Source: an uncultured Clostridia bacterium
Lineage (GTDB): Bacteria; Bacillota; Clostridia; Oscillospirales; Acutalibacteraceae
Assembly: GCA_944384985.1 (NCBI GenBank)
Contig: CALWVM010000001.1
Span: forward strand, 1-64,000
Reading direction: 5' to 3'
Length of the DNA: 64,000 bases
Shown here: piece after piece, positions 1 through 64,000 of the stretch
How the letters are laid out: the number at the start of each line of letters is the position of its first letter
Numbering within the stretch: position 1 is the stretch's first letter
Position numbers and translations under genes: made by a program
Notes under the pieces: model-generated
Told to the model about the DNA's origin: nothing
The model's input: the letters and a program-made list of their open reading frames with translations, nothing else
The model's database searches: none

Positions 1-95
1 GCTCCCGCTTCCGCCCCCCAAAACATCAAGAATCTCGGGTTCCTTTTTCTTCGTCGTTGTTTAATTTTCAAGGTCCGGTTGCTCTCGCCGATCTC
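1..95 (-). promoter_or_regulatory. Probable leader of an rRNA operon (16S gene lies off the left edge)
   Basis: Read on the minus strand, this stretch follows two strong tandem promoters and contains CCTTGAAAATTAAACAAC (positions 56-73), a sequence type that is characteristic of the antitermination/processing leader just before 16S rRNA in Clostridia. No coding frame is evident. The 16S gene itself is not in the window, so the identification is an inference from promoter arrangement plus the leader motif. Confidence 0.55.
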
Positions 96-111
96 TCGGG
101 GAGGGAATTAT

Positions 112-140
112 ATTTTAGCATTCCCGAAGCGCTTTGTCAA
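112..140 (-). promoter_or_regulatory. Strong sigma-A promoter (P2) of the leftward rRNA-like operon
   Basis: On the minus strand TTGACA (140-135) is separated by exactly 17 bp from TAAAAT (117-112). It lies downstream of a second promoter with the same spacing; such tandem consensus promoters are typical of rRNA operons. Confidence 0.7.
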
Positions 141-207
141 GCACTTTTTTCGAAAACCCGTTGCGGAATCGTTCCGGGCTCCCTTCGCGTCTCGCGACAG
201 CTTTGAT

Positions 208-236
208 ATAATAGCACACGGAAAAAGCGTTGTCAA
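208..236 (-). promoter_or_regulatory. Strong sigma-A promoter (P1) of the leftward rRNA-like operon
   Basis: On the minus strand TTGACA (236-231), a 17-bp spacer, and TATTAT (213-208). It sits 96 bp upstream of P2 and points away from sleB. Confidence 0.7.
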
Positions 237-346
237 CACTTATTTTTAGCTTTTTTCGAAAAAATTTTTCCTGCTGCGGCACACAGATTTTCGGACGCCA
301 TATGTTGTGTTTTTATTGTTCTTCGAGCACAATTTTCGCCTGTTTT

Positions 347-375
347 GCATAAAGCGGGCGCGCAAAGCCACACTA
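347..375 (+). promoter_or_regulatory. Possible sigma-G/sigma-F (forespore) promoter of sleB
   Basis: GCATA (347-351), 17 bp, CACACTA (369-375) resembles the forespore consensus GHATR...CATNHTA with one mismatch. It would start transcription about 20 nt before the sleB ribosome-binding site. SleB of Bacillus is known to be made in the forespore, which fits, but no sigma-A alternative was ruled out experimentally. Confidence 0.4.
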
Positions 376-403
376 CTTGCAAGACAGGGAAAAGAGGATG
401 ATT

Positions 404-1105
404 ATGGCTCGCACGTTTTCTTTGCATCAAAAATCGCGGCGCATCCTTGCGCTGGTGCTCGCGTTGGTCTTTGTCACGGCGGCAGGCGGCGCTTACTATG
501 CGCAAAGCCGGCAGACCGCCGAAGTGCTTTCCAAAATGGGGTCACGCGGGGAGGAAGTCCGCCAGATCCAGCGAAAGCTTACGTCGCTCGGCTATTTTTC
601 AAGCGCGATCGACGGCATTTACGGCACGCGCACGCAGACCGCCGTGCGCAATTTCCAACGGGACCGCGGTCTTGCGGTGGACGGCATCGCGGGGCCCAAA
701 ACGCTTTCGGCGCTCGGTATTTCCTCCGGCTCCTCGGGCAGCGGGCAATACAGCAGCAATGACGTATACCTGCTTGCCAAGGTGGTCGCGGCGGAGGCGC
801 GCGGGGAATCTTATACGGGGCAGGTCGCAGTAGGGGCGGTCGTGCTCAACCGCGTGTCGCACGCATCCTTTCCCGACTCCATTCCCGGCGTGGTGTACCA
901 GTCGGGTGCGTTCACCTGTGTGACGGACTCGAACTGGGGCGTAGAGCCCACCGCCGAGGCGAAGAAGGCGGCGCGCGACGCGATCAACGGCTGGGACCCG
1001 ACCGGCGGGGCGATATACTATTATAATCCTAAGAAAACCTCGAACGCGTGGATGCATTCCCGACCCGTGATCGTGACCATCGGGAGCCATAGGTTTTGTA
1101 AGTAA
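404..1105 (+). CDS. sleB: Spore cortex-lytic enzyme, SleB family (PG-binding + Hydrolase_2)
   Basis: Predicted 233-residue secreted cortex hydrolase, a lytic transglycosylase that degrades spore cortex peptidoglycan at germination. After a basic N-terminus there is a hydrophobic signal/anchor (about residues 12-32), a PG_binding_1 repeat (EVRQIQRKL...GIYGTRTQTAVRNFQ...GIAGPKTL) and the SleB catalytic domain (AAEARGES...VGAVVLNRV, with the likely catalytic Glu in AEARGE, ending IGSHRFCK). I chose ATG 404 because AAGAGG lies about 7 nt upstream; ATG 398 would overlap that site and TTG 377 has none. The gene stands alone, followed by a terminator. Its presence suggests an endospore former. Confidence 0.88.
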   Translation: MARTFSLHQKSRRILALVLALVFVTAAGGAYYAQSRQTAEVLSKMGSRGEEVRQIQRKLTSLGYFSSAIDGIYGTRTQTAVRNFQRDRGLAVDGIAGPKTLSALGISSGSSGSGQYSSNDVYLLAKVVAAEARGESYTGQVAVGAVVLNRVSHASFPDSIPGVVYQSGAFTCVTDSNWGVEPTAEAKKAARDAINGWDPTGGAIYYYNPKKTSNAWMHSRPVIVTIGSHRFCK

Positions 1106-1130
1106 AATGTGCTGAAGATTGTAAAATGAA

Positions 1131-1159
1131 AACGCCCTTGCCAAAGCAGGGGCGTTTTT
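1131..1159 (+). terminator. Rho-independent terminator of sleB
   Basis: AACGCCC and GGGCGTT form a stem around a short loop and are followed by a T run, 26 bp after the sleB stop codon. Confidence 0.85.
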
Positions 1160-1252
1160 GCACGAGCGGCGGGAGCAAGCCCGTGCCCTACGGGAACGTG
1201 CGGATTTTCTGCTATACGGAAAGCCAAGCTGCGCACATCCGGCGATCACTGT

Positions 1253-1735
1253 CTAACATCCGGTGTCTAAGATGATTTCCATATACTGCCGCTGTTTTTG
1301 CATACCGATGGCTTCATAAAAGCGGATGGCGTTTGTATTGGTCGCCCAGACATTCAAATCGAGATTGTAGCAGTGCAGTTCTTTTGCCGCTTCGACGGCG
1401 CGTTCCATCAAAGCGCGCCCGATCCCCTGCCCGCGGCAGCTTTTATCCACGCACAGGTCGTCCACATACAGCGTGCGGTAAGGGCGCTGCGTGTAAAACG
1501 GTTCGTCCTTTTCTTCGAGCACGCACATGACGTAGCCGTTGACGCGGTCGTTTTCGTCCACGGAGACAAAAATGCGCTCGTTTTCGTTCCGGAATTTTTC
1601 GTGCAGAGCCGCTTCGTCATATTTCGGGCTTTCGCCGGAGAAAATATCGGGGCGTCCCTCGTGGTGCAGGCGTGCGATGTCCTGCAACAACTCGAGAACG
1701 CGCGGCGCGTCTTGCTCCTCTGCTTTTCGTATCAT
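1253..1735 (-). CDS. GNAT-family N-acetyltransferase
   Basis: A 160-residue single-domain GNAT acyltransferase. The acetyl-CoA-binding loop is clear as RGQGIGRAL (Q/RxxGxG/A type) after the beta4 strand TLYVDDLCVD, and the later WATNTNAIRFYEAIGM segment is the usual beta6/alpha4 of the family. The substrate cannot be inferred. GGGAG lies 9 nt before the ATG. It converges on sleB and shares no operon. Its last codons run into a degenerate copy of the TCTAACA-type heptad repeats (1252-1272), so the C-terminus may have been re-formed by a repeat. Confidence 0.85.
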   Translation of the reverse strand: MIRKAEEQDAPRVLELLQDIARLHHEGRPDIFSGESPKYDEAALHEKFRNENERIFVSVDENDRVNGYVMCVLEEKDEPFYTQRPYRTLYVDDLCVDKSCRGQGIGRALMERAVEAAKELHCYNLDLNVWATNTNAIRFYEAIGMQKQRQYMEIILDTGC

Positions 1736-1923
1736 ATCCTCACTCCCAAGAATTCAAAGTCCTTTCAAAACAGTGCGGGCAGGTGTGACCCTGCCCGCTG
1801 TTTGTTTTTGTTTTTCCGCGCGCCGCTTCCCGCGGCGCGCGGAACGTCCTCTTGCGGTATCCAAAATTTGCCGAGCTTTCGGCGCGGGCAAATTTGACCG
1901 CTTCGCCATCCTCGCCTCGCTTT

Positions 1924-2110
1924 TCCTCCCTCTGACGAGGGAGGTGGCACGCGCTTCGCGCGTGACTTAAGGGAGAGAAAACTTGAAACATCAAGGTTTT
2001 TGACTATCCCAAGGCTTACTTTGCTCGACAGCCGCTGACGGCGGCCGTCCCCTTTGTCGCTTCGCGACATTTCCCCGCACCACGGGGATCACCCCTGACA
2101 AGGGGAGCAA
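1924..2110. repeat. Dispersed palindromic repeat, family 1 (locus A)
   Basis: The 567-bp gap between the GNAT gene and glgA has no convincing gene. It holds two modules found again near 17.7, 23.1, 39.5 and 63.4 kb: a module with CCTCCCTCTGACGAGGGAGG and a GCGCTTCGCGC palindrome ending at GGGAGAGAAA, and one with CCGCTGACGGCGG ... GTCGCTTCGCGAC. Open frames through these modules are repeat-derived. Confidence 0.85.
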
Positions 2111-2124
2111 AAGGCACTTTTTTG

Positions 2125-2275
2125 ACACGCTCGGATGGAACAGTCCCCCGGACTGTTCCGTCTCCTCTCCTGCGCTTTTCTAAGAAAAAGGGTTTCGCAC
2201 ACTGCGGCATGCGACCAAAGGCTCTGCCTTTGGGATCCGCGATTTTTTGTAAAAAATCGAGTAAACCCTTTGTGT
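2125..2275. repeat. Dispersed repeat, family 2 (copy 1)
   Basis: A chain of short palindromes: GGAACAGTCC...GGACTGTTCC, then TCTCCTCTCCTGCGCTTT, then GCGACCAAAGGC...GCCTTTGGG. The same order of blocks recurs at 60455-60625, with different stem sequences but conserved TCTCCTCTCCTGCGCTTT and GCGACCAAAGGC. Lies just downstream of glgA and may serve as its 3' end structure. Confidence 0.75.
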
Positions 2276-2302
2276 AAGGCTTCGGCGATTGCCGTAACCC
2301 CG

Positions 2303-3727
2303 TTAATCTTTCAATACATCTTTATACAGCCGGATATACTCGTTCGCGGATTTGCCCCAGCTGTTGTCGCACTCCATAGCACGTTTCACGAGGATTTTCC
2401 AGCCGTCGGGATTGGCGTAGCCCTCCAGCGCGCGGTGGATGGTGTAGAGCATCTCGTGCGCGTTATAGTTTGAGAACGTGAAGCCGTTGCCCTCGCCGTC
2501 GCCGCTGTCGCGGATGGTATCGCGCAGCCCGCCGGTCTCGCGCACGATCGGGATGGAGCCGTAGCGCAAGGCGATCATCTGCGAAAGCCCGCACGGCTCG
2601 CTCTTGGAGGGCATTAAGAACAGATCCGAGCCCGCGTAGATTTTACGCGAAAGCGACGGCACAAAGCCCAGTTTCAGGGCGAACTTATCCGGGTGCTTTG
2701 CCGCCATCGCCTTGAAGAATTCCTCATACTGCCATTCGCCGGAGCCCAGCACGACCATTTGCACATCCGCCGTGGAGAGCAGCTCGTCGAGCACGGCTTT
2801 CACGAGGTCGAAGCCTTTGTGCCCCGCCAGACGCGAGACAATGCCGATGAGCGGCACGTCCGCCCGCTGCGGCAGGCCCATAAGCTCTTGGAGCGCGCGC
2901 TTGTTTTCCGCCTTTGCGGAGAAATCCTCCGCCGAATAGTGCGCAAAAATATCCTTATCCGTCGCAGGGTCGTAGTCCTCGGTATCTATGCCGTTGAGGA
3001 TGCCCGACAGCTTCCAGGAGCGCTCGCGCAGGATGGTATCGAGCCCGTGGGAATACCACGGGTCCAAAATCTCGTTGGCATATGAGGGGCTGACGGTGGT
3101 GACGCGGTTGGCACACTCGATCGCACCTTTCATGAAGTTGACGTCGCCGTCATATTCGATGATGTTGGTATCCTCCGGGTGCAGCCCCAGCACCTCGGAG
3201 ATCAGTTCTTTGCCGTAAACGCCCTGATACTGGATGTTGTGGATCGTAAAGATCGTTTTGATATTCTCATAGCCCGGCGCCTGCGCATACATGGTGCTGT
3301 AATACACCGGCGTGAGTGCGGACTGCCAGTCGTTGCAGTGGATGATATCGGGCTTAAAGTCGATGTGCGGGATCATTTCGAGCACCGCGCGCGCAAAGAA
3401 CGCGAACCGCTCGGCGTCATCATAATAGCCGTAGATGCCGTCGCGCTTGAAATAATACTGGTTGTCGAGCAGATAATAGATGACGCCGTTCGCTTTGGCT
3501 TCAAAGATGCCGCAGTACTGCCGCCGCCAGGCGACCGGCACCGTGATGCTCGTCAAAAACGTCATTTGGTCTTTGAGCTCCTGCTTAATGCCGTCATACA
3601 GCGGCATAACCACGCGGCAGCCGATGAGCCGCTTACGCAGCGCCTTGGGCAGCGAACCCGCCACGTCGGCAAGCCCGCCCGACGCCATAAAGGGCAGTGC
3701 CTCGCTCGAAACATACAAAACTTTCAT
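2303..3727 (-). CDS. glgA: Glycogen synthase (ADP-glucose dependent, GT5)
   Basis: A 474-residue GT5 glycosyltransferase that elongates alpha-1,4-glucan from ADP-glucose. Both Rossmann halves are present: the N-terminal SGGLADVAGSLPKAL and HCNDWQSAL, and the C-terminal SRLAGHKGFDL and EPCGLSQMIALRYGSIPIV...TGGLRDT nucleotide-binding signature. The start ATG 3727 is set by AAGGAGAG 6 nt upstream; an in-frame ATG 18 nt earlier lacks a site. The family KxGGL loop reads AxGGL here (MASGGL), so the usual ADP-glucose-contacting Lys is missing. Last gene of the glgBCDA operon, 56 bp after glgD. Confidence 0.95.
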   Translation of the reverse strand: MKVLYVSSEALPFMASGGLADVAGSLPKALRKRLIGCRVVMPLYDGIKQELKDQMTFLTSITVPVAWRRQYCGIFEAKANGVIYYLLDNQYYFKRDGIYGYYDDAERFAFFARAVLEMIPHIDFKPDIIHCNDWQSALTPVYYSTMYAQAPGYENIKTIFTIHNIQYQGVYGKELISEVLGLHPEDTNIIEYDGDVNFMKGAIECANRVTTVSPSYANEILDPWYSHGLDTILRERSWKLSGILNGIDTEDYDPATDKDIFAHYSAEDFSAKAENKRALQELMGLPQRADVPLIGIVSRLAGHKGFDLVKAVLDELLSTADVQMVVLGSGEWQYEEFFKAMAAKHPDKFALKLGFVPSLSRKIYAGSDLFLMPSKSEPCGLSQMIALRYGSIPIVRETGGLRDTIRDSGDGEGNGFTFSNYNAHEMLYTIHRALEGYANPDGWKILVKRAMECDNSWGKSANEYIRLYKDVLKD

Positions 3728-3783
3728 ACGATCTCTCCTTTTCACAGGCAGTTGTGGGAACCGCCAAGTCCACCGGCGCTTTC

Positions 3784-4902
3784 TCAGATCACGATCCCCT
3801 TGCCGACGAACACCGGGTAATTTTCGGCGCCGGAAAGCGTCTTATTCGGCGTGACCGCCACGCTCTTGTCGGTGATGGTATAATTGAGCGATGAGCCCGT
3901 CGCCACGAAGCTGCCCTGCATGAGGATCGAGTTTTTGACGACCGCGCCCTTTTCGACGCGCACGCCGCGGAACAGAACGGAATTTTCGACCTCGCCGTCG
4001 ATGATGCAGCCGCTGGCGATCAGGGAGTTCTTTACAGACGAGCCGAGCCCGTAGATCGCGGGCATATCGTCGCGGACCTTCGTATACACCGGGCGGTCGG
4101 GGTTAAAGAGCTCGCCGCAGTTTTTGGGGTCGAGAAGCTCCATACTCACGCTGAAATAGCTGACCAAGGAGTCGATCATGCGGGCGAAGCCGTTGATCTC
4201 ATAGCCGAAAATGCGCAGGCGTTCGGTATTGCGCTGCAAAATATCGTGTTCAAAGGACTCGTGGTTGAGGCTGATCGCCTCGTTGACGAGCCGCTGCAAA
4301 AGCGAACGCTTCATCAAGATCATGTTGAGCGAATAGACGACCTCTTGGGAAGTGTGCGGCTCCACGGCGATCTGCTGCACGCGCGCTTCGGCGTCGAGTT
4401 CGAGCGCCATAGCGTGTTCGAGCTTCGGCAGAGTGCCGCGCTGGCAGACGATGGAAATGTCGGCGTTTTTGTCCGTATGGAACGCCATGAGTTCGTCCAC
4501 GTCGATGTTCATGACCGCGTTGCAGTCGGAGAACAGGACATACTCCTCGTTAGAACGGGCGATAAAGCCCATGATGCCGCGCAGCATTTCCAAGCGGCTG
4601 GTATACGGCCCTTTGTTCTCGGCATACGAGAACGGCGGGAGGATGAACATCCCTTCGGTCTTTCTGGAAAGGTCCCAGGGCTTGCCCGTGCCGAGATGGT
4701 CCATTAAGGACTGATAATTGCTTTTGGTCACGACGCCGACTTTTTCGATGCCGCTGTTGACCATGTTGGACAGTGCAAAGTCGATCAGGCGGTAGCGCCC
4801 GCCGAAGGGTACGGAGCCCATGGTGCGCAGCGCCGTGATCTCGCTTAAGCACTCGTCGTATTTGTTGGAATAAATGATGCCTAAAATATTGTTGCCGGTC
4901 AC
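3784..4902 (-). CDS. glgD: GlgD, regulatory/non-catalytic ADP-glucose pyrophosphorylase subunit
   Basis: A 372-residue paralogue of GlgC with an N-terminal nucleotidyltransferase fold (FGGRYRLIDFALSNMVNSGI...) and a C-terminal left-handed beta-helix (hexapeptide repeats from about residue 280). The N-terminal GGxGxRL catalytic loop of GlgC is replaced by ILGIIYSNKYDECLSEIT, which is the mark of GlgD; in Firmicutes GlgC and GlgD form a heterotetramer with altered activity. It starts 3 nt after the glgC stop, so translation is likely coupled. Confidence 0.95.
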   Translation of the reverse strand: MTGNNILGIIYSNKYDECLSEITALRTMGSVPFGGRYRLIDFALSNMVNSGIEKVGVVTKSNYQSLMDHLGTGKPWDLSRKTEGMFILPPFSYAENKGPYTSRLEMLRGIMGFIARSNEEYVLFSDCNAVMNIDVDELMAFHTDKNADISIVCQRGTLPKLEHAMALELDAEARVQQIAVEPHTSQEVVYSLNMILMKRSLLQRLVNEAISLNHESFEHDILQRNTERLRIFGYEINGFARMIDSLVSYFSVSMELLDPKNCGELFNPDRPVYTKVRDDMPAIYGLGSSVKNSLIASGCIIDGEVENSVLFRGVRVEKGAVVKNSILMQGSFVATGSSLNYTITDKSVAVTPNKTLSGAENYPVFVGKGIVI

Positions 4903-4905
4903 TGC

Positions 4906-6117
4906 TTACGCCCCCTTTACATCTTCGTCGACCATGGCTTTCGGGGCGACGCGCGCGCCCTTTTGCACGCACACGCCCGAGCCGACGACCGCAACGCCCC
5001 AGTCCTCGAGGTTATCCATCGCTTCGGGACGTTCGCCCACGACGGCGTCCTCTTCGATAACGGCGTTTTCGGCGACGATGGCATACTGCACCACCGCGCC
5101 GGACTTGATGACCGTGCCGGGCATGATGATGGAGTCGCGCACGACCGCGCCCTCTTCCACGGTGACGTTGGAGAACAGGATGGAGAAATCCAGGGTGCCG
5201 TAGACCTGCGAGCCCTCGCCGATCATGGCGTTCTGCACCTTGGCGCAGTCGGCAACATAGTGCGGCGGCGCAACGGGGGTCTTGGAATAGATCTTCCAGG
5301 TCGGGTCGGAAAGGTCGAGATCCACCTTCGGGTTGAGAAGATCCAGATTCGCTTCCCACAGGCTGTCAATGGTGCCGACGTCCTTCCAGTAGCCGTCGAA
5401 CAGATAGGCGTACAGCCGCTCGCCCGCCGCGTGCATGGCGGGGATGACGTCCTTGCCGAAGTCGTTGGAGGAATCCGGGTTTGCCTCATCGTCGATGAGG
5501 TACTGACGCAACTTGCTCCAGGTGAAGATGTAAACGCCCATCGACGCCTTGTTGCTGCGCGGGTTTTTGGGCTTCTCCTCAAATTCGGTGATCCGGTTGT
5601 CGTCGTCTGTGAGCATCAGCCCAAAGCGCGAAGCCTCTTCCCACGGGACTTCCAGCATCGCGATGGTGCAGGCGGCGTCCTTTTCCTTGTGGTAGGCGAG
5701 CATTTTGGAGTAATCCATTTTATAAATATGGTCGCCCGAAAGCACCGCGACATATTCGGGGTTGTAGCGGTCGATAAAATTGATGTTCTGGTAAATGGCG
5801 TTCGCCGTTCCCTTGTACCACTCCGACCCTTTGATCTGCTGGTAGGGCGAGAGAATATGTACCCCGCCGTTGGCGCGGTCCAGGTCCCACGGCTGGCCGT
5901 TGCCGATGTAGTCGTTGAGTTCGAGCGGCTGGTACTGCGTGAGCACCCCCACCGTCGAGATCCCCGAGTTGACACAGTTCGACAGCGGGAAGTCGATGAT
6001 CCTGTATTTCCCGCCGTAGGGCACGGCGGGCTTGGCAATGTTCTTGGTCAGAATGCCCAGCCGCGAGCCCTGCCCTCCGGCGAGCAGCATCGCGATGCAT
6101 TCCATTTTGCGTGCCAT
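4906..6117 (-). CDS. glgC: Glucose-1-phosphate adenylyltransferase, catalytic subunit
   Basis: A 403-residue enzyme that makes ADP-glucose from ATP and glucose-1-phosphate, the committed step of glycogen synthesis. Motifs: [50 protein letters not shown] and GYWKDVGTI, followed by a beta-helix. ATG 6117 is preceded by AAAAAGGAGG, 7 nt away; a longer frame from 6165 has no site. Second gene of the operon. Confidence 0.96.
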
Positions 6118-6207
6118 TGTCTTTGCCTCCTTTTTGGTTTTATACCGGTGAATCCGCATCACCAAACCGGGCGGCCGCCGCCGGCGCGGCGCCGTACCGG
6201 CAATAGT

Positions 6208-8115
<1,908 letters not shown>

Positions 8116-8146
8116 ACAGACTACCTCACTATGCATTGTTATTTCT

Positions 8147-8175
8147 ATTTTAGCAAACCTTTCCTGTATTTGCAA
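8147..8175 (-). promoter_or_regulatory. Sigma-A promoter of the glgBCDA operon
   Basis: Minus strand: TTGCAA (8175-8170), 17 bp, TAAAAT (8152-8147), with an extended -10 TGC just before it. Transcription would begin about 25 nt upstream of the glgB start codon. Between this and the next gene (8176-8450) I see no gene; a GAAAATCC/GGATTTTC inverted repeat lies at 8323-8341. Confidence 0.65.
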
Positions 8176-8450
8176 GTGCTTTTTGACTATTTTATCAAAA
8201 ACTTACGAATTGGTTCCTGCGTGGTTTGTGCAGTTTGTTACAAAAGTCACAGGCGCACGAAAGGGGTCGAACGGTAGGACAAAACGCCGAAGCAATTTTT
8301 GTCGTTTTACGGGGACAAGAAGGAAAATCCGGCGGATTTTCAGAGAACATCCTTTTTTTACACGGAACTATTTTTTGTTCGCGCACATCGGACGCGCGGC
8401 TCCCCGCAGACGAAGCACAGATGCCGAAAGCAATCTCAAAAATCAAAACA

Positions 8451-8475
8451 GCCTGTGCGGGAAACCCACACAGGC
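8451..8475 (-). terminator. Probable terminator of the Wzz/BY-kinase gene
   Basis: GCCTGTG CGGGAAACC CACAGGC type hairpin, followed on the minus strand by TGTTTTGATTTTTG, 15 bp after the stop codon. Confidence 0.65.
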
Positions 8476-8489
8476 AGTTATTTTTGGAC

Positions 8490-9956
8490 TCAGTTTGATG
8501 AACGCTTTTTCTCGTGCTCGGCACCGTAGCCATAGCCATATCCATAGCCATATTTACCGTAGCCGCCGCGCTGGACAAAGCCGACCTTCGCATCGTTGTA
8601 AACACAGCCGATGATCTCGGTGCCGGAGTTGTCCATATTTTCAAGCCCGCGCAAAATACGGCGCACGGGTGCGGTATCCTGCCGCACGACCATAATGATG
8701 GCGTCGGAATACCCCGCCAAGACCGCCGCATCCGCGACCTCGCCGCAGGGGGCGGTGTCGATGATGACATAGTCGAATTCCTCTTTTGCGGTCTTGATGA
8801 TCTCCTCCATCTTTTCCGAAGAGAGCAGCTCCGCCGAATCGACGGTCGCCGGCCCGCTCAAAAGCAGATAGAGGTTGTATTTTTCGGAATAGCGGATCGC
8901 ATCGGAAAGCTGACGGCTGCCGCTGATGACCTCGGCGAGCCCCGCCGCGTCGCCTGCGGAAACGCCCAGCGCCTTGCTGACAGCGGGTTTGCGCAGGTCG
9001 CCGTCGATGAGCAGCACCTCTTTCCCGTTTTTGGCAAGCGCGAGCGCGATGTTGATCGTCGTGGTGGTCTTGCCTTCATTTTCCAGCGTGCTGGTAACGA
9101 CGATCGCCTTCTGCCCTTTGCGCAGCAGGATATTGTTGAGCTTGGTGCGGATCATCTTGAAAGACTCGATAAACGCGAAGCCGCTTCGCCGGTCGGTAAT
9201 CAGGATGCTGCGTTTTTCGCCTTTTTTGGTCTTGTACGGCACATGCACCACACTGCCGATGATCTTAAGCCCCAGCTTCTGGCGGATATCGTCGGCGTTG
9301 AGGACGGTGTCCTTAAACACCATCGAGGACAGCAGCACCAGCACCGAGAGAGCCGCGCCCAAAAGGAAGCCCCCCGCCGTATAAAGGATCTTGGAGTTGT
9401 CACGGTTCGGCGCGTCTGGTCTGATCGGCGGGTCGATGGCTTTCAGCGTTGTGGAGGGGAAAGCGTTGGTGATTGCTTCCTCATAATATTCCATATAGGT
9501 GTTTGCGATGGCATAGGACACGTCGGGATCCGTCGTGGTTGCCGTCAGGTACAGGATCGTCGTATCCTCGACCGCCTGCACGGAAATAAAGTCTTTCACG
9601 TCGTCGGCGGAGATGTCCTTATACCCGCAGTTGTCGGCGACACGCTGGGAAAGCTCCGTTGTGGTGAACACATACTGGAAGTTGCCCGCGAGGGTGACCG
9701 CCGCGTTAATATCCGAAGAACTCTGCCCGGAGGTAACGAGCGAGGAGTTCCGGTTGCTGGCGACAAACATAATCTGGGAGGAATAATACGGGATATAGGT
9801 CAACTGCGCGATTGTAAAGCCTACCGCGGCGAGCACGACCGCCGACAGCAGAATAACCCACCAGCGTTTGAGCAGCTTACGCGCATAGACCAGCACGGTC
9901 TCGGCGTTGATGGCCTCTTTCTCATTTTTCTGCCCGGAGGCGTATTCATAATCCAT
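8490..9956 (-). CDS. Fused Wzz chain-length regulator / bacterial tyrosine kinase (CapAB/Wzc type)
   Basis: A 488-residue membrane protein predicted to control polysaccharide chain length and export. Wzz domain: TM1 about residues 32-53, extracytoplasmic segment, TM2 about 190-214. Cytoplasmic BY-kinase: Walker A at about 288-298 (STLENEGKTTTT), Walker A' VLLIDGDLRKP, Walker B DYVIIDTAP. The C-terminus has a Tyr/Gly cluster (about 470-482, GYGKYGYGYGYGYG) as an autophosphorylation tail. Start ATG 9956 follows AAGGGGAATTTT; a 35-residue upstream extension has no support. Many Firmicutes split these domains; here they are one chain. No cognate phosphatase, polymerase or glycosyltransferase lies in the window. 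Confidence 0.9.
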   Translation of the reverse strand: MDYEYASGQKNEKEAINAETVLVYARKLLKRWWVILLSAVVLAAVGFTIAQLTYIPYYSSQIMFVASNRNSSLVTSGQSSSDINAAVTLAGNFQYVFTTTELSQRVADNCGYKDISADDVKDFISVQAVEDTTILYLTATTTDPDVSYAIANTYMEYYEEAITNAFPSTTLKAIDPPIRPDAPNRDNSKILYTAGGFLLGAALSVLVLLSSMVFKDTVLNADDIRQKLGLKIIGSVVHVPYKTKKGEKRSILITDRRSGFAFIESFKMIRTKLNNILLRKGQKAIVVTSTLENEGKTTTTINIALALAKNGKEVLLIDGDLRKPAVSKALGVSAGDAAGLAEVISGSRQLSDAIRYSEKYNLYLLLSGPATVDSAELLSSEKMEEIIKTAKEEFDYVIIDTAPCGEVADAAVLAGYSDAIIMVVRQDTAPVRRILRGLENMDNSGTEIIGCVYNDAKVGFVQRGGYGKYGYGYGYGYGAEHEKKRSSN

Positions 9957-10011
9957 TGGTAAAATTCCCCTTCTCGTCCCGCCTGCTGTGGCGGAACCTA
10001 CATACGGACAT

Positions 10012-10040
10012 ATTATAGCAAATGTTTCTCTGTTTCGCAA
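10012..10040 (-). promoter_or_regulatory. Extended -10 promoter of the Wzz/BY-kinase gene
   Basis: Minus strand TTGCGA (10040-10035), 17 bp, TATAAT (10017-10012) with TGC immediately before the -10. It separates this gene from the upstream ABC cassette. Confidence 0.65.
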
Positions 10041-10084
10041 TAGGAATTTACGGAAGCGCAACGGAAATCGGAAATCTGCAAAAC

Positions 10085-11746
10085 TTACCGCACAATCGCC
10101 ACGCGCCCATCTTGAATTTCGATCTCGCGGTCACACACATCGACCGCCGCCTTTTTGTGTGAAATGAGGATGCAGGTCTTGCCGGGCAGTGCCTTCAGGT
10201 TCTCCAGCAGCCGCCGCTCCGTCGCCGCATCCAGCGCAGAGGTCGCCTCGTCCAAAAGCAGCACGGGCGCGTCGGTCAAAACGGCGCGCGCCACCGCAAG
10301 GCGCTGCATCTGCCCTTCCGAAAGCCCTCTGCCGCCCTCGCCGAGCACCGTGTCCAGGCCTTCGGGCAGCTCCCGCAGAAATTCGTCGGCACAGCTGACG
10401 CGCACGGCGCGGTCGATTTCCGCTTCGGTAGCGTCCGCTTTCACAAAGCAGATGTTGTCGCGCACCGTTCCCGAAAACAGCAGATTCCCCTGCGGGACAT
10501 ACGAAAACAGGGTGCGGGTGGTCTTGTCCGCCGGGAGGCTCCCGTCGGCCGTCTCGATCTCCACTTTTCCGGCGTCCGGTTTGAGCACACCCAAAAGCAG
10601 CTTAAACAGTGTGCTTTTGCCGATCCCCGAAATGCCGGAGATCACAGCGAACTCCCCGCGTTTGAGCACAAGGTCCGCCTGCGTGAACACGGGATTCCGC
10701 CCATAAGAAAACGACACGTCCGTAAGGCGCAGGCCCGTAAAACGCTGCGGAAGGTCTTCGGCGAGCGCAGGCGGGTTCAGGCTGACGTCATCCGGCAGCG
10801 CGGAAAGCTCCATGAGCCGCTCAGCGGAAGCAAGCATGGAATAATACCGCGGCACGACGCCCGAAAGGTTCGAAACGGGCATCTGGACCTGATTGACGAG
10901 CTGCAACAGCGCGGTCAGCGTGCCGAACGTGATCGAGCCCGTGCAAAGGCGCACGCCGCTCCACAAAAGCGCGAACAAAAAGCCGAAGGAGAACACAGCG
11001 GAAAAGCCTGTGTTCGCAAAGATCGACCAGCGGTTGCGTTTGAGCTTTGCGGTGTAATTTTCTTCACCGCGCTTTTGCGCCTCGCCGTTCGTTTTATCAT
11101 ACGCCCCGAAGACCTGCACGGCAAGCAGGTTTTCAAGCGCCTCCTGCAAAAAGGAACGCAGCCGCCCGTCGCTTTCCTGCACGGCGCGGTGCATTCTTTT
11201 GATTTTTCCGCGGAACATCCGCGTACCCAAAAACAAAACGAGCCCCACCACGGCGAGCACACACGCAAAGCGCGCGTCCAGCGCCAGGATCACGGCGAAA
11301 GCGCACACGAGCCGCGAAAGCATGGAAGCGACCGATGGCAGCAGCGTTGCAACGCCGTCGCTCACGACGGTCACGTCTGCCGTCAGGCGCGTTAAAAGCT
11401 CGCCCGAATGGTGGGCGGAAACGGCGCTGTACGCCTTTTCGAGGAGCGTCGCGAACGCCGCGTTCTTGAGCCGCATTTCCAAGCGCCCCGCCACGCGCAC
11501 CTGCAGGTCCTTATTGAGCATGTGGAGCGCAAGCTGCAAAAGGATGACCGCGACAGTCGCCGCGCCGAAGCGCCAAAGCGCCGCCATATTCCCTTGCTCG
11601 GCGGCGTCGATCACATATTTTGCACAAAGCGACAGCGACACGGCGCACACCGAACCAAGGGCGCTGCCCAAAACGGACAGCACCAGAAGGCCCCGCTCTT
11701 TCGCGGCGCTTTTCCAGATCCAGTTGCGCGCGTCATTCTGTTTCAC
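10085..11746 (-). CDS. ABC exporter (fused TMD-NBD) of the kinase/PqqD/peptidase cassette
   Basis: A 553-residue half-transporter with about six TM helices (residues about 20-290) and a C-terminal NBD: Walker A SGISGIGKST, Q-loop in SYVPQGNLLFSGTV, signature LSEGQMQRLAVARA, Walker B VLLLDEATSALD, and H-loop ISHKKA. I use GTG 11746, which overlaps the preceding stop codon as GTGA (translational coupling); the frame is open 59 codons further but that part overlaps the peptidase gene and has no domain. No C39 peptidase domain is present, so any leader cleavage would be done by the neighbouring peptidase. Cargo unknown. Confidence 0.88.
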   Translation of the reverse strand: MKQNDARNWIWKSAAKERGLLVLSVLGSALGSVCAVSLSLCAKYVIDAAEQGNMAALWRFGAATVAVILLQLALHMLNKDLQVRVAGRLEMRLKNAAFATLLEKAYSAVSAHHSGELLTRLTADVTVVSDGVATLLPSVASMLSRLVCAFAVILALDARFACVLAVVGLVLFLGTRMFRGKIKRMHRAVQESDGRLRSFLQEALENLLAVQVFGAYDKTNGEAQKRGEENYTAKLKRNRWSIFANTGFSAVFSFGFLFALLWSGVRLCTGSITFGTLTALLQLVNQVQMPVSNLSGVVPRYYSMLASAERLMELSALPDDVSLNPPALAEDLPQRFTGLRLTDVSFSYGRNPVFTQADLVLKRGEFAVISGISGIGKSTLFKLLLGVLKPDAGKVEIETADGSLPADKTTRTLFSYVPQGNLLFSGTVRDNICFVKADATEAEIDRAVRVSCADEFLRELPEGLDTVLGEGGRGLSEGQMQRLAVARAVLTDAPVLLLDEATSALDAATERRLLENLKALPGKTCILISHKKAAVDVCDREIEIQDGRVAIVR

Positions 11747-12192
11747 TTTTGCAATTTCCCTCGCAATGCCACAAGATACCGCCGCACGGGGAACAGCATC
11801 GCCCACAGCCGCACATACAGGCGGTAACGCTTTGCCGTGACGGGGAACTCTTTCCCCTTGCGGCAGATGCGCGCCGTCACGCCAATGAGCTGGTCTTTTT
11901 GGATCCCCGGTTCTTTCACCCACTGGTTGTCGCCGCAGCAGGTGTAGGTGCCGTCCTTTTCGACATGCACCACGCGGTGCAGCACAAACGCGCCGTTTTC
12001 GCGGCGGTAAAGCGGCAAATCATAGGTTTGAAGCGGGCCGTGCACCGGCGCGAGCACCACCGTGTCGCGTCCGGCGGCCAAAAGCGGGAGCATGCTCGTG
12101 CCCGTGATGGGCAATCGCACCGTGCCGCCCGCGGCGAGCGTCTCCGCAATGACGGGCAGCAGCTCTTCAAGCCTTACCTGCTTTTTTTCCAT
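11743..12192 (-). CDS. S24/S26-type (signal-peptidase-like) serine peptidase with Ser-His dyad
   Basis: A 149-residue protein. GTSMLPLL carries the nucleophile Ser33 of the SxMxP motif, and FVLHRVV places His72 where classical bacterial signal peptidase I has Lys, as in SipW/ER-type enzymes; GTYTCCGDNQW corresponds to the later conserved GDN. There is no N-terminal TM anchor, only a hydrophobic C-terminal stretch (LYVRLWAMLFPV). The RBS GAGGA is inside the end of the pqqD-like gene and the stop overlaps the exporter start, so all are one operon. Likely a maturation protease for a peptide exported by the neighbour (inference). Confidence 0.8.
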   Translation of the reverse strand: MEKKQVRLEELLPVIAETLAAGGTVRLPITGTSMLPLLAAGRDTVVLAPVHGPLQTYDLPLYRRENGAFVLHRVVHVEKDGTYTCCGDNQWVKEPGIQKDQLIGVTARICRKGKEFPVTAKRYRLYVRLWAMLFPVRRYLVALRGKLQK

Positions 12193-12196
12193 GGCT

Positions 12197-12463
12197 TCAG
12201 TCCTCAAGAAGCCCCGCCGCGCGCAGCTTTTCGAGAAAAGCGTGCGCATCGCGGCGTGCGGTGGGCTCGTCCACTTCGTATTCCGCGAGCACGGCGCGCA
12301 CGATGTCGTCTTCCGTCGTGTCCGTCTCCAGAAGTTTCCAAATAAATGCGCCGACCGGCGTTAAGGTCAGCATGCCGCCGAGATTGACCTCGGCCCCGCC
12401 CAGCGGGACGGCGACAAAGCTGCCGGCGACCTCGTGCAGTACGAAACCTGCTTTGATCTTCAT
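12197..12463 (-). CDS. PqqD-family (RRE-like) protein
   Basis: An 88-residue PqqD-like protein. The pattern FVLHEVAGSFVAVPLGG...LTLTPVGAFIWKLLE...VRAVLAEYEVDEPTARRDAHAFLEKLRAAGLLE is the family layout: small beta-sheet plus winged helix. PqqD proteins bind leader peptides of ribosomally made natural products and deliver them to modifying enzymes. Start ATG with GGGG about 8 nt upstream. It sits between an HprK-like kinase and a peptidase, an arrangement also known from lasso-peptide-type clusters, but no precursor or cyclase is seen here. Confidence 0.85.
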   Translation of the reverse strand: MKIKAGFVLHEVAGSFVAVPLGGAEVNLGGMLTLTPVGAFIWKLLETDTTEDDIVRAVLAEYEVDEPTARRDAHAFLEKLRAAGLLED

Positions 12464-12484
12464 AAGGTTGCCCCATTTCCTTGA

Positions 12485-13198
12485 TTATGGATTATGATAA
12501 TACGCTTCGATCCCCGCGAACGCCGTTTTGGCTGCGGAAAGGTCCATATTGCATCGCAGGCGGAACACAGGCACCGCTTCGAGCAGTTTCCCGAGAAGGG
12601 TGAGCATCGTTTCCATAGCCTCTTTTTTCGGCGGGCGCAGCGTCTGCGACAGAAACAGAGGGATTGCCGCAGACGGGGAAATTCTTTCGATCTGATTTTC
12701 CGCGCCGCGCTCTATAAATACGACGGCGCGCACAGGCACCTGCACATTGATGTTTTCGTCCGTCTTGCCCGAAAACGGCGTGCCGCAGGCGTAAAACGTA
12801 CCGTCGAGCATGCGCAGGGCGGGCTTGTCGTCGTTGAGGATGCGGCAGCCTTCGAACGCTTGCAGCCACAGGTGCGTATGCGTGGATTTGCCCGTACCGC
12901 TTTTGGCGGAAAACAAGTAGGCTTTCCCGTCCTTTTCGATGCACGAGGCGTGCAGCAGCATGCCGTCATACCGCAAAAGCCGCGCATAAAACGCCTCGCC
13001 CACCCACATATAGCGGCACTCGTCGAGCGTGAGCTGCGGGTACTGCTCATGCTTGTGCGCAAAGAACTCCTCGGGCAGGTCGATGGTAAAATCCGGCTCG
13101 ACGCCGTCTTTTGCGAGATAAGGGCGCGTGCGCGTGTACAGCAGCTCGCCGCGCGCGTCAAAGCGCACATATAAGTTTGCGATCTCAAACGTTTCCAA
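12485..13198 (-). CDS. HPr kinase-like P-loop protein
   Basis: About 237 residues if started at TTG 13198, which is preceded by GGAGAGAGG; the start is uncertain because no ATG fits and the open frame runs back into tatD. The P-loop FSAKSGTGKST (about 97-107) follows the typical MLLHASCI segment, and RILNDDKPALR is the HprK-like acidic motif. This subfamily of HprK-like kinases accompanies PqqD proteins in RiPP-type clusters, where some phosphorylate the precursor peptide. It lacks the N-terminal domain of true HPr kinase, so carbon catabolite control is unlikely. Confidence 0.78.
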   Translation of the reverse strand: METFEIANLYVRFDARGELLYTRTRPYLAKDGVEPDFTIDLPEEFFAHKHEQYPQLTLDECRYMWVGEAFYARLLRYDGMLLHASCIEKDGKAYLFSAKSGTGKSTHTHLWLQAFEGCRILNDDKPALRMLDGTFYACGTPFSGKTDENINVQVPVRAVVFIERGAENQIERISPSAAIPLFLSQTLRPPKKEAMETMLTLLGKLLEAVPVFRLRCNMDLSAAKTAFAGIEAYYHNP

Positions 13199-13220
13199 AG
13201 CCTGCGTATCCTCTCTCCGG

Positions 13221-13997
13221 TTATTTTCCTCGTTCCAAGCCGAACAATGTGCGTGCGTTGCGCGCAGTCTCGTGCAAAAGGTTCTGCGCGTCCACCCCGC
13301 GGATCTCCGCAAGGCGTGCGGCGGTGTAAGCGATCATGCGCGAATCGCACCGCTTGCCGCGGCACGGCACGGGCGCCATATACGGCGCGTCCGTTTCGAC
13401 AAGCAATCGGTCGGCGGGCACCATTTTGGCGACCTCCACGGGCTTAACCGCGTTTTTGAACGTCACCGCCCCGCCAAGGCCGATATACATGCCGAGTTCC
13501 AGCACTTCGCGTGCCATTTCGGCAGAACCCGAAAAACAGTGCACCGCCCCGCGCGGGCGGTATTTTTGCAGCAGCCGCAGGGTATCGGCGTGCGCCTCGC
13601 GGTCGTGCACGATCACGGGGAGAGCCCGTTCTTTCGCGAACGCAAGCTGCGCTTCAAAAAGCGCGAGCTGCCGGGTGCGGCTTTCCTTTTCATAGTGGTA
13701 GTCGAGCCCGATTTCCCCGACGGCGACGGTTTTTGAGTCTCTGAAAAAGGGCGCAAGCGCCGCAATGGGGTCGGCGGGTACATCTTCGAGGTTGAGCGGA
13801 TGGAAGCCCGCCGCCGCAAAGATAAAATCATACCGGTGCGAAAGCGCCTGTGCAAAGCGCGTCGTTTCAACATTCACCCCGCAGGACACGACGCCCGAAA
13901 CGCCGCTTTGCGGGAAGCTGTCCAAAAGCGCATACACGTCCGAAGCAAACTTCGGGTCGTCGTAGTGCGCGTGGGAATCAAAAATATCGGTCAGCAT
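13221..13997 (-). CDS. tatD: TatD-family metal-dependent deoxyribonuclease
   Basis: A 258-residue amidohydrolase-fold nuclease. Metal-binding motifs are complete: DSHAHYDD at the N-terminus, VGEIGLDYHY, VIVHDREAH, VHCFSG and VETDAPYMAP. The ATG overlaps the metG stop as TGATG, so translation is coupled. metG-tatD pairs are common in Firmicutes. Confidence 0.93.
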   Translation of the reverse strand: MLTDIFDSHAHYDDPKFASDVYALLDSFPQSGVSGVVSCGVNVETTRFAQALSHRYDFIFAAAGFHPLNLEDVPADPIAALAPFFRDSKTVAVGEIGLDYHYEKESRTRQLALFEAQLAFAKERALPVIVHDREAHADTLRLLQKYRPRGAVHCFSGSAEMAREVLELGMYIGLGGAVTFKNAVKPVEVAKMVPADRLLVETDAPYMAPVPCRGKRCDSRMIAYTAARLAEIRGVDAQNLLHETARNARTLFGLERGK

Positions 13998-15943
13998 CAG
14001 CGGATCCGCGCCCCGTTCGGCATAGAGCTGTCCACGAAGACGACCTGCACGTCGTCTTCGGAGCAGTCTGCCGCTAAAATCATGCCGCAGCTTTCTACCC
14101 CGCAAAGTACGGCGGGCTTGAGGTTTGCCACGAGCACGACCTTTTTGCCGACGAGGTCTTCGGGCTTGTACCACGGCGAAATGCCGCTTGCCACGGTGCG
14201 TTCGGCGCCGGAGCCGTCGTCGAGGGTCAATTTGAGGAGCTTTTTCGAGCGTTTGACCGGCTCGCACGCGGTGATCTCCGCCACGCGCAGTTCGGTCTTC
14301 ATGAAATCGTCGATCCCGATCTGGGCGAGCCCTGCCGCTTGGGCTGCTTTCTTTTCGGTCTCCTGCTCTTTTTTCTGCTGTTCAAGGAGTTCTGTGATCA
14401 GCTTTTCGCCGTCGATGCGCGAAAACAGCGGTGTCGGCGTGCCGACCTTTGTGCCGGCTTTGAGCCCGCCGAAGGCCTTTAGCGAATCGTAGTCGCGCAC
14501 ATCCGTGCCCAGCTGCGCGAAGATCGCGTCGGCGGTGTCGGGCATGTAGGGGGAAAGCAGCACAGCAAGGTAACGGATGCCCTCCAAAAGATTGTAAAGC
14601 ACCGTGCCGAGCCGCGCGCGTTTGGTCTCGTCCTTTGCAAGCGCCCAGGGCATGGTCTCGTCGATATATTTGTTTAAGCGCCGCGCAAGCGTGAGCACAC
14701 ACGAAACGGAATCGGCGATCTTATATTCGGCAAAGCAGCGGTCCACCTGCTTTACGGTGTCGAGCGCGAGCGCGCGCACATCGTCGTCGAATTCGCCGGC
14801 TTCTGCGGGCGTTTGCACCACGCCGTCAAAATACTTCTGCTGCATGGCTACGGTACGGTTGACGAGGTTGCCGATCGTGTTCGCAAGATCCGCGTTGTAG
14901 CGCTCAATGAGCGTTTCGTAGGTGATGGAGCCGTCCTGCGCGTGGGGCATTTCGGCAAGCAGATAATAGCGCACCGCGTCCACGCCGAACACTTTGGTAA
15001 GGTCGTCGGCATAGATCACGTTGCCGCGGGATTTCGACATTTTGTCCTCGCCGAACAGCAGCCACGGGTGGCCATAGACCTGCTTCGGCAGCGGCTCGCC
15101 AAGCGCCATGAGCATGATGGGCCAGTAGATCGTATGGAAACGCATGATGTCCTTGCCGATGATGTGCACATCCGCCGGCCAGTATTTTTTGTACAGCTCG
15201 CCGGGCGCATCCGGATCGTAGCCCAGGGCGGTGATGTAGTTGGAAAGCGCGTCGATCCAGACATAGATGACATGTTTTTTGTCAAAGGAGACGGGGATCC
15301 CCCACGTAAACGACGTGCGCGAGACGCACAGGTCTTGCAGTCCCGGCTTTATGAAGTTGTTGAGCATTTCCTTTTTGCGCGCTTCGGGGTAAATGAAGTC
15401 CTCGTGGCTCTCAATAAAATCCTCAAGCTGCTTTTGGTATTTCGACAGCCGCAGGAAATACGCTTCCTCTTTTGCCTTTTTCACGGGGCGGTGGCAGTCC
15501 GGGCAGCAGCCGTTTTCGTCGAGCTGGCTTTCGGTCCAGAAGCTTTCGCACGGCGTGCAGTACAGCCCCTCGTATTCGCCTTTATAGATGTCCCCCTGGT
15601 CGTAGAGCTTTTTGAAAATCTTCTGCACCGCCTTTTCGTGGTAATCGTCGGTGGTGCGGATGAACTTGTCGTAACTGACGTGGAGCGTGTCGCAGATGCC
15701 TCGGATCTCGCCCGCGACCTTGTCGACATACGCCTTGGGGCTGACGTTTGCCGCTTTGGCGTATTCCTCGATCTTCTGGCCGTGCTCGTCGGTGCCCGTC
15801 AGGAAGAAAACGTCATAGCCCTGCATTCGTTTATAGCGCGCGATGGCGTCGGTCAGCACGATTTCGTAGCTGTTGCCGATGTGCGGCTTGCGCGAGGTGT
15901 AGGCGATGGCGGTGGTGATGTAGAATTTCGGTTTGTCACCCAT
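13997..15943 (-). CDS. metG: Methionyl-tRNA synthetase with C-terminal tRNA-binding domain
   Basis: A 648-residue class I synthetase. HIGH motif as PHIGNSYE (about 20-27), KMSKS as DKMSKSRGNV, and a Cys4 zinc knuckle (CTPCESFW...CCPDCHRPV). The last about 110 residues (IGIDDFMKTELRVAEITACEPV...) form a Trbp111/EMAPII-type OB fold for tRNA binding. Its own promoter lies at 15976-16004. Confidence 0.97.
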   Translation of the reverse strand: MGDKPKFYITTAIAYTSRKPHIGNSYEIVLTDAIARYKRMQGYDVFFLTGTDEHGQKIEEYAKAANVSPKAYVDKVAGEIRGICDTLHVSYDKFIRTTDDYHEKAVQKIFKKLYDQGDIYKGEYEGLYCTPCESFWTESQLDENGCCPDCHRPVKKAKEEAYFLRLSKYQKQLEDFIESHEDFIYPEARKKEMLNNFIKPGLQDLCVSRTSFTWGIPVSFDKKHVIYVWIDALSNYITALGYDPDAPGELYKKYWPADVHIIGKDIMRFHTIYWPIMLMALGEPLPKQVYGHPWLLFGEDKMSKSRGNVIYADDLTKVFGVDAVRYYLLAEMPHAQDGSITYETLIERYNADLANTIGNLVNRTVAMQQKYFDGVVQTPAEAGEFDDDVRALALDTVKQVDRCFAEYKIADSVSCVLTLARRLNKYIDETMPWALAKDETKRARLGTVLYNLLEGIRYLAVLLSPYMPDTADAIFAQLGTDVRDYDSLKAFGGLKAGTKVGTPTPLFSRIDGEKLITELLEQQKKEQETEKKAAQAAGLAQIGIDDFMKTELRVAEITACEPVKRSKKLLKLTLDDGSGAERTVASGISPWYKPEDLVGKKVVLVANLKPAVLCGVESCGMILAADCSEDDVQVVFVDSSMPNGARIR

Positions 15944-15975
15944 TTTGCATCTTCCTTTCTTTTGTGGGACATTTT

Positions 15976-16004
15976 ATTGTATCAGATTTATGTGTGGATT
16001 TCAA
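15976..16004 (-). promoter_or_regulatory. Sigma-A promoter of metG-tatD
   Basis: Minus strand TTGAAA (16004-15999), 17 bp, TACAAT (15981-15976). The -35 overlaps the stop codon of aroQ, so metG has a separate start although it follows aroQ closely. Confidence 0.6.
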
Positions 16005-16435
16005 CCTTTTGCGCCCTTTACAAGGTATTCGAGCGCCTGGCGGTAGCCGTCGAAGCCAAGACCGATGAAATGCGCCGCACACGCCTTGCCCGCATAGGAA
16101 ATGTGGCGGAATTTTTCGCGTGCGTTCACGTCGGAAATGTGCACCTCGGCGGCGGGCAGCCCAACCGCTTTGAGCGCGTCGAGAATGGCAACGCTGGTGT
16201 GCGTGTAGGCGGCGGGATTGATGACGATGCCGTCAAACACGCCGTATGCCGCCTGGATTTTATCGACAATATCGCCCTCGTGGTTCGACTGGTAGCACTC
16301 GACCTCCACGCCGAGGTCCTTTGCCCAGCCCTCGATTTGTTCTACGAGCGACGCATAGGTCTGTTTGCCGTAAATGTCGGGCTCGCGGATGCCGAGCATG
16401 TTGAGATTCGGGCCGTTGATGACGAGAATTTTCAT
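16001..16435 (-). CDS. aroQ: 3-dehydroquinate dehydratase, type II
   Basis: A 144-residue type II dehydroquinase (third step of the shikimate pathway). NGPNLNMLGIREPDIYG carries the catalytic Arg/Tyr lid, SNHEGDIVDKI, NPAAYTHTSVAILDAL and EVHISDVNARE hold the remaining active-site residues. It overlaps the upstream aroE-aroK gene by 4 nt (ATGA). Confidence 0.96.
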   Translation of the reverse strand: MKILVINGPNLNMLGIREPDIYGKQTYASLVEQIEGWAKDLGVEVECYQSNHEGDIVDKIQAAYGVFDGIVINPAAYTHTSVAILDALKAVGLPAAEVHISDVNAREKFRHISYAGKACAAHFIGLGFDGYRQALEYLVKGAKG

Positions 16436-17649
16436 TGCAATACCTCCAAAATGCGTCTCGCGACCGCATCTATCGCGTCGTTCGCATCGATCTCATAATC
16501 ACAGATCGCGCGGTACAGCGGCAGACGCCGCTGATAGATCGCCTGCACACCGTCGCGCTGCGAAACGGGGCGGCCGTCTGTGGGCAGCGCCGCCGGATCG
16601 CGGTTCAAAAAGAAGATCAGGCTGTTCTGGCGTAAGATATCCGTGTTTTCGGGGACCGTCACCGCGCCGCCGCCCGTGGCGATGACCGCGCCGCTTTGGC
16701 GGCACAAATCGGCAAGCACATCCGTTTCGTGCCCGCGGAAGCCCGCTTCGCCTTCGGCTTCGAAGATGGCGGGAATGGTCTTTCCCGCGCGGCGCTCGAT
16801 CTCTTCATCCGCGTCGCAAAACGGGCGGGAAAGCGCTTTTGCAAGTGTTTTGCCCACGGTGGTCTTGCCGCAGCCGGGCATGCCGACGAGCACGACGTTT
16901 TGCATTTCGCGCTCCAGCGACGAAAGGATTTCGTCCGTGCGCGCGTCGGGGATCTCTTTCCCGAAAAACAGCTCTGCCGCGCGCTTCGCCTGCGCCACGA
17001 GCATCGAAAGCCCCGTGAACGCGGGAATGCCGCGGCGTTCGGCGTCGAGCGCGAGCGCGGTTTTGTGCGGGTTATAAATCACGTCAAGCACGCACGAAAG
17101 CTGCCGGAAGCCCTCCAAAGAAAGCGGGGCTTTCCCGTTGTTCGGGTACATCCCAACAGGCGTTGTGTTGACGAGGATGTCCGCGTCAAAATGGCGGGCA
17201 ATGTTTTCGTAGTTATTCTCCCCGGTGCGGGAGATTTTTATGACCTCGCGTGCGCCGAGATCATGAAGCACCGCCGCGACGGGCGCGCTCGCCCCGCCGG
17301 TGCCCAGCACGATCGCTTTTTTACCCTTGACGGCCGCCCCGCTGCGGCGAACCATATATAAAAAGCCGTCGTAGTCGGTGTTGTCGCCCCAGAGCCTGCC
17401 ATCCGCACGCTTTACGATCGTATTGACTGCGCCGATGCGCCGCGCCTTGTCGGAAAGCCCCGCAAGAAAGGGGATGACCGTCTTTTTATAGGGAATGGTG
17501 ACGTTGATGCCCGCAAAATTTTTCGCCTGCAAAAACGCCGGCAGATCTTCCGGCGCAACCTCGAACAATTTGTAGTCGTAATCGCCCAGCCGCGCATGGA
17601 TCTGCGGCGAGAAGCTGTGGGAAAGGTGTTTCCCCAAAAGTCCATACAT
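16432..17649 (-). CDS. Fused shikimate dehydrogenase - shikimate kinase
   Basis: A 405-residue bifunctional enzyme. Residues 1 to about 240 are AroE: GLLGKHLSHSFSP, NVTIPYKKTV (catalytic Lys), GDNTDYDGF, the NADP loop LGTGGAS and GLSMLVAQA. From about 250 comes AroK: LVGMPGCGKTTVGK, DADEEIE, GFRGHE and ATGGGAV. It would perform two consecutive-step activities (dehydroshikimate to shikimate to shikimate-3-phosphate). The start ATG 17649 follows AGGTGAACGAC; an upstream frame adds 12 residues without domain support. Translationally coupled with aroQ. Confidence 0.93.
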   Translation of the reverse strand: MYGLLGKHLSHSFSPQIHARLGDYDYKLFEVAPEDLPAFLQAKNFAGINVTIPYKKTVIPFLAGLSDKARRIGAVNTIVKRADGRLWGDNTDYDGFLYMVRRSGAAVKGKKAIVLGTGGASAPVAAVLHDLGAREVIKISRTGENNYENIARHFDADILVNTTPVGMYPNNGKAPLSLEGFRQLSCVLDVIYNPHKTALALDAERRGIPAFTGLSMLVAQAKRAAELFFGKEIPDARTDEILSSLEREMQNVVLVGMPGCGKTTVGKTLAKALSRPFCDADEEIERRAGKTIPAIFEAEGEAGFRGHETDVLADLCRQSGAVIATGGGAVTVPENTDILRQNSLIFFLNRDPAALPTDGRPVSQRDGVQAIYQRRLPLYRAICDYEIDANDAIDAVARRILEVLQ

Positions 17650-17716
17650 GTCGTTCACCTGCAACAAAGATGCTTTTTCCCGCAACGCGGGGAAAGTCGC
17701 ATTTTTTCGTCTGTTG

Positions 17717-17890
17717 ACCCCTCTGATGAGGGGGCTGTCGCCGTCAGGCGACTGGGGGAGAGAAAAGAGTATGTAAAAAGATATGAGCAGAGAAAGGCTA
17801 TGCTCTGCACGTATTCTTTTTGTCTTTTCTTTTTTCTCTCCCTTAAGTCACGCGCTTTGCGCGCGCTGCCTCCCTCGTCAGAGGGAGAAA
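17717..17890. repeat. Dispersed palindromic repeat, family 1 (locus B)
   Basis: Two modules face each other in the gap between aroE-aroK and dnaJ: 17717-17765 (CCCCTCTGATGAGGGGG, then GTCGCCGTCAGGCGAC, GGGGGAGAGA) and 17834-17890 (TCTCTCCCTTAAGTCACGCG...CCTCCCTCGTCAGAGGGAG). The remaining roughly 110 bp on either side shows no gene. Confidence 0.85.
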
Positions 17891-18007
17891 ATAATCACCC
17901 GGGATTTACGAGAATACAGTTTATTGGCTCTGCTCATGCGTTGCAAACAAAAAACTGCCTTTCTGCTATCATAGCACAAAAGCAGTTTGTTTGAAAGCGT
18001 TTCCCGC

Positions 18008-19174
18008 TTATTTTTTCTTTTTGCCGAAAAAGCCTTTTTTCTCTTCGCCGCGCCCGAGGTGCGCCGTCTCATTGCCGAGCGCCGTATCGAGTTTGCGCAA
18101 AAGCTCTTTCTGCTCTTCGTTGAGGTCACGCGGGACGTCCACCACAATACGCACAAGCTCGTCGCCGCGCCCGCGGTTGTTGAGGCTCTGGATGCCCCTT
18201 CCCTTGAGCTTGAACACGTCGCCGGGCTGTGTGCCGGCGGGGACGGTGTACTGCACCTTGCCGTCGAGCGTGGGCACCTGGACGGTGCAGCCGAGCGCCG
18301 CAGCGGCGTAGCTGATGTGCATTTCGACCCAGACATTATAGCCCTCGCGTTCAAAGATCGGGTGTGGGCGCACGTTGACCGCCACACGCAGGTCGCCTGC
18401 GGGGCCGCCGTTCAGCCCCTTATTGCCCTGCCCGCGCGCGTTGATGACCTGGCGGTCGTCGATGCCGGCGGGGATCTTTACCTTGATCGTAACCGCTTTG
18501 CGAATCCGCCCGGCGCCGCGGCATTTGTGGCAGGGATTGTCGATGATCGTCCCTCTGCCGCCGCAGCGTGCGCACGCCTTCTGCGTCTGAATGACGCCGA
18601 ACGCCGTCCGCTGCTGGGTGGTGACCTGCCCGCGCCCGTGGCATTCGGGGCAGGTCTTCGGGGAAGAACCGGGCGCGGCACCCGAGCCGTGGCATTCGTC
18701 GCAGACTTCGATACGATTGGTCGTGACCTCACGCTCGCAGCCTTTTGCAGCCTCTTCAAACGAGATGGTCACGCTGGCCTGCGTATCCGAACCGCGCTGC
18801 GGCGCGTTGGGGTTCGCCCCGCCGCCGAAACCACCGCCGAAGCCGCCGCCGAATATGTTGCTGAAGATGTCGCCGAGGTCAAAGTCGAACCCGCCGCCGA
18901 AACCGCCGCCGAAGCCGCCCGCGCCCTGCCCGGCGTTATAGGTCGGGTCCACGCCTGCGTGGCCGAAGCGATCATATTTCGCCTTTTTTTCGGGATCGGA
19001 CAGCACTTCGTACGCCTCGTTTGCCTCCTTGAACTTCGCTTCCGCGTCTTTGTCGTCAGGGTGCAGATCGGGGTGGTATTTTTTCGCAAGCTTGCGGTAT
19101 GCTTTTTTGATCTCGTCTTCTGAGGCGTTGCGGTCTACGCCGAGCACCTCGTAATAATCTCGTTTTTCTGCCAT
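18008..19174 (-). CDS. dnaJ: Chaperone protein DnaJ
   Basis: A 388-residue type I J-protein, cochaperone of DnaK. The J-domain contains [10 protein letters not shown]; a Gly/Phe-rich linker follows; then four zinc-finger repeats ([36 protein letters not shown]) and the C-terminal substrate-binding beta domains. GGGAGAG precedes the ATG. Last gene of hrcA-grpE-dnaK-dnaJ. Confidence 0.97.
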
Positions 19175-19272
19175 GTATCTTCTCTCCCGGACGGGCGGCG
19201 GCTGCCCGCCCTATGCAATCGTCGGCGGCAGAGCCCCGTTTTCAGGAGCTCTGCCGGACCTTTTTAGAGGAA

Positions 19273-21132
19273 TTATTTGTTGCCGTCCTCCACGTCGGTG
19301 TAATCCGCTTCGTAGTAACCGTCGTCACCTTTGTTCGCGCCCTGCGCGCCCGCATCGGTGGGACCGCCCTGCGCACCCTGCGCATTCTGCGCCTGCGCCG
19401 CGGCGGCACGGTAAATCTCTTCGGCGACCTTGTTGAATTTCTCGGTCAGCTCGTCTTTCTTCGCCTTGATGGCGTCGATATCCTCGCCCTTGAGCGCCTC
19501 TTTGAGGGCGTCCACTTTGCTCTGGATCTCGGTCTTGTCGGCTTCGGAAATCTTATCGCCGTTTTCTTTCAGGATCTTTTCGCACTGGTAGACCATCTGG
19601 TCCGCTTCGTTGCGGGCATCCACGCCTTCCTTGCGCTTCTTATCCTCCGCAGCGTACTTTTCGGCTTCCTTGACCGCCTTTTCGACATCCTCCTTGGACA
19701 TGTTCGAAGACGCGGTGATGGAGATGGACTGCTCTTTCTGCGTGCCGAGGTCCTTTGCCGAAACGTGGACGATGCCGTTGGTATCAATGTCGAACGTCAC
19801 TTCGATCTGCGGCACGCCGCGCGGCGCGGGCATGATGCCGTCCAGATGGAACACACCGAGCGTCTTGTTGTCGCGCGCGAATTCACGTTCGCCCTGCAGG
19901 ACATGGACCTCCACGGAGGTCTGGTTATCCGCAGCAGTCGAGAAGATCTGGCTCTTCTTTACCGGGATGGTCGTATTGCGGTCGATGATCTTCGTGAAGA
20001 CGCCGCCCATGGTTTCAATACCCAGCGACAGCGGGGTAACGTCCAGAAGCAGGATGCCCTCGACGTCGCCGCCGAGCACGCCGCCCTGGATCGCCGCGCC
20101 GACTGCGACGCATTCATCCGGGTTGATGCCCTTGAAGGGCTCAAGCCCCGTGAAGTTCTTGATCGCTTCCTGCACGGCGGGGATACGCGAGGAACCGCCC
20201 ACCATCAGGACCTTATTGATTTCGGAGGTCTTAAGGCCGGAATCCTGCAGCGCCTGACGGACAGGGCCCATCGTCGCTTCGACGAGGTCCGCGGTCATTT
20301 CATTGAATTTCGCACGCGTAAGCGTTGTCTCCAGGTGCTTCGGGCCCGTGGCATCCGCCGTGATGAAGGGCAGGCTGATGTTCGAAGTCGTGACGCTCGA
20401 AAGCTCGATCTTCGCTTTTTCCGCCGCTTCTTTCAAACGCTGCATCGCCATTTTATCCTGGCGCAGGTCAATGCCCTGCTCCTTTTTGAACTCATCCGCC
20501 AGCCAGTCAATGATGCGCTGGTCGAAGTCGTCGCCGCCCAGATGGTTGTTGCCGGCGGTGGCGAGCACTTCCTGCACGCCGTCGCCCATCTCGATGATGG
20601 ACACATCGAACGTGCCGCCGCCCAGGTCGTAGACCATGACCTTCTGGTCGTCCTCTTTATCAATGCCGTAAGCGAGCGCTGCCGCCGTCGGTTCGTTGAT
20701 GATACGCTTGACGTCCAGACCCGCGATCTTGCCCGCGTCCTTGGTCGCCTGACGCTGTGCGTCGGTGAAGTACGCAGGAACGGTGATGACCGCTTCATGC
20801 ACTGTGCCGCCGAGGTAGCTTTCCGCATCCGCCTTCAGCTTTTGCAGGATCATGGCGGAAATCTCCTGCGGGGTGTATTTCTTGTCGTCAATGGTCACAC
20901 GGTAATCCGAGCCCATGTGCCGTTTGATGGACGAGACCGTGCGTTCGGGGTTTGTGATCGCCTGACGTTTTGCGACCTGCCCGACCATGCGTTCGCCGGT
21001 CTTGGAAAACGCGACCACAGACGGTGTGGTGCGCGCGCCTTCCGCGTTGGGGATGACGACGGGCTCGCCGCCCTCGATCACGGCAACGCAGGAGTTTGTT
21101 GTACCTAAGTCAATACCGATAACCTTTGCCAT
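19273..21132 (-). CDS. dnaK: Chaperone protein DnaK (Hsp70)
   Basis: A 619-residue Hsp70. N-terminal [14 protein letters not shown], the ATPase signatures [13 protein letters not shown] and [13 protein letters not shown], the linker [17 protein letters not shown], and an acidic C-terminal tail after a Gly/Gln/Ala-rich stretch. 55 bp after grpE, transcribed with hrcA under CIRCE control. Confidence 0.98.
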
Positions 21133-21187
21133 AATAGATGCCTCCAGTAGAATAAATGTCTATATGATGATTTGGACGGGATCCCGC

Positions 21188-21775
21188 TTAGTTTGCGACC
21201 TTTACGACCGCCGGCCGCAGGATCTTATCGCCCAACTTATAGCCTTTGGAAAAAACCTCCGCCACGGTGTTGTCCGCAGCATTTTCATCCTCCACATGCA
21301 TGACGGCGTTGTGGATGTTCGGATCGAATGCATCGCCGGCCGCACCGAAGCTTTCCACGCCGAGCTTTTCAAAGCAGGCAGAAAGCTGGTTAAAAATCAT
21401 TTCCACGCCCTTACGGTAATCCTCGTAAGAAGCGTCCGCGCAGGCGGCGCGTTCGAAATTATCCAGTACCGGCAAGAGCTCCGCGAGCACGGAAGCCTTG
21501 CTGTCGGCGTACGCCTGTTCCTTTTCGCGCACAGAGCGTTTGCGGTAGTTGTCATACTCGGCAAGCGTGCGCAGGAATTTGTCGTTCGCCTGCAAAAGCT
21601 GGGCTTCGAGCTCCTGAAGCCGTGCGTCCGCTTGTGCCGCTTCGTCCGGCTGCGTCTCGGCATCCACCGGCGTTTTGGCCGCGGCGTCTGCCGTTTCGGG
21701 CGCTGTATCCGGCGTCTGCGGCTCGGCGTTTTTCTTTTCTTCTTCCGGCTTTGCCTTTTTTTCTGTCTTTGCCAT
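21188..21775 (-). CDS. grpE: GrpE nucleotide-exchange factor
   Basis: 195 residues: a charged, low-complexity N-terminus (about 1-55), the dimeric coiled coil (LQELEAQLLQANDKFLRTLAEYDNYRKR in parts), and the C-terminal beta domain ending VGDKILRPAVVKV-like. ATG 21775 follows GGAGG and lies 1 nt after the hrcA stop codon, implying coupling. Confidence 0.95.
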   Translation of the reverse strand: MAKTEKKAKPEEEKKNAEPQTPDTAPETADAAAKTPVDAETQPDEAAQADARLQELEAQLLQANDKFLRTLAEYDNYRKRSVREKEQAYADSKASVLAELLPVLDNFERAACADASYEDYRKGVEMIFNQLSACFEKLGVESFGAAGDAFDPNIHNAVMHVEDENAADNTVAEVFSKGYKLGDKILRPAVVKVAN

Positions 21776-21776
21776 G

Positions 21777-22814
21777 TTATTCCTCCACACTGTCGGAAAG
21801 GATCTTCCCGACGATCTCGGTCAGATATTGTAAACTCGGGATCAGCCGCGCGTAGTCCATACGCGTCGGGCCGATGAGCCCGATCGTGCCGCTCTCATGC
21901 CCGGCGATGGCGTATTTCCCGAAGATCATGCTGGAATTTTGCAGCTCGCGGTAGGGGTTTTCTTTCCCGATGACCACGCTGGGCTTCCCGTCCGCTGAAT
22001 GCGGGGCTTCGGAAAACACGCGGTCGAGCGGTTCGGCGTGCCGCAGGAAGTCCATGAGCTCAAAGGCATTCTGCGCATACTCGCGGTAGCCGAGCAGGTT
22101 GCTTTGCCCTTCCAAGAGCATCTGCGTGTGTTCGGTGGTGGCGGCAAGCTGTGCGAGCGTCACAAGCAGCGGCGTCATTTGCAGCGTCTTTTCGCCCAAA
22201 GAGACCGCCAGCGTCTGAATTTTTGCCACGGTCATGGCGGCGGTGGGTTTGCCGAGGAAGTTGTCGTTGACGATGTTGTAAAACGTCTCCGCCATATCCA
22301 CGGTGATCTCCGCATCCGTGCGGCAAACGCGGCTTTTGATGATCCCCGATGAGGTGAGCACCACGACCATCGCCGTGCGTGCGCCAATGGGCACGAGCTC
22401 CACGCGCCGCACCACGGCGGCCGCATCCGACGGGGTTGTGGAGACCGCCGCACAACGCGTCATTTCGGCGAGGAGGTTCCCCGCCGTTTCAAGCACCTGC
22501 CGCGAATCACCCGAGGCGGTGCGCAGCTTGGCGTCCAAGATTCGTTTTTCGACGGGGGAAAGGTCGTACTGCTTCATCAGATGATCGACATAATAGCGAT
22601 AGCCCGCACCCGAGGGGATGCGCCCCGCCGAGGTATGCGGCTGTTCGAGAAGCCCTTTGGCGGTCAGCGCCGCCATCTCATTGCGCACGGTTGCCGGCGA
22701 AACGGGCATGCCGAGCGCATCCACAAGCGTTTTTGAGCCGACCGGCTCGCCCGTGGCAATGTACCGCTCTATGATTGCAGCTAAGAGCTTTTTCTGCCGT
22801 TCCGACAGATCCAT
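21777..22814 (-). CDS. hrcA: Heat-inducible transcription repressor HrcA
   Basis: A 345-residue repressor of class I heat-shock genes. The N-terminal winged helix (LSERQKKLLAAIIERYIATGEPVGSKTL...PATVRNEMAAL) is followed by the GAF-like dimerisation/GroEL-responsive domain, with the C-terminal IGPTRMDYARLIPSLQYLT signature. ATG 22814 has GGAGG 8 nt upstream; the frame is open 30 codons further, over the CIRCE element, without domain support. First gene of the operon and autoregulated. Confidence 0.97.
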   Translation of the reverse strand: MDLSERQKKLLAAIIERYIATGEPVGSKTLVDALGMPVSPATVRNEMAALTAKGLLEQPHTSAGRIPSGAGYRYYVDHLMKQYDLSPVEKRILDAKLRTASGDSRQVLETAGNLLAEMTRCAAVSTTPSDAAAVVRRVELVPIGARTAMVVVLTSSGIIKSRVCRTDAEITVDMAETFYNIVNDNFLGKPTAAMTVAKIQTLAVSLGEKTLQMTPLLVTLAQLAATTEHTQMLLEGQSNLLGYREYAQNAFELMDFLRHAEPLDRVFSEAPHSADGKPSVVIGKENPYRELQNSSMIFGKYAIAGHESGTIGLIGPTRMDYARLIPSLQYLTEIVGKILSDSVEE

Positions 22815-22888
22815 GCGTTTCGCCTCCTTTTCCGTCGATGCAAGCGCAGCGCTCACGTCCGAAGACTGCGGCTGCCGCTTTTGTGGCG

Positions 22889-22915
22889 TTAGCACTCTAA
22901 ACACTCGAGTGCTAA
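22889..22915 (-). promoter_or_regulatory. CIRCE operator (HrcA binding site)
   Basis: A perfect TTAGCACTC-N9-GAGTGCTAA inverted repeat, placed between the hrcA promoter and its start codon. This is the canonical HrcA target. Confidence 0.97.
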
Positions 22916-22926
22916 TTTCAATGTAT

Positions 22927-22955
22927 ACTATACCCTTAGCTTACCGTTTTGTCAA
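22927..22955 (-). promoter_or_regulatory. Sigma-A promoter of hrcA-grpE-dnaK-dnaJ
   Basis: Minus strand TTGACA (22955-22950), 17 bp, TATAGT (22932-22927); the CIRCE operator begins 12 bp downstream, at about the transcription start. Confidence 0.9.
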
Positions 22956-23011
22956 GAATTTATTTGTAAACAATTTGTTAAAACGGAAAATTTGGGGTGC
23001 GATTGCAGCGT

Positions 23012-23268
23012 ACAGCGTTCAGATGTCTCAAGTCAACGGCGAGAGGGGCGGGGATTAAGTACCCGCCCCTACCACTTCAGGTTTTATTTTTCCTGCGCAG
23101 CCACAGATGGTTTGGGTTTCCGTGCTGCCACGCGTTTTTCTCTCCCTCCGGCTTCTGCCTTTGGCAAGACCCACCTCCCTCACCAGCGGGATGAAAAGCC
23201 CGTGCAGGCTTTCTGCTTTGTGCAACAGCCCCGCGCCGCATCTGCCTTCTGGCTTCTGACATCTGAAC
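23012..23268. repeat. Heptad-array bounded element (degenerate) enclosing a family 1 repeat
   Basis: The gap between hrcA and rplQ has no gene. A right array of four heptads (23241-23268: TCTGCCT, TCTGGCT, TCTGACA, TCTGAAC) faces a degenerate left array of xCAGxxx units (23012-23046). A poor copy of the family 1 repeat (23137-23193, TCTCCCTCCGGC...CACCTCCCTCACCAGCGGG) lies between them. Confidence 0.6.
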
Positions 23269-23290
23269 TCCCGGAGCACAGCGGCGCGAA

Positions 23291-23330
23291 AACCGCCCCT
23301 GCGCACAGTGTTCTGTGCGCAGGGGCGGTT
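23291..23330 (-). terminator. Terminator of the S10-spc-alpha superoperon
   Basis: A long perfect hairpin, ACCGCCCCTGCGCACAG paired with CTGTGCGCAGGGGCGGT around a 4-nt loop, followed on the minus strand by TTTTCG, 26 bp after rplQ. Confidence 0.9.
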
Positions 23331-23355
23331 GATGGTTTTATTTTGCGAGTTGTGC

Positions 23356-23868
23356 TTATTCCGCAGCCGTGGCTTCTTCCTTGGCTTCCGGAGCAGGCTC
23401 TGCCGCAGCTTCCGTCTTGGGTTCTTCCGCTTTCGGCTCTGCCTTGGGTTCCGTCTTGGGAGCGGCTTTTGCCGTCCGTCTGCCGGCGCGGCGAGCGGGT
23501 TTTTTCGCGGCTTCGGCATCCTCTTTCGTGACAAGTTCGATGATGCACATTTCCGCTGCGTCGCCGCGGCGCGTACCGGTCTTGATGATACGCGTATAGC
23601 CGCCGTTTACGTCCGCATAACGCGGCGCGATCTCGTCAAATAGCTTTTTGACAACCTCGTCTTTGGTGATATATGCAAACGCCTGGCGTTTGGCGTGCAG
23701 GGTGTTCTGCTTTGCGACGGTAATCATCTTTTCCGCCATAGCACGGACTTCTTTCGCTCTGGTCACGGTGGTCTCTACCTTGCCGTTTTCCAGCAGATAG
23801 GTCACCATGCCGCGCAGCATCGCCTTGCGGTGGTCGGTGGTTCTGCCGAGCTTTCTGGTTCCGGGCAT
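23356..23868 (-). CDS. rplQ: 50S ribosomal protein L17 (bL17) with long C-terminal tail
   Basis: 170 residues. The core (about 1-115) is standard bL17: [50 protein letters not shown]. It normally ends near residue 115-125; here about 50 extra residues rich in Ala, Glu, Lys and Pro ([18 protein letters not shown]...) follow, with no visible domain. Last gene of the superoperon. Confidence 0.96.
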
Positions 23869-23887
23869 CTAAATCACTCCTTTTTCC

Positions 23888-24838
23888 TTATTCGTCGTCC
23901 TTGCGGAGCGTGAAGTTCAGCGACTCAAGCTTGGCGATCACTTCTTCAAGCGACTTTCTGCCAAGGTTGCGCACCTTCATCATGTCCTCCTCGGACTTGC
24001 TGATCAAGTCTTCCACCGTGTTGATGCCTGCACGTTTCAGGCAGTTGAACGAACGCACGGACAGGTCAAGCTCCTCAATGGTCATCTCGAGGGCTTTTTC
24101 TTTGCCGTCGTCATCCTTGACGACCATGACCTCGGTGTTGCCCGCCTCGTCAGAGAGCTCCACAAAGAGGTTGAGGTGTTCAGTGAGGATCTTGGCACCG
24201 AGCGAAACGGCCTCTTTCGCAGAGATCGTCCCGTTCGTCCAGGCTTCGAGCGTAAGCTTGTCGAAGTCGGTGATCTGCCCCACACGGGTGTTCTCGACCG
24301 TGTAGTTCACTTTCAGCACGGGGGTATAGATGGAATCAATGGAGATCACGCCGATGACCGGCTGCATCATCTGCTTGTTGCGCTCTGCGGACACATAGCC
24401 GCGCCCGCGGTCGGCGGTCAGCTCCATGTTGAGCGTCGCACCCTCGGAAAGCGTCGCAATCAGATGATCGGGGTTCAGGATCTCCACCTCGGAATCCGTT
24501 TTAATGTCGCCGGCGCGCACTTCGCACTTGCCGGAAGCTTCGACGTACAGCGTCTTGGGGCCGTCGCCCTGGATCTTCAGGATGACGCCTTTGAGGTTCA
24601 GCACGATCTCGGTGACATCCTCTTTCACGCCGGGGACGGTGGAGAACTCGTGCAGCACGCCGTCGATCTTGACGGAAGTGATCGCATAGCCGGGCAGGGA
24701 GGAAAGCAGCACGCGGCGAAGCGAGTTGCCGATGGTCGTGCCGTAGCCGCGCTCGAGGGGTTCCATGGTGAATTTGCCGTAGGTGCCGTCCGCAGACAGC
24801 TCAACCACCTCTACGCTGGGCTTATCAATTCCTATCAT
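23888..24838 (-). CDS. rpoA: DNA-directed RNA polymerase subunit alpha
   Basis: 316 residues. The N-terminal dimerisation domain contains [23 protein letters not shown]; the C-terminal domain ([20 protein letters not shown]...[15 protein letters not shown]) is the UP-element/activator-binding alphaCTD. Between the alpha-operon genes rpsD and rplQ, as in most Firmicutes. Confidence 0.98.
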
Positions 24839-24921
24839 TCAAAACCCTCCTATCGTTGGGTTCGGGCAAAAAGCCCGAAAAAGCGTATATTTCTGTATCG
24901 GAAACCTTTTGCTCTATGCGA

Positions 24922-25548
24922 TTATTTCGAATAGAACTCGACGATAAGATGTTCTTCAACAGGAACTTCGATCTGCTCGCGGTCGGGCAGCTTGACGACT
25001 TTCGCCGAGAACGCCTCGGCGTTTTTGTCCAGCCACTCCGGCACGGGGCGGGAAGCGTTCGCTTCGACGACCGCCTTGATCTTCTCGCTGTCGCGGCTCT
25101 TCTGGCGGATGGAGACCTCGTCGCCCGCTTTTAAGAGGTAAGAGGGGATATCCACCTTTTTGCCGTTGACGAGATAGTGGCCGTGTGTGACCAGCTGACG
25201 CGCCTCGGCACGCGAAGACGCCCAGCCGAGCAGATACACGACGTTGTCGAGCCGGCTTTCGCAGATGCGAAGCAGGTTTTCACCCGTCATGCCCTGGCGG
25301 CGTTCCGCCATGAGGAAATATTTGTGGAACTGGCCTTCCTGAATGCCGTAGTAACGGCGGGCCTGCTGCTTCGCGCGAAGCTGCATGCCGTATTCGGAAG
25401 TCTTTTTGCGGCTCTGGCCGTGCTGGCCGGGGGCATAGCTGCGGCGATCGACCGCGCATTTGTTGGTGTAGCAGCGCTCACCCTTCAAAAAGAGCTTTTT
25501 GCCCTCGCGGCGGCAGAGCTTGCAAGCCGCGCCTGTATATCTTGCCAT
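24922..25548 (-). CDS. rpsD: 30S ribosomal protein S4 (uS4), zinc-binding form
   Basis: 208 residues. The N-terminus [12 protein letters not shown]...CYTNKC has four Cys, the zinc-binding C+ form; the S4 RNA-binding domain follows ([31 protein letters not shown]). S4 is an assembly-initiating protein and in many bacteria a translational repressor of its operon. 83 bp separate it from rpoA; a short TCGGGC/GCCCGA hairpin lies in that gap. Confidence 0.97.
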
Positions 25549-25565
25549 AATTGCACCTCCGAAAC

Positions 25566-25964
25566 TCAGACTCTTCTTCTTTTGGGCGGACGGCAGCCGT
25601 TGTGGGGGATCGGCGTAACGTCCTTGATCATCGTGACCTCAAGACCCGCGGTCTGCAGCGCGCGGATGGCGGCCTCACGTCCCGAGCCGGGGCCCTTGAC
25701 GTAGACTTCGACGGTCTTCATGCCATGCTCGATGGCGATCTTCGCTGCGGTTTCGGCAGCGGTCTGCGCGGCAAAGGGCGTGGACTTTTTGGAGCCACGA
25801 AAGCCCATTTCGCCGGCGGAAGCCCACGAAACGGCGTTGCCCTGCACGTCGGTGATGGTGACGATGGTGTTGTTGAAGGTCGATTGAATATGCGCGGCGC
25901 CCTTGTCAATGTTCTTGCGCTCGCGGCGGCGGCGGGTAGCCGCACCTTTTTTAGCAGTAGCCAT
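25566..25964 (-). CDS. rpsK: 30S ribosomal protein S11 (uS11)
   Basis: 132 residues with the family patterns [22 protein letters not shown] (in parts), [14 protein letters not shown] and the C-terminal [19 protein letters not shown] platform protein near the E site. Start codon follows GAGGG; 15 bp after rpsM. Confidence 0.98.
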
Positions 25965-25979
25965 TTACGAAGCCCTCCC

Positions 25980-26348
25980 TTATTTCTTCTTGTTCGCGAT
26001 GGTCTTCTTCGGGCCCTTGCGGGTGCGTGCATTGTTTTTGGATGTCTGCCCGCGCACGGGAAGCCCCTTGCGGTGTCTCGTGCCGCGGTAGCTGCCGATC
26101 TCGATCAAACGCTTGATGTCGAACGCGACGTCGCGGCGCAGGTCGCCCTCTACCTTGACGTTGTGGTCGATGTATTCACGAAGTTTCGCAACATCCTCTT
26201 CGGTCAAATCCTTGACGCGGGTGTCGGGGTTGACCCCGGTTGCGGCGATGATGTCGCTTGCCGTCTTTCTGCCGATGCCGTAGATGTAGGTCAGGCCGAT
26301 TTCGACCCGCTTATCTCTCGGTAAATCAACACCTGAAATACGTGCCAT
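25980..26348 (-). CDS. rpsM: 30S ribosomal protein S13 (uS13)
   Basis: 122 residues: [25 protein letters not shown] at the N-terminus (helix-two-turn-helix), [16 protein letters not shown](R)[11 protein letters not shown]-type C-terminal tail reaching the P-site tRNAs. First of the rpsM-rpsK-rpsD-rpoA-rplQ block; preceded by a hairpin at 26410-26440. Confidence 0.98.
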
Positions 26349-26409
26349 TTACAGTTGCACCTCCATTTTTGATGCGGAAATTTCCAATCCGTCGGTTTGT
26401 GAATCGCAC

Positions 26410-26440
26410 GTATCGTTGTTTAGATCTTTAACAACGATAC
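26410..26440 (-). promoter_or_regulatory. 11-bp hairpin in the rpmJ-rpsM spacer
   Basis: GTATCGTTGTT and AACAACGATAC form a perfect inverted repeat around TAGATCTTT. It lies in the only sizeable gap (104 bp) of this part of the operon, 62 bp before the rpsM start. No T run follows, so it is not an intrinsic terminator; a processing site or ribosomal-protein control site is possible. Confidence 0.5.
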
Positions 26441-26452
26441 CTCACAGCCCAA

Positions 26453-26566
26453 TTAACCCTGGCGCTGCTTGTGCTTCGGATTCTCGCAGATCACCATGAC
26501 TTTGCCTTTGCGCTTGATGATCTTGCACTTTTCACAAATCTTTTTCACAGAAGGTCTGACTTTCAT
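26453..26566 (-). CDS. rpmJ: 50S ribosomal protein L36 (bL36)
   Basis: 37 residues, [20 protein letters not shown] then [17 protein letters not shown]. The Cys-x2-Cys...Cys...His set makes this the zinc-binding (C+) form. GGAGG precedes the ATG. Between infA and rpsM, as expected. Confidence 0.97.
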
Positions 26567-26602
26567 TGTGTTACCTCCTTCAATCTGCAAAGCCTGCGGC
26601 TT

Positions 26603-26821
26603 TTATTTGGTTCGCCATGTAATGCGCCCGCGCGTGAGGTCATATGGCGACATTTCGACCGTCACTTTGTCGCCCGGCAGGATGCGGATATAATTCATGC
26701 GCAGTTTGCCGGAAATATGGGCTAAGATGTGATGACCGTTGGCAAGCTCTACCTGGAACTGTGCGTTCGGCAGCGCTTCCACGACCGTACCTTCAATTTC
26801 AATCATGTCCTGCTTTGACAT
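26603..26821 (-). CDS. infA: Translation initiation factor IF-1
   Basis: 72 residues, the normal IF-1 length. An S1-type OB fold: [45 protein letters not shown] and [13 protein letters not shown]. Its start lies inside the end of the upstream KOW gene (23-nt overlap). Confidence 0.98.
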
Positions 26822-27071
26822 AAGCTATCGCCTCCGAATAATCCTTCAACGCTTGCTTGAGTGCCCGGTTGGACTGCATCTGCCGCTCGGTGAGAACGTG
26901 CGGCAATGCCGTCAGGTGCTTCGGGTTTTTCGCCTTGGGACGGGAAAGCGGCCGTTCCCTGCCGTCTGAGAGCAGCACGCGGTTTTCCGCCTGCCCCACA
27001 ACACACAGGATCCTGCCTTTTTCGCGTCCGCGCTCGGCGCGCACGAGCCTGCCTCGTTTCCATTCCGCCAT
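26799..27071 (-). CDS. KOW-domain RNA-binding protein (L14e/L27e-like)
   Basis: 90 residues. The KOW motif is [20 protein letters not shown] at the N-terminus; a basic middle ([14 protein letters not shown]) and a helical end follow. This protein is regularly found between map and infA in Clostridia and resembles archaeal/eukaryotic L14e; its exact role is not established. Overlaps infA by 23 nt, so it is cotranscribed. Confidence 0.85.
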
Positions 27072-27082
27072 ACGCTGCCCTC

Positions 27083-27832
27083 TCAGATCTTCGTGAGGAT
27101 CTGCGGGCCGTCCGCGGTGATGGCGACGGTATGCTCAAAATGCGCGGCAAGCTTGCCGTCCCGGGTCTTGACCGTCCAGCCGTCGGGCAGTTGGCGGATC
27201 GCTTTGTCCCCTTCGGTAATCATGGGTTCAATGGCGATGACCATGCCCGGCAACAGGCGCACGCCCCTGCCGGGGGTGCCGAAATTCGGTACGCTGGGGT
27301 CTTCATGCAGCTTGGCACCGACGCCGTGCCCGGTGTATTCCCGGACCACGCCGTAGCCCCGTTCCTCACAGTACGTCTGCACCGCCGAACCGATATCGCC
27401 GAGCCTGCCGCCCGCGACCGCCTTTTCGATGCCTTTATACAGGCTCTCTTCGGTCGTGTCGCACAGCCGCTTCGCCGCTTCGGAAATCTTTCCCGCAGCG
27501 AAAGTGGCGGCATTGTCGCCGTTGTATCCGTCCACCTTGGCGCCAAGGTCGATGCTGACGATGTCACCCTCATGGATGACACGTTTTTTGCTCGGAATGC
27601 CGTGAATGACCTCGTCATTTATGGAAATGCACGCGGTAGCGGGAAAGCCGTACAAGTGCAGGAAGTTGGGCTCGGCGCCCTGCTTCTTGATGTACTCGTA
27701 AGCGATGCGGTCGATCTCATAGGTCGTGACCCCGGGCTTTACCGCCTCGCCCGCCACCTGCAATGCTTCCGCGGAAATGATACAAGCCTTTCGGATGAGC
27801 TCGATCTCCCGTGCCGTTTTCAGCACAATCAT
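27083..27832 (-). CDS. map: Methionine aminopeptidase, type I
   Basis: 249 residues that remove the N-terminal Met of new proteins. Metal ligands are in SIDLGAKVDGYNGDNAATF (two Asp), GHGVGAKLHEDP (His) and IEPMITEG plus HFEHTVAIT (two Glu). 2 bp after adk. Confidence 0.98.
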   Translation of the reverse strand: MIVLKTAREIELIRKACIISAEALQVAGEAVKPGVTTYEIDRIAYEYIKKQGAEPNFLHLYGFPATACISINDEVIHGIPSKKRVIHEGDIVSIDLGAKVDGYNGDNAATFAAGKISEAAKRLCDTTEESLYKGIEKAVAGGRLGDIGSAVQTYCEERGYGVVREYTGHGVGAKLHEDPSVPNFGTPGRGVRLLPGMVIAIEPMITEGDKAIRQLPDGWTVKTRDGKLAAHFEHTVAITADGPQILTKI

Positions 27833-27834
27833 GC

Positions 27835-28467
27835 TCAGTCCTCCAACGCTTTCATCGTAAGCGCAGTCGTGTCGGCGACTGCTTCCTGCCCTTCGACCAC
27901 GCGCAGGTTGCCCTTTTTCGCGTAGTAGTCTTTGAGCGGCTCGGTCTGCTCGTGATAGGTACGAAGCCGGTCGAGCACGGTCTCGGGCATGTCGTCTTTT
28001 CTCTGCACCAGCTTATCGCCGCAGACATCGCAAACGCCCTCGACTTTCGGCTTTTTGTACTCGATGTGATAGGTTGCGCCGCATTTTAAGCATACGCGTC
28101 TGCCCGAAAGGCGGGCGGCAATCTTTTCGTCGGGTACTTCGATGTCGATGACGCGGTCGATGCGCACGCCCATCTGGTCGAGCGCCTCTGCCTGCGGGAT
28201 GGTGCGCGGGAAGCCGTCCAGGATAAAGCCGTTTTTGCAATCGTCCGCCTGCAAACGCTCGCGGATGATCCCGATGACGACCTCGTCGGGAACCAGCTTG
28301 CCCGCATCGATAAAGGATTTTGCTTTAAGCCCCATTTCGGTACCGTTCGCCATGGCCTCGCGCAGCATATTGCCCGTCGAGATGGCGGGAATGCCGAGCT
28401 TTTCGCAGATCTTTTCCGCCTGCGTGCCCTTGCCCGCGCCCGGCGCGCCGAGTAAAATCAGGTTCAT
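27835..28467 (-). CDS. adk: Adenylate kinase, zinc-binding long form
   Basis: 210 residues. P-loop [17 protein letters not shown]-binding region [33 protein letters not shown]. The LID carries CLKCGATYH...CDVCG, a Cys4 zinc site typical of Gram-positives. Between secY and map. Confidence 0.98.
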
Positions 28468-28486
28468 AAAGTGCCTTTCCTTTCCG

Positions 28487-29818
28487 TTAATCCAAGAAGC
28501 CCTTGTAATGGCGCATCATCATCTGGCTCTCCAGCTGCTTGACCGTTTCGAGCGCAACGCCGACCATAATGATGATGGACGTGCCGCCCATGGTCAGGTT
28601 GACCTGCTTGTCAAAGAGCGCCGTGATCTGCGAGAACAGAAGCGGATACAGTGCCACGACAGAGAGCAGCAGCGCGCCGAGCAGCGTGATCTTCGAAAGG
28701 ATCTTCGTGATGTAATCCGAAGTGGGCTTGCCGGGACGGATGCCCGGGATCGCCCCGCTGTTGCGGCGGATGTTGTTTGCCATTTCAATGGGGTTGTACT
28801 GAATGGCCGCGTAGAAATACGCGAAGAAGATGATCAGTACGAAATACATCAGGAGATACGCCCAGTGGTCCGTGCTGAAGATGTTGAAGAAGCCCTGCCA
28901 GAAAGCGTCCCATTTGCTGTTTTCGGGATCGAGCGTTACAAACATCTCAATCGTAGGCGGCAGCGACAAAATCGAAGACGCGAAGATGACGGGGAGCACG
29001 CCGCACATATTGACCTTGATCGGGATGTGCGTGTTCTGGCCGCCGTACATTTTGCGCCCGACGACGCGTTTCGCGTACTGCACGGGGATGCGGCGTTCGG
29101 CGTTATCCATCCAGACGATGAAAGCGATCATCAAAAGCATGGAGACAAACGCAATCGGAATGAGCGCGAAGTACGCGCCGCCGCGGTCCACATAGGTATA
29201 CAGGTTGTAAAGGGTGGTGGGCATGCGCGACACGATGCCTGCGAACAGGATGATCGAAATGCCGTTGCCGATGCCCTTGACGTTGATCTGCTCGCCGAGC
29301 CACATCAGAAGCGATGCGCCTGCCGTATAGCAGAGGATGATGACGATGGCCTGGAACACAGCCCAGAAGCCGGTGTAAGCGGCGCCGTCATCCCCAACGG
29401 CGAGATAGCCCTGCGCACGGATATAGAAGTAATACGCGGTGCTTTGCAGCGCGGCAAGGCCGACTGCCGTATACCGTGTGATCGTCGACATCTTTTTGCG
29501 GCCTTCCTCACCCTCTTTGGCGAGCCGTTCGAGCGCCGGGATGGCGACCGTCAGCAGCTGGATGATGATGGAGGCGTTGATGTACGGCGTAATCGACATG
29601 GCGAACAGCGTACCGTAGTTGAACGCGTCGCCCGTCATCATGCTCAGGTACGTCATAAAGTTGTTGGCGTTCGCGTCCGTGATGATCCCTTCCGTAATGT
29701 TTACGAAGGGGACCGGGAGCGCGGCGCCGATGCGGAAGATGAGGATGATCAAAGCCGTATAGAGCAGCTTTTTGCGAAGATCCGCGATCTTCCAGGCGTT
29801 GATGAATGTCCGGAACAT
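28487..29818 (-). CDS. secY: Protein translocase subunit SecY
   Basis: 443 residues with ten hydrophobic helices, the pore of the Sec translocon. N-terminal [23 protein letters not shown], plug helix region ([20 protein letters not shown]) and the cytoplasmic loop [35 protein letters not shown] (seen in parts) are typical. The ATG overlaps the rplO stop (TGATG). Confidence 0.98.
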
Positions 29819-30264
29819 CAGCCAATCACCTCGGCCTTTCCGCCTGCTGCTTCGATTTTCTGCTTGGCAGCCTCTGAATACGCGTGCACACAGACGTTCA
29901 GCTTCTTGCTAAGCTCGCCGTTGCCGAGGATCTTCACACCGTCCTTTGCCTTTTTCACAAGGCCTTTTTCCACAAGCGCCTCGACGGTGACCGTAGCGCC
30001 GTCTTCAAACGCACGGTCGAGCGCCGCAACGTTGACGGCAGCGATCTCTTTGGCGAAGATATTGTTAAAGCCTCTCTTCGGGACGCGTCTTTGCAGGGGC
30101 ATCTGGCCGCCTTCAAAGCCGGGGCGAATGCCCTTGCCGGCACGGGCTTTCTGGCCCTTGTGGCCTTTGCCCGCCGTTTTGCCCTGCCCGGAGGCAGCGC
30201 CTCTGCCGATGCGCTTCACGGCTTTTTTCGAGCCTTCAGCGGGGGAGAGTTCATGCAGTTTCAT
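29818..30264 (-). CDS. rplO: 50S ribosomal protein L15 (uL15)
   Basis: 148 residues: [20 protein letters not shown], the Gly-rich [24 protein letters not shown] extension (seen in parts) that threads into the large subunit, and [17 protein letters not shown]. 12 bp after rpmD. Confidence 0.98.
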
Positions 30265-30276
30265 GTTCGCACCTCC

Positions 30277-30456
30277 TTAAGCTTTCGTGACCTCGATCAG
30301 ATGGGAAATCTTTCTGATCTTACCCTGTGTCTGCGGGTTGTCGGGCTGTACGGCCTTATCCCCGATTTTTTTAAGACCAAGTGCATGGGCGGTGGCAATC
30401 TGGTCCTTCTTGCTGCCGATCAGGCTTTTTTTCAGCGTAACCGTAATATTTGCCAT
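30277..30456 (-). CDS. rpmD: 50S ribosomal protein L30 (uL30)
   Basis: 59 residues, beginning [20 protein letters not shown] and ending [12 protein letters not shown]. The middle [23 protein letters not shown] matches bacterial L30. GGAGGGG precedes the ATG. Lies in its normal place between rpsE and rplO. Confidence 0.96.
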
Positions 30457-30468
30457 TTCTGCCCCTCC

Positions 30469-30972
30469 TTAATCCAAAATCTCTTTGACGGTCTTGCCGC
30501 GGACAGCGGCGACCGTGTCGGCGTTGCGCAGCTTCGAGAGCCCGTCGATTGTGGCGCGCACGACGTTGCAGGGGTTGTTCGAACGAAGCGCCTTGGAACG
30601 GATGTCCTTGATGCCGACCGTTTCGACGACCGCACGCACAGGGCCGCCGGCGATAACGCCGGTACCGGGCGCGGCGGGCTTCATCAGCACGACACCGGCG
30701 CCGTATTTGCCGATGATCTCGTGCGGGATGGTGGTTCCCTTGAGCGCGACCTGAATCAGGTTCTTCTTGGCATTTTCAATGCCCTTGCGAATGGCGTCCG
30801 GCACTTCGCCCGATTTGCCCAGGCCGAAGCCCACGGTGCCGTTCTTGTCGCCGACAACGACCAGTGCGGAGAACTTCATGATGCGGCCGCCCTTAACGGT
30901 TTTGGAAACACGGTTAATCGCAACGACTCTTTCTTCGAGTTCCATAGTGGATGCGTCAATTCTTTTTGCCAT
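30469..30972 (-). CDS. rpsE: 30S ribosomal protein S5 (uS5)
   Basis: 167 residues. The double-stranded-RNA-binding-like N-terminal domain has [29 protein letters not shown]; the C-terminal domain contains [36 protein letters not shown] (in parts). Contributes to decoding fidelity. Confidence 0.98.
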
Positions 30973-30988
30973 TTCCGTTTCTCCTTTC

Positions 30989-31348
30989 TTAGAAGTTCAG
31001 ACCGCCCTCACGGGCACCCTCGGCGAGCGCGGCAACTCTGCCGTGATAGACATAGCCGCCTCTGTCGAAAACGCAGTCCTTGATGTTCTTTTCCGCGGCA
31101 CGTTCGGCGAGCAGCTTGCCCACCGCACGTGCGGCTTCTACGTTCCCGCCGTACGCCGTGAAATCCTTCTCGGTCGTGGAAGCGGAAACCAGCGTCACGC
31201 CGGCCACGTCATCAATAAGCTGAGCGTAAATGTGCTGGAGTGAGCGGAAAACATCCAGGCGCGGGCACGCAGCGGTGCCGGAGATCTTCGCGCGGACTCT
31301 CTTATGGCGCTTTTGACGCGCCTTGTTGGTGTCGGGTCTGTTAACCAT
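30989..31348 (-). CDS. rplR: 50S ribosomal protein L18 (uL18)
   Basis: 119 residues: [37 protein letters not shown], and the C-terminal [24 protein letters not shown] (both in parts). Binds 5S rRNA. 15 bp after rplF. Confidence 0.98.
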
Positions 31349-31363
31349 AGCTTTTCACTCCTT

Positions 31364-31906
31364 TTATTTACCCTTGCCGGCTTTGCCCTCTTTGCGGCGG
31401 ATGTGCTCGTCGGCGTACTTGATGCCCTTGCCCTTATAAGGCTCCGGCGGACGCTTCTCGCGCACTTCTGCGGCAAACTGACCGACCTTCTGTTTGTCGG
31501 GGCCGGAAATGATGATCTTGTTCGGCGCGGGCACGTCGATGGTGATGTCGTCCGTTTCGGACATGGTCACCTGGTGCGAGTAGCCGATATTCATAACCAG
31601 ATCCTTGCCCTGCTTCGCGACACGGTAGCCGACGCCGTTGACTTCGAGTTCCTTTTTGAACCCTTCGGTCACGCCGACAACCATGTTGTGCAGCAGCGTG
31701 CGGGTAAGCCCGTGCAGGGATTTGTTGAGATTGCTGTCATCGGGACGCGTGACAACGATGGCGCCGTCTTCCATCCCAACATGCATATTGCTGTGTACCG
31801 TTCTGGTAAGCGTGCCTTTGGGGCCCTTCACGGTAATCGTGCTGCCGTCGATCTTCACATCGACGCCCGCCGGAACAGCAATAGGCTGTCTTCCGATTCT
31901 GGACAT
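31364..31906 (-). CDS. rplF: 50S ribosomal protein L6 (uL6)
   Basis: 180 residues with two repeated alpha/beta domains: [29 protein letters not shown], and the family C-terminal [26 protein letters not shown] set the start at ATG 31906 after GAGGTATTTGGT; a 16-residue upstream extension into rpsH has no support. Confidence 0.97.
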
Positions 31907-31919
31907 ACCAAATACCTCC

Positions 31920-32318
31920 TTACCAGATATATGCGAGGACCTCGCCGCCGACATTGGCTTTGCGAGCTTCGCGATCGGTCATAACGCCCTTGGATGTCGA
32001 AAGGATCGCTACGCCAAGACCGCGCATGACTTTCGGCATATCCTCACAGTTTGTGTAAATACGAAGGCCAGGCTTCGATACTCTGCGCAGGCCCGTGATA
32101 ACGGGGGAACGGTGGGCGCCGTATTTGAGCGTGATCTCGATAACGCCCTGCTTACCGTCTTCTTCCACCTTGAAATCCTTGATATAGCCCTCGTCCTTGA
32201 GGATCTGCGCGATCGCCTTTTTCATGTTGGACGCAGGGACTTTCACGGTGTCATGCTTGGCGGAACTCGCATTGCGAATTCTGGTGAGCATATCCCCGAT
32301 GGAATCCGTGATTTGCAT
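31920..32318 (-). CDS. rpsH: 30S ribosomal protein S8 (uS8)
   Basis: 132 residues: [48 protein letters not shown] and [31 protein letters not shown] (in parts). In Enterobacteria S8 represses the spc operon; not tested here. Confidence 0.98.
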
Positions 32319-32342
32319 ACTGTTGCCTCCTTTGCTTGCTAC

Positions 32343-32528
32343 TTACCAGCTTGCTTTCTTCACGCCGGGGATCTGGCCCTTGTGCGCCAGTTCCCTGAAG
32401 CAGATGCGGCACACGCCGTATTTGCGGAGATAAGCATGCGGCCGACCACAGATCTTGCATCTGTTATACGCTCTGGTCGAATACTTTGCAGGGCGAGCCT
32501 GCTTGACTTTCATTGATTTTTTGGCCAC
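32343..32528 (-). CDS. rpsN: 30S ribosomal protein S14, zinc type (uS14)
   Basis: 61 residues, the short type Z form. Four Cys in [20 protein letters not shown] bind zinc; [14 protein letters not shown] precedes and [15 protein letters not shown] ends it. Between rplE and rpsH as in Bacillus. Confidence 0.98.
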
Positions 32529-32540
32529 GGTTTACCCTCC

Positions 32541-33083
32541 TTATCTCGCAAACGGCGCGCCGAGAAGCGTCAGAAGCTCGCGCGCCTCTTCGTCCGTGTT
32601 CGCGGTGGTCACAAAGCAGATGTCCATACCGCGGACGGCGTCGATCTTGTCATACTCGATCTCGGGGAAGATCAGCTGCTCACGGACACCCATGGAGTAG
32701 TTGCCTCTGCCGTCGAAGGAGTTGGGGTTGATGCCGCGGAAGTCGCGCACGCGCGGAAGCGCGAGGTTGAAGAAGCGGTCCAGGAACTCATACATTCTGT
32801 CGCCGCGCAGCGTCACCTTGGCGCCGATGGTCATGCCTTCACGAAGTTTGAAGTTCGCGACAGACTTCTTCGCCTTGCAGGCGACGGGCTTCTGGCCTGT
32901 GATCTGCGCAAGATCCTTCATGACGGAATCGAGAACCTTCGAATTGTCGCGGGCTTCGCCGCAGCCGACGTTGATGACGATCTTGTCAAGCTTCGGGATT
33001 TGCATAACGCTTTTGTAGCCGAACTTCTTCTGGAGCGCGGGCGCGATCTCAGAAACATATTTTTCTTTCATTCTTGCTGCCAT
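32541..33083 (-). CDS. rplE: 50S ribosomal protein L5 (uL5)
   Basis: 180 residues: [42 protein letters not shown] (in parts), [18 protein letters not shown] and the C-terminal [20 protein letters not shown]. Binds 5S rRNA and contacts P-site tRNA. Confidence 0.98.
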
Positions 33084-33099
33084 GTGTTATGTCCCTCCC

Positions 33100-33417
33100 T
33101 TATTCAAATTCTGCGCCGCACTTTTTGCAGACGCGTTTCTTATCCTTGCCGGAGCCCGTGTGGCCGATGCGCGTAGGCTTGCCGCACTTCGGGCAGACGA
33201 GCTGGACTTTGTCGGCATACAGGGCGCTTTCCGCCTTGATGAGCCCGCCGGGCTCGCCGACCTTGCGGGGCTTGACGTGCTTCGTGACGACGTTGACGCC
33301 CTCCACGATCACCTTGCCCTCGGACGGGGACACTTGCATGACTTTCCCCTGCTTGCCGCGGTTTTTGCCGTTTAAGACGACCACGGTGTCGCCGCTCTTT
33401 ACATGAACTTTACGCAT
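33100..33417 (-). CDS. rplX: 50S ribosomal protein L24 (uL24)
   Basis: 105 residues with an N-terminal KOW motif ([21 protein letters not shown]) and four Cys (CPKCGKPTR...CKKCG) that form a zinc site as in Firmicutes L24. An assembly initiator of the 50S subunit. Confidence 0.98.
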
Positions 33418-33432
33418 ACTTTCTTTCCTCCC

Positions 33433-33801
33433 TTACAGCACTTCGGGAGCAAGAGACAGGATCTTCATGTAGTCCTTGTCACGAAGCTCTCTTGCAACCG
33501 GCCCAAAGATACGGGTGCCTCTGGGGTTTTTGTCTTCTTTGATGAGGACGGCGGCATTTTCGTCGAAACGGATATATGTCCCGTCGTCTCTGCGGACGCC
33601 GCTCGCCGAACGGACAACCACCGCTTTGACAACGTCGCCTTTTTTCACAACGCCGCCGGGTGCTGCCTTTTTAACGGAAGCGACGATCACGTCGCCGATA
33701 TTGGCATACCTTCTGCCGGAACCGCCGAGCACGCGAATGCACATAATTTCCTTCGCGCCGGTGTTGTCCGCCACTTTGAGGTAAGTCTGTTGTTGGATCA
33801 C
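33433..33801 (-). CDS. rplN: 50S ribosomal protein L14 (uL14)
   Basis: 122 residues: [40 protein letters not shown], and [20 protein letters not shown]. Contacts 16S helix 14 in a subunit bridge and is the binding site of ribosome-silencing factors in other bacteria. Confidence 0.98.
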
Positions 33802-33820
33802 AGTAACGCCTCCTTAGAAA

Positions 33821-34078
33821 TTACTTCGCTTTCTCGATGATCTCGACCACGCGCCATCTTTTGTCCTTCGAGAGGGGGCGGGTTTCCATCACAAGGACTC
33901 TGTCGCCCACGCCGCACTCGTTTTTCTCATCGTGCGCTTTGATCTTGACCGTGCGGTTAACAATCTTTTTATACAGCGGATGCTGCACTCTGTCTTTGAT
34001 GGAGACCACAACGGTTTTGTCCATTTTGTCGCTGGTCACAAGGCCGACCTGCGTTTTTCTCAGGTTTCTTTCGCTCAT
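33821..34078 (-). CDS. rpsQ: 30S ribosomal protein S17 (uS17)
   Basis: 85 residues, an OB fold: [60 protein letters not shown]. 18 bp after rpmC. Confidence 0.98.
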
Positions 34079-34096
34079 TTCGTGTGCCCTCCTTCG

Positions 34097-34300
34097 TTAA
34101 GACTGCGCGCCGTGGAGTTCGACGTCGCGCTGGATCGTTTTCACACGCGCGATGTCTTTTTTGACGGCGTTAATGCGCATCGGGTTATCGAGCTGGTTGA
34201 CCGCCTGCTGAAAGCGCAGCTTGAACAGCTCATCCTTGAGCTCCGCGAGCTTCTTGTCAAGCTCCGAAGGGGAGAGTTTTCTCAGTTCACTTGCTTTCAT
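34097..34300 (-). CDS. rpmC: 50S ribosomal protein L29 (uL29)
   Basis: 67 residues, two helices: [50 protein letters not shown]. Near the exit tunnel. Start overlaps the rplP stop by 4 nt (ATGA). Confidence 0.98.
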
Positions 34301-34731
34301 GCCTGCTCACCTTCCTCTTCCTGCTGTGCCTTGGAAACAAACTTGCATTTCACGGGGAGCTTGTTGGCGGCAAGGCGCATAGCCTCGCGCGCGGTCTCCT
34401 CGGGAACGCCTGCGATTTCGAACATAACGCGGCCGGGTTTCACGACCGCCACCCAGTATTCGGGCGAGCCTTTACCGGAACCCATGCGGGTCTCCGCGGG
34501 TTTCTCGGTGATGGGCTTATCGGGGAAGATCTTGATCCAGACCTGACCGCCGCGCTTGATGTAACGCGTCATGGCGATACGGGCGGCTTCGATCTGGTTG
34601 GATGTGATCCATGCGGGTTCAAGAGACACAAGACCGTAATCGCCGTAGCTGACCTTGGTGCCTCTGGAAGCTTTACCGGTCAGACGCCCTCTGTGGACTC
34701 TGCGGTATTTCACTCTCTTGGGCAGCAGCAT
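34297..34731 (-). CDS. rplP: 50S ribosomal protein L16 (uL16)
   Basis: 144 residues: [58 protein letters not shown]. Near the A site. Starts at the rpsC stop (TAATG) and overlaps rpmC. Confidence 0.98.
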
Positions 34732-35402
34732 TATTTTGTGCCTCCTTCCTTGCGGGGTCTGCGGTTGTCATGCAGGACCTCGCCCTTATAGATCCAAACT
34801 TTCACGCCGATTCTGCCGTAGGTCGTTTTCGCCTCGGCAAAACCGTAGTCGATGTCGGCGCGGATGGTCTGCAGCGGGATCGTGCCCTCATGATAGTGCT
34901 CGGTGCGCGCGATCTCCGCGCCGCCAAGTCTGCCGCTGACCTGCGTCTTGATGCCCTTTGCGCCGAGCTTCATCGTGCGGCTGATGGCCTGCTTGAGTGC
35001 GCGGCGGAAAGAAATGCGGCGCTCGAGCTGCGAAGCAATGTTCTCCGCCACGAGCTGGGCGTTTAAGTCGGGCTGCTTGATCTCGACGATGTTGATGTAA
35101 ACATCCTTTTCGCCGCCGAGCATCTTTTTGCAGATCGCCTTGAGCTTTTCGATTTCCGAGCCGCCCTTGCCGATGACCATGCCGGGCTTGGCGCAGTGGA
35201 TGTTGATGCGCACGCGCTTTGCGTCGCGCTCGATCTCCACCTTCGGAACGCCCGCCGGGGCGAGGGTTTCCAACAGGTAGGTGCGCAGTTTGTTGTCGGA
35301 GACGAGCGTGTCGCCGAAGTGTTTCTTATCGGCGTACCAACGCGACTCCCAGTTTTTAATGACACCGATACGAAGACCGGTGGGATTCACTTTCTGTCCC
35401 AT
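34731..35402 (-). CDS. rpsC: 30S ribosomal protein S3 (uS3)
   Basis: 223 residues: [20 protein letters not shown], a KH domain with [16 protein letters not shown] (GxxG loop), and the C-terminal [17 protein letters not shown]. Forms part of the mRNA entry helicase. Confidence 0.98.
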
Positions 35403-35417
35403 AGTGTACCTCCCCGC

Positions 35418-35750
35418 TTATTCCGCTTCCTTCAGCACAAGCGTAATGTGCGAAGTCTTCTTGTTGATTCTGTATGCGCGGCCCTGCGCCCGCGGACGGA
35501 TGCGCTTGAGGGTCGGGCCCTGATCGACACGGCACGCGGCGACATACAGGCGCGAGGTGTCCATATCCTTCATTTCGGCGTTTGCCATGGCGGATTTCAG
35601 CAGCTTCCCAAGCGGTTCACACGCAGCTTTGGGTGTGTACTTGAGGATCGCCGCCGCCTCGTCGCAGGGCTTGTTCCGGATCAGATCCAGAACGATCTGT
35701 ACCTTGCGGGGTGCGATGCGCACATGGTTCGCTTTTGCAATTGCTTCCAT
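35418..35750 (-). CDS. rplV: 50S ribosomal protein L22 (uL22)
   Basis: 110 residues: [40 protein letters not shown], and the tunnel-lining hook in [18 protein letters not shown]. Confidence 0.98.
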
Positions 35751-35772
35751 TCGTTATACACTCCTTTGCTGC

Positions 35773-36054
35773 TTATTTGCCGTTGTTCGAGGTCTTAGAC
35801 CCCGCATGGCCGCGGAAAGTCCGCGTCGGCGCGAATTCGCCGAGCTTGTGACCGACCATGTCCTCCGTAACGTACACCGGCACGTGCTTGCGCCCGTCAT
35901 GGACGGCAAACGTGTGGCCGACAAAGTCCGGGAATATAGTCGAGCTGCGGCTCCAGGTCTTCAGAACGATCTTTTCGCCGGTTTCATTCATCTTCTGCAC
36001 TCTGGCTAACAGCTTCGGTGCAACGTAAGGTCCTTTTTTAACGCTTCTGCTCAT
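35773..36054 (-). CDS. rpsS: 30S ribosomal protein S19 (uS19)
   Basis: 93 residues: [60 protein letters not shown]. Head of the small subunit, with S13. Confidence 0.98.
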
Positions 36055-36073
36055 ACTCTACACTCCTTTCGGC

Positions 36074-36907
36074 TTATTTGCCGTTACGGCGTTTCACGAT
36101 AAATTTGTCGGAACGGTTCTTCTTGGCTCTGGTCTTGTAACCGAGGGCGGGTTTGCCCCACGGCGTGCAGGGACCGGGACGGCCGACAGGCGCTTTGCCT
36201 TCGCCGCCGCCGTGCGGGTGGTCGTTCGGGTTCATAACGGAACCGCGGACGGTCGGGCGCACGCCCAGGTGGCGGGTACGGCCGGCTTTACCGATCTTGA
36301 CGTTCTCATGGTCGGCGTTGCCGACGGTGCCGACGGTCGCGAAGCACTGCGCGGAGACGTTGCGAAGCTCCCCGGAGGGCAGGCGAAGCAGCGCATACGC
36401 GCCTTCTTTCGCCATCAGCTGCGCGGCGTTGCCGGCGGCGCGGGCCAGCTGGCCGCCGCGGCCGGGATACAGCTCCACGTTGTGGACCATGGTGCCGGTC
36501 GGGATCGCGGAAAGCGGCAGCGCGTTGCCGACTTTGATGTCGGCGCCCTCGCCGGCTTCGATCTTATCGCCGACTTTTAAGCCCGTAGGCGCGAGGATGT
36601 ATCTCTTTTCGCCGTCCGCATACTGCACAAGCGCGATGTGCGCGGAACGGTTGGGGTCGTACTCGAGGGTGAGCACGGTTGCGGGCATATCGACTTTATC
36701 GCGCTTGAAGTCGATGATGCGGTATTTTCTGCGGTTGCCGCCGCCTCTGTGGCGGACGGTGATGCGGCCGTAGCTGTTGCGGCCCGCTTTCTTGTTCAGC
36801 GGGGCGAGCAGGCTTCTTTCGGGGCCGTTCTTCGAAAGTTCGGAATAATCCGTAACCGACATGTTGCGTCGCGCATTGGTTGTCGGTTTATAGACTTTGA
36901 TCGACAT
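36074..36907 (-). CDS. rplB: 50S ribosomal protein L2 (uL2)
   Basis: 277 residues: [40 protein letters not shown], and the peptidyl-transferase-proximal loop [16 protein letters not shown]. The start ATG 36907 has AAGGAGAG 9-10 nt upstream; an in-frame GTG 9 nt earlier is too close to that site. Confidence 0.97.
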
Positions 36908-37003
36908 TTGATTCACTCTCCTTGGAACGATTTAGCGGAGCATGTCGGGCTCCATACATTATCGTCGGGATTCTCTGGATGGCGCGCCCAAAGGGGCGAA
37001 GCC

Positions 37004-37297
37004 TTACATCATACCGTCGAAGAACTCGATGGTCTTGGAGTCTTCCGTCAGGGTGACGACCGCCTTTTTCCAGGAAGCGGTGTAGCCCTCATAACGGCCG
37101 TATCTTCTCAGGTGGCCGCGGACGTTGATCGTGTTGACCTTCTGCACCTTGACCCCGAACAGCTGTTCCACAGCCGCCTTGATCTCGGGCTTGGTCGCGT
37201 TTTTGTCCACTTTGAAGGTATACTTTTTCAGCGCCTGACCCGCCATGCTCTCTTCGGTGATGACGGGGCGCAGGATGATGTCCTGTGCAAGTTTCAT
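37004..37297 (-). CDS. rplW: 50S ribosomal protein L23 (uL23)
   Basis: 97 residues: [56 protein letters not shown]. At the tunnel exit, the docking site of SRP and trigger factor. Start overlaps the rplD stop (TAATG). Confidence 0.98.
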
Positions 37298-37920
37298 TAT
37301 GCGTAAACCTCCTCGATCTTTGCCACGGCGTCCTTGAGCACCACGATGGTGTTGCAGTTGAGGATGTCGTAGACATTCAGCGTGCTGACGAGGGTGACGT
37401 TCGTCTTGTCAAGGTTGCGTGCGCTCTTGTAAACCACGTCGTTCTTTTCGGGCAGAACGATCAGGGCCTTTTTGTCCGCCTTGATGGCGTCGAGCACTGC
37501 GGCAACGTCCTTGGTCTTGATGGCGTCGAGGCCGAAGTCGTCGAGCACGATCATCTCATTCGCCGCGACTTTCGCGGAGAGGGCGGACTTCATGGCGAGC
37601 CGCTTGACCTTTTTATTCACATCCAGGCCGTATTCGCGGGGCTTCGGGCCGAGCGCGATGCCGCCGTGCGTCCACTGGGGCGCTCTTGTGGAGCCCTGAC
37701 GCGCGCGGCCGGTGCCCTTCTGGCGCCACGGCTTCTTGCCGCCGCCGGAGACCTCGGAACGAGTGCGGGTTGACTGCGTGCCCTGCCGCTGGTTGGCGAG
37801 GTAGCTGACTACCATCAGATGCATGGCAGATTCGTTGGGCTCGATCGCAAAAATGCTTTCGTTGAGCTCGAGGTCGGAAACTTTCTTGCCGGCCTTGTCG
37901 AGAACTGCAAGTTTCGTCAT
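37297..37920 (-). CDS. rplD: 50S ribosomal protein L4 (uL4)
   Basis: 207 residues. The central tunnel-loop region [39 protein letters not shown] is intact. In Enterobacteria L4 also represses the S10 operon. Confidence 0.98.
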
Positions 37921-37936
37921 TTATAACACTCCTTCC

Positions 37937-38569
37937 TTATTTTTTCACCGTGTCGGCGATCACGACGATGCCGCCCTTGGGGCCGGGGATGGCGCCCTTG
38001 ATGGCGATCAGGTTGTTTTCAGCGTCCACTTTGACAACGTCCAGGTTCTGGATGGTGACGCGCTCCGCGCCGAGGTGCCCGGCAAGCTTCTTGCCTTTGA
38101 ACACGCGGGAGGGATCGGAGCAGGCGCCCAGGGACCCTGCGTGCCGTGCGACGGGACCGGTACCGTGGGATTCTTTCAGGCGGCCGAAGTTCCAGCGCTT
38201 GATGGCGCCGGCAGTGCCCTTACCTTTGCTCGTACCGACAACATCCACGCGCTCGCCGGCCGCAAACACATCCGCTTTGAGGATGTCGCCGACATTCATG
38301 GAAGACATATCTTCGAGACGGAACTCTTTGAGAACCTTTTTCGGTGCGACGTCCGCTTTCTTGAAGTGGCCCGCCTGCGGCTTATTGACGCGGGTGACCT
38401 TGACGTCGCCGAAGCCGACCTGAACGGCTTCATAACCGTCGTTTTCGACCGTCTTTTTCTGGACGACGACGCAGGGGCCGGCTTCCACAACGGTCACGGG
38501 GATGACTTTGCCGCTCTCGTCAAAGAGCTGCGTCATGCCGATTTTCTTACCGATAAGACCTTTTTGCAT
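37937..38569 (-). CDS. rplC: 50S ribosomal protein L3 (uL3)
   Basis: 210 residues: [60 protein letters not shown]. The extended loop approaches the peptidyl-transferase centre. Confidence 0.98.
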
Positions 38570-38644
38570 TTGTTTTTTCCTCCTTTGGTTATTGGTTGGC
38601 TTTCGCCAACATGACCTGTGGGCGTTTCCTTGGAGATCGGCCGA

Positions 38645-38962
38645 TTACAGCTTGATCTCGATGTCTACGCCCGCGGGAAGCTCAAGGTTCGTCAGCGCTT
38701 CAACGGTCTTATTTGAAGGTCTGAGAATGTCGATGAGCCGTTTGTGCGTTCTCTGCTCGAACTGCTCGCGGCTGTCCTTATACTTATGGACGGCGCGCAG
38801 GATGGTTACGATCTCCTTTTCAGTGGGCAGCGGAACGGGGCCGGAGACCTGTGCGCCGGTGCGCTTAGCGGTCTCGACGATTCTTTCCGCAGCTCTGTCC
38901 ACAAGGTCGTGGTCATAACCCTTCAAGCGGATACGGATTTTTTTGCCTTTCTGTGCAGCCAT
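38645..38962 (-). CDS. rpsJ: 30S ribosomal protein S10 (uS10, NusE)
   Basis: 105 residues: [60 protein letters not shown]. Also the NusE antitermination factor. First gene of the superoperon, with GGAGG before the ATG and a leader of about 290 nt. Confidence 0.98.
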
Positions 38963-39221
38963 GTTTTGTTGCCTCCTTGAAAGTTAGGGCAAATGCTTTT
39001 CTGCAACCCTGCCGGGTGTTTACATCCTTCCGAATATAAAATCCGAAAAACCGCAGTTCTTCGGACGGCACAGAAAAGCGCACGGTCCCCTTTTTCGGCG
39101 CGGTTTGCACGCACCGCAAAGCGGACAGTATGGGTCGCCCGGTTTTGAATCGGACATACTCCGCGGTAATTCCCTGCATCAAAGTGCAGCCACCTACCGC
39201 ATCATCGCATATCGGTCGCAT

Positions 39222-39246
39222 AAAAAAGGGCATGGCTCGCCCTTTT
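39222..39246 (-). promoter_or_regulatory. Terminator-like hairpin at the 5' end of the S10 operon leader
   Basis: On the minus strand AAAAGGGC, loop GAGCCAT, GCCCTTTTTT. It begins about 10 nt after the predicted transcription start and ends in a U run, so it could attenuate or protect the mRNA. The rest of the leader (38963-39221) contains no gene; a CCGAA/TTCGG-type stem lies near 39045-39065. Confidence 0.5.
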
Positions 39247-39262
39247 CCACGCGTGCTTTGGT

Positions 39263-39291
39263 ATTCTAACACACCCATTTGGAAAATGCAA
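39263..39291 (-). promoter_or_regulatory. Promoter of the S10-spc-alpha superoperon
   Basis: Minus strand TTGCAT (39291-39286), 17 bp, TAGAAT (39268-39263) with an extended -10 TGT. It is the best promoter found upstream of rpsJ. Confidence 0.65.
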
Positions 39292-39473
39292 CAAGTTTTT
39301 TCAAAAAAGTTCGTGAAAAAAGCCGAAAATCAAAACTTTTTTCTGCGAATCGGTTTGGAAGAAAATCCGACCGCAAGATGTTGTGGATTTCGGGGCAGCA
39401 ACAGACTTCCGGGCAAGCGTTATCCCCAGTTCTTTTCTAAAAAGTGTTGCACTTGATTTGACAATCTACCATT

Positions 39474-39632
39474 CCCCGCGGTGCGGGGAACTGTCGCGAA
39501 GTAACAAAGGGGACGGCCGCCGTCAGCGGCTGGCGAGCGTTAGCGAGACTGGGGGAGAGATACTTCGTTCTGTGTTTTTCTCTCCCTCCGGCACGCGCCA
39601 TGCGCGTGCCGCCTCCCTCATCAGAGGGAGGA
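39474..39632. repeat. Dispersed palindromic repeat, family 1 (locus D)
   Basis: Complete element in the 900-bp gap between rpsJ and the glutamate synthase operon: CCCCGCGGTGCGGGG, CTGTCGCGAAG, GGGGACGGCCGCCGTCAGCG, GCGAGCGTTAGCGAGACTGG, GGGGAGAGA, then TCTCCCTCCGGCACGCGCCA and CCTCCCTCATCAGAGGGAGG. Confidence 0.88.
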
Positions 39633-39726
39633 ACGGATTTGTGCAGACTTGCAGATTCTTACTTGCCCTCAGAAGACGGGAGGAACGGCAATCCTGCACT
39701 TCGGTGAAACCCGCAGCAGCGGCGCT

Positions 39727-39761
39727 TCTGTCATCTGATTTCTAACATCTGACATCTGAAC
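39727..39761 (+). repeat. 35-bp array of five heptads
   Basis: TCTGTCA, TCTGATT, TCTAACA, TCTGACA, TCTGAAC: five units of 7 bp in perfect register. No clear inverted partner was found within 150 bp upstream. Confidence 0.8.
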
Positions 39762-39774
39762 AGTGCCCCGCCTC

Positions 39775-39805
39775 ATACTATATAATATTATATATATAAT
39801 AGTAT
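39775..39805. repeat. AT-only interrupted palindrome
   Basis: ATACTAT at 39775-39781 and ATAGTAT at 39799-39805 flank an alternating A/T core in a GC-rich genome. Function unknown. Confidence 0.6.
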
Positions 39806-39808
39806 ACC

Positions 39809-39848
39809 GCCGTCGCGCCCGTCTGCTGATCTTCGACGGCTTTTCTTT
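39809..39848 (+). terminator. Orphan terminator-like hairpin
   Basis: GCCGTCG and CGACGGC (39809-39815, 39834-39840) around an 18-nt loop, followed by TTTTCTTTGT. No gene precedes it on this strand. Confidence 0.45.
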
Positions 39849-39993
39849 GTCGGTTTTGCTGAGAACAAGCGGGTTTGCGTAGATTTTACCCGTGAAGTTT
39901 CGTTATTTTATACAAAAATATATCTATTTTTGCATGCGCACTGTTGCACTTTTCCGTTTTTGCCCTGGCTTTGCATAAATATCCCAAAACGAC

Positions 39994-40022
39994 TTGCAAA
40001 AAAATCGATTTTCCTATAAAAT
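39994..40022 (+). promoter_or_regulatory. Promoter of the glutamate synthase operon
   Basis: TTGCAA (39994-39999), 17 bp, TAAAAT (40017-40022), in an AT-rich patch (39880-40050). It gives a 5' leader of about 165 nt before the first gene. Confidence 0.6.
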
Positions 40023-40191
40023 TAAGAACATATTTTTCTAAAATTGCAAGTTTTCGCTTGAAATCCTGCAATTTGTCGGGGCGGCGCGCAGGGTGTGCGG
40101 CCGGCAGCACAGCGGCAAGCGCGCGCTTGCGGCGGCTGTACGTACACGGCTTTCCCGTCCCAAAAATCCACAGCACAGGGTGTGAGGTAAC

Positions 40192-41286
40192 ATGTTAAAA
40201 CGCGAAGGCGAGGTGCGCATCCCCTCCGGGTGCGCCATTTCCGCGATCATCGACCGCGACGGCACGCGCTTTTCGGGCGCGGACATCATCGAGAGCATCG
40301 CGCTCATGCACGACCGCTCCAACGGCTTGGGCGGAGGCTTTGCCGCCTACGGCATCTACCCCGAGCACAAGGAGTATTATGCGTTCCACATTTTCTATGA
40401 CGACAACGACGCGCGCGTGCGCACGGAAGAATTCCTCTTCCGCCACTTCGACATTGAGACGTTCGAGCAGATCCCGACGCGCAAAGTCAAATCCATCCGC
40501 CATGCGCCGCTCATCTGGCGCTATTTCGGCATGGTCCCGCAGAGCAAGATGCGCAAAAACGACTACGACGCGGACGAATACACCGCGCGGTGCGTCATCC
40601 GCATCAACAACACCATAACGGGCGCATTCGTCTTTTCGAGCGGCAAAAACATGGGTGCGTTCAAGGCGGTCGGCTACCCGGAGGACGTCGGCGAATACTA
40701 CATGCTTGACGACTACAAGGCGCACACCTGGACCGCGCACGGGCGCTTCCCGACGAACACCCCCGGCTGGTGGGGCGGCGCGCACCCGTTCACGCTTTTA
40801 GACTGGTCGATCGTCCACAACGGCGAGATTTCGAGCTACGATGCGAACCGCCGCTATGTTGAGCAGTTCGGCTACAAATGCAATCTGCAGACCGACACCG
40901 AGGTCATCACCTATCTGTTCGACCTCCTCGTTCGCCGCCAGGGGCTGACGCTCGAAACCGCCGCCAAGGTGCTCGCCGCACCGGAGTGGGACGTCATCGA
41001 CCGCATGCCCGACGAGGAACGCGAGATCTGCACCGCGCTGCGGGCAGTCTACTCCGGGGCACTCATCAACGGGCCGTTTTCCATTTTAGTCGGCTTCAAG
41101 CACGGCATTCTCGCGCTCAACGACCGGCTCAAGCTGCGTTCTCTGATTCAGGCGAAAAAGGGCAGCAAAACCTATTTTGCCTCGGAAGAGTCCGCCATCC
41201 GCGTGATCTGCCCGGATCCCGAATACATTGAAGCGGTAGACGGCGGCACGCCTGTGTTTATCCCGTTTGCGGAGGTGACAGACTGA
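40192..41286 (+). CDS. Glutamate synthase, class II glutamine amidotransferase subunit (split GltB1)
   Basis: A 364-residue Ntn-type glutaminase domain protein that would release ammonia from glutamine. The nucleophile is probably Cys14 in PSGCAISAI, requiring removal of the leader. Other family marks: HDRSNGLGGGFAAYG, TAHGRFPTNTPGWWGGAHPF, SIVHNGEISSYDANRRYVEQ, LQTDTEVITYLFDLL. In E. coli-type enzymes this is the first domain of one large chain; here it is a free subunit. GAGG lies before ATG 40192; the stop overlaps the next ATG (TGATG). Confidence 0.9.
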   Translation: MLKREGEVRIPSGCAISAIIDRDGTRFSGADIIESIALMHDRSNGLGGGFAAYGIYPEHKEYYAFHIFYDDNDARVRTEEFLFRHFDIETFEQIPTRKVKSIRHAPLIWRYFGMVPQSKMRKNDYDADEYTARCVIRINNTITGAFVFSSGKNMGAFKAVGYPEDVGEYYMLDDYKAHTWTAHGRFPTNTPGWWGGAHPFTLLDWSIVHNGEISSYDANRRYVEQFGYKCNLQTDTEVITYLFDLLVRRQGLTLETAAKVLAAPEWDVIDRMPDEEREICTALRAVYSGALINGPFSILVGFKHGILALNDRLKLRSLIQAKKGSKTYFASEESAIRVICPDPEYIEAVDGGTPVFIPFAEVTD

Positions 41287-42785
41287 TGCAGTATATGGTT
41301 CCTGAATTTGAGGTCGAGCGCAACACGTCGCGCTGCATTTCGTGCGGCGCGTGCGTGCGGCAGTGCTCGTATGAAGTCCATTATTTCGACGTGGACGGCA
41401 AGACCGTGCTCGCGGACGAAAGCAAATGTGTCGCCTGCCATCGCTGCGCGACGATCTGCCCGACGCACGCCATCAAAATCAAGGCATACGACATGGCGTA
41501 TAAACCGCACGCCAACTGGACCCCGGTCGTGCAGCAGGAAATCCTCAAGCAGGCCCAGACGGGCGGCGTGCTGCTTTCGGGCATGTCCAACAACAAGCCG
41601 TATCCGATTTACTGGGATCGAATCCTGTTAAACGCAAGCCAGGTCACGAACCCCTCCATCGATCCGCTGCGCGAGCCGATGGAGATCCGCACGTATCTCG
41701 GCCGCAAGCCGAAAAAGCTGGAGTTCCACAAAAACGGCAAGCTCAAAACCAAGCTTGAGCCGCAGATCAAGCTCGAAACACCCATTATGTTTTCCGCGAT
41801 GTCGTTCGGCTCGATCTCATTTAACGCGCAGAAATCGCTCGCGATGGCGGCGCGCAAGCTCGGCACGCTGTTCAACACCGGCGAGGGCGGCATGCACCCG
41901 GGGCTGCGGGAATACAGCGACTGCGCCGTTGTGCAGGTCGCGTCCGGCAGATTTGGCGTATACAAGGATTATCTTGAAAACTGCCGGTTTATCGAGATCA
42001 AAATCGGCCAGGGCGCAAAGCCCGGCATCGGCGGGCATCTGCCCGGCGAAAAGGTAACGGTCGAGGTCAGCAATGCGCGCATGATCCCCGAAGGGTCGGA
42101 CGCCATTTCCCCCGCGCCGCACCACGACATTTACTCCATTGAGGATCTGCGCCAGCTCATCTGGTCGCTCAAAGAGGCGACCCAGTACAAAAAGCCCGTG
42201 GCGGTCAAGATCGCGGCGGTGCACAACTGCTCCGCCATTGTTTCGGGCGTGGCGCGCGCAGGCGCAGACATCGTCGTGATGGACGGCTTCCGCGGCGGCA
42301 CGGGCGCGGCGCCCACCCGCATCCGCGACAACGTAGGCATCCCCATCGAGCTTGCGCTCGCGGCGGCGGACCAGCGGCTCCGGGATGAGAGCATCCGCGG
42401 CACGGTCTCGCTTGTGGCGGCGGGCTCGTTCCGCAACTCGGCAGACATCGTCAAAGCCATCGCGCTGGGCGCGGACGCGGTGTATGTGGCCTCCGCCCCG
42501 CTCATTGCCATGGGCTGCCACATGTGCCAGCAGTGCCAGACGGGCAAGTGCAACTGGGGCATCGCGACCCAGCGCCCCGAGCTTGTCAAACGCCTGAACC
42601 CCGAAATCATGCACGAACGCGTGGTGAATCTCATCACTGCGTGGAACCACGAGATCAAGGAAATGCTCGGCGGCATGGGGCTCAATTCCATCGACTCCCT
42701 GCGCGGCAACCGCATGATGCTGCGCGGCATCGGGCTTTCCGACCGGGAACTTTCGATTCTCGGTATCGCCCACGCCGGGGAATAA
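41286..42785 (+). CDS. Glutamate synthase, ferredoxin/FMN-binding synthase subunit (split GltB2)
   Basis: A 499-residue protein. The N-terminus has two 4Fe-4S clusters (CISCGACVRQC, CVACHRCATICP). The FMN barrel follows: FSAMSFGSISFNAQKSLAMA, NTGEGGMHPG, GQGAKPGIGGHLPGEKV, DGFRGGTGAAP; and CHMCQQCQTGKCNWGIATQ is the 3Fe-4S site of glutamate synthases. It would join 2-oxoglutarate and ammonia to glutamate using reduced ferredoxin or the partner oxidoreductase. Confidence 0.93.
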   Translation: MQYMVPEFEVERNTSRCISCGACVRQCSYEVHYFDVDGKTVLADESKCVACHRCATICPTHAIKIKAYDMAYKPHANWTPVVQQEILKQAQTGGVLLSGMSNNKPYPIYWDRILLNASQVTNPSIDPLREPMEIRTYLGRKPKKLEFHKNGKLKTKLEPQIKLETPIMFSAMSFGSISFNAQKSLAMAARKLGTLFNTGEGGMHPGLREYSDCAVVQVASGRFGVYKDYLENCRFIEIKIGQGAKPGIGGHLPGEKVTVEVSNARMIPEGSDAISPAPHHDIYSIEDLRQLIWSLKEATQYKKPVAVKIAAVHNCSAIVSGVARAGADIVVMDGFRGGTGAAPTRIRDNVGIPIELALAAADQRLRDESIRGTVSLVAAGSFRNSADIVKAIALGADAVYVASAPLIAMGCHMCQQCQTGKCNWGIATQRPELVKRLNPEIMHERVVNLITAWNHEIKEMLGGMGLNSIDSLRGNRMMLRGIGLSDRELSILGIAHAGE

Positions 42786-42798
42786 GGAGGGACAGACC

Positions 42799-43242
42799 AT
42801 GAAAAAAGTGATTGCCAGAGAAGCGCTTTGCCTCGACTGCAAACTTTGCGAGGTATTTTGCCGCACCGCGCATTCGAAATCCAAGGACGTGGTGCGCGCG
42901 CATCTGTATGAAGACCCTGCCCCCGTCGCACGCATCACCGTGGAGGGCGACATCCTCGACTCGGTCGCGGTCAACTGCCGTCACTGCGACGACCCCGCAT
43001 GCGTGAACGCCTGCATCACGGGCGCGATGCACAAGGACCCTGAAACAGGGATCGTCTCTTGCGACGAGTCGCGCTGCATCGGGTGCATGACCTGCCTTGC
43101 GGTCTGCCCCGTGGGCTGCATTAAGCCCGGGCGCACCGCCGTAAAGTGCGACCTGTGCCAGGAGACGGGCGAGCCTGCGTGCGTGAAAAACTGCCCGAAC
43201 CGGGCGCTTGTGTATGTGGAAGTCGGAGGTGACGCGCAATGA
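42799..43242 (+). CDS. 4Fe-4S ferredoxin-like electron-transfer subunit of the glutamate synthase
   Basis: 147 residues with several Cys clusters: CLDCKLCEVFC, CRHCDDPACVNAC, CIGCMTCLAVCP and CDLCQETGEPACVKNCP, the HycB/DMSO-reductase-B-like layout of four clusters. GGAGGG precedes the ATG. Overlaps the next gene by 4 nt, so it very likely passes electrons between the FAD subunit and the FMN subunit. Confidence 0.88.
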   Translation: MKKVIAREALCLDCKLCEVFCRTAHSKSKDVVRAHLYEDPAPVARITVEGDILDSVAVNCRHCDDPACVNACITGAMHKDPETGIVSCDESRCIGCMTCLAVCPVGCIKPGRTAVKCDLCQETGEPACVKNCPNRALVYVEVGGDAQ

Positions 43243-44492
43243 AACAATACGCCATCGTCGGCGCGTCGGCAGCGGGGCTCTCGTGCGCAAAGACCCTGCG
43301 CACGCTGGACCCTGACTGCGAAATCACGCTGTTTACGGACGAACCGTTTTTACCGTATTCGCGCCCGATCATTTCCTACTATCTAAAAGATAAGGTCCAA
43401 GCCGACCAAATTTATTTACAGCCGTCGGACTTTTACACAAAGCACCGCATCCGGGTGCGCACAAATACGCGCGTCGCCGCCGTGCAGACGGGAACGCTTA
43501 CCACCGAGGGCGGCGAAACGCTGAAATTTGATAAGATCCTGCTCGCGACGGGTTCCGTGCCCTTCGTGCCGCCGATGGAAAATGTCGGCGCACAGGAAAA
43601 TGTCTTCACCTTTTTGACCATGCGCGAGGCCGAGCGGCTCAAAGCCTATGCCAAGCCGAACATGCATGCGGTCATCATCGGCGCGGGGCTTATCGGGCTG
43701 AAAGCCGCCGAAGGCCTGCGGCCGCTCGTCGAAAGCGTGACGGTCGTGGAGCTCGCCGACAAGGTGCTGCCGTCGATCTTAGACGACGAAGCGGCAAAGA
43801 CGGTGCGCGCGCACCTGGACGCAAACGGTGTGGAAACGCTGCTCGGCGACACGGTGGTGCGCGCCGAGGGCGAAAAAACCATCACCGCCGTGACGCTCAA
43901 AAGCGGCAAGACGCTGCCGTGCGACCTGTTGGTGCTCGCCGTGGGCGTGCGCCCGAACACGGTGCTTGCAGAGCGCGCGGGCGCGGAAGTGAACCGCGGC
44001 ATCACCGTGAACCGCGATACCATGGAAACGACCGTCCCGGGAGTCTTCGCCGCGGGCGACTGCGTGCGAAGCTACGACATTTTGGATGGGCAGGAAAAAA
44101 TCATCGCCCTGTGGCCCAACGCTGTGCGCGAGGGCATGACTGCCGCTTACAATATGGCAGGCCAAGAGCACAAGGATACGGGCAGCTTTGCGGTCAATGC
44201 GATTGACTTTTTCGGCCTGCGCATTTGCACCTGCGGGCTCATCCGTGCCGAGGGTGCGACCGTGCTTACGCGCGAGGGCGAGGGCTTTTGCAAGCGGCTT
44301 CTGGTAAAAGACAACCGCCTCGTCGGCTTTGTGCTGTTAAATGCGTCCGAACGCGCGGGCATTTACACGGCGCTCATTCAAAACAAGGTGGATTTGAACA
44401 CGCTTTCGGGTGATCTTTTGGATGAACCGGGGCTGATGCTCTTTTCGCGGGAAGTCCGCACCGAAAAACTGACGGGAGGTGTGCGCGTATGA
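43239..44492 (+). CDS. FAD-dependent NAD(P)H oxidoreductase of the glutamate synthase operon
   Basis: 417 residues of the NADH:rubredoxin-reductase/nitrite-reductase-like class. FAD loop YAIVGASAAGLSCAKTL, NAD(P) loop VIIGAGLIGLKAAEGL, second FAD motif VPGVFAAGDCV. Likely feeds electrons from NAD(P)H to the ferredoxin subunit. Overlaps both neighbours by 4 nt (ATGA). Confidence 0.9.
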   Translation: MKQYAIVGASAAGLSCAKTLRTLDPDCEITLFTDEPFLPYSRPIISYYLKDKVQADQIYLQPSDFYTKHRIRVRTNTRVAAVQTGTLTTEGGETLKFDKILLATGSVPFVPPMENVGAQENVFTFLTMREAERLKAYAKPNMHAVIIGAGLIGLKAAEGLRPLVESVTVVELADKVLPSILDDEAAKTVRAHLDANGVETLLGDTVVRAEGEKTITAVTLKSGKTLPCDLLVLAVGVRPNTVLAERAGAEVNRGITVNRDTMETTVPGVFAAGDCVRSYDILDGQEKIIALWPNAVREGMTAAYNMAGQEHKDTGSFAVNAIDFFGLRICTCGLIRAEGATVLTREGEGFCKRLLVKDNRLVGFVLLNASERAGIYTALIQNKVDLNTLSGDLLDEPGLMLFSREVRTEKLTGGVRV

Positions 44493-45226
44493 AGATCGTC
44501 ACAGCGGGAAAAAGCAGCTTTCGCACGCTGAACGCAGAGGTCCGCGAAGCACTGGAAACGGAAAACGATGTACGCATTGAAGACGTGAACGGCCAGCGCT
44601 ACATCGGCGCGGGGCTCGACCGTGGCAAGCGTCTGGAAGTCCACGGCACGCCCGGCAACGACATGGGCGCGTACTTAAACGGCGGCGCAATCGAGGTCTT
44701 CGGCAACGGGCAGGAGGCCGTCGGCAACACGATGGGCGGCGGCTCCATTACCGTGCACGGGCATGTCGGCGACACGCTCGGCTACGCCATGCGCGACGGC
44801 GAGATCTATGTCGAAAAGCGCGCCGGTTCACGCGCGGGCATCCATATGAAGGAGTTCCGCGAGATGCAGCCGGTCGTCGTCATCGGCGGCACGGTCGGGG
44901 CGTTCCTCGGCGAATACATGGCGGGCGGCACGCTTCTGGTGCTCGGGCTTGAAAAGCACCCGGACCGCCCCATTGTCGGCGCGCACTGCGCCACGGGCAT
45001 GCACGGCGGGCGCATCTTCGTGCGCGGGGATGTGCCGGAAGAGAATGTCAGCGAGCACATTTCCGTGCTCCGGCCGGGCGAAAAAGACCTTGCTGACTTA
45101 GACCGCTTCGTGCGCGAATACTGTGCGCGCTTCGGCAAGGATTTCGACGCGATCATGCAGGTCCCGTTCCAAAAGCTCGTGCCCACCACCTCGCGCCCGT
45201 ATGCGAATCTGTATACACCGAATTAG
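44489..45226 (+). CDS. Glutamate synthase GXGXG-domain subunit (split GltB3)
   Basis: 245 residues of the right-handed beta-helix that forms the C-terminal domain of GltB: GAYLNGGAIEVFGNGQEAVG, NTMGGGSITVHGHVGDTLGY, GGTVGAFLGEYMAGGTLLVL, and HCATGMHGGRIFVRG. It is structural, closing the ammonia tunnel in the family. Last gene of the operon. Confidence 0.92.
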   Translation: MKIVTAGKSSFRTLNAEVREALETENDVRIEDVNGQRYIGAGLDRGKRLEVHGTPGNDMGAYLNGGAIEVFGNGQEAVGNTMGGGSITVHGHVGDTLGYAMRDGEIYVEKRAGSRAGIHMKEFREMQPVVVIGGTVGAFLGEYMAGGTLLVLGLEKHPDRPIVGAHCATGMHGGRIFVRGDVPEENVSEHISVLRPGEKDLADLDRFVREYCARFGKDFDAIMQVPFQKLVPTTSRPYANLYTPN

Positions 45227-45270
45227 ATTTTAGTGCCGGACGCCGGATTTTAGATGTGCGGCGGGCGCTT

Positions 45271-45395
45271 TCAGCCTTTAGATTTCAGTAGTCAGAAATC
45301 AGATGCGGTGTAGGTAGGCTTTACGCATTGCCGCGGCTGCGCAGAAATACCCCTGTCATGTCTGATATCTAAATCTAACGTCTAAAATCTAAGCC
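45271..45395. repeat. Inverted pair of heptad arrays (element 1 after glutamate synthase operon)
   Basis: Left array 45271-45305: TCAGCCT, TTAGATT, TCAGTAG, TCAGAAA, TCAGATG. Right array 45361-45394: TCTGATA, TCTAAA, TCTAACG, TCTAAAA, TCTAAGC (one unit is 6 bp). Spacer about 55 bp. Part of a 515-bp gap without genes; a truncated left array (TTAGATT, TTAGTGC) lies at the end of the preceding gene. Confidence 0.8.
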
Positions 45396-45467
45396 GGACA
45401 GCCGCAAGGGCTGTCACTACGGCGGGTTCTGTTTTATGATGCCGCACTGCTGAAAAGTTGTAAGGAA

Positions 45468-45503
45468 TCCTCTTTCCCCACGCAGGGAAAGGGGATTTTT
45501 ATT
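45468..45503 (+). terminator. Terminator of the glutamate synthase operon
   Basis: CCTCTTTCCC / GGGAAAGGGG hairpin with a short loop, followed by ATTTTTAT. It lies 240 bp after the last stop codon, beyond element 1. Confidence 0.75.
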
Positions 45504-45526
45504 TGGCGGATCTTTGCGACTGCGAA

Positions 45527-45710
45527 CAGAGTTCAGTCGTTAGATGTCGGAAGTTAAATGCGGGGCGGGAAAATTTCATTAAACCAAAAGTTAGTACAAA
45601 TTTTCGGCTGCGAAGAAAACTAAAATTTTGCTGAACCTTGTAGGGGCGGCTGCGCAGGAAATCCCCCATCCCACATCTAATATCTAACTTCTACCATCTA
45701 ACATCTAAAA
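45527..45710. repeat. Inverted pair of heptad arrays (element 2)
   Basis: Left array 45527-45561: ACAGAGT, TCAGTCG, TTAGATG, TCGGAAG, TTAAATG. Right array 45676-45710: TCTAATA, TCTAACT, TCTACCA, TCTAACA, TCTAAAA. Both are exactly five units; spacer 114 bp. Confidence 0.85.
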
Positions 45711-45740
45711 AGGGCTTCCGTTTCGAACGGAAGCCCTTTT
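45711..45740 (-). terminator. Terminator of the heterodimeric ABC exporter operon (bidirectional)
   Basis: GGGCTTCCGTTTCGAACGGAAGCCC is a perfect hairpin flanked by A4/T6 runs, abutting the stop codon of the downstream ABC gene. Confidence 0.9.
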
Positions 45741-45741
45741 T

Positions 45742-47673
45742 TCAGGTCAATTCAAACTGCCCGGTATACAGCTGATAGTATCTGCCCTTCTGCGCAAGCA
45801 AACTTTCGTGGTCGCCGCGCTCGATGATCCTGCCGTGTTCGAGCACCATGATCGCGTCCGCGTTGCGCACGGTGGAAAGGCGGTGCGCGATGACAAAGGT
45901 CGTGCGCCCCTGCATGAGCTGGTCCATGCCCTGTTCCACAAGGCGTTCGGTGCGCGTGTCGATGGAGCTGGTCGCTTCATCGAGCACCAGCACCGGCGGA
46001 TCCGCGACGGCGGCGCGCGCAATGGCGAGCAGCTGCCGCTGGCCCTGCGAAAGGTTCGTGCCGTCGCCCGTTATGACCGTGTCGTAGCCCTGCGGCAGCC
46101 GTGTGATAAAATCGTCGGCGTTGGCAAGCTTTGCCGCCGCAACGATCTGCTCGTGCGTGGCGTCCAGGTTGCCGTAGCGGATATTGTCCTCTATGGTGCC
46201 GGTGAACAGGTGGGTATCCTGTAACACCATGGAAAGCGAACGGCGCAGGTCCGCCTTTTTGATCTTCCGGATGTTGATGCCGTCGTAGCGGATCTTGCCC
46301 TCATGGATCTCATAAAAGCGGTTGAGCAGGTTCGTAATGGTGGTTTTGCCCGCGCCCGTCGAGCCGACAAACGCGATCTTCTGCCCGGGTTTCGCGTACA
46401 GCGAAATGTCGTCGAGCACCGTCTTTTTGCCGTCGTAACTGAAAGACACATGCTCAAACACCACATCGCCCTCCAGCTTTTTATAGGTTACGGAGCCGTC
46501 TGCGGTGTGGGTGTGCTTCCACGCCCAAAGCCCGGTGTGTTCGGGGCATTCCACAAGCTGCCCGTTTTTATCGTATTTTGCGTTGACAAGCCGCACATAG
46601 CCTTCATCTTCTTCCGGCTTTTCGTCGAGCACCTCAAAAATGCGCTCGGCGCCCGCAAGAGCGGACAGAATATTGTTGAACTGCTGGGAAAGGTTCGTGA
46701 CCGGCTGCGTGAACGAGCGCGTGTACTGCAAAAAGGACAGCGCCGTACCCACCGAAAGCGACCCGCCGATGACGAACGCGCCGCCGACCGCCGCGATGGT
46801 CGCATAAATGACGTACGAGAAGTTGCCCATGATGGGCATCAGGGCGCTCGCGTAGGTATTCGCCGCGGTCGCCGCATGCTGGAGCTGATCGTTGAGCTCG
46901 CCGAATTCCGAGAGGACCCTTTGCTCGTGGTTGAAGATCTTGACGACCTTCTGCCCTTCGATGGTCTCTTCAATAAAGCCGTTTGCCGCACCGAGCGCTT
47001 TTTGCTGCGTGCGGAAATACTTGCCGCTTCGGCTTCCCATGGCGCGGATAATCAGGATCATGACCGCAATGAACACGATCATGATCGCGGTCAGCCGCAG
47101 GCTCAAAAACAGCATCATGCCGAACGTCGCGATGACCGAGACGAGCGACGAGATGGTCTGCACAAAGCCGTTGCTCAGGAAATTGCGGACGGTATCCACG
47201 TCGTTGGTATAGCGGCTCATAAGCTCGCCGTGGGTGTGCTTGTCAAAATAGGAGATCGGCAGATCCTGCATCTTGTCGAACAAATCGCGCCGCAAAATGT
47301 TGACGGTAGACTGCGAGAGCGTAAGCATGATGCGCGAATAGCCGAACGACGCCGCAGAGCTTGCGACAAACAGCACCGCCATGCGCGCGAGCATCCCGAT
47401 GAGCGGGCCGAAGTCCGCATTCTCGGGGCCTGCCGCAATCAGGGGCAGCAAATAGTCGTCGGTGAGCACGCGGATAAAATACGCCGCCGCGACCATGCCG
47501 ATGGTGCTGGCGAGCACCAGAAGGATCACAAGCACAAGCAGCCATCTGCGTTTTGTAATATAACCGAACAGCCGGCGCAGCGTTTTGCCGGTGTTTTTCG
47601 GGCGTGCGCCGGGTCTCGTGCTGCGCGAGCCGCCGTGCGCGGGTCTTGCGGGGTTCATCCTTTTTTCCGCCAT
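45742..47673 (-). CDS. ABC exporter subunit with canonical ATPase site (heterodimer partner B)
   Basis: 643 residues: basic Pro/Arg-rich N-terminus, six TM helices, then the NBD with Walker A FVGSTGAGKTT, Q-loop MVLQDTHLFTGTI, signature NLSQGQRQLLAIARA, Walker B VLVLDEATSSID (catalytic Glu present) and IAHRLSTV. An insertion of about 40 residues (VNAKYDKNGQLVECPEHTGL onward) lies between the TMD and NBD. The ATG overlaps the stop of the partner (TGATG). Substrate unknown; BmrCD/TM287-288-like drug or lipid exporters are the closest type. Confidence 0.9.
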   Translation of the reverse strand: MAEKRMNPARPAHGGSRSTRPGARPKNTGKTLRRLFGYITKRRWLLVLVILLVLASTIGMVAAAYFIRVLTDDYLLPLIAAGPENADFGPLIGMLARMAVLFVASSAASFGYSRIMLTLSQSTVNILRRDLFDKMQDLPISYFDKHTHGELMSRYTNDVDTVRNFLSNGFVQTISSLVSVIATFGMMLFLSLRLTAIMIVFIAVMILIIRAMGSRSGKYFRTQQKALGAANGFIEETIEGQKVVKIFNHEQRVLSEFGELNDQLQHAATAANTYASALMPIMGNFSYVIYATIAAVGGAFVIGGSLSVGTALSFLQYTRSFTQPVTNLSQQFNNILSALAGAERIFEVLDEKPEEDEGYVRLVNAKYDKNGQLVECPEHTGLWAWKHTHTADGSVTYKKLEGDVVFEHVSFSYDGKKTVLDDISLYAKPGQKIAFVGSTGAGKTTITNLLNRFYEIHEGKIRYDGINIRKIKKADLRRSLSMVLQDTHLFTGTIEDNIRYGNLDATHEQIVAAAKLANADDFITRLPQGYDTVITGDGTNLSQGQRQLLAIARAAVADPPVLVLDEATSSIDTRTERLVEQGMDQLMQGRTTFVIAHRLSTVRNADAIMVLEHGRIIERGDHESLLAQKGRYYQLYTGQFELT

Positions 47674-49415
47674 CAGTCCGCACCCCCTAACGCCGCGCCG
47701 CCTTTTTGCTGGCTGTGATAGACTTCGCTGTAAATCGGGCTGCGCACAAGCAGCTCCTCGTGCGTGCCGATATCGGAAACTTTCCCGCCGTCGAGCACAA
47801 TGATCTTGTCCGCGTCCTCCACGGAACTGATGCGCTGCGCGATGATGATCTTGGTCGTGTCAGGGATCTGCGTGCGCAAGGCCTCGCGGATCTTGCTGTC
47901 GGTCACGGTATCCACTGCGCTCGTCGAGTCGTCTAAAATCAGGATCTTCGGTTTTTTGAGAAGCGCGCGCGCAATGCAAAGGCGCTGCTTCTGCCCGCCC
48001 GAAACATTCACGCCGCCCTGCCCAAGGTCGGTCTTATAGCCGTCTGGGAACGCGCGGATGAAATCATCCGCCTGCGCCGCCTTGCACGCTTTGACGATCT
48101 CTTCTTCGGTGGCGTTCTGGTCGCCCCAGCGCAGGTTATCGAGGATCGTGCCCGAAAACAGCACGTTGTTTTGCAGCACCATGCTCACGCTTTCGCGCAG
48201 CTCATAGAGCGTGTAGTCCTTGACGTTGTGCCCGTCCACACGCACTTCGCTCGCGGTCACGTCGTAAAGGCGCGGGATGAGGCTCACGAGCGTGGTCTTG
48301 GCGCTGCCCGTGCCGCCGATGACGCCGACCGTCTCGCCCGCCGCGATGTGCAGGTTCACGGAATCGACGACGTTGCGCTTGCCCTCGGCATTGTATTTGA
48401 AGCTGACGTTTTTAAATTCAATGTCGCCCTTTTCGACGTGCAGGTCGGGGTCGGCTTCGTTGTCGTTGATGTCGGGTTTTTCCACGATGACTTCCCAGAT
48501 GCGGGACGCCGCCGCGCGCGACATGACGTAATTGACGAAGATCATGGCAATCATGATGACCGACATCAAAATCTGCATGACATAGGTGAGCACCGTTGCG
48601 AACGCGCCGATCTCGAGCTCGCCCGCCACGATCTTGCCGGAGCTGATATAGGCGATCGCGAGAATGGTGCCGAACATGGTGAGCATCATCAAGGGCTGCG
48701 CAAGCACCATCAGTTTTTCCGCGGAAATCGAGGCGCGCATCAGGTCGTCATTCGACTTCTTGAACTTCTTTTTCTCATAACTCCCGCGCACGAACGCCTT
48801 GACCACGCGGATGGCGATCAGGTTTTCCTGCACCGAGGCGTTCAGGCCGTCGAACATCCGGAGCATTTTTTTGAAGCGGCGCATCGCGATCGGCCCGAAG
48901 ATGGCAAGCGTCACGAGGATGAGCGGGATCACGACCAAAAACACATCGCCGACCGCCGGATTCAGACGGAAGCTCAGGATCATTGCAAATACGAATTGCA
49001 GCGGCGCACGGAAGAAAATGCGCAGCATCATCTGGTACATGTTCTGCACGGTGGTCACGTCGGTGGTCATGCGGGTGATGAGCGACGCGGTGCTGAACTT
49101 GTCGATATTCGAGAACGAAAAGGTCTGGATGTTTTGATACATCGCCTCGCGCACCCGCGCGCCGAGCCCCATGCTCGCCACCGCTGCAAGGCGCGCCCCA
49201 AGCCCGCCGCACATCAGCGATACGCCCGCCATCAGGATCATCATCCCGCCCGTGCGCACGACATAGTGCATATCGCCGTTCGGGATGCCGACGTCCACGA
49301 TCCGCCCCATGTAATAGGGGATCAGCAGTTCAAGCAGGACTTCGCCGATCATCAGAAACGGGCAGATGACCGACTGGATCCAGTATGGCTTCGCATAACG
49401 GATCAATTTTCCCAC
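47673..49415 (-). CDS. ABC exporter subunit with degenerate ATPase site (heterodimer partner A)
   Basis: 580 residues, six TM helices plus NBD. Walker A is GGTGSAKTT (the usual second Gly is Ala), the signature VSGGQKQRLCIARAL is intact, and Walker B ends ILILDDSTSAVD, with Asp where the catalytic Glu should be. This asymmetry is known for heterodimeric exporters. The start GTG 49415 is chosen because CGGAGGT lies 8 nt upstream; the upstream frame (to 49526) has no RBS. Confidence 0.88.
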   Translation of the reverse strand: MGKLIRYAKPYWIQSVICPFLMIGEVLLELLIPYYMGRIVDVGIPNGDMHYVVRTGGMMILMAGVSLMCGGLGARLAAVASMGLGARVREAMYQNIQTFSFSNIDKFSTASLITRMTTDVTTVQNMYQMMLRIFFRAPLQFVFAMILSFRLNPAVGDVFLVVIPLILVTLAIFGPIAMRRFKKMLRMFDGLNASVQENLIAIRVVKAFVRGSYEKKKFKKSNDDLMRASISAEKLMVLAQPLMMLTMFGTILAIAYISSGKIVAGELEIGAFATVLTYVMQILMSVIMIAMIFVNYVMSRAAASRIWEVIVEKPDINDNEADPDLHVEKGDIEFKNVSFKYNAEGKRNVVDSVNLHIAAGETVGVIGGTGSAKTTLVSLIPRLYDVTASEVRVDGHNVKDYTLYELRESVSMVLQNNVLFSGTILDNLRWGDQNATEEEIVKACKAAQADDFIRAFPDGYKTDLGQGGVNVSGGQKQRLCIARALLKKPKILILDDSTSAVDTVTDSKIREALRTQIPDTTKIIIAQRISSVEDADKIIVLDGGKVSDIGTHEELLVRSPIYSEVYHSQQKGGAALGGAD

Positions 49416-49477
49416 GGCACCGCACCTCCGTATACTTTCAATTCCGGGGCCGAAAAACGGCCGGGTAAGATAGTAGT

Positions 49478-49507
49478 ATTTTAAGCCAGCGCAGGCGGAT
49501 TTGTCAA
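49478..49507 (-). promoter_or_regulatory. Sigma-A promoter of the heterodimeric ABC exporter
   Basis: Minus strand TTGACA (49507-49502), 18 bp, TAAAAT (49483-49478). The remaining sequence to 49672 shows no gene and no clear rightward promoter, only a weak GATAAT at 49561. Confidence 0.7.
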
Positions 49508-49672
49508 CCGAAAAACGGCGCTGCAAAACGGCGATCCCTGCCGAAACCCGCGCTTTTTGAGATAATCGACAGATTCAAAAAATGTGTTGCCTGCCTTTTG
49601 CCGCAAAACCCGGCGCTTCGCGCTATGGGTGAAAGGGGTTTCGGAACAACACTTCGAAAAGGAGAGAGAACA

Positions 49673-50158
49673 TTGAAATCTGCCCTGACATCCAAACAGC
49701 TGGCTTTCTGCCGGCACTTCGTGCGCACGCGCAACGGGCGCGAGGCGGCTGCGGCGGCAGGCTTCTCGCTGTTCCCCGAGCGGACGGCGCAGCGGCTGCT
49801 TGCGGACAAACGTGTGCGCGCCCAAATCGAAACGCTCGAAAAAGACGTTGCCGCAACGCGCGCAGAGCTCGTGGCGGGGTACCGGCGGCTTGCATTCGGG
49901 AGCGTCTCGGACGCGGTGCGCCTTTTGATGCAGGAGCCGGACGGCGAGCCGCTGGACCTCGACCGTCTCGACCTGTTTCTGGTCAGCGACATCAAGCGTC
50001 CGAAAGGCGGCGGCATGGAAATCAAATTCTTTGACCGCCAGAAAGCGCTCGAACGGCTCGAAGAATTGCAGGCGGGCAACTCGGACAGTGCGCTGCCCTT
50101 TTACCGCGCGCTGGAGCGTTCGGCTGCGCTGTTTTCGCCGGAAGGCGGCGAGGACTGA
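49673..50158 (+). CDS. Phage terminase small subunit-like protein
   Basis: 161 residues from TTG 49673, which follows AAGGAGAGAG. The N-terminus LTSKQLAFCRHFVRTRNGRE, AAAAAGFS...RLLADKRVRAQIETL is the DNA-binding helix-turn-helix region of XtmA/Terminase_2 proteins. It would recognise the pac site and recruit the large subunit. The stop overlaps the ATG of the large subunit by 1 nt. Confidence 0.85.
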   Translation: MKSALTSKQLAFCRHFVRTRNGREAAAAAGFSLFPERTAQRLLADKRVRAQIETLEKDVAATRAELVAGYRRLAFGSVSDAVRLLMQEPDGEPLDLDRLDLFLVSDIKRPKGGGMEIKFFDRQKALERLEELQAGNSDSALPFYRALERSAALFSPEGGED

Positions 50159-51420
50159 TGCAGCTTTCCGATTTCCGTGCATTTTCCCAGAAGCAGCTGG
50201 AGCTGCTTTCGTGGTGGTGCGAAGAAAGCCCCTTTCATTCGTATGACGCGATCATCTGCGACGGCGCGGTGCGCAGCGGCAAGACCGTGTGCATGTCGCT
50301 TTCGTTCGTGCTGTGGGCGTTCTACCGTTTCGAGGGTCAGGCCTTCGCCCTGTGCGGCAAAACCGTGACGGGGCTGCGGCGCAACGTCGTCACGCCGCTG
50401 TTGCCGCTGCTTCATGATCTCGGCTTTACCTGCCGCGACTTAAAAAGCCGCAATATGCTCGAGCTCGCCCGCGGGGAGCGGCGCAACCGCTTTTACCTGT
50501 TCGGCGGCAAGGACGAATCCTCCGCCGCGCTCATCCAGGGGCTGACGCTTGCGGGCGTGATGCTCGATGAGGTCGCGCTCATGCCCCGCTCATTCTGCGA
50601 ACAGGCGGTGGCGCGCTGCTCGGTGGAAGGCTCGCGGCTCTGGTTCAACTGCAACCCCGAGCACCCCGCGCACTGGTTCTATCGCGAATGGATTTTAAAG
50701 CGCGCGGAAAAAAACTGCCTGTACCTGCACTTTACAATGGAGGACAACCCCGCCCTCTCGCGCGCCATGCGCGAGCGCTACCGCTCGCTTTACAGCGGGG
50801 CGTTTTACGAACGGTTCGTCGAGGGCAGGTGGACGGCGTGCGACGGGCTTGTGTACCCGTTTTTCGATGAAACGTACGTGTGCGACGTACCGAACGGCTT
50901 TTCGCGCTTCACAGTCTCGTGTGACTACGGAACGGTCAACCCCACGTCGATGGGGCTTTGGGGACTAAACGAAGACTGCTGGTACCGCATCGACGAGTTC
51001 TACCACGATTCAAGGCTAAAAGGCTTTCAAATGACCGACGAGGAATATTACGGTTCGCTTTGCAAGCTCGTCGGCGACAGAACGGTGGATCGTGTCATTG
51101 TAGACCCGTCGGCGGCGTCGTTTATCGAGTGCATCCGCCGGCACGGCCGCTTTCCCGTGGAGCGCGCGCAAAACGATGTGCTCGGCGGCATCCGCCGCAC
51201 GTCGGACGCGCTGAAAACGGGGAAAATCCGCATCTGCCGCACCTGTAAAGACATCCTGCGCGAATTTTCGCTCTACCGATGGGATGAAAGCGCGCGGTAC
51301 GACGCGGTGAAAAAGGAGAACGACCACGCGATGGATGATATGCGTTATTTCGTTTCTACGGCGCTCGGCGGCCCGTCTTTGGACGGGTTCGCCATCGCCA
51401 TACCCAGAGAAAGGGGGTGA
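50158..51420 (+). CDS. Phage terminase large subunit (PBSX type)
   Basis: 420 residues, DNA-packaging motor. ATPase: Walker A GAVRSGKT (36-43) and Walker B VMLDEVAL (about 138-145). Nuclease domain: SCDYGTVNPT, VDPSAASF and DHAMDDMRYF provide the acidic metal ligands. Full length for the family with no frameshift. Confidence 0.93.
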   Translation: MQLSDFRAFSQKQLELLSWWCEESPFHSYDAIICDGAVRSGKTVCMSLSFVLWAFYRFEGQAFALCGKTVTGLRRNVVTPLLPLLHDLGFTCRDLKSRNMLELARGERRNRFYLFGGKDESSAALIQGLTLAGVMLDEVALMPRSFCEQAVARCSVEGSRLWFNCNPEHPAHWFYREWILKRAEKNCLYLHFTMEDNPALSRAMRERYRSLYSGAFYERFVEGRWTACDGLVYPFFDETYVCDVPNGFSRFTVSCDYGTVNPTSMGLWGLNEDCWYRIDEFYHDSRLKGFQMTDEEYYGSLCKLVGDRTVDRVIVDPSAASFIECIRRHGRFPVERAQNDVLGGIRRTSDALKTGKIRICRTCKDILREFSLYRWDESARYDAVKKENDHAMDDMRYFVSTALGGPSLDGFAIAIPRERG

Positions 51421-51424
51421 CAAC

Positions 51425-52627
51425 TTGCCGATATTCAAAAAACGTGCCGCCAAAACCCGGCCGCAGCAGAACGCTGTGGGCACGCCCGCGCTTGCAGCGC
51501 CCCGGCGCGGGGAAGCGGCGAACGGGCTTCTCGCCGTGCCCCCGCCCGCACTCGCCGGCGACCTGTACCGTGCGCTGCGTGAAGCGGTGCCCGTCATCGA
51601 CGCCGCGATCTATAAGCTCGTGCGGCTGACGGGCGGGTTCCGTGCGATCTGTGAAAACGAGCGCTTCCAACCGCTTTTAGACGCATTTTGCGCCGAAGTG
51701 CCCACAGACTGCGGCAGCGCTTCGCTGCAATCGTTTGCCGACTGCTTTTTTGAGCAGCTTTTGACCTACGGTACGGCGGTCGCGGAGATGGTGCCGGACG
51801 ACATGGGCGCGGTCGGCTACCTCTACAACGCGCCGCAGTCGGACTACCTGCTGCGCCGCGCGAAAGGCAACTTTGCCGCCGTCGAGATCCTGCGCAACGA
51901 CGGGGCTTCGAGCACGGTGCTGCCCCGCCAGGAAGATCTGCTGTACGCCGCGCTGAGCGCCCCGCCGGGTTCGCTCTACGGCACGTCTGTGCTCGCGGGG
52001 CTGCCGTTTGTCAGCTCCGTTTTGATGAAGATCTTCAACGCCGTCGGGCAGAACTGGGAACGCGTCGGGAATGTCCGCTTCGCCGTGACCTATAAGCCCT
52101 CGAACGACGCGGGCGGCACAGCGTATGCCAAAGACCGCGCCATGCGGATCGCCGAGCAGTGGAGTGAAGCGATGCGCAGCCGCGACGTGCGCGATTTTGT
52201 CGCCGTGGGCGATGTGGACATCAAGGTCATCGGCGCGGACAACCAGATTTTGGACAGCGACGTGCCTGTGCGCCAGATGCTCGAACAGATCGTCGCGAAG
52301 CTGGGACTTCCGCCGTTCATGCTCGGTCTTTCGTGGTCCACGACCGAACGGATGGCGTCCGAGCAGGCGGACATCCTCACGACAGAACTGGAATTCTACC
52401 GCCGCGTGCTCACACCGGTGCTTTTGAAGATCTGCCGCACGCACCTGCGCGCTTACGGCTGCACGGACCGCGTGGAGATCGTTTGGGACGACATCACGCT
52501 CAAAGACGCCGTGGACGAGGCAACCGCACGCCACCTCGACGCGCAGACCGACGAGATCCGCGCCGCGCTCGGGGATGCAGGCGGCAAGACAGACGGAAAG
52601 GAGGGAAACCATGCAGAAAAGCTTTGA
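51425..52627 (+). CDS. Phage portal protein
   Basis: 400 residues from TTG 51425, with AAGGGGGTG upstream and 4 nt after the terL stop. PVIDAAIYKLVRLTGGF, LLTYGTAVAEMV, RQMLEQIVAKLGLPPFMLGL and TERMASEQADILTTELEFYR are typical portal segments. Would form the dodecameric ring for DNA entry. Position after terL supports the call. Confidence 0.87.
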   Translation: MPIFKKRAAKTRPQQNAVGTPALAAPRRGEAANGLLAVPPPALAGDLYRALREAVPVIDAAIYKLVRLTGGFRAICENERFQPLLDAFCAEVPTDCGSASLQSFADCFFEQLLTYGTAVAEMVPDDMGAVGYLYNAPQSDYLLRRAKGNFAAVEILRNDGASSTVLPRQEDLLYAALSAPPGSLYGTSVLAGLPFVSSVLMKIFNAVGQNWERVGNVRFAVTYKPSNDAGGTAYAKDRAMRIAEQWSEAMRSRDVRDFVAVGDVDIKVIGADNQILDSDVPVRQMLEQIVAKLGLPPFMLGLSWSTTERMASEQADILTTELEFYRRVLTPVLLKICRTHLRAYGCTDRVEIVWDDITLKDAVDEATARHLDAQTDEIRAALGDAGGKTDGKEGNHAEKL

Positions 52628-53552
52628 AACCAGGCCCGCAAACAAGGGCGTAAATGAAGAAATGCTCCGGGAGATCAACAAATACACCCAGCAGGACCTC
52701 GCGGCGGATGAGGTGTTCGTCTTTTCCGTCATCCTGTGCGACAACGAGGTCGACCGCGACTTTGAGCGGTTTTCCGTGAAAAGCCTGCGCGCGCTCGCCC
52801 CACTGTTCCGCGGCAAGACCGCCATCCGCAACCACAGCATGGACAGCGCCGACCAGAGTGCGCGCACCTTTTTGACCGAGGTGGTCACGGACGAGACAAA
52901 ACGCACAACGCTTGGCGAGCCGTATACTTATTTAAAAGCGTACTGCTATATGCCGCGCATCGCAAAAAATGAAGCGCTCATCGCCGAGATCGCCGCGGGC
53001 ATCAAAAAGGAGGTCTCCGTGGGCTGCGCAGTACGCTCGAGCATTTGCTCGGTGTGCGGGGCGGACGAACGCATTTCGCCCTGCAAACACCGCCGCGGAA
53101 AAACCTATAACGGCAAGGTCTGCCACTATGTGCTTGAAGACCCCACGGACGCCTACGAATGGTCGTTCGTTGCGGTGCCCGCGCAGAAAAACGCGGGTGT
53201 GACCAAGCACTTCGAGACGGCGGCGCAGAAAATCGGCGTCCACGGCAAAGGCGTAACGCTCACCGCCGCCGAGGCCGAGGCGCTTCACGACTCGCTTGCA
53301 CGCTTGCAAAAGGACGCAAAAGCGGGCGAACAATATCGCAAAGACCTTTGCGAGACCGCTTCGCGCGGGCTTTTGCGCGCGCTGCCGGGCCTTGACGCGG
53401 CGCTCGCGAAATCGCTTTGCGAACCGCTTGACTGTGCGCAGCTGCGCGCGCTCTCGCTTAGCGTTGCCGAAAGGACCGCGCCGCGCGCCCCGCAGCTCGC
53501 ACCGCAGGAACACACCGCGCGCAAAGCCAAAAACGAACGCTTTAAAGTTTAA
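52611..53552 (+). CDS. Putative prohead protease / XkdF-like head maturation protein
   Basis: 313 residues, ATG 52611 after AAAGGAGGG; it starts inside the end of the portal gene. TAIRNHSMD (His75) and KKEVSVGCAV (Ser136) fit a His-Ser prohead protease; CSVCGADERISPCKH has a Cys-rich knuckle and DPTDAYEWSFVAVPAQ is typical of XkdF-type proteins. The C-terminal 90 residues are helical and may be the scaffold part. Confidence 0.78.
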   Translation: MQKSFETRPANKGVNEEMLREINKYTQQDLAADEVFVFSVILCDNEVDRDFERFSVKSLRALAPLFRGKTAIRNHSMDSADQSARTFLTEVVTDETKRTTLGEPYTYLKAYCYMPRIAKNEALIAEIAAGIKKEVSVGCAVRSSICSVCGADERISPCKHRRGKTYNGKVCHYVLEDPTDAYEWSFVAVPAQKNAGVTKHFETAAQKIGVHGKGVTLTAAEAEALHDSLARLQKDAKAGEQYRKDLCETASRGLLRALPGLDAALAKSLCEPLDCAQLRALSLSVAERTAPRAPQLAPQEHTARKAKNERFKV

Positions 53553-53568
53553 GAGAGGAGAAAACCTT

Positions 53569-54570
53569 ATGGAAAATTTTGAAACCATCCGCCTCGACAA
53601 GGGGCTTTACAGCTCCCGCAAGGGCTTTACCGCCGAGCTCGAATCCATCGACCCCTCGGAAAATTATAAGGGGACGGAACTCGAGGGCTTAGACGCTTTC
53701 GAGCGCCAGCTCAAGCGCTTTGATATCCGCATCCACGGCGCGGCGAGCGACTGCGTCGAAAAATTCTTCGCGACGACCGATTCCGCCGCCCTCTTCCCCG
53801 AATACATCGCCCGCGCGGTGCGCAAGGGGCTCGAGGAAGCCGACCTGCTGCCGTACATCGTCGCGACCAAGACCGACATCAACGGCCTCGACTACCGCAC
53901 CATCACCTCCATTCCCACGGAGGATGAAAAAGAGCTCAAAGAGACCGACGAGGGCGCGGCGATCCCCGAAACCGTCGTGCACACGCAGGAAAACCTCGTC
54001 AAGCTCAAAAAGCGCGGCCGGATGCTGGTCGCCTCCTACGAAGCCCTGCGCTTCCAGCGGCTCGACCTGTTCACCGTCACGCTGCGCCAGATCGGCGCGT
54101 ATATCGCGCGCACACAGCTGAAAGACGCGGTGGACGTGCTGCAAAACGGCGACGGCAACTCGAACCCCGCGCCGACCTCTTCCCTTGCAGGCGACAGCGT
54201 GACCTACGCCGACCTTGTGGACTTCTGGAACGAATTTGACCCCTACCAGCTCAACACCATGGTCGCTTCCCCCGACATGGCGGCGGCGATTTTGAAGCTC
54301 GCCGAAATGCGCGACGCAGCGGCAGGGCTCACCTTCCACGGCAGCGGCAAAAGCGTAACGCCTTTGGGCGCGACGCTTCTCAAAAGCAGCGCCGTCCCCA
54401 CCGGCAAGCTCATCGGTCTGGACCGCACCTGCGCTTTGGAAATGGTGCAGGCAGGCGGCGTGACGACCGAATACGACAAGCTCATCGACCGGCAGCTCGA
54501 ACGCGCCGCGATCACGCAGATCTCGGGCTTCGCCAAAATCTATACCGACGCTTCGCGCGTACTCTCGTAA
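53569..54570 (+). CDS. Phage major capsid protein (HK97-fold, XkdG-like)
   Basis: 333 residues. An N-terminal region (about 1-70) probably forms an arm; HK97-type core segments follow: ALFPEYIARAVRKGLEEADL, LPYIVATKTDINGLDYRTIT, GRMLVASYEALRFQRLDLFT, and QLERAAITQISGFAKIYTDA. GAGAGGAG precedes the ATG. In a normal head-gene order after the protease. Confidence 0.87.
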   Translation: MENFETIRLDKGLYSSRKGFTAELESIDPSENYKGTELEGLDAFERQLKRFDIRIHGAASDCVEKFFATTDSAALFPEYIARAVRKGLEEADLLPYIVATKTDINGLDYRTITSIPTEDEKELKETDEGAAIPETVVHTQENLVKLKKRGRMLVASYEALRFQRLDLFTVTLRQIGAYIARTQLKDAVDVLQNGDGNSNPAPTSSLAGDSVTYADLVDFWNEFDPYQLNTMVASPDMAAAILKLAEMRDAAAGLTFHGSGKSVTPLGATLLKSSAVPTGKLIGLDRTCALEMVQAGGVTTEYDKLIDRQLERAAITQISGFAKIYTDASRVLS

Positions 54571-54589
54571 AAAAAGGAGGCGCGAAGCG

Positions 54590-54955
54590 ATGGATGAAGT
54601 GGAGGTCCTGCGGCAGCTTCAGACCGTTTACGGCTATGACCCCGCCGCCCTGCAAACCGCGGGCGCGGCGATCGAATCCATCTGTTTGCAGTTTGCCGCG
54701 CGCCTGAAAAAGCCCGAATACGGTTCGCATCCCGCTGTGGTGGGGGCTGCTGCGGCGGCGTGCCATTTCCGCCTGTTGCTGCAAAGCGACCAGTTCCGCG
54801 ACGGCACGACCGTCTTTAAAGCGGGTGACGTTTCGGTGCAGATGAGCCGCAGCGCCATGCTTGAAGCCGCCGAACGCCTGCGCGCGGAAAGCTTTGCGGC
54901 GGCGGCGCCCTACCTTTGCGACGACAGCTTTCTGTTTATGCAGGTGACGGCATGA
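54590..54955 (+). CDS. Phage head-tail connector-like protein
   Basis: 121 residues, mostly helical (LRQLQTVYGYDPAALQTAGA, AAACHFRLLLQSDQF, MSRSAMLEAAERLRAES). Length and position right after the capsid gene match head-completion/gp6-like connectors. Sequence alone does not give a firm family. Confidence 0.6.
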   Translation: MDEVEVLRQLQTVYGYDPAALQTAGAAIESICLQFAARLKKPEYGSHPAVVGAAAAACHFRLLLQSDQFRDGTTVFKAGDVSVQMSRSAMLEAAERLRAESFAAAAPYLCDDSFLFMQVTA

Positions 54956-55287
54956 ACACGTGCTTTGAAAAATTCGGAAGTTCCGTCCGCCTGACGGACG
55001 GCGCGGGCTGGTATTCGCCCGTATACAAGGCGTTTTTGCAGCCGCTGCGCTACAAAAACAAAATGTATTTGGAGGGCACCTACACGCCCATCGGCCGCGA
55101 CAACACGGGACTGTATCTTTACATCGGCCCCGCGTCGCACGACCTCATGCGCCTGCCCGACGCGGCGCGCCTTTTGGGCAGCGACGGGCGGCAGTACGTC
55201 ATCCAGCGCGCGGAAGAAGTCAGGCTTTCGGACAAGTCCTTTTACTATTGGGCGATCGTAAAAGAGGTAAGCGAGGTGAATTTGTGA
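54952..55287 (+). CDS. Phage head-closure/XkdH-like protein
   Basis: 111 residues, beta-rich (YKAFLQPLRYKNKMYLEGTY, GLYLYIGPASHDLMRL, DGRQYVIQRAEEVRLSDKSF). Starts at ATGA overlap with the preceding gene. Position and size fit head-closure proteins of the PBSX series. Confidence 0.6.
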   Translation: MNTCFEKFGSSVRLTDGAGWYSPVYKAFLQPLRYKNKMYLEGTYTPIGRDNTGLYLYIGPASHDLMRLPDAARLLGSDGRQYVIQRAEEVRLSDKSFYYWAIVKEVSEVNL

Positions 55288-55727
55288 CAAGCGTACACGA
55301 ACGTGTGGAGATGCTCGTGCAGCTTTTGACCGCAAGCCAGTCGATGCCGGAGGAATGCAGCATGGTGATCGCCTATGAAAACGACATCAAGCCCTATCCC
55401 GTAGAAAATCCGATCATCGCCTTTGCCGTGGACAAGATCGCCATCGGCGAACGGCTGGTCTCGGTCGGGGAGGACGGCGCCGAGACCCAGACCAAAAACC
55501 GCACGGTGGACAGCGTAATCAAGGTAAGCTTTTTCGTCCCGTATGCGTCCGGCCCGAAAGAATGCTTTTCGCTGTTCAACAGCCTGTCTACCGCGCTGAT
55601 GTTCAACATGACCTTGCAGGACGCGGAAATCACCGCCATCAACTGCGCCGACTGCAATTACGTGCGTGACTGCGGCGCGCTGGTGCTGGAATCGGATTTT
55701 ACCCTGCAATTTACCGCTACGCCGTAG
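55284..55727 (+). CDS. Phage tail-terminator/completion-like protein
   Basis: 147 residues from GTG 55284, overlapping the preceding stop as GTGA. TSVHERVEMLVQLLTASQSM, VSFFVPYASGPKECFSLFNS and CGALVLESDFTLQFTATP match the general layout of XkdJ/YqbJ-type minor proteins. It is the last gene; in PBSX-like elements the tail sheath gene would follow, but a terminator comes instead. Confidence 0.6.
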   Translation: MTSVHERVEMLVQLLTASQSMPEECSMVIAYENDIKPYPVENPIIAFAVDKIAIGERLVSVGEDGAETQTKNRTVDSVIKVSFFVPYASGPKECFSLFNSLSTALMFNMTLQDAEITAINCADCNYVRDCGALVLESDFTLQFTATP

Positions 55728-55753
55728 CGCGGGGTACTTGCTTTTACGGACAA

Positions 55754-55795
55754 GGGGGCCGTTCTGTGTTTCGACACAGAACGGCCCCCGTTATC
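55754..55795 (+). terminator. Terminator closing the phage head module (bidirectional)
   Basis: A perfect 15-bp stem, GGGGGCCGTTCTGTG / CACAGAACGGCCCCC with loop TTTCGA, then GTTATCTTTT. It ends the module 26 bp after the last stop. Confidence 0.9.
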
Positions 55796-55879
55796 TTTTC
55801 ATTCCATTTCCGCTTCCCACTTTGCTCCGGTTTTACAGGAAAGCCGATTTTACGGATGCCGTATTGCAACGGCACGCGC

Positions 55880-56407
55880 TTATAGCGAAGCTGGCTTAGG
55901 GTTGCCATCGTTAAAAAGAATGGTTTTAACGAAAAACCGGTATGGCGTATCATCCGAGATATTTACTCTTTTTGATGAAACAAATTCTGTCTTGCTTCCG
56001 TCATCCTCCAGCCAAATCAGATCTGACGTCATTACGTTCGTGCCATGCAGGGCTGCGTTTATATCCATAGCGTCTGTTACCCGCATCGGACCGCAATAGC
56101 AATCCACACTTCTCACCAATACATTGTCCGGCGACCTTTGACGAAAGCAGCTTATCATCAACATGCCGCAGTAAAAGCACACTTTCCCCACGCTGTAAAA
56201 TGCCGCTGTCTTTCCGGCTTCTTTGTTTGCTCCAAAGCCATAGCAAATCGATTCTTCGCCGAAATAAGCCTCCGTTTCCGTAATGCGACACCGCATTACA
56301 AAATCATCCTCCATTTTACGGCATATGATTTTACCAAGCAAGTCCTGCGCAACTTCAGTGGAAGGTCTTGAAAAGAACGCCTTATCCTGCATCTTCTGTA
56401 GTGGCAT
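55880..56407 (-). CDS. Divergent 3-methyladenine DNA glycosylase (AAG/MPG family)
   Basis: 175 residues. The N-terminus FFSRPSTEVAQDLLGKIICR and ITETEAYFGEE match the AAG family, with the catalytic Glu/Tyr region TEAY. The following HS(D)...YVY..YG region is altered (GANKEAGKTAAFYSVGKVCF), and GPMRVTDAMDI replaces the usual GPG.L...LGI. The protein is also at the short end of the family. Function may therefore be weak or changed. AAGGAG precedes ATG 56407, 11 bp after the collagen-like gene, so it is cotranscribed. Visibly richer in A+T than the surrounding genes. Confidence 0.78.
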   Translation of the reverse strand: MPLQKMQDKAFFSRPSTEVAQDLLGKIICRKMEDDFVMRCRITETEAYFGEESICYGFGANKEAGKTAAFYSVGKVCFYCGMLMISCFRQRSPDNVLVRSVDCYCGPMRVTDAMDINAALHGTNVMTSDLIWLEDDGSKTEFVSSKRVNISDDTPYRFFVKTILFNDGNPKPASL

Positions 56408-56418
56408 AAACGATCTCC

Positions 56419-58782
56419 TTACTCGCTGCCGGTTCCGCTTTCCACTCGACGTAAATCTGTATTTCTATTTTCCTGTAAAAAGGCCGCGGCAGTTTGCGGG
56501 TCTCGCAGCGTTTCTTCCGGCACGTCTATCCAATCATTAATATATCTATACTGCCAACCGGTAGGATCTGCAAAGAACACTTCTTCTAAGCTGAAAAAAG
56601 CGTAACTAAAATCAAACGCTTTGGCATCAATATAGCGTATGGTTTGCGGAATCGTTATGCTTTCTACACGATGTCCAATAACAATCCCATAATAAGTGGG
56701 CGTTGCCGATGGGTAGTTGTTGTTAACGTAAATCATTTCACGACCCAAAAAGCCTATTTCTGTCACAGGAAGACCGTTATGCTCTGACGGAATAATAATA
56801 GAGGTTAGCTCCTCTGAATACCAATCCTTTAGCCCAACGGCCACCCCGCCGTAAGAGGCTTGATCGGGCCCTTGCAGAGTCAAAGAGTAGACAAAATAAT
56901 CTTCGGGGGTTTCGCCGGAGGAAGAAGAATCGTTTTCAATCGGCAATGTATCTTGTGTCCCATCCGTATAGGTTAGAACCAAGTTTCCGTTCACGATTTC
57001 TGCCTTTTCAATTCCCTTCCCGGCTTCACCCTTTTCACCTTTTTCGCCCTTGAGCGAAGCAAACCAGTCCTCCTGCGTTCCCGCAAAACCCATTTCCACT
57101 GCCAATTCATAGGCAGACTTTCCGTTCGAGCCTTTTAAGCTCAGAAGCCATTCTTGTACCGTTCCTTGATATCCATTGTCACAGGCCAATTCATAAGCGG
57201 ATTTGCCATCTGCGCCTGTCTCGCCGGCTTCGCCTTTCTCGCCCTGTGCGCCTACCAAAGAAGCCAACCATTCCTCCAGTGTTCCTGTATATTCAGGGTT
57301 TGCTTCTTTATATAACGCAAAAGCCGATTTACCGTCTGCCCCGGCAGCCCCCGTCGCACCATCTTTCCCGTGAAGCGAGGTCAACCAAGCCGCCAAATCT
57401 CCCTCGAAGCCGTTTTCTACCGCCAGCTCATAAGCAGACTTTCCGGTTTTACCTTGTTCGCCGGCAATTCCCTTCAATGAGGCAAGCCATTCTTCCTCTG
57501 TTCCTTCGTAGCCCTGTTCCACCGCCAGGTCATAAGCAGATTTTCCATCTGCGCCTGTTTCGCCGGTGTCGCCTTTCTCACCCTGTGCGCCTGTTGCTCC
57601 AATTAAGGAATCCAACCATTCGTCAAGGCTGCCGGTATATCCCTGCTCCACGGCTAAATCATATGCGGATTTTCCATCGGCACCGGCGATTCCCGCGTCT
57701 CCCTTGTCGCCTTTCTCGCCCTGTGCGCCTACCAAAGAAACCAGCCATTCTTCCACTGTGCCGGCGTAGCCTTTTTCCACCGCCAAGTCATAGGCAGACT
57801 TTCCGTTCGCACCGGTGTCCCCCTTCTCGCCTTGGGGACCCACAAGAGAAGCCAGCCAAGACTGCAGATCGCCCTCATAACCGGCCAGGATTGCCAGTTC
57901 ATAGGCGGACTTACCATCCGCACCCGTCTCGCCGGTATCGCCTTTTTCCCCTTTTTCGCCTTGTGCGCCGGCTTCCCCAACCAAAGAGGCAAGCCACTGT
58001 TCCTCGGTGCCGGCATATCCCATTTTCACAGCCAAATCAAAAGCGGATTGGCCAACCAGAGAAGACAGCCATTCCTGCTCGCTGCCAATAAAGCCGTTTT
58101 CTGTTGCCAGTTCATATGCAGACTTACCGTCCGCCCCTATTGCGCCTTTTTCTCCATCCTTACCCACCAAAGAGGCGAGCCATTCGCTTTCTGTCCCCGT
58201 GAAGCCGTTTTTCACCGCCGTCGCATAAGCGGACGCCCCGTCCTTGCCTGTGAGCGAGTTAAGCCATTCTTCCATTGTACCCGTAAATCCGTTTTCCTGC
58301 GCGATTTCAAAAGCGGATTTGCCGTTGCTCCCCTTTTCTCCGACAAGGGTAGTCAACCAAGCTTCCTGTGTACCGATGTACCCATGCTCAACAGCCAGTT
58401 CATAAGCGGATTTCCCCGCAGACCCCGTTGCTCCCGTTTGGCCGGGGGTTCCAATCAGAGAACCGAGCCATTCCTCAACCGTTCCGGTATATCCTTTTTC
58501 CACCGCCAAATCATAAGCAGATTTTCCCACTTTGCCTTCCGGCCCGGTTTCGCCCGCCAGAGACATTAGCCATTGTTCCAAATCGCCCGAATATCCATTT
58601 TGTACTGCCAAATCATAAGCCGATTTTCCGGCTGAAGCGGAAACGGAGAGGTCGTCCGTTTCATGTACGAGAATTGCTGCGGAAAAAGCGATCCCAACCA
58701 TTAACAAAAGCGTAAGCACCATACACAGAGCTTTCACAAATAGCTTTCTTTTCTTATGTTGTTCTGATTTTTGCCGTTCCAT
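56419..58782 (-). CDS. Large repeat protein: collagen-like GXY tracts plus about 15 GKSAYELA...EWLxSLxG repeats
   Basis: 787 residues, probably surface-exposed. Basic N-terminus and one TM/signal helix (about 13-40, LFVKALCMVLTLLLMVGIAF). Then about 15 copies of a roughly 26-residue unit (GKSAYDLAVEKGYTGTVEEW then LxSLxG), joined by short collagen-like triplets (GEKGEKGDTGETGADG). The C-terminus (IIIPSEHNGLPVTEIGFLG, VESITIPQTIRYIDAKAF) resembles BspA-type leucine-rich repeats. No LPXTG motif. ATG 58782 follows AAGGGAG; longer frames overlap the promoter. The promoter has an operator in its spacer. Ligand unknown; adhesin is an inference. Confidence 0.82.
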   Translation of the reverse strand: MERQKSEQHKKRKLFVKALCMVLTLLLMVGIAFSAAILVHETDDLSVSASAGKSAYDLAVQNGYSGDLEQWLMSLAGETGPEGKVGKSAYDLAVEKGYTGTVEEWLGSLIGTPGQTGATGSAGKSAYELAVEHGYIGTQEAWLTTLVGEKGSNGKSAFEIAQENGFTGTMEEWLNSLTGKDGASAYATAVKNGFTGTESEWLASLVGKDGEKGAIGADGKSAYELATENGFIGSEQEWLSSLVGQSAFDLAVKMGYAGTEEQWLASLVGEAGAQGEKGEKGDTGETGADGKSAYELAILAGYEGDLQSWLASLVGPQGEKGDTGANGKSAYDLAVEKGYAGTVEEWLVSLVGAQGEKGDKGDAGIAGADGKSAYDLAVEQGYTGSLDEWLDSLIGATGAQGEKGDTGETGADGKSAYDLAVEQGYEGTEEEWLASLKGIAGEQGKTGKSAYELAVENGFEGDLAAWLTSLHGKDGATGAAGADGKSAFALYKEANPEYTGTLEEWLASLVGAQGEKGEAGETGADGKSAYELACDNGYQGTVQEWLLSLKGSNGKSAYELAVEMGFAGTQEDWFASLKGEKGEKGEAGKGIEKAEIVNGNLVLTYTDGTQDTLPIENDSSSSGETPEDYFVYSLTLQGPDQASYGGVAVGLKDWYSEELTSIIIPSEHNGLPVTEIGFLGREMIYVNNNYPSATPTYYGIVIGHRVESITIPQTIRYIDAKAFDFSYAFFSLEEVFFADPTGWQYRYINDWIDVPEETLRDPQTAAAFLQENRNTDLRRVESGTGSE

Positions 58783-58824
58783 TTCTAACGCACTCCCTTC
58801 ATTGATAAAAACACTTATGCACTT

Positions 58825-58853
58825 ATTATATAGAAACGTTTCGTTTCTGTCAA
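58825..58853 (-). promoter_or_regulatory. Consensus promoter of the collagen-like gene with palindromic operator in its spacer
   Basis: Minus strand TTGACA (58853-58848), 17 bp, TATAAT (58830-58825). The spacer holds the perfect inverted repeat AGAAACG-TTT-CGTTTCT (58832-58848), and a further half-site TAGAAAC lies at 58862-58868. Probably the binding site of the divergent XRE regulator. Confidence 0.85.
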
Positions 58854-58935
58854 TTCTATTATAGAAACTTTTTGTTGAATCCATGGCGTGCAAACACATA
58901 AGTTTTTTATAATCTAATCGCGGAGGCGAAAACAG

Positions 58936-59313
58936 ATGAGCCATAGAAGAAATCAGCTATCCTATCGCTTAAAACTGCTTCGGGAAGAAAAGGGAATCAG
59001 CCAATACAAATTGGCCGAGCACCTAAATTTGTCCCGCGGGCTGTTAAGCAATTATGAGCAGGGCAGTAGAGAGCCCGATTACGATACCCTCATTTTGCTT
59101 GCCGATTACTATGAAGTATCTACGGATTATCTCTTGGGGATAACGAACGTCAAAAAAAGATGGCTTGACAGCCGTAAACAAAGCAAATACGAAAAAATTA
59201 TGCAAGATATCGGTAATTTGTCGGATCAAAGCATTGTGGAATTAAAGCAATATCTTGAGCTCTTAAAAATGAGAGATGCGATAAATCAAAAAGGCGAAAC
59301 AAAATCATCATAG
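58936..59313 (+). CDS. XRE-family (HTH_3) transcriptional regulator
   Basis: 125 residues. HTH: LKLLREEKGISQYKLAEHLN, SRGLLSNYEQGSREPDYDTL, then the dimerisation helix region LADYYEVSTDYLLGIT; a basic/helical C-terminal extension of about 55 residues follows. GGAGG is 8 nt before the ATG and TATAAT lies at 58908-58913. Divergent from the collagen-like gene, whose promoter carries the likely operator. A+T-rich like that gene. Confidence 0.92.
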   Translation: MSHRRNQLSYRLKLLREEKGISQYKLAEHLNLSRGLLSNYEQGSREPDYDTLILLADYYEVSTDYLLGITNVKKRWLDSRKQSKYEKIMQDIGNLSDQSIVELKQYLELLKMRDAINQKGETKSS

Positions 59314-59396
59314 CCGACTTTCGAAATCATAACAAATAGAAGCGCTGTAAATGCAAAGCAAGTGTCTATTGTCAACGACCTTATACTCTTAACAAA

Positions 59397-59430
59397 AAGC
59401 GCCCTGTGCGAAATGCACGGGGCGCTTTGT
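59397..59430 (-). terminator. Terminator of galU (bidirectional, also serves the XRE gene)
   Basis: AAGCGCCCTGTGC / GCACGGGGCGCTT hairpin with GAAAT loop; the minus strand continues into TTTTTGTT. The rest of the 140-bp gap holds nothing recognisable. Confidence 0.85.
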
Positions 59431-59453
59431 TATGCTTCTGTTGTTTTGCCCGC

Positions 59454-60329
59454 TTACAGCGTCGCGGCGAGCTGTTTGAGATAGGCTTTGAAATCCTCGC
59501 CGATCTCGGGGTGCTGAAGGGCGACCTCGCAGTTCGCCTGCATGATGCCGAGCTTGTTGCCCATGTCATAGCGCGTGCCGACGAAGTCCACGGCGTTGAG
59601 CTTGCCGCGGCGCGCGAGGTCGAGCATCGCGTCGGTGAAATAGATCTCGCCGCTCTTGGGGTCGGCGGGTGTCTTTTCAATGAGATCGAAGATCTCGGGC
59701 GGCATAACAACGCGTCCCAAGATCGAATAGCACGACATGATCTGTTCGGGGGTGGGCTTTTCGATGATGTTGTGCACCTGCATGACGCGGTCTTCTAAGG
59801 GCGTGACGTCGAGCGTGCAGTATTTCGGCACGTCCTTGCGCGGGACCTCTTTCACGCCGACCACGCCGCAGCCGTATTTTTCATACGCGCGGCAAAGCTG
59901 CCCGACGACCGGGTCTTCGGAGATGATGACGTCGTCGCCGTACATGACCGCGAACGGCTCGTTGCCTACGAAGCTTCGTGCGCACAGCACTGCGTGGCCG
60001 AGGCCCTTTGTCTCTTTCTGGCGGACATAATAGATGTTCGCGAGATTCGCGCAGGCTTCCACTTCCTCAAGGATGTGCGCCTTTGCGGGATTGCCCTTGA
60101 GCTTGGCTTCGAGCTCGAACGAGTGGTCGAAGTGGTCCTCGATGACGCCCTTGCCGCGGTTGGTGACGATCAGGATATCCGTGATGCCGGCGGCGACCGC
60201 CTCTTCCACGATATACTGGATGGCGGGTTTGTCCACGATGTTGAGCATTTCCTTCGGGACAGCCTTCGAAGCGGGCAGCACGCGCGTGCCAAGCCCTGCG
60301 GCAGGGATAACGGCTTTTGTGATTTTCAT
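59454..60329 (-). CDS. galU: UTP-glucose-1-phosphate uridylyltransferase
   Basis: 291 residues making UDP-glucose. VIPAAGLGTRVLPASKAVPK, DKPAIQYIVEEAVAAGITDI, MYGDDVIISEDP, GRVVMPPEIFDLIEKTPAD, and the C-terminal GTRYDMGNKLGIMQAN identify GalU. GAGG precedes the ATG. Monocistronic. Confidence 0.96.
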   Translation of the reverse strand: MKITKAVIPAAGLGTRVLPASKAVPKEMLNIVDKPAIQYIVEEAVAAGITDILIVTNRGKGVIEDHFDHSFELEAKLKGNPAKAHILEEVEACANLANIYYVRQKETKGLGHAVLCARSFVGNEPFAVMYGDDVIISEDPVVGQLCRAYEKYGCGVVGVKEVPRKDVPKYCTLDVTPLEDRVMQVHNIIEKPTPEQIMSCYSILGRVVMPPEIFDLIEKTPADPKSGEIYFTDAMLDLARRGKLNAVDFVGTRYDMGNKLGIMQANCEVALQHPEIGEDFKAYLKQLAATL

Positions 60330-60454
60330 AAAGATAGCCTCATTTCTGATTCAGATTTTCATATTTTCGGGACGTGCCTTACACGACCGTAGTATGTAAA
60401 AAAGCCTTTTACTGTCCGCAGGATATAAGAATTAAAATGCGTCGTTGCACGCCG

Positions 60455-60625
60455 CATCGGAGACCCCCCGGCGAGGGTTCTCCGGAAATAACAGCCCACC
60501 GGGCTGTTATTTCTCCTCTCCTGCGCTTTGTTTGGAAAAAGTTTTCGCGTCCTGCGGGCCGCGACCAAAGGCGCCGCCTTTGGGTTCCGCCACCTTTTGA
60601 AAAAGGTGGACGAAAACTTTTGTAC
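60455..60625. repeat. Dispersed repeat, family 2 (copy 2)
   Basis: Palindrome GAGACCCCCCGGCGAGGGTT, AAATAACAGCC...GGCTGTTATTT, then TCTCCTCTCCTGCGCTTT, GCGACCAAAGGC...GCCTTTGGG and CCACCTTTT...AAAAGGTGG. The same order as at 2125-2275. No gene in this 336-bp gap. Confidence 0.78.
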
Positions 60626-60665
60626 AACTTCTTCAACAAACCGGGGACGTGTTTACATAACCATT

Positions 60666-61646
60666 TTACGACAGAAGGTTGAAAAATGCAACCCCAAGCA
60701 GCTGCTGCGCCGCATAGTAAATGAAAATGGCGGCAATGCACATCAGCGCCGAGGTGCCGCCGCGGCGCAACAGCCCCAGCCGATAGCTTTCGGGATTCTC
60801 GGTGTGCGCGCGCAGGGCGGCGATGTCTTTTTGCACTTTTCGCTTATAAAACCAGTTGGCGCTGAGCCCCGCCGCGATGTGCAGCACAAGGTTGCCCGCA
60901 AGAAAGCCGATGGTCTCGGGCAGGGCAAAGAACGCCTGCGCGGTCTCCATGTACGCCGCTTCGCTCATTTCGCCGCTGTAAAGCTGCATTTGCGCGTTGT
61001 AAACGGAAACGTATGCTTCCTGAAAGCGCGGCGTGGCGGAAAACAGGCTCACAAGCAGCCCGAGCACCAAAAACACGGCGCCCGCGGCATATACTTTTCG
61101 ATAGAAGAACCAATACGGCGTGAACAGGAATGCCGACCAGTTCCACTGCACCTTTTTGCCCGCTTTTTCCATAGCGTAAAACTTCGGGATATAGCGGTTC
61201 GCGCCCGTTTGCACATATGCCGCCGTATCGGCGACGGTATTGCCGCCGAGCGTCTCGTCCGGCGAGATGAACACCGTCCGCTGCGGCGCGCCGTAGGGGG
61301 GCTGCTGCGCGCCAAAAGGCGGCTGACCGATGCCGGGTACGGCGTGGTACAGCCGTGCGCCGCACTGCGTGCAGACCGGCTCGTCGGCGTGGTTCTGCGC
61401 CCCGCAATGCGGGCAGGTAACCGTGGGAAGGCGGTCCGGCACGGCCGGTTGGGCGTTTGCCGCAGCAGAATCCGGCGACGGCTGCCAGGAAAAGCCTTCC
61501 GCATGGTGCGCTTCGTTTGCGCACGCGCCTTTTTCCGTATAACACGCGCGGTGGTGCGGCGTACCGCACACGGGGCAGACGACGATGTCGTCCGTTTCCG
61601 TGAACGTCTTGCCGCAGACCGGACATTGCGCGCCTGTATAATTCAT
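60666..61646 (-). CDS. Membrane protein with N-terminal RING-like and zinc-ribbon domains and C-terminal DUF2628-like region
   Basis: 326 residues. Residues 8-42 have Cys8, Cys11, Cys24, Cys27, His31, Cys35, Cys42, a prokaryotic RING/treble-clef type arrangement. A second zinc ribbon has CPHCG...CTQCGARL (78-95). A Pro/Gln/Gly-rich linker leads to WNWSAFLFTPYWFFYRKVYA, typical of DUF2628 inner-membrane proteins, and about four hydrophobic segments. ATG 61646 follows AAGGA; a 6-residue longer start is less likely. Role unknown. Confidence 0.8.
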   Translation of the reverse strand: MNYTGAQCPVCGKTFTETDDIVVCPVCGTPHHRACYTEKGACANEAHHAEGFSWQPSPDSAAANAQPAVPDRLPTVTCPHCGAQNHADEPVCTQCGARLYHAVPGIGQPPFGAQQPPYGAPQRTVFISPDETLGGNTVADTAAYVQTGANRYIPKFYAMEKAGKKVQWNWSAFLFTPYWFFYRKVYAAGAVFLVLGLLVSLFSATPRFQEAYVSVYNAQMQLYSGEMSEAAYMETAQAFFALPETIGFLAGNLVLHIAAGLSANWFYKRKVQKDIAALRAHTENPESYRLGLLRRGGTSALMCIAAIFIYYAAQQLLGVAFFNLLS

Positions 61647-61668
61647 AGGGAATCCTTCTTTCACCTGA

Positions 61669-61792
61669 ACAGAATGCAGAGGACAGAAATCAGAGGTTAG
61701 ACCGTGTTTTTGAGCCCCGCGTGCAGGGCTTCGAAACTATAAAAACTTCTTCCCGCTTCTGTCTTCTGCCTTCTGTTTTCTGAATACTGAAA
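61669..61792. repeat. Inverted pair of heptad arrays (element 3)
   Basis: Left array 61669-61703: ACAGAAT, GCAGAGG, ACAGAAA, TCAGAGG, TTAGACC. Right array 61758-61792: TCTGTCT, TCTGCCT, TCTGTTT, TCTGAAT, ACTGAAA. Five units each, spacer 54 bp, filling the gap between purB and the RING gene. Confidence 0.85.
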
Positions 61793-63226
61793 TCAGACCT
61801 TGATCTCGACTTCCAGCCCCAGCAGATCGCGGTAGCGGTCCAAAATCGGCTGCACGTCGCTTTGCAAAAACTGCGTGACCTGCTGCGGGGCGCGGCCGAC
61901 GAAGTTTTGCGGCACGAGCTCGGCGCGCAGTTCTTCGATCGTCATGCCAAACGCCGGGTCAGCGGCGATGCGCTCCAACAGGTCGTTGGGTTTGCCCTCG
62001 ACCTTGACGACTCTCCCCGCCGCCATGGAGTGCTGGCGGATGCGCTCGTGCAGCTCCTGGCGGTCGCCGCCCTTTTTAACGGCAGCCATCAGGATATTTT
62101 CGGTCGCCATGAACGGCAGTTCTTCGTTCAGGCGTTTTTCGATCATCTTCGGGTAGACGACCAGCCCGCTGACGATGTTGATATACAGTTCCAAAATCGC
62201 ATCCGTTGCAAGGAACGCCTCCGGAATGCTGATGCGCTTGTTGGCGGAGTCGTCGAGCGTGCGCTCAAACCACTGGGTCGCCGCAGTGACGGCGGGGTTC
62301 GTGGCATCGGCGATCACATAGCGCGAAAGCGAGGCGATGCGCTCACTGCGCATGGGGTTGCGCTTATACGCCATCGCCGACGAGCCGATCTGATGCGCTT
62401 CAAACGGCTCTTCGATCTCTTTTAAGTGCTGCAGCAGCCGCAGGTCGTTCGAGAATTTATGCGCGGACTGCGCGATCCCCGACAATACGAACAGCACCTG
62501 GCTGTCTAATTTGCGCGGATAGGTCTGCCCCGAAACGGGGAAGACGCTCGAAAAGCCCATTTTTTCGGCGATCTTGCGGTCGAGCGCGACGACCTTTTCG
62601 GTGTCGCCCTCGAAAAGCTCCATAAAGCTCGCCTGTGTGCCCGTCGTGCCCTTCGAGCCCAGAAGCCGCATCTGCGAAAGCTGGAATTCGAGCGCGGAAA
62701 AGTCCATCAAAAGGTCCATGAGCCACAAACTCGCGCGCTTGCCGACGGTCGTGGGCTGCGCAGGCTGGAAATGCGTAAACGCAAGGCAGGGCATATTCTT
62801 ATATTCGTCGGCGAATTTTGCCAGACGGTCTAAAAGGTTGACCATCTTTTTGCGGATGAGTTTTAAGCCTTCGGTCATGATGATAACGTCGGTGTTGTCG
62901 CCGACATAGCACGACGTCGCGCCCAGGTGGATGATGCCCTTTGCTTTCGGGCACTGCACGCCGTAGGCGTAGACGTGGCTCATCACGTCGTGGCGCACCT
63001 CGCGTTCGCGCGCCTCTGCGACCTCATAGTTGATGTCGTCGGCGTGGGCTTTGAGCTCGGCGATCTGTTCGTCGGTGATATGCAGCCCCAATTCCTGTTC
63101 GCTTTCGGCAAGGGCGATCCAGAGTTTGCGCCAGGTGCGGAATTTGAAATCCGGCGAGAAGATGTATTTCATCTCGCGGCTCGCGTAACGCGAATTCAAC
63201 GGGCTTTCATAAACGTCTTTGGACAT
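61793..63226 (-). CDS. purB: Adenylosuccinate lyase
   Basis: 477 residues, fumarase/aspartase superfamily. Active-site regions: [26 protein letters not shown], and the signature [17 protein letters not shown] (Ser loop). Works in purine synthesis at two steps. The stop codon abuts heptad element 3 and the start is 15 bp from heptad element 4. Confidence 0.96.
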
Positions 63227-63241
63227 GGTTTTCCTCCGCTT

Positions 63242-63649
63242 TCAGATGTTAGATATTAGAAGTTAGATATTAAACGTGGGGTGGGCGGGGTCTCGGCGCT
63301 GCCGAAAGATATAGCGGACGCGGTAAACTTCCGGTTGTGCCGGGGATTTTCTCCCGCGCCCTACAGTCTCTCCCTCCGGCACGCGCAAAGCGCGTGCCAC
63401 CTCCCTCATCAGAGGGAGGACCGAGTTACAACAAGCCTTCGGTTGTGCGCTGCCCCCTCTGACAAGGGTAATTCCCCACGGTGTGGGGAAATGTCGCAAA
63501 GCGACAAAGGGGACGGCCGCCGTCAGCGGCTGGCAAGCGTTAGCGAGACTGGGGGAGAGAAAAACCTTGAGGACATGCAGTAAAAACCAAAGCGGCGAGG
63601 CTCCCTGTTTTGCTTCTGACTGCTGCTTTCTGATCTCTGCTGTCTACGG
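63242..63649. repeat. Inverted pair of heptad arrays (element 4) enclosing a family 1 repeat (locus E)
   Basis: Left array 63242-63276: TCAGATG, TTAGATA, TTAGAAG, TTAGATA, TTAAACG. Right array 63615-63649: TCTGACT, GCTGCTT, TCTGATC, TCTGCTG, TCTACGG; its last unit covers the aspS stop codon. Between them (63368-63561) is a full family 1 repeat: TCTCTCCCTCCGGCACGCGC, CCTCCCTCATCAGAGGGAGG, then GTGGGGAAATGTCGCAAAGC, GGCCGCCGTCAGCGGC and GGGGGAGAGA. No gene in this gap. Confidence 0.82.
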
Positions 63650-64000
63650 TTGCGGTCTACGCAACCGAATGTGCACCTCGCGCAGCTGCTGCTCGGACAC
63701 GGTGTTCGGCGCGCCCAAAAGCAGGTCCTGCGCGTTGGAGTTCATCGGGAACGCGATGACCTCGCGGATGTTTTCCTCGTCTTTCAAAAGCATAAGCATC
63801 CGGTCCACGCCCGGCGCCATGCCCGCGTGCGGCGGCGCGCCGTAGTGGAACGCCTTAAAGAGCGCCCCGAAGCGTTTTTCCACTTCTTCCGCCGTATAGC
63901 CTGCAAGCTCGAACGCCTTGATCATCACGTCGGGGCGGTGGTTGCGCACCGCGCCGGAGGAGAGCTCCACGCCGTTGCAAACGACGTCGTACTGGTACGC
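63644..64000 (-). CDS. aspS: Aspartyl-tRNA synthetase, C-terminal part (runs off the window)
   Basis: About 118 C-terminal residues of a class II synthetase are visible. [40 protein letters not shown] (motif 3 with the invariant Arg) and [16 protein letters not shown] are the characteristic AspRS end. The N-terminal OB fold lies beyond the right edge. Confidence 0.93.

What the first reader, a model, noticed from the sequence alone, without database searches (positions are those of the whole stretch)
45271..45710. Mirror-image arrays of exactly five 7-bp units bound small intergenic elements
Two elements here, and further ones at 61669-61792, 63242-63649 and (degenerate) 23012-23268, share one design: a left array of five xCAGxxx/xTAGxxx heptads, 54-340 bp of spacer, and a right array of five TCTRAxx heptads, i.e. 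35-bp inverted arms. A single right array lies at 39727-39761 and a fragment at 1252-1272. The units vary at fixed positions while the 7-bp register and the number five are kept, which suggests selection or a copying mechanism rather than a simple palindrome. All occur in gene ends or gaps, some abutting stop codons. They could be a non-autonomous mobile element, a recombinase/replication target, or an RNA-level structure. Heptanucleotide repeats are known in cyanobacteria (STRR), but the mirrored five-unit layout is not one I can name.
Basis: partly seen in the sequence, partly recalled or inferred. Interest (0 to 1): 0.75.

Follow-up and report, generated by a model that had tools for sequence, protein, structure and literature searches.

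The report
Mirrored seven-base-repeat hairpin elements
Short hairpin DNA elements whose two arms are each built of about five seven-base units sit in the gaps between genes here, and look like protein-less relatives of the selfish "intervening sequences" that interrupt ribosomal RNA genes in many bacteria.

Summary
The arrays are real and far above chance: 129 hits against 4 for the reversed pattern in this genome, and no reversed-pattern hit in 398 genomes of the phylum. Five units is the mode in the window genome and two close relatives. Arrays face outward in pairs and share an inner 30 bp. In orthologous gaps of three species the outer array edges stay while interiors are replaced; identity falls through the array from 0.95 (outer unit) to 0.75 (inner unit).

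Mirrored arrays of this build occur elsewhere inside 16S and 23S rRNA genes and between tRNA genes. [quoted passage not shown] One rRNA operon holds coding and non-coding hairpins of one heptamer family.

I conclude that the window elements are protein-less relatives of that class. No PF05635, Y1 transposase or reverse transcriptase was found in the window genome and no target duplication was seen, so how they move is unknown. A five-subunit PF05635 ring reading five heptamers is a testable guess.

The parts
45269..45303 (-). left array, five units, element 1
   Evidence: orthologous array in G038
45304..45360 (.). spacer of element 1: two inverted copies of the conserved inner sequence (TGCGGTGYRGGYAGG...)
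   Evidence: inner consensus read from the listing
45361..45394 (+). right array of element 1 (five units, one a base short)
   Evidence: by reading; one search lists its last three units
45524..45558 (-). left array, element 2
45676..45710 (+). right array, element 2; abuts a terminator-like hairpin
   Evidence: orthologous in G025
61667..61701 (-). left array of the element downstream of the purB-like gene
   Evidence: same place in G025, absent in G038
61758..61792 (+). right array; abuts the stop codon of the purB-like gene
63240..63274 (-). left array; abuts the ribosome-binding site of the purB-like gene
   Evidence: same edge in G025 and G038
63615..63649 (+). right array; by reading, its last unit contains the stop codon of the aspS-like gene (63644-63646)
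39727..39761 (+). single right array
23241..23268 (+). right array, four units; left partner at 23010-23037 very degenerate
1252..1272 (+). three-unit remnant (TCTAACA TCCGGTG TCTAAGA)
61793..63226 (-). purB-like gene (name recognised by eye, from no call) between two elements; used to compare orthologous gaps

Best explanation
The window elements are protein-less members (or close relatives) of a bacteria-wide class of small hairpin elements whose ends are mirrored arrays of about five heptamers. The protein-coding members carry a PF05635 (S23p/IVP, four-helix-bundle) gene between the arrays and include rRNA intervening sequences. The heptamer is a lineage trait that coding and non-coding copies can share. 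In the window's genus a non-coding TCTRAYN family spread into gene gaps, often flush with hairpins, ribosome-binding sites or stop codons. Once in place, the similar ends act as joints: ectopic recombination or conversion swaps interiors while the outer units stay. Shown: anatomy, the PF05635 association, insertions in RNA genes, interior turnover. Inferred: common descent of the window family with PF05635 elements. Speculative: that a pentameric PF05635 ring binds one heptamer per subunit, which would explain both the seven and the five.
For: Neighbouring arrays within 60 bp are in the mirrored order in 23 of 26 pairs in the loci (a few loci repeat one element). The strict mirrored pattern hits 4 stretches (two perhaps the same element), the opposite order 0. 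PF05635 flanks: seven-base periodicity in 48 of 130 against 5 of 125 control windows, other lags 0-9 of 130; both flanks 32 of 65 against 0 of 60; up and down heptamers match as inverted copies 5.6 of 7 against 3.5 for other loci, 8 of 22 perfect against 0 of 462; 4-5 units in 46 of 76 arrays. TCTRA-type arrays flank PF05635 genes in G342, G096, G317 and an Okeania genome, the last with about 30 units. G096 has, in one rRNA operon, two array-only hairpins and one PF05635 element of one heptamer family. G342 has a PF05635 element as a clean insert in RNase P RNA. Interior turnover.
Against: G000, G025 and G038 give no PF05635 match, and the stretches held give no remnant (best E 0.054 apart from the positive control). 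In the genus 3 of 8 array-bearing genomes have PF05635 (one below cut-off) against 20 of 31 others: no association there. In the phylum sample it is 6 of 17 array-bearing genomes against 66 of 381 others, only a modest excess. 33 of 65 PF05635 loci fail the both-flanks test. Of 60 of these loci scanned with Rfam, 2 lie in rRNA. The PF05635 gene of G002 has no TCTRA arrays beside it. Convergence on heptamers by slippage is not excluded.
Confidence: 0.57

Rival explanations
1. An ordinary MITE: terminal inverted repeats (arrays plus the inner 30 bp) moved by a transposase acting in trans.
For: Small, non-coding, inverted ends, nested copies, patchy occurrence in 8 of 39 genomes; ends identical over 105 bp at different loci in G038, three pairs.
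Against: No clear target duplication: of 21 complete 5+5 elements, 12 have no direct repeat of 3 bp or more at the edges, 6 have 3 bp, 2 have 4, 1 has 6 (no shuffled control). No transposase was seen between the arrays I read; of transposase families only Y1 was searched.
Confidence: 0.17
2. A REP/RAYT by-product: the arrays are parts of REP-based mosaic elements moved by a Y1 transposase.
For: Array outer edges abut REP-like hairpins in 45 of 211 cases against 39 of 1680 random non-coding positions.
Against: Y1 (PF01797) matches occur in 2 of 8 array-bearing genomes of the genus (G018, and one just over cut-off in G025) against 21 of 31 others; none in G000, G002 or G038. Many arrays lie away from REPs.
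Confidence: 0.07
3. Heptamer microsatellites kept by selection as translation or mRNA signals, as proposed for TAACTGA repeats.
For: Outer edges sit 10-20 bp from a start codon in 22 of 103 cases and overlap a stop in 14 of 106 (crude ORF calls); heptamers are over-represented in bacteria (passages of PMC4679880 and PMC4692102).
Against: Unit number peaks at five, units keep position-specific sequences, ends share an inner 30 bp, order is mirrored. The aspS-purB gap is 15-16 bp and array-free in G036 and G001.
Confidence: 0.1
4. A structured RNA or RNase III substrate under selection for pairing of the two arms.
For: Strong hairpins in rRNA and tRNA clusters (z -6.1 to -9.2) and at 61667-61792 (z -6.35 and -4.0). 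In loci of many species own arms match better than shuffled (0.609 against 0.442), though species differ in unit flavour.
Against: Element 1 folds weakly (z -1.9 and -3.2; -0.8 with more flank). In 26 genus pairs own arms match less than shuffled arms (0.328 against 0.406 at positions 4, 6 and 7; 496 of 500 shuffles as high). No clear orientation to transcription.
Confidence: 0.09

Closest known systems
rRNA intervening sequences (IVS) with S23p/IVP gene (PF05635)
   Same: Inverted ends forming a stem, small size, insertion in gaps and helix tips, heptameric repeats at the end (three tandem heptamers are noted in the Coxiella IVS in PMC4990558, passages seen)
   Different: Window elements are intergenic, carry no protein and have mostly five units per arm
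Bacterial MITEs
   Same: Short, non-coding, inverted ends
   Different: Ends are tandem heptamers; no clear target duplication; no known transposase
REPINs/BIMEs with RAYT
   Same: Intergenic palindromes, mosaics, REPs at the edges
   Different: Arrays are not REPs, and no Y1 transposase was found in G000, G002 or G038
TAACTGA, GGGAATC and cyanobacterial STRR heptamer repeats
   Same: Period seven, intergenic, near start codons
   Different: Described in the passages read mainly as direct repeats of varying copy number; PMC4692102 notes some inverted pairs; STRR known to me only through citations there
Drosophila foldback elements (recalled, not looked up)
   Same: Inverted ends made of short tandem units around an unrelated middle
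   Different: Eukaryotic, much longer; an analogy only
TRAP ring reading tandem RNA triplets (recalled)
   Same: Model for a ring protein reading evenly spaced repeats, one per subunit
   Different: Eleven subunits and triplets; no binding shown for PF05635

Membership tests
IVS / PF05635 element | mirrored ends able to form a stem | tested here: met
   folding strong at 61667-61792, weak at 45269-45394
IVS / PF05635 element | PF05635 gene between the ends | tested here: not met
   no match in G000, G025, G038; met in G096, G342, G317, Okeania
IVS / PF05635 element | insertion in rRNA | tested here: not met
   window elements are intergenic; array-only relatives do lie in 16S and 23S genes; 2 of 60 PF05635 loci scanned lie in rRNA
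IVS / PF05635 element | heptamer arrays at the ends | tested here: met
   window; PF05635 loci: (32 of 65 on both sides)
IVS / PF05635 element | excision from RNA by RNase III | not testable with these tools
   -
MITE | target-site duplication | tested here: not met
   21 complete elements
MITE | transposase with matching ends | tested here: inconclusive
   only the Y1 family was searched
REPIN/BIME | RAYT (Y1) transposase in the genome | tested here: not met
   none in G000
Heptamer microsatellite (STRR/TAACTGA) | free variation of unit number | tested here: inconclusive
   mode five in G000, G025, G038; free in G002

The most novel reading that the evidence does not exclude
Bacteria hold one large, ancient class of hairpin mobile elements whose ends are not a fixed sequence but a fixed format: about five tandem heptamers, mirrored, with each lineage using its own heptamer. 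PF05635 pentamers (relatives of the Avd protein of diversity-generating retroelements) read that format, one heptamer per subunit, and guide insertion at hairpin tips without target duplication. Protein-less copies such as those here then take over gene gaps and serve as joints for swapping their contents.
Probability: 0.27. Interest if true: 0.92.

Novelty: new variant of a known kind. Interest (0 to 1): 0.76.

Why it matters
Intervening sequences were found over 25 years ago, and their function and origin are said to remain unclear (PMC4990558, passages seen). A common end format shared by PF05635 elements in rRNA, RNase P RNA and gene gaps, and by protein-less copies, would turn scattered heptamer repeats and IVSs into one testable class. 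It gives a concrete binding hypothesis (five subunits, five heptamers), and a natural series of species in which gap contents are swapped while the element edges stay.

Tried and rejected
RAYT/Y1 as driver: no match in G000, G002 or G038. Reverse transcriptase as partner: no match in G000, G002 or G025, one in G038. PF05635 remnants in held G000, G025, G038 and G002 stretches: 10 query proteins, best hit E 0.054 apart from the positive control. Compensatory pairing of arms in the genus: opposite of expected. Orientation of TCTAA- and TCTGA-type arms to transcription: too few to tell. Clean empty site in 16S: relatives' hits were cut by contig ends or seem to carry an insertion too, so undecided. 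Rfam over the window gave only an S10 leader.

Counting notes: 49 of 104 orthologous edge pairs were dropped because they were not one-to-one, and pairs had to align in the outer flank, so its high identity there is partly by choice. In one search the inverted-copy test used 22 of 65 loci (both flanks periodic, no N); the 65 are the loci kept for best-scoring hits, some from one genome; 3 have internal stops. In one search, 29 of 30 handles were searched; they were chosen because they hold arrays. Searches ignored the strand of the PF05635 hit; one search repeats the count with the strand right, and its numbers are used.

Full report
Observation. Every array named in the finding is in the sequence. 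Five Markov-simulated windows gave no 35-bp stretch scoring 19 of 25 or more; the real window gave 25 overlapping ones. In the 2.12-Mb genome the three-unit pattern hits 129 times against 4 for the reversed control. G025 and G038, the closest relatives by one protein (97 and 98%), give 125 against 2 and 151 against 0 with a four-unit pattern and one mismatch. Among 39 genomes of the genus, exact four-unit arrays occur in 8: G002 102, G038 91, G025 57, G000 25, G019 7, G037 3, G018 1, G020 1. Among arrays scoring 9 or more in the stretches held, five units is the mode: 30 of 46 in G000, 23 of 27 in G025, 9 of 12 in G038; in G002 43 of 98, some with up to 16 units.

Anatomy. Read outward, an end is commonly about 30 bp of related sequence (roughly CGGCTTTGCGNAAACCTGCCCACACCGCA) followed by five units, TCTRAYN being the commonest form. 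Left and right arrays alike carry it, so the inverted ends are some 65 bp long and the heptamers are their outer half (read from the listing). Units have position-specific preferences, which suggests that arrays are copied as wholes. The smallest element (45269-45394) is little more than two such ends head to head. Larger ones hold REP-like hairpins (GTAG plus a palindrome) and other shared modules, and nested pairs are common. 195 of 211 arrays lie outside long ORFs, in sequence that is 17.7% non-coding by the same crude caller. Outer edges lie 10-20 bp from a start codon in 22 of 103 cases and overlap a stop codon in 14 of 106. They abut a hairpin in 103 of 211 cases, against 504 of 1680 random non-coding positions, and a REP-like hairpin in 45 of 211 against 39 of 1680.

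Evolution in the genus. The window is syntenic with a G025 contig at about 85-93% identity. In orthologous gaps of G000, G025 and G038 the flanks often align exactly up to the outer edges of the arrays, while array number and content between them differ. Over 55 one-to-one orthologous edges, identity is 0.88 in the first 20 bp outside, then 0.95, 0.89, 0.83, 0.80 and 0.75 from the outer to the inner unit, then 0.61, 0.49, 0.38 and 0.32 in the next 60 bp inward. Non-orthologous arrays give 0.68 (outer) to 0.55 (inner), and 0.40 falling to 0.25 further in. At one edge only the outermost unit and the flank are shared (G000 C1b 82277 against G025 C16 8349). The edges therefore stay and the insides are exchanged, with switch points spread over the arrays. 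Indels inside the arms could add to the decline, and pairs were chosen for alignable outer flanks. The gap between the aspS-like and purB-like genes (names recognised by eye) is 15-16 bp in G036 and G001 and longer but array-free in G033 and G037; G017 and G005 have other inserts there. In G000 and G038 it is filled from the aspS stop codon to the purB ribosome-binding site by array-bounded elements; G025 has the same array edge next to purB before its contig ends. Ends identical over 105 bp at different loci occur in G038 (three pairs). G002 has 62 pairs at 90% or more, 52 with different outer flanks; G025 has 9 and 5, some tandem; G000 has none, so its set looks older. No clear target duplication is seen in 21 complete elements.

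Other bacteria. In 398 genomes of the phylum it occurs in 17, the control in none. In the loci, arrays within 60 bp of each other are in the mirrored order in 23 of 26 cases, and in 28 of 42 within 600 bp. Loci outside the genus gave the key: mirrored arrays lie inside the 16S gene of G327, after the 16S and inside the 23S gene of G096, and between tRNA genes in G327 and G214. The RNA folds into long hairpins there (z -9.0, -7.6, -9.2, -7.0, -6.1). That is the setting of rRNA intervening sequences, which can encode the S23p/IVP protein, PF05635.

PF05635. It is found in 72 of 398 phylum genomes (59 above cut-off), 23 of 39 in the genus (22 above), 17 of 29 genomes or records picked for their arrays, and 0 of 14 control genomes. 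In the phylum sample 6 of 17 array-bearing genomes have it against 66 of 381 others. Of 65 loci, 32 have seven-base periodicity on both sides (control windows 0 of 60; lags 5, 6, 8 and 9 give 0, 0, 5 and 0). Single flanks pass the stricter cut in 48 of 130 cases against 5 of 125. The heptamers differ between loci but tend to be inverted copies within a locus (mean 5.6 of 7 against 3.5 for other loci; 8 of 22 perfect against 0 of 462). Unit number peaks at 4 (21) and 5 (25) of 76 arrays. Most PF05635 genes are not inside known RNAs: of 60 of the 65 loci scanned with Rfam, 2 lie in 23S rRNA (L471, L494). A further PF05635 gene of G342, with its arrays, sits in a helix tip of RNase P RNA between Rfam model positions 136 and 137, the rest of the molecule being intact. 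In G096 one rRNA operon holds two array-only hairpins and one PF05635 element with the same heptamer family: a coding and a non-coding form side by side.

Mechanism. Shown: mirrored order, copying of ends, tolerance at gene edges and helix tips, exchange of interiors. Inferred: the window family descends from, or is mobilised like, PF05635 elements. The gap in the argument is plain. No PF05635 match is found in G000, G025 or G038, no Y1 match in G000, G002 or G038 and one just over cut-off in G025, no reverse transcriptase in G000, G002 or G025 and one in G038; and within the genus PF05635 does not track the TCTRAYN arrays. The family may have lost its helper, or may now spread only by recombination. 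Speculative: PF05635 structures 2gsc and 2rld are each deposited with five chains, and the Xanthomonas protein is described as five four-helix bundles (title of Lin 2006 seen in the reference list of PMC10053308; a statement in PMC4990558). Five subunits reading five heptamers would explain both numbers. PMC10053308 (passages) notes likeness to the Avd protein of diversity-generating retroelements.

Prior work. PMC4990558 (passages) describes tandem heptamers upstream of S23p in one IVS and a 28-bp terminal stem. PMC11270868 (two passages) finds 23S_rRNA_IVP in 16S and 23S insertions; my terms for heptamer, inverted repeat and hairpin had no occurrence there. PMC4679880 (abstract and passages) and PMC4692102 (passages) describe heptamer repeats, mostly direct. 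Eight searches of the open library listed no paper that I could recognise, from titles and abstract starts, as tying mirrored heptamer arrays to PF05635 elements in general or to protein-less intergenic copies. Subscription papers are mostly not in that library.

Noticed in passing
L542:2287-3059 (G342 contig 60): RNase P RNA gene interrupted by an intervening sequence that encodes a PF05635 protein and has mirrored heptamer arms.
   Followed up: yes
L447:1760-1982 (G327 contig 63): 16S rRNA gene with a mirrored five-plus-five heptamer hairpin near its 5' end (V1 helix by my reading); G229 carries a similar insert, perhaps G303 too.
   Followed up: partly
window 39132-39213: S10-Clostridia ribosomal protein leader (Rfam RF03136) beside the lone array at 39727.
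   Followed up: no
window 63361-63420 and relatives: A CTCTCCCTCCGGC...CCTCCCTCATCAGAGGGAGGA module; a like module in L043 matches other species at up to 99% where flanks are about 84% alike: a separate interspersed repeat.
   Followed up: no
gene gaps of G000, G025, G038: Abundant GTAG-headed REP-like hairpins although no Y1 transposase match is found in G000 or G038.
   Followed up: partly
G002 loci L057-L076: Outer TCTAGCA-type arrays of up to 16 units next to inner five-unit arrays.
   Followed up: partly
L108-L109 (G025 contig 9, about 40000-41500): About 1.3 kb between arrays in front of the S10 operon seems, by eye, to hold a zinc-ribbon gene and a helix-turn-helix gene; possible cargo.
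   Followed up: no
PF05635 loci: Eight-base periodicity in 9 of 130 flanks, more than any lag tested other than seven; some elements may use octamers.
   Followed up: no
window 39775-39806: Tandem TATATAATAGTATA units, partly kept in G025 and G037.
   Followed up: no
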